From positions 1 through 11,268 of the forward strand of contig JAJPYV010000029.1 in the NCBI GenBank assembly GCA_021204735.1: a stretch of DNA of 11,268 bases, in the 5' to 3' direction. The DNA is from Prevotella sp. (GTDB lineage Bacteria > Bacteroidota > Bacteroidia > Bacteroidales > Bacteroidaceae). Numbering within the stretch: the first letter of the stretch is position 1; every line of letters starts with the position of its first letter. Both the position numbers and the translations under genes were made by a program. This document shows positions 1 to 11,268 of this stretch, piece after piece. Under the pieces are notes generated by a model that was given only the letters and a program-made list of their open reading frames with translations, was not told where the DNA came from and did no database searches.

Positions 1-588
1 GTTTATAACTATTGTTATGAAGATAAATATGAATTAGAGGATGTTGAAAACAGGCGGTTGTACTTAAATAGCGAAGTGGATGAAAGCGTTGTGGATAATC
101 TCGTCTATCACATTTTCAGGTTTAACAGATTAGATAAGGACTTGCCTGTTGATGAGAGAAAACCGATTATTTTATATATCAATAGTCCTGGCGGTTCAGT
201 GACAGACGGATTTGCGCTGATAGATGCTATCATACAGTCAAAGACACCTGTATACACTGTAAACATTGGCAGTGCTTATTCAATGGGTTTTCTTATTTTC
301 ATAGCTGGCAAGCACAGATACAGTATGCCAAACGCAACATTCTTATGCCACGATGGAAGTTCTGTCGCTTGGGATTCTATGAGTAAATTAAAAGACAGAG
401 TAGAATTTGAAGCTGGTCAGATGGAAGAACATACTAAGGATTACATTTTAGCACAGACTGATATCACTGATAAGATGTATGAAAGAAATAAACGTATCGA
501 GTGGTACTTTTACCCAGACGAGGGTAAAAAGCTCGGAGTAGTTACGCATATTGTCGGAACGGATTGTGATTTTGATTCGATAATATAA
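1..588 (+). CDS. ClpP-like serine protease (S14 family), 5'-truncated
   Basis: The frame is open from base 1, so the gene probably starts left of the window; a TTG at 58 is only the first in-frame candidate, and the conserved segment ENRRLYLNSEVDE already lies across it. The visible 195 residues show the ClpP fold signature: INSPGGSVTDG (about 60-70), the nucleophile in SAYSMG (Ser94 of the visible part) and the His in ATFLCHDG (His117). The residue matching the catalytic Asp of ClpP falls in RIEWYF and is Glu167. The spacings (23 and 50 residues) fit ClpP. Phage ClpP-like proteins usually act as head-maturation proteases, and the position before packaging genes allows that. A second protease-like domain is fused to the scaffold downstream, so the two could share or divide the task. 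Family assignment is secure; the substrate is inferred. Stop TAA at 586-588. Confidence 0.85.
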   Translation, partial: VYNYCYEDKYELEDVENRRLYLNSEVDESVVDNLVYHIFRFNRLDKDLPVDERKPIILYINSPGGSVTDGFALIDAIIQSKTPVYTVNIGSAYSMGFLIFIAGKHRYSMPNATFLCHDGSSVAWDSMSKLKDRVEFEAGQMEEHTKDYILAQTDITDKMYERNKRIEWYFYPDEGKKLGVVTHIVGTDCDFDSII

Positions 589-598
589 AGAAAAGAGG

Positions 599-619
599 AA
601 GGAGGAAGTAGCTACGATT
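599..619 (+). promoter_or_regulatory. Ribosome site facing a non-canonical start (ACG/ATT)
   Basis: AAGGAGG at 599-605 matches the anti-Shine-Dalgarno sequence fully. In frame with the metallophosphoesterase, the only near-cognate start codons at usable distance are ACG (614, gap 8) and ATT (617, gap 11). The TTG at 618 is in another frame and meets a stop after five codons. Confidence 0.5.
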
Positions 620-1819
620 GACTTACATAAATTAAATGGCGAGAGCAACGAGTCATATATATGGCGGCTATGTCAAGCTAAAGACTCTGGTTCTCTTGAT
701 GTTGATTGGGTTGAACTTTCAAATATATTGAATAAAGAACTATTTGCTGATGAATGTGATTACATGGGTGAAGCGGCATACCGTAAGCCATATCAGCAAG
801 CGAAAAGGTTTTATGAAGCTGGCGTATTCAGTCAGTTTAATGAAGATGCTTATATCGCAGAAATGCGAGAAGCCAAACAGGAACTACGCAAAGCAAAGCA
901 ACAAATGTTTGATGAGCGTACTGAGTATAATAAGAAACTAAGGGAAGCTGCTCGTACTGAGAATGATTTAAAATATCTTGGCAAGTTGATTGAAGAAAGA
1001 GGTTTTACCCATCTTCAAAATTATGATGCACCAGTAATTCATTCTGACAATGATTTAGTTATTTGCATTTCTGACTTCCATCTCGGATTATCTACAGATA
1101 CCACGTTTGGAAAATTCAATAAAGATATTGCAGCAAAACGGTTATCTAAATATCTGGATGAGATACTTGCTATCCAGAAAAGACACAACTCAGAAAACGC
1201 CACTGTGCTTTTTCTTGGTGATATGATTAACGGCAATATTCATTTTACTACTCAGTTGGAAAATAGGGAAAATCTTGCCGAACAGATTCAGATAGTTGCT
1301 GAACTGTTGGCTGATTTCTTAAATGAATTAGGTAAAAACTTCCCTATTGTCTATGTGAACGGCGTTGCAGGAAATCATAGCAGGACTTCATTCAAAGACC
1401 AGGTTTTGCGTGGCGAAAGATTAGACAATTTAATTCCATGGTACTTAAAAGCCGTGTTAAAAGATAAACATAGAATACAGTTTGTAGATGATAATAACTA
1501 TGATGCCACTATCGGCAAAGTTGTTATTCGTGGTAACGAGTATCTGCTCGTTCATGGTGACTTTGATACATTCAATGAAGCCGGAGTTTCTAAACTGGTT
1601 ATGATGGTTGGCAAGAAACCAACAGGCATATTCTATGGTCATTTGCATAAATGCAGTTATGATGTTGTAGCAGGAGTAAGTATTGTGCGGAGCGGTTGTT
1701 TCTCTGGCACAGGTGATGACTACTGCATTTCAAAAAGGATTCTTGGAGGGGCTAGTCAGATGGTTACTGTTGTAGATGACAGAGGAATACAGGCTTGCTA
1801 TCCGATAAGTTTAGAATAG
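617..1819 (+). CDS. Calcineurin-like metallophosphoesterase with coiled-coil N-terminus
   Basis: All five metallophosphoesterase motifs are present, numbered from an ATT start at 617: DFH (Asp153/His155), GDMIN (Asp202/Asn205), GNH (Asn253/His254), VHGD (His313) and GHLH (His342/His344). The protein should be a two-metal phosphodiesterase or nuclease of the SbcD/Mre11-like superfamily; its substrate is unknown. Before the domain lies a charged, probably coiled-coil helix (about residues 75-130). A conventional TTG start at 728 would give 363 residues, but the open frame continues upstream through GESNESYIWRLCQAKDSG, which I recall as a conserved N-terminus of this phage family, and reaches a strong AAGGAGG at 599-605. 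No ATG, GTG or TTG is in frame between them, only ATT (617) and ACG (614). The start is therefore the uncertain part. HU follows 17 nt after the stop. Confidence 0.85.
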   Translation: MDLHKLNGESNESYIWRLCQAKDSGSLDVDWVELSNILNKELFADECDYMGEAAYRKPYQQAKRFYEAGVFSQFNEDAYIAEMREAKQELRKAKQQMFDERTEYNKKLREAARTENDLKYLGKLIEERGFTHLQNYDAPVIHSDNDLVICISDFHLGLSTDTTFGKFNKDIAAKRLSKYLDEILAIQKRHNSENATVLFLGDMINGNIHFTTQLENRENLAEQIQIVAELLADFLNELGKNFPIVYVNGVAGNHSRTSFKDQVLRGERLDNLIPWYLKAVLKDKHRIQFVDDNNYDATIGKVVIRGNEYLLVHGDFDTFNEAGVSKLVMMVGKKPTGIFYGHLHKCSYDVVAGVSIVRSGCFSGTGDDYCISKRILGGASQMVTVVDDRGIQACYPISLE

Positions 1820-1836
1820 ATAAGTGGAGAAAGAGA

Positions 1837-2121
1837 ATGGGAACGCAGGAATTAGTAGTAAAAGTTTCAAGAGATACTGGAATACCAAAGGAAACGTGTA
1901 GGCGAGTTATTGACACGATGGTAGACGAAGCTATCACTGGCCTAAGTAAAGGCGAGAATGTCAGAATTAAAGGTTTGGTCAATTTGGAACCAGCTATCAG
2001 GAGCGCACGTTTGACAAGAGATTTAAATTCAGGTGAGATTGTAACAATCCCTGAAATCAAAACAATTAAATGTAAAGTTAGCCGTCAGGTTAAAGATATC
2101 ATAAATGGGAGAAGTAATTAA
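1837..2121 (+). CDS. HU/IHF-family DNA-binding protein
   Basis: A 94-residue protein, the usual HU length, starting at ATG 1837 with GGAG at 1826-1829 (7 nt gap). A TTG at 1795 would add 14 residues overlapping the upstream gene and lacks a comparable ribosome site. It aligns without gaps to bacterial HU from memory: the helical dimerisation half (1-45), then the beta-arm segment with RIKGLVNLE, RSAR, SGEIVTIP and the closing helix VSRQVKDIING. HU proteins bind and bend DNA as dimers; in a phage this may aid genome compaction, replication or packaging. Oddity: at the arm tip the canonical RNPQTG is RDLNSG, so the DNA-intercalating Pro63 is Leu63. The next gene begins right after the stop, so translation is probably coupled. 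Confidence 0.85.
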   Translation: MGTQELVVKVSRDTGIPKETCRRVIDTMVDEAITGLSKGENVRIKGLVNLEPAIRSARLTRDLNSGEIVTIPEIKTIKCKVSRQVKDIINGRSN

Positions 2122-2122
2122 G

Positions 2123-2695
2123 ATGAATGAGTGTTTAGAACGTAAAGTATATAGTACATATGCAGAGTTGGCTGACGATATGGTTAAGTTAGCCATACAT
2201 GGGAAAACATCAGTTGCAGTATTGTTTTATGAAGATGCTATTGAAATGTTAAAAGAACTTTTATTGTTCGAGGATGTCAATGCCAAGAGTGTTGTTATTA
2301 ACGAACCCGAATACGATGGATATGGTTATGAATATTATATCACTCTGGATGATGAATTTAATATTTATATTGAACCAGCTTGGCATGAGGAATTTAAATT
2401 CGATAATGGCAAAGTAACACCAGAGGGATATTACGGAACTGCCGCATATAAGTTCTTTATTGACGGTGAAGCCAACTCAGCGATTTTAAAGAAGCTTGAA
2501 GAAGGTGAAGGTGTTGAAATTGAGTTTCTTTTTAAAGAGTCTAGCCCATTAGAAGATTTGGAAATCCCAGATGGACTTACAGAAGAAGATTGGAAAATAT
2601 TACTTGATAACACCAAACTTATTCAGGATGAGGATGGCGAAATCACTGGTATTGCGCTTGATATATTCGGTATACTAGCCGAATTTTTCAAATAA
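2123..2695 (+). CDS. Acidic protein of unknown function
   Basis: I do not recognise a family. The 190-residue product is strongly acidic, with no signal peptide or obvious membrane segment. The N-terminal part (ERKVYSTYAELADDMVKLA) looks helical; the middle is rich in Tyr and aromatic residues (YDGYGYEYYITLDDEFNIYIEPAWHEEF) and probably beta; the end is acidic helices. I chose ATG 2123, two bases after the HU stop, because GGGAG at 2107-2111 lies at usable distance. An ATG at 2105 in the same frame would add six residues but has no good ribosome site. The close spacing puts it in one operon with HU and the phosphoesterase. It is the last gene before the tRNA interval. Confidence 0.75.
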   Translation: MNECLERKVYSTYAELADDMVKLAIHGKTSVAVLFYEDAIEMLKELLLFEDVNAKSVVINEPEYDGYGYEYYITLDDEFNIYIEPAWHEEFKFDNGKVTPEGYYGTAAYKFFIDGEANSAILKKLEEGEGVEIEFLFKESSPLEDLEIPDGLTEEDWKILLDNTKLIQDEDGEITGIALDIFGILAEFFK

Positions 2696-2704
2696 ATTTA
2701 ATCG

Positions 2705-2726
2705 CCCCCGACCAGGTGGGAGGGGG
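2705..2726 (+). ncRNA. GC-rich hairpin in front of the tRNA pair
   Basis: CCCCC at 2705-2709 pairs with GGGGG at 2722-2726. Inside, G2710/A2721 and A2711/G2720 form a possible tandem G-A pair, then CC/GG close an AGGT loop. There is no T-tract after it, so it is not a standard intrinsic terminator. Its position 6 nt before the first tRNA suggests a processing or stability element of the tRNA precursor. The structure is seen; the role is inferred. Confidence 0.45.
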
Positions 2727-2732
2727 AACTGT

Positions 2733-2805
2733 CGCAGGATGATGCAAATGGAAGCAATCCGGCCTCATACGCCGGAAGTTGTCGGTTCGAGTCCGACTCC
2801 TGCAA
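2733..2805 (+). tRNA. tRNA-Met(CAU), initiator-like C1xA72 mismatch
   Basis: A complete 73-nt cloverleaf fits standard numbering: acceptor CGCAGGA/TCCTGCA, T8, D-arm with A14, G18 G19 and A21, anticodon stem CCGGC/GCCGG around loop CTCATAC (anticodon CAU), five-base variable loop, T-arm GTCGG-TTCGAGT-CCGAC, discriminator A73. CCA is not encoded. Position 1 is C and position 72 is A, so the first acceptor pair is a mismatch. C1xA72 with A73 is the hallmark of bacterial initiator tRNA-fMet, and the anticodon stem is all G-C, including G29:C41 and G30:C40 as in fMet. Against this, 11:24 is U:A rather than A:U, 31:39 is C:G, and A10/A25 do not pair. An elongator Met tRNA with a damaged end, or a lysidine-modified Ile2 tRNA, remains possible. 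Confidence 0.9.
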
Positions 2806-2809
2806 TCAT

Positions 2810-2899
2810 GGTAGGGTGGCAGAGTTTGGTTTATTGCGCCTGTCTTGAAAACAGGTGTGGGTTGGTAGCTCACCGTGGGTTCAAATCCTACCCCTACCG
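2810..2899 (+). tRNA. tRNA-Ser(UGA)
   Basis: A 90-nt class II tRNA: acceptor GGTAGGG/CCCTACC, D-stem GCAG/TTGC, anticodon stem CCTGT/ACAGG around loop CTTGAAA (anticodon UGA, reading UCA), a long variable arm with stem GTGGG/CTCAC, T-arm GTGGG-TTCAAAT-CCTAC, and discriminator G73. The long variable arm and G73 are serine identity features and agree with the anticodon. CCA is not encoded, so the 3' end needs the host CCA-adding enzyme. It starts 4 nt after the Met tRNA, so both probably come from one transcript. Confidence 0.95.
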
Positions 2900-2917
2900 C
2901 TGTATAGTTGAGACTTC

Positions 2918-2935
2918 AAAAAATAGTTGTAATGA
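2918..2935 (+). repeat. 18-bp upstream motif, copy 1
   Basis: AAAAAATAGTTGTAATGA lies 15 nt before the start of the Cys-containing protein, just after the tRNAs. A copy with 17 of 18 bases identical sits at 10513-10530 before another phage gene. It could be a phage regulatory element or part of a translation leader; no clean -35/-10 pair surrounds it. Confidence 0.45.
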
Positions 2936-2950
2936 AAGAAGGTAGCGCAA

Positions 2951-3844
2951 ATGGCGAATAATACAGGCGAAACTTATACTTGTGTATTAAAACCAAACGA
3001 GCATAAGAACATACCGCTATCGAGATTTTATATCGCAAAGAATGGAATATACAGCAGTCTCGGACATTTGCCTATTTGCAAAAAATGTTTTGAGGCTAAG
3101 TATAATGAGTATGCCGCAGAACTGCATAACCCACATTTGGCTATGCGAAGAATGTGTATGCTTTTTGATGTATACTTCAATGCTAAACTGTTTAATGATT
3201 GCGAATGTAACATTGGCAAATATTTCAGAAGATTAAATAACAGACAGTACCTCGGCAAGACTTTTGATGATTCCATTTCAGAAGGTGAGGACACTGCTAT
3301 TATCGGAACCATGACCACACATGAGGATGAGGAAACTGAGGAAGGTAAAATAATTCCTGGTGAACTTATTGAAAAATGGGGTGGTGGTCTGGACTTGGTA
3401 GATTATGAAAATCTCGAAAAGCATTATGATTTTTTAAAGAAAGCAAATCCGAATTATGACAGCAATCAGGAAATCTTCATATTGGATTTGTGCTATATAA
3501 AAATGCAGCAATTAAGGGCTGTCCGTGATGGGCGTGTAGACGATTATAATAAGTCTGCCGATTCCTACAGAAAAACTTTTACTCAGGCTGGCCTTAAAAC
3601 AGTCAGAGATGCGAGTAATGATGAAGCCTTTACCGTGGGTGTAACCGCTGCGAATATAGAGAAATACACTCCGGCAGAATATTATAAAAACAAGAAATTA
3701 TTTAAAGATGTTGAAGGTATTGGTGAATATCTTGAAAGATTTGTGCTAAGACCTTTAAGAAATCTTCAACATGGTACGCACGACAGAGATGTTGAATTTT
3801 GTGTGAAAGACGATGATGATATAGATGGCGAGGAAGAAGAATAG
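2951..3844 (+). CDS. Cys-containing packaging-region protein, candidate small terminase
   Basis: 297 residues, starting at ATG 2951 with an AGAAGG-type ribosome site just upstream. The N-terminal motif resembles a phage zinc-finger module: Cys11 followed by PLSRFYIAKNGIY and PICKKC (Cys43, Cys46). In the family as I remember it the first half is also CxxC; here the position three after Cys11 is Lys14, so the finger is degenerate unless Cys69, Cys84 or Cys86 supply the fourth ligand. The C-terminus is a run of Asp and Glu. It lies directly before the large terminase and overlaps it by 20 nt, which is the usual place of the DNA-recognising small terminase subunit. That role is inferred from position; homology to known small terminases is not visible. 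Confidence 0.8.
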   Translation: MANNTGETYTCVLKPNEHKNIPLSRFYIAKNGIYSSLGHLPICKKCFEAKYNEYAAELHNPHLAMRRMCMLFDVYFNAKLFNDCECNIGKYFRRLNNRQYLGKTFDDSISEGEDTAIIGTMTTHEDEETEEGKIIPGELIEKWGGGLDLVDYENLEKHYDFLKKANPNYDSNQEIFILDLCYIKMQQLRAVRDGRVDDYNKSADSYRKTFTQAGLKTVRDASNDEAFTVGVTAANIEKYTPAEYYKNKKLFKDVEGIGEYLERFVLRPLRNLQHGTHDRDVEFCVKDDDDIDGEEEE

Positions 3845-5681
3845 TATCATCAATACTACTTCACGCAGAGGGCATTATAAGAATAGGAACGCAGACGAGA
3901 AACAGGTAGATGTGTATAAGCATTTTCCGGCAGATACGTTCCTCGGCAATGATGTAAATGTTGACCACTTCATGCAGTGGATGACACTTTTTAGAAGAAA
4001 CTTTCAGTTATTCGCAAAAGATTATCTTGGTTTAACTCTATTTCCGTATCAGAAAATCATGCTCTATCTCATGGGTATAAACAACTTCATTGTCGTTGTG
4101 GCGAGTCGTGCCGCCGCAAAGTCTTATATAATCGCTCTATATGCGTGTTGCAGATGCATCTTATATCCTGGCTCGATGGTGGTTTTAGCCTCCGCAACCA
4201 AAGGACAAAGTAAACTTTTGGTTACTGAAAAGATTGAGAAGGAATTGATGCGTGATTCTGTGCAACTGCGCAAAGAAATATCTAATATAAAAGTCGGAAC
4301 TAATGATACAGTAGTTTATTTTAAAAACGGAAGCACTATTACTGTTGTTCCTGCAAGTGAAAACGGACGTGGATATCGTTCTACTTGTCTGGTCAGAGAA
4401 GAATTTAGGCAGATAGCTAAATTCATTGATGACAGTATTCTTTCACCATTCCAATTTTCAAGACAGCCTCCATACTCAAAAGACCCTTATTATTCTTCTA
4501 TTGATGATTTGATGGAAGAAGCTATTGATATTTATATATCTTCTAGCTGGTATGACAATGGACATTGGATGTGGAACATTGTTGACCAGGCATATGAGGG
4601 AATGATGGAGGGTAAAAACTCTTGTCTGTTGGCTTTTGATGAGTCTGTTGTGTTAAAGCATAAATTAAAAACACAGCAATACTATCAGTCTGAGAAAAAG
4701 AAACAAGACCCTACTACTTGGGAATTGGAATTTATGAATACCAGACTGAAAGAAAACATAGGCGCATATTTTTCATATTCGCTCATGGAACAAAACAGGA
4801 CAAAGCGGATGCCGTTCTACCCTCGCACTCTCGTTGATTATGTGAGCGGAAGAAAGAATCCTTATGATATTCCAAAACAGCCAAACGAGGTAAGGATTAT
4901 CTCATGTGATATGGCTTTCGTTGAAAATAAGATAAACGATAATTCTGTATTTTCATGTATGAGGTTTTTGCCAGAATCCATTACCCACAAAAATTCAGAT
5001 GATGATGAAGTTGTGGTTGACAATGGTTATAGGCGAATCGTCAGTTATCTTGAACCTATCCAGGGTGGCGAAACGAGGAAACAGGCCATAAGGATATATC
5101 AGTTATTCAAAGATTTTGACGCAGATTATATTTGCCTTGATACACGAAATGGTGGCGTTACAGTTTATGACTTTTTGGCTCGTCCATTATTTGACGAGGA
5201 AAGGAATGTAGAATATCCGGCACTCACCTGTATGAACGATGAGGGTTATGCAAACAGGATAAGAGTCGATGGTGCCGAACCCAGGATATTCGCTATCAAC
5301 GCCTCCGCAAAATTAAACTCCGACATAGCAATAGATTTCAGACGGATTCTTGCAGAAAAGAAAATTGAATTTCTGTGTACATACGACCAGGCGTTAGAGG
5401 AAATATTGCCTAAGATTAAGGAATACAATCTTGCAGTTGATGCAGATACACAGATTTTTTATGAGAGTCCATTCTTTGAAACTCAAAACCTGTTTTCCGA
5501 AACCACTAACCTGTTATACGAAAAAGATTCTACCACTGGCAGGATTAAAGTATACGAACAGAGTGGCAATCGTAAAGATAGATATACGAGCGTATCATAC
5601 GGCAGCTATTTCGCAACATTACTTGAAAGAGGATTGCGTAACAATAGCGAGGATTATGAATACGAAGTTTTGATAAACTGA
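3825..5681 (+). CDS. terL: Terminase large subunit (packaging ATPase-nuclease)
   Basis: The DNA-packaging motor, 618 residues, usual for the family. The ATPase half has a Walker A at 94-100 (SRAAAKS, lacking the glycines of the classic loop), LASATKGQSK at about 121-130, a Walker B-like LVREEFRQ (Glu192/Glu193 where most have Asp-Glu), and SSSW at 239-242 as a probable coupling motif. The nuclease half has RNase H-like acidic residues: Asp362 in CDMA, Asp439 in CLDTRNGG, and Asp585 in NRKDRY. It cuts concatemeric DNA and drives it through the portal. The start ATG lies inside the previous gene, with no ribosome site of its own, so translation is probably coupled. The same bases encode an acidic tail (GEEEE) in one frame and a basic start (MARKKN) in the other. 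Confidence 0.96.
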   Translation: MARKKNSIINTTSRRGHYKNRNADEKQVDVYKHFPADTFLGNDVNVDHFMQWMTLFRRNFQLFAKDYLGLTLFPYQKIMLYLMGINNFIVVVASRAAAKSYIIALYACCRCILYPGSMVVLASATKGQSKLLVTEKIEKELMRDSVQLRKEISNIKVGTNDTVVYFKNGSTITVVPASENGRGYRSTCLVREEFRQIAKFIDDSILSPFQFSRQPPYSKDPYYSSIDDLMEEAIDIYISSSWYDNGHWMWNIVDQAYEGMMEGKNSCLLAFDESVVLKHKLKTQQYYQSEKKKQDPTTWELEFMNTRLKENIGAYFSYSLMEQNRTKRMPFYPRTLVDYVSGRKNPYDIPKQPNEVRIISCDMAFVENKINDNSVFSCMRFLPESITHKNSDDDEVVVDNGYRRIVSYLEPIQGGETRKQAIRIYQLFKDFDADYICLDTRNGGVTVYDFLARPLFDEERNVEYPALTCMNDEGYANRIRVDGAEPRIFAINASAKLNSDIAIDFRRILAEKKIEFLCTYDQALEEILPKIKEYNLAVDADTQIFYESPFFETQNLFSETTNLLYEKDSTTGRIKVYEQSGNRKDRYTSVSYGSYFATLLERGLRNNSEDYEYEVLIN

Positions 5682-5694
5682 CAAGGAGGGCATT

Positions 5695-7347
5695 ATGGCA
5701 GAAAATACTAATACTTCCACTGCTCCCAAAAAGAGAGGTCGCCCTCCAAAGCAGCAAGAGGAAGTAAAAAACGAAGCAAATAGCACAAGGAATACTGACA
5801 ATGAATTTTGTGCATTTAGAAGTAACTCCGTGGCGGCAAATTATTCATACTATTATTTCGGGTTAAACATCTTTGACATATTTGACCATAAGCAATTACA
5901 GGCTTTAGTCAAAGACCCAATAGGGAATAATGAGTTACTAAGAAGAATATCTTTGATGCTATATGGTACCAATGGTACTTATACAAACACCGTTGATTAT
6001 ATGACGGCGATACCGACACTTGACAAAGTGATAGTCACTCATGGCAAAACCAAAACCAGCAAGAAGAAAAATAAGAACTTAATGGAGGCTACACTCCGCA
6101 CAATCAAGGATAAAGAGATTGTAAGAGATGCTTTATTCAAAGGAATGATTGATGGTATAGCTTTCTATTATTTTGAGACAACTACTCGTCCAACTGATAA
6201 CACAAAGTTTATGACTGACTACGATGTGGAAAGCATTGTTGAAATCAACGAACTTGGTTTAAATGCGAGTGTTATCTCACTGCCTACTGACTATACACGC
6301 ATAGTCGGAATTAAAAACTCGTCATATGTTATTGCGTTTAACTTAGATTACTTTGATATTGCCGATGGCGAAAACACTGAGAATAAACTCAGGAAATACC
6401 CAAAAGAAATCAGAGATGCTTATGCTCAACATAAAACTGGTCAAACTGGCGGCGATTGGGTTGTACTGGATAATAACAAAACTATAGTTCATAAAATCAG
6501 AAGTAAACGAGATGAGAAATGGGGACGCCCATTAGTTCTTGCCGCAATCAGCGACATTCTTTATAGCGATTATTTCTCAGAAACCAAAAGAAATGTTTTG
6601 GACGAAATCAACAACAGGATTATCTATGAGACATTCCCAGAGGGAAAAGATAAGGGCGTTTGTGCTTTAACCAAAGCACAGCAGAAAGACCAGCATGAAA
6701 AAGTCAAGAGTGCGGTTATGAATAAGAATGGGCGTGGCAGTACCTCATTCTTCTCTGTGTCATCTGGCACAAAGATTGACTGCATTGAGACTAGCAACAC
6801 TGATATATTTGATGATTCTTATGAATCAGATTTGAATGATAAAGTCGCTCTTGATTTGGGTATAGCTGGTTCACTGCTCAATGGTGTTGGCTCTGGTACA
6901 TACTCCGCTCAGACAAATAACCTGGAATTACTTTCATCCCAGATTTTCATGTGGATTGAGCAGATTGAAAGTGAACTGAATAAATGTATCAATGCAAACA
7001 TTATTAAAGATAAGAACAATCCAGTTGAATGTAAGTATTTACCTATCACCAATGTAAACAAAAAAGAGATGGTGGGATATGCCAAAGACTTATATCTGCA
7101 AGGAAAGGGTAGCCTGACGCTATGGGCTAGTGCTTGCGGTATTCGCTCAGATGTTTTCTATGCTCTTTTGGATGAGGAACTTGAAAACGATATTGAGAAC
7201 AAATATCCAGTGCATAGGACAAGTTATACTCAGTCTGGCAAAGATATAAACAATGTTGGCGGCAGACCAGAAACAGATGACCCATCTGATAACACTATAG
7301 CATCTCGAACCAATAACGGAAACGCAATACCGAGTCCGTCAGATTAG
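5695..7347 (+). CDS. Portal protein
   Basis: 550 residues, right after the large terminase, with a perfect AAGGAGG at 5683-5689 before ATG 5695. The portal is the dodecameric ring at one capsid vertex through which DNA enters. Support: size, position, and family-like segments such as LPTDYTRIVGI, WGRPLVLAAISDILYSDYF and LGIAGSLLNGVGSGTYSAQTNNLELL followed by the long helix FMWIEQIESEL. Residues 12-19 read KKRGRPPK, an AT-hook-like basic motif not required for portal function. The last 35 or so residues are a polar, Gly/Asn/Pro-rich, probably disordered tail. The stop TAG at 7345-7347 overlaps the first copy of a repeated terminator arm. Confidence 0.9.
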   Translation: MAENTNTSTAPKKRGRPPKQQEEVKNEANSTRNTDNEFCAFRSNSVAANYSYYYFGLNIFDIFDHKQLQALVKDPIGNNELLRRISLMLYGTNGTYTNTVDYMTAIPTLDKVIVTHGKTKTSKKKNKNLMEATLRTIKDKEIVRDALFKGMIDGIAFYYFETTTRPTDNTKFMTDYDVESIVEINELGLNASVISLPTDYTRIVGIKNSSYVIAFNLDYFDIADGENTENKLRKYPKEIRDAYAQHKTGQTGGDWVVLDNNKTIVHKIRSKRDEKWGRPLVLAAISDILYSDYFSETKRNVLDEINNRIIYETFPEGKDKGVCALTKAQQKDQHEKVKSAVMNKNGRGSTSFFSVSSGTKIDCIETSNTDIFDDSYESDLNDKVALDLGIAGSLLNGVGSGTYSAQTNNLELLSSQIFMWIEQIESELNKCINANIIKDKNNPVECKYLPITNVNKKEMVGYAKDLYLQGKGSLTLWASACGIRSDVFYALLDEELENDIENKYPVHRTSYTQSGKDINNVGGRPETDDPSDNTIASRTNNGNAIPSPSD

Positions 7348-7382
7348 CGGACATTCAAATCAGTAAAAGCGGGCATTCAAGT
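7346..7382 (+). repeat. Duplicated 5' arm of the terminator
   Basis: AGCGGACATTCAAAT (7346-7360) and AGCGGGCATTCAAGT (7368-7382) match at 13 of 15 positions. Both can pair with the single 3' arm TTTGAATGTTCG ending at 7393. The first copy overlaps the portal stop codon. The distal copy pairs slightly better (one G-U instead of two) but needs a longer loop. Confidence 0.7.
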
Positions 7383-7399
7383 TTGAATGTTCGTTTTTT
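7370..7399 (+). terminator. Intrinsic terminator after portal
   Basis: A 10-bp stem (7370-7379 with 7384-7393, including two G-T pairs), an AGTT loop and six T residues at 7394-7399. It separates the packaging genes from the capsid block. The rest of the gap to 7464 shows an imperfect inverted repeat (7410-7416 with 7428-7434) but no promoter I can defend. Confidence 0.85.
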
Positions 7400-7464
7400 A
7401 TATACAGTCGGTATGGAGACTTTAAACCCATGCCATTAAAACGCAAATGAAAGGTGGCGATAAT

Positions 7465-8643
7465 GTGAAAATATTTGAAATTTGCGAAGCCAAAAATGGC
7501 AAACGAAAATTCAAAGCTGTTTTACATGAAATCTTTCCTGACAGTTGCATTGACGAGGTTGAAGAAGCTGGAACACTATACAACGAAAACGGCATAACGT
7601 GGATTGAAGAATACTGTAAAAACGCTCTGCCAACACTCGTTGGAAAAAGTATTCGCTGTGAATTTCTTGACGAGGATAGGACAGAATTATGCGGTCATGG
7701 TGAGACTGACATAATTGACGGCGTTGCTATTTTTGAAAACGCTGTGATGATTGGTGTTTTCACGGATGGATATATCACTGACATGGATTTTGACGGCGTT
7801 ACCAAAAGGGTGTGTGTGGGTGAAGGAGAAATTGACGCTGCCTGTTATAACAATTTTGCTACCAAAATGGATAATGACATAGCGGAAGGTAATCCCCCTG
7901 CCGGAAGTGTTGAAATCCAACGTGCCGGAGACAATGAAGGAATTGTCTACAAGTATGGATATAAAGAACATGGTCGTATTCCTACGGTTTTCGAGTATAG
8001 CGGTTATGCCCTTCTTGGCGTAAGACCAGCAGACCCAACTGCGAAAATTATTGAACTTAATAACAAGGAGGATTTGGAAACAATGAATGAGAATGAAATC
8101 AAAGCTCTTATTTCTCAGACTGTTGCTGAAATGAACGCTTCCACTGCTGAAATTAACCAGATTAAGGAAGATTGCGAAGCGAAGATTGCGGAAGCTAATG
8201 AGAAAGTGGATGCTATCACGAATGAAAAGAATGAAATTGAAGGTTCCGTTGAACAGATTCAGGCTGCTCTTGATTCCGTAAGACAAGAGTACGAAGAGCT
8301 TGACGAGAAGTACAACGCCCTTTGGGAAGAAAAGAAAACTCTGGAAAAGGCTCTTGGCGAAGCTAAAGCTAAAGAACGTATCGGTGAAATGAACACTGCT
8401 ATTGCTGAGTTCACTGACGAGGAAAAGGCTTATGCGCAAGCTGAGATTGAGGCTTTCAATGCTGAACCTATCAATTCTGAAATCAACTCTATCGTGAGCA
8501 AGATTTGGGAAGGTATCGGCAAGTCTGCAAAGCAAGCCGAGGCTGTTATTGCGGAGCAGAACGCTGCAAAAGAGACAAAGATTGATGACATTTTTGGCGA
8601 AGTGACTGAACCAGTTGCCGATGATGACATTGATATTTTTTAA
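7465..8643 (+). CDS. Prohead protease-scaffold fusion protein
   Basis: 392 residues from a GTG start at 7465, chosen because AAAGGTGG at 7450-7457 sits 7 nt before it; an ATG at 7447 would place that site inside the gene. Residues 1-206 form a globular domain with CGHGETD (His78) and PPAGSVEIQ (Ser148, Glu150). The Ser-x-Glu pattern and upstream His resemble phage prohead serine proteases, though I cannot align it confidently to one family. Residues 207-392 are a long Glu/Lys/Ala coiled coil followed by an acidic end (DDDIDIF), the usual composition of a capsid scaffold. It lies before the decoration and capsid genes, as expected for a protein that templates and then degrades the procapsid core. 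An internal ribosome site and start divide the two halves. Confidence 0.8.
   Translation: MKIFEICEAKNGKRKFKAVLHEIFPDSCIDEVEEAGTLYNENGITWIEEYCKNALPTLVGKSIRCEFLDEDRTELCGHGETDIIDGVAIFENAVMIGVFTDGYITDMDFDGVTKRVCVGEGEIDAACYNNFATKMDNDIAEGNPPAGSVEIQRAGDNEGIVYKYGYKEHGRIPTVFEYSGYALLGVRPADPTAKIIELNNKEDLETMNENEIKALISQTVAEMNASTAEINQIKEDCEAKIAEANEKVDAITNEKNEIEGSVEQIQAALDSVRQEYEELDEKYNALWEEKKTLEKALGEAKAKERIGEMNTAIAEFTDEEKAYAQAEIEAFNAEPINSEINSIVSKIWEGIGKSAKQAEAVIAEQNAAKETKIDDIFGEVTEPVADDDIDIF
8083..8643 (+). CDS. Nested scaffold protein from internal in-frame start
   Basis: A perfect AAGGAGG at 8065-8071 is followed by ATG at 8083 (gap 11 nt), in frame inside the protease-scaffold gene. Translation from here gives a 186-residue protein, MNENEIKALIS onward, which is exactly the coiled-coil scaffold half without the protease. 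This repeats the known arrangement of lambda C/Nu3, where a protease gene contains the start of the separate scaffold. The site is seen; that it is used is inferred. The gap is somewhat long, which might keep initiation moderate. Confidence 0.5.
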   Translation: MNENEIKALISQTVAEMNASTAEINQIKEDCEAKIAEANEKVDAITNEKNEIEGSVEQIQAALDSVRQEYEELDEKYNALWEEKKTLEKALGEAKAKERIGEMNTAIAEFTDEEKAYAQAEIEAFNAEPINSEINSIVSKIWEGIGKSAKQAEAVIAEQNAAKETKIDDIFGEVTEPVADDDIDIF

Positions 8644-8669
8644 ACCTATAGAAAGGATGGAACAAAACT

Positions 8670-9074
8670 ATGATTAAATGCGAAACTCTTGGGATGTTTG
8701 ATGTTGCGAAAATAAATCCCGTTCTTACATCTGATGAAGATGTTACAAATTACAGTTTCATTACTGTAGATGATGTTCTCTATCTGGTTATGAATACTTT
8801 CAGCGGTGATGCTTCCTACAGGGAAGATATGGTCATCAAGGCTGGAGAATATCTGAATGGATTTGATGTTGAAGCTTGGAAAGACAAGAAGCTTGTTATT
8901 GACGGAAAGCACGTCACAGGCGGCATTGATTCTCTGAGCGAAGGTGATGTCCTGGTTGCTGCCGATGATGGCACTCTTGAAGCTGGCGAAGCAAGTGGTG
9001 TGCATTTTGTTGTGACCGATGTTGACGCTTATCTGACTGAGGCTGCTATTAAGGCTCGTGTAGCTGTGGCTTAA
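8670..9074 (+). CDS. Probable capsid decoration protein
   Basis: 134 residues, ATG 8670 preceded by AAAGGATGG at 8652-8660. A small, acidic, largely beta protein without cysteine clusters or membrane segments (one Cys at position 4), with VLTSDEDVTNYSFITVDDVLYLV near the start and ASGVHFVVTD near the end. It lies between scaffold and major capsid genes, where gpD-like capsid-stabilising proteins are encoded, and I recall similar small proteins in that place in other Firmicute phages. The role comes from position and size rather than from a diagnostic motif. Confidence 0.75.
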   Translation: MIKCETLGMFDVAKINPVLTSDEDVTNYSFITVDDVLYLVMNTFSGDASYREDMVIKAGEYLNGFDVEAWKDKKLVIDGKHVTGGIDSLSEGDVLVAADDGTLEAGEASGVHFVVTDVDAYLTEAAIKARVAVA

Positions 9075-9101
9075 TTCTGACGAAAGGAAGGGAATTATAT
9101 A

Positions 9102-10238
9102 ATGAATACTACATTTGAATTAAACAACATCCGTAAAGATTCTGATGTTTTAACTACTAATAAAATTCGTAAGGGTTCCCCTGTAGTTGAGATTTTCTCT
9201 GCTATGGTTAATGGTGAATCTCTTGATAGATTTGATAAGAGAACGGCTGACAAGGCTGTTAATTATATTAAAGACCTTGGTTCTCGTGCCGATAATGGTG
9301 ACTATACTGCTGTTGCCGAACTGAACGCAATTAGGCGTGAAGTGCTTGAAACTCCTATCATGGAGGAAATCCAACTGCTTAGTATCTTTGGTGCTTATCA
9401 GGCTCTTGGATTTGATGAAACTGTTGAACGTGAAATCTATAAGCACGTTGGTGAGCGTTCTCGTGAACAAGCCGCTAATGGTGATGTCGTATTTCCGTCT
9501 ATCGTTAGGGAAACCTACCCTGTGCCTACTTTCACTGTTTCTGGCGGTTATCAGGTAGACTATCGTAGGGTTGCTCTGGGTGATATGTCTAGGGAAAATG
9601 AGGGCATGAACCAGGTTAAGATTGATATTATGAACCGTGCAAAATTGGCTATTATCAATCGTGTTTATAAGGCTATCTCTGAGGCAAGCGGCGTGAAGTA
9701 TCAGTTTGAGGGTGCCGGACTTACTAAGACTGGTGTTGATACTGTGCTTGGTAATGTAAGACGCTGGGGCAGACCTACTGTTATTGCTGATTATGCTCTG
9801 CTGTCTCAGTTTACTCCTTGGGCTGGTTATGTTGGTTCTATCAACTCCAACACCATTACTGGTATTTCTGAGCAGACCATGAATGAGCTTGCTGCTAATG
9901 GTATGCTGTCCACTTATAATGGTGCTATCCTCTCCGAGATGGCTAACCCTTATAACCTGTACGCTCCTACTGTTACTACTCAGGATGCTGACGGTAACGA
10001 TGTTACGAACTTCCAGACTCTTCTTCCTGCCGGACTGGGCTTCGTCATTCCTACTGGTGGTGATTCACCTATCAAGACTTGGACTAAGGGCGGCGTGACT
10101 TCCTTAACTGGTAACGATATTAAGAGTGGCAGAGTTATGACTCGTTTTGATGTTGAGATGGCTGTTGATGTCGCTAAAGAACAGGAGTACAAGGTTGGTA
10201 CTATCTATGATACTAATATCGGTGGACTGGATGCTTAA
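9102..10238 (+). CDS. Major capsid protein
   Basis: 378 residues, ATG 9102 with a strong AAGGAAGG-type ribosome site at 9084-9091. An N-terminal helical region (about 1-115, rich in Glu/Arg/Lys) is followed by a mixed body: VVFPSIVRETYPVPTFTVSGGYQVDYRRV, a long helix (NQVKIDIMNRAKLAIINRVYKAI), GRPTVIADYALLSQFTPW, and a C-terminal beta segment with GRVMTRFDVEMAVDVAKEQEY. That architecture and the gene order fit an HK97-fold capsid subunit. Codon choice looks simpler here (many GCT, GTT, CTT, TCT), as in highly expressed genes. It is followed directly by a terminator, suggesting a defined transcript end. Confidence 0.9.
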   Translation: MNTTFELNNIRKDSDVLTTNKIRKGSPVVEIFSAMVNGESLDRFDKRTADKAVNYIKDLGSRADNGDYTAVAELNAIRREVLETPIMEEIQLLSIFGAYQALGFDETVEREIYKHVGERSREQAANGDVVFPSIVRETYPVPTFTVSGGYQVDYRRVALGDMSRENEGMNQVKIDIMNRAKLAIINRVYKAISEASGVKYQFEGAGLTKTGVDTVLGNVRRWGRPTVIADYALLSQFTPWAGYVGSINSNTITGISEQTMNELAANGMLSTYNGAILSEMANPYNLYAPTVTTQDADGNDVTNFQTLLPAGLGFVIPTGGDSPIKTWTKGGVTSLTGNDIKSGRVMTRFDVEMAVDVAKEQEYKVGTIYDTNIGGLDA

Positions 10239-10268
10239 TCTTTGATGTACATAATTTCTAATAGATTT

Positions 10269-10302
10269 GGAGACGCTGCTCATATGGGCGGTGTCTCCTT
10301 TT
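10269..10302 (+). terminator. Intrinsic terminator after the major capsid gene
   Basis: A 13-bp stem (10269-10281 with 10286-10298, three G-T pairs) closed by an ATAT loop and followed by TTTT. It begins 30 nt after the capsid stop codon. Confidence 0.88.
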
Positions 10303-10316
10303 AAGTGGTGAATTTT

Positions 10317-10502
10317 ATGGAGAATAATGAAAATTTTTACTGCTATTCTTTGCGGCTTTTTCATTATATCTCTGCGTTTGGAGAAAAATGTTGTGTATCT
10401 AAGATTAACTCGCTGAGTGGAAAACGATATTGGGTATTTAAAAAGTCACAGAGATTAGACAAGATTATTGAATCTTATAATCAGATTAAACATAAATTTT
10501 AG
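10317..10502 (+). CDS. Small phage protein, 61 residues
   Basis: Starts at ATG 10317, with AAGTGGTG at 10303-10310 as a modest ribosome site; a GTG at 10305 would add four residues. The product is basic and compact: YCYSLRLFHYISAFGEKC, then KINSLSGKRYWVFKKSQRLDKIIESY. The pattern of a YSxRLxxxL helix followed by KxxKxYWVFxxS and a final helix recalls short phage and bacterial proteins of the DUF5659 type, from memory and weakly. It starts only 14 nt after the terminator T-tract, so it is expressed either by read-through or from a promoter I cannot see. Confidence 0.7.
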   Translation: MENNENFYCYSLRLFHYISAFGEKCCVSKINSLSGKRYWVFKKSQRLDKIIESYNQIKHKF

Positions 10503-10512
10503 TCGCAAACAT

Positions 10513-10530
10513 AAAAAATAGTTGAAATGA
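10513..10530 (+). repeat. 18-bp upstream motif, copy 2
   Basis: AAAAAATAGTTGAAATGA differs from the copy at 2918-2935 at one position. It ends 10 nt before the next start codon, and its last bases overlap that gene's ribosome site (GAGG, 10529-10532). Confidence 0.45.
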
Positions 10531-10540
10531 GGTATTGAAC

Positions 10541-11038
10541 ATGGCAGAACAAAAAGACGTTCAAGTAGAAACACAAGAAGAATTAAATCTTGACAAGAAA
10601 GTAACTGTTAAAAGTATTGCCGGATGGACAACAGGATTTCAAAGAATTGCAGATGGTATTGGTGATGTAACACTTCCACCATACGGAACTATCAGGCTTT
10701 CCAGGAACGAGATTATTTCTCAGGTACAGACTGGAAACAAACTATTTTCTGGCTTAGATGGTCGTGGTAGCCATGCAACTTTATATATTGACGATGCTCC
10801 GACAAGAAGGGAACTCGAATTTGAAACGGCAGATATGAAGCAGCTTGTTTTCAGCAAGGAGAAAATGAAAGAACTTTTCGGACTTAAAACTCAGAGTACA
10901 TTTGAGAAGAATTTCAGGGAAGCTATAAAAACCAGGGCTGAGAAAAATGCTGCTATAAATGCTATCAAAGAACTTAATCTTAATGATTACAAGAAAATCC
11001 GTTTTGTCGAGGCATACACAGGGTTCAAAATGGATTAA
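10541..11038 (+). CDS. Capsid-region protein of unknown function
   Basis: 165 residues, ATG 10541 with GAGG at 10529-10532 (8 nt gap); a TTG at 10535 would add two residues. The first 90 residues look like a beta domain (GWTTGFQRIADGIGDVTLPPYGTIRLSRNEIISQVQTGNKLFSGLDGRGSHATLYIDD), a segment I recall as recurring in phage proteins encoded just after the capsid gene. The C-terminal 70 residues are basic helices (KEKMKELFGL to AYTGFKMD). No catalytic motif is visible. It may be a minor head or neck component. The next gene starts 17 nt after its stop. Confidence 0.75.
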   Translation: MAEQKDVQVETQEELNLDKKVTVKSIAGWTTGFQRIADGIGDVTLPPYGTIRLSRNEIISQVQTGNKLFSGLDGRGSHATLYIDDAPTRRELEFETADMKQLVFSKEKMKELFGLKTQSTFEKNFREAIKTRAEKNAAINAIKELNLNDYKKIRFVEAYTGFKMD

Positions 11039-11055
11039 ATACGAAGGTGGTAAAT

Positions 11056-11189
11056 ATGAGCTATACAAGCGCAAGAGATGTATTTGACAGTTTTGAAGCC
11101 TCATTCAGAGATAAGAAAGTTATCCCAGAACAACTTGAATTGGTTTGGCTGTTAAAGGCGATTGGTAGATACTCTGTCGAGCTTGACCC
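11056..11189 (+). CDS. Truncated gene, candidate head-tail connector
   Basis: ATG 11056 with AAGGTGG just upstream (11044-11050). Some 44 native residues can be read, MSYTSARDVFDSFEASF then IPEQLELVWLLKAIGRYSVELD, before the sequence turns into adapter at about 11190. The apparent stop at 11200-11202 lies inside adapter and is not real. The start resembles, from memory, short connector proteins found after capsid genes, and the place fits, but too little is left to be sure. The last native bases may also carry read errors. Confidence 0.6.
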
Positions 11190-11268
11190 CTGTATCTTAT
11201 AAACATCTAAGAGCAAACTAGACTCCTGAGCCTCGCGTATGCCGTCGTCTGCTTGAAAAAAAAAAGGG
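11190..11268. other. Illumina Nextera adapter read-through (artefact)
   Basis: 11190-11208 matches the Tn5 mosaic end CTGTCTCTTATACACATCT with two differences. 11209-11223 matches the rest of the Nextera read primer site with five. 11224-11231 is TCCTGAGC, which I recall as Nextera index N704. 11232-11255 matches the P7 end (core GTATGCCGTC, then TCTGCTTG) with three. Then come ten A and GGG. All ten differences are A/C or G/T swaps, as in low-quality Illumina calls. This is not phage DNA. Confidence 0.97.

Follow-up and report, generated by a model that had tools for sequence, protein, structure and literature searches.

A damaged Nextera adapter at the end of a phage contig in a Prevotella genome bin

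Illumina adapter sequence has been described at the ends of contigs in both metagenome-assembled and isolate genomes, and exact 12-base TruSeq matches have been counted at the contig ends of MGnify genomes (Moeller et al., 2024; PMC11536531). The tail examined here closes the window, by which we mean the whole 11,268-nucleotide stretch that was analysed, contig C354 of a 438-contig Prevotella genome (G000) that is 81% complete. It is an artefact of this published kind and nothing about it is biologically novel. As in that report, Illumina adapter sits at contig ends, forward at the end of a contig and as the reverse complement at the beginning; unlike the TruSeq copies counted there, the copy in the window is Nextera adapter and is damaged, so that an exact TruSeq 12-base screen as described in that source misses it. 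A literature search that combined the 19-base mosaic end with adapter contamination of contigs found no paper, and a looser one on Nextera residues at contig ends gave a single candidate. What we add is a Nextera copy in damaged form, further damaged ends in the same assembly, and damage that probably explains why such tails survive.

Positions 11190-11268 are P7-side Nextera adapter that was sequenced beyond the insert, and are not biology. Aligned without gaps to these 79 bases, the adapter agrees at 48 of its 58 fixed positions, while the best other placements in the window reach 28/58 on the plus strand and 29/58 on the minus strand. A 34-base adapter pattern in which A was accepted as well as C wherever the adapter has C matches once in the window and in none of 200 shuffles. 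The letters of the mosaic end and the primer site are those that we take to be canonical, and intact copies of them were later found in IMG/VR contigs; the N704 index and the P7 primer letters are tabulated in Appendix B of PMC7589761. Mosaic end, primer site, 8-base index and P7 end follow one another without a gap in the order of a library molecule (Table 1). The preliminary description had named a sequencing adapter running from mosaic end through poly-A to GGG, and the alignment to the Nextera adapter set bears this out in its coordinates, its part order, its junction and its orientation, down to an exact N704 index. Its contrast of adapter with "phage DNA" needs rewording: the record belongs to a genome bin, so the DNA before the tail is a fragment of phage or prophage within it.

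Table 1. Parts of the window from the start of the last gene to the contig end.
Feature	Positions	Strand	Basis
Genuine portion of the last phage gene, 44 codons plus two bases	11056..11189	+	tblastn against L002-L006
Nextera (Tn5) mosaic end, 17/19; C>A at 11194 and 11202	11190..11208	+	ungapped adapter alignment
False stop codon TAA within the adapter	11200..11202	+	apparent 48-aa protein ending in CIL
Remaining read-2 primer site, 10/15; C>A at 11209, 11210, 11215 and 11216; G>T at 11219	11209..11223	+	adapter alignment
i7 index TCCTGAGC = N704, exact	11224..11231	+	adapter alignment; index table in PMC7589761, Appendix B
P7 end, 21/24; A>C at 11232, T>G at 11235 and 11247	11232..11255	+	adapter alignment
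Ten A, putative ten-T linker of the surface primer	11256..11265	+	adapter alignment
GGG, putative dark cycles of a two-colour instrument past the template end	11266..11268	+	adapter alignment

The window reads as a phage head module with a ClpP-like head protease, an exonuclease, an HU-like protein, a terminase and a portal. Its penultimate gene has relatives in five phage records, of which four are Bacillus phages; three of these four are named SPR or SPbeta. Genes for tRNA-Met (cat, 2732-2807) and tRNA-Ser (tga, 2810-2900) adjoin one another within the module. From 11056 the last gene has 44 codons plus two bases of its own before it meets the adapter, and a comparison across the junction with five IMG/VR phage relatives (L002-L006, located via the gene preceding the last one) gave tblastn identities of 47-78% and alignments that end at query residue 43-45. 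These relatives run on to a full length of 127-131 aa, and homology in the window ends at the junction, where, as had been claimed, the adapter supplies a false stop. The residues ELDP are common to the window and to L002, after which L002 continues with LTFD and the window with CIL and the stop; because CC followed by any base encodes proline, the P is real even though the third base of its codon is the first base of the adapter. When the remainder of the gene was sought in the window's own genome with the L003 protein, the window's contig alone matched, through two stop codons, and a search of the same bin for the next gene gave no match; as the bin is 81% complete, these missing pieces say little. 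The fragment itself was found among 60 congeneric genomes in the window's own genome only.

The damage in the tail follows a rule. Each of the ten mismatches exchanges A with C or G with T, as the preliminary description had it, an outcome with P = 1.7e-5 under equal odds for the three substitutions at each site. In a two-colour dye scheme A gives both colours, C red, T green and G none. Written in these two bits, all ten errors fall in the green bit and none of the 79 positions is wrong in red; along the tail the first seven errors are gains of green and the last three are losses. The A/C-G/T rule can be read as miscalling confined to one colour channel; on this reading the sequencing instrument would have been a two-colour one. 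Phasing and pre-phasing were tested as a cause and found no support, the wrong bit equalling that of the previous base in 6/10 cases and that of the next base in 5/10 (permutation p 0.73 and 0.90). The mismatches are spread such that the 19-base mosaic end holds two, every 21-27-base stretch of adapter holds at least two, and the first 12 adapter bases hold one. The very end of the tail is also informative: a ten-T surface primer carrying the P7 sequence has been described, on a laboratory slide rather than an Illumina flow cell (PMC11123353), and on the NextSeq 500 the absence of signal is called as G (PMC5217569). Ten A followed by GGG would fit read-through of a ten-T surface linker and then dark cycles.

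The preliminary description had suggested screening the other contigs of the assembly for the same tail and index. No second copy of the P7-side tail was found in the assembly beyond the window itself, and six other matches to the tail query (14-24 bases, E 0.19 or worse) are read as chance; the screen did bring out six further damaged Nextera contig ends. The P5-side adapter occupies C16:1-33 (31/33) and the start of C72 (29/34 fixed bases, with four mismatches in the mosaic end); the index in C72 suggests i5 S504, with one mismatch. A mosaic-end pattern allowing up to three mismatches occurs at six places in the assembly, in C16, C245, C250 (twice), C329 and the window's C354, and all six lie at a contig end, point outward and carry exactly two mismatches. 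With equal base odds, about 0.007 such places are expected within 100 bases of contig ends and 0.55 genome-wide; the reversed control pattern has three places in the same assembly. With C72, the damaged Nextera ends number seven. No place in the assembly has the mosaic end with 0 or 1 mismatch. In C245, at both ends of C250 and in C329, the adapter stops exactly at base 19, the border to the primer site, so that 4/6 places look as though they had been trimmed a second time from that point; the remnant stops at 33 in C16 and at 42 in C72.

The same picture was sought in 150 congeneric genomes, an even sample of a larger set, with the window's own included. The canonical 66-base adapter has matches in 9/150, those in G101 and G051 over 24 and 21 bases only, and the mosaic end with up to three mismatches is present in 52/150. 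Of these mosaic-end places, 49 fall in six genomes (G000, G038, G059, G067, G106 and G113), where the reversed control has 6; in the remaining 144 genomes the mosaic end has 60 places and the control 82, so that the places there are chance. Outside the six, G021 has a single one-mismatch place and G085 a single two-mismatch place. Among the matches listed for G038, the mosaic end is intact in 14/14 copies. The remaining five genomes have no place with 0 or 1 mismatch: 27 places have exactly two (G000 6, G059 10, G067 3, G106 6, G113 2) and eight more have three (G067 2, G106 5, G113 1). On the minus strand, all 11 two-mismatch places in G059, G067, G106 and G113 start at most 54 bases from the contig start. 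Since five genomes lack any copy with 0 or 1 mismatch while G038 has intact ones, we infer that a trimming step with a tolerance of one mismatch per 19 bases lies behind the five-genome pattern. Six G038 tails were read and the five long enough for it (L176, L184, L187, L190, L191) carry index N704, as does the window; the query itself contained N704, and the agreement may reflect either a shared library or chance.

Public collections hold both intact and damaged counterparts of the tail. The adapter occurs in at least 120 IMG/VR stretches; among the matches listed, 121/123 lie within 81 bases of a stretch end, and 120/121 of these end tails match perfectly over the first 34 bases, a count limited by a pattern whose only freedom was A in place of C and, at a single G, T. 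The intact tails of IMG/VR and G038 resemble that of the window in adapter order and contig-end position, and some share N704; they differ from it in that the window has 10/58 bases wrong. A mosaic end with C>A forced at base 5 was absent from the IMG/VR viral contigs and was found in 40 stretches of GTDB contigs (L136-L175), each pointing outward and lying at most 186 bases from the stretch end. These contig-end copies resemble the window's tail in their damaged mosaic end, and six of them likewise enter nine to eleven A and then G, in three cases directly or after G-A, in the other three across one or two other letters. Two or more mosaic-end mismatches occur in 14/14 tails of the SRR14411 series, 5/6 of the SC03 series and 8/20 of the others (SRR14411 against these others, Fisher p 2.4e-4). 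One mismatch is found in 12/20 tails outside the two series and in 1/6 of SC03, as well as at the one place in G021, and since such tails survive, a one-mismatch trimming rule is not universal. The GTDB tails also have mixed errors: past the first 24 bases, 52/106 ungapped differences are A/C or G/T, which makes the window's ten of ten purer than usual.

Several other copies deserve mention for their position or extent. In L066, a 9,673-base viral contig, an intact mosaic end and primer site lie mid-contig at 4953-4986 with sequence on both sides, adapter built into the assembly rather than left at its end. L135 ends a viral contig with a TruSeq-type tail (9245-9268) whose P7 part has a single T>G, at the same base as 11247 in the window. 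At the ends of L140, L146, L167, L169 and L121 the adapter is followed by more than ten A or by other sequence, and these tails extend up to 186 bases past the start of the mosaic end.

Taken as a whole, our explanation is Nextera read-through with one-channel miscalls that escaped trimming and was left on the end of a phage contig, to which we give a probability of roughly 98%. A short Tn5-tagmented Nextera library molecule, with an insert that to judge from the sequence ended at 11189, was read onward through the P7-side adapter with N704 to the P7 end, and the read may then have entered the ten-T surface linker and dark cycles. By count, the adapter shows confusion of A with C and of G with T and no other, which suggests poor base calling in a single colour channel. 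As the mosaic end holds two mismatches and any 21-27 bases hold at least two, the read would have escaped adapter removal, and the assembler would have left the adapter dangling from the end of the phage sequence. The damage is probably the reason that the tail survived trimming, although against this step a trimmer that used only the first 12 adapter bases, with one mismatch allowed, would have caught it. The same adapter might have stayed without being a trimming survivor, if the assembler collapses intact adapter and a unique damaged copy remains attached. That account needs no trimming assumption and would explain a long unique tail, but we think it unlikely: intact tails were kept elsewhere (120/121 in IMG/VR, among the matches listed and pattern-limited, and 14/14 in G038), and the absence of 0- and 1-mismatch copies from five genomes indicates a filter.

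A one-channel origin of the swaps has a rival of its own. On an early four-colour instrument the A and C channels and the G and T channels were correlated (PMC2575221), and because this cross-talk pairs the same bases, the A/C-G/T pattern alone cannot fix the instrument type. On that reading the swaps would come from laser cross-talk and GGG would be noise; it is doubtful, as exactly ten A and then GGG favours two colours, being better explained by dark cycles, and runs of nine to eleven A followed by G recur in 6/40 GTDB tails. As for a biological origin, the mosaic end derives from Tn5 ends, and the caution that the first 19 bases could be mistaken for a Tn5/IS50 end was well placed, given that 17/19 agree. 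A natural transposon end of this type at the end of a phage contig is nonetheless refuted by what comes after those bases, namely library oligonucleotides (primer site, catalogue index N704 and P7 end); the window has no second copy (one pattern match), and no transposase family was found in the 12 ORFs scanned with PHROGs and/or Pfam out of 37 listed. We accord it next to no credence, and read-through of a Nextera molecule stands as the explanation of the tail.

The tail has no role in the organism, and the phage gene is shortened on paper only. Gene calling should be preceded by trimming of the contig to 11189; otherwise a roughly 130-codon gene enters the record at 48 codons with the wrong C terminus, and the tail could be annotated as a Tn5-like end. 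Damaged contig-end adapters slip past exact-match screens and create false ORFs, and this copy has counterparts in its own genome and in public collections. It is an even question whether damaged tails are a widespread and under-counted contaminant that trimming selects, whose leftover mismatches would record the tolerance applied to each genome and which exact screens would miss.
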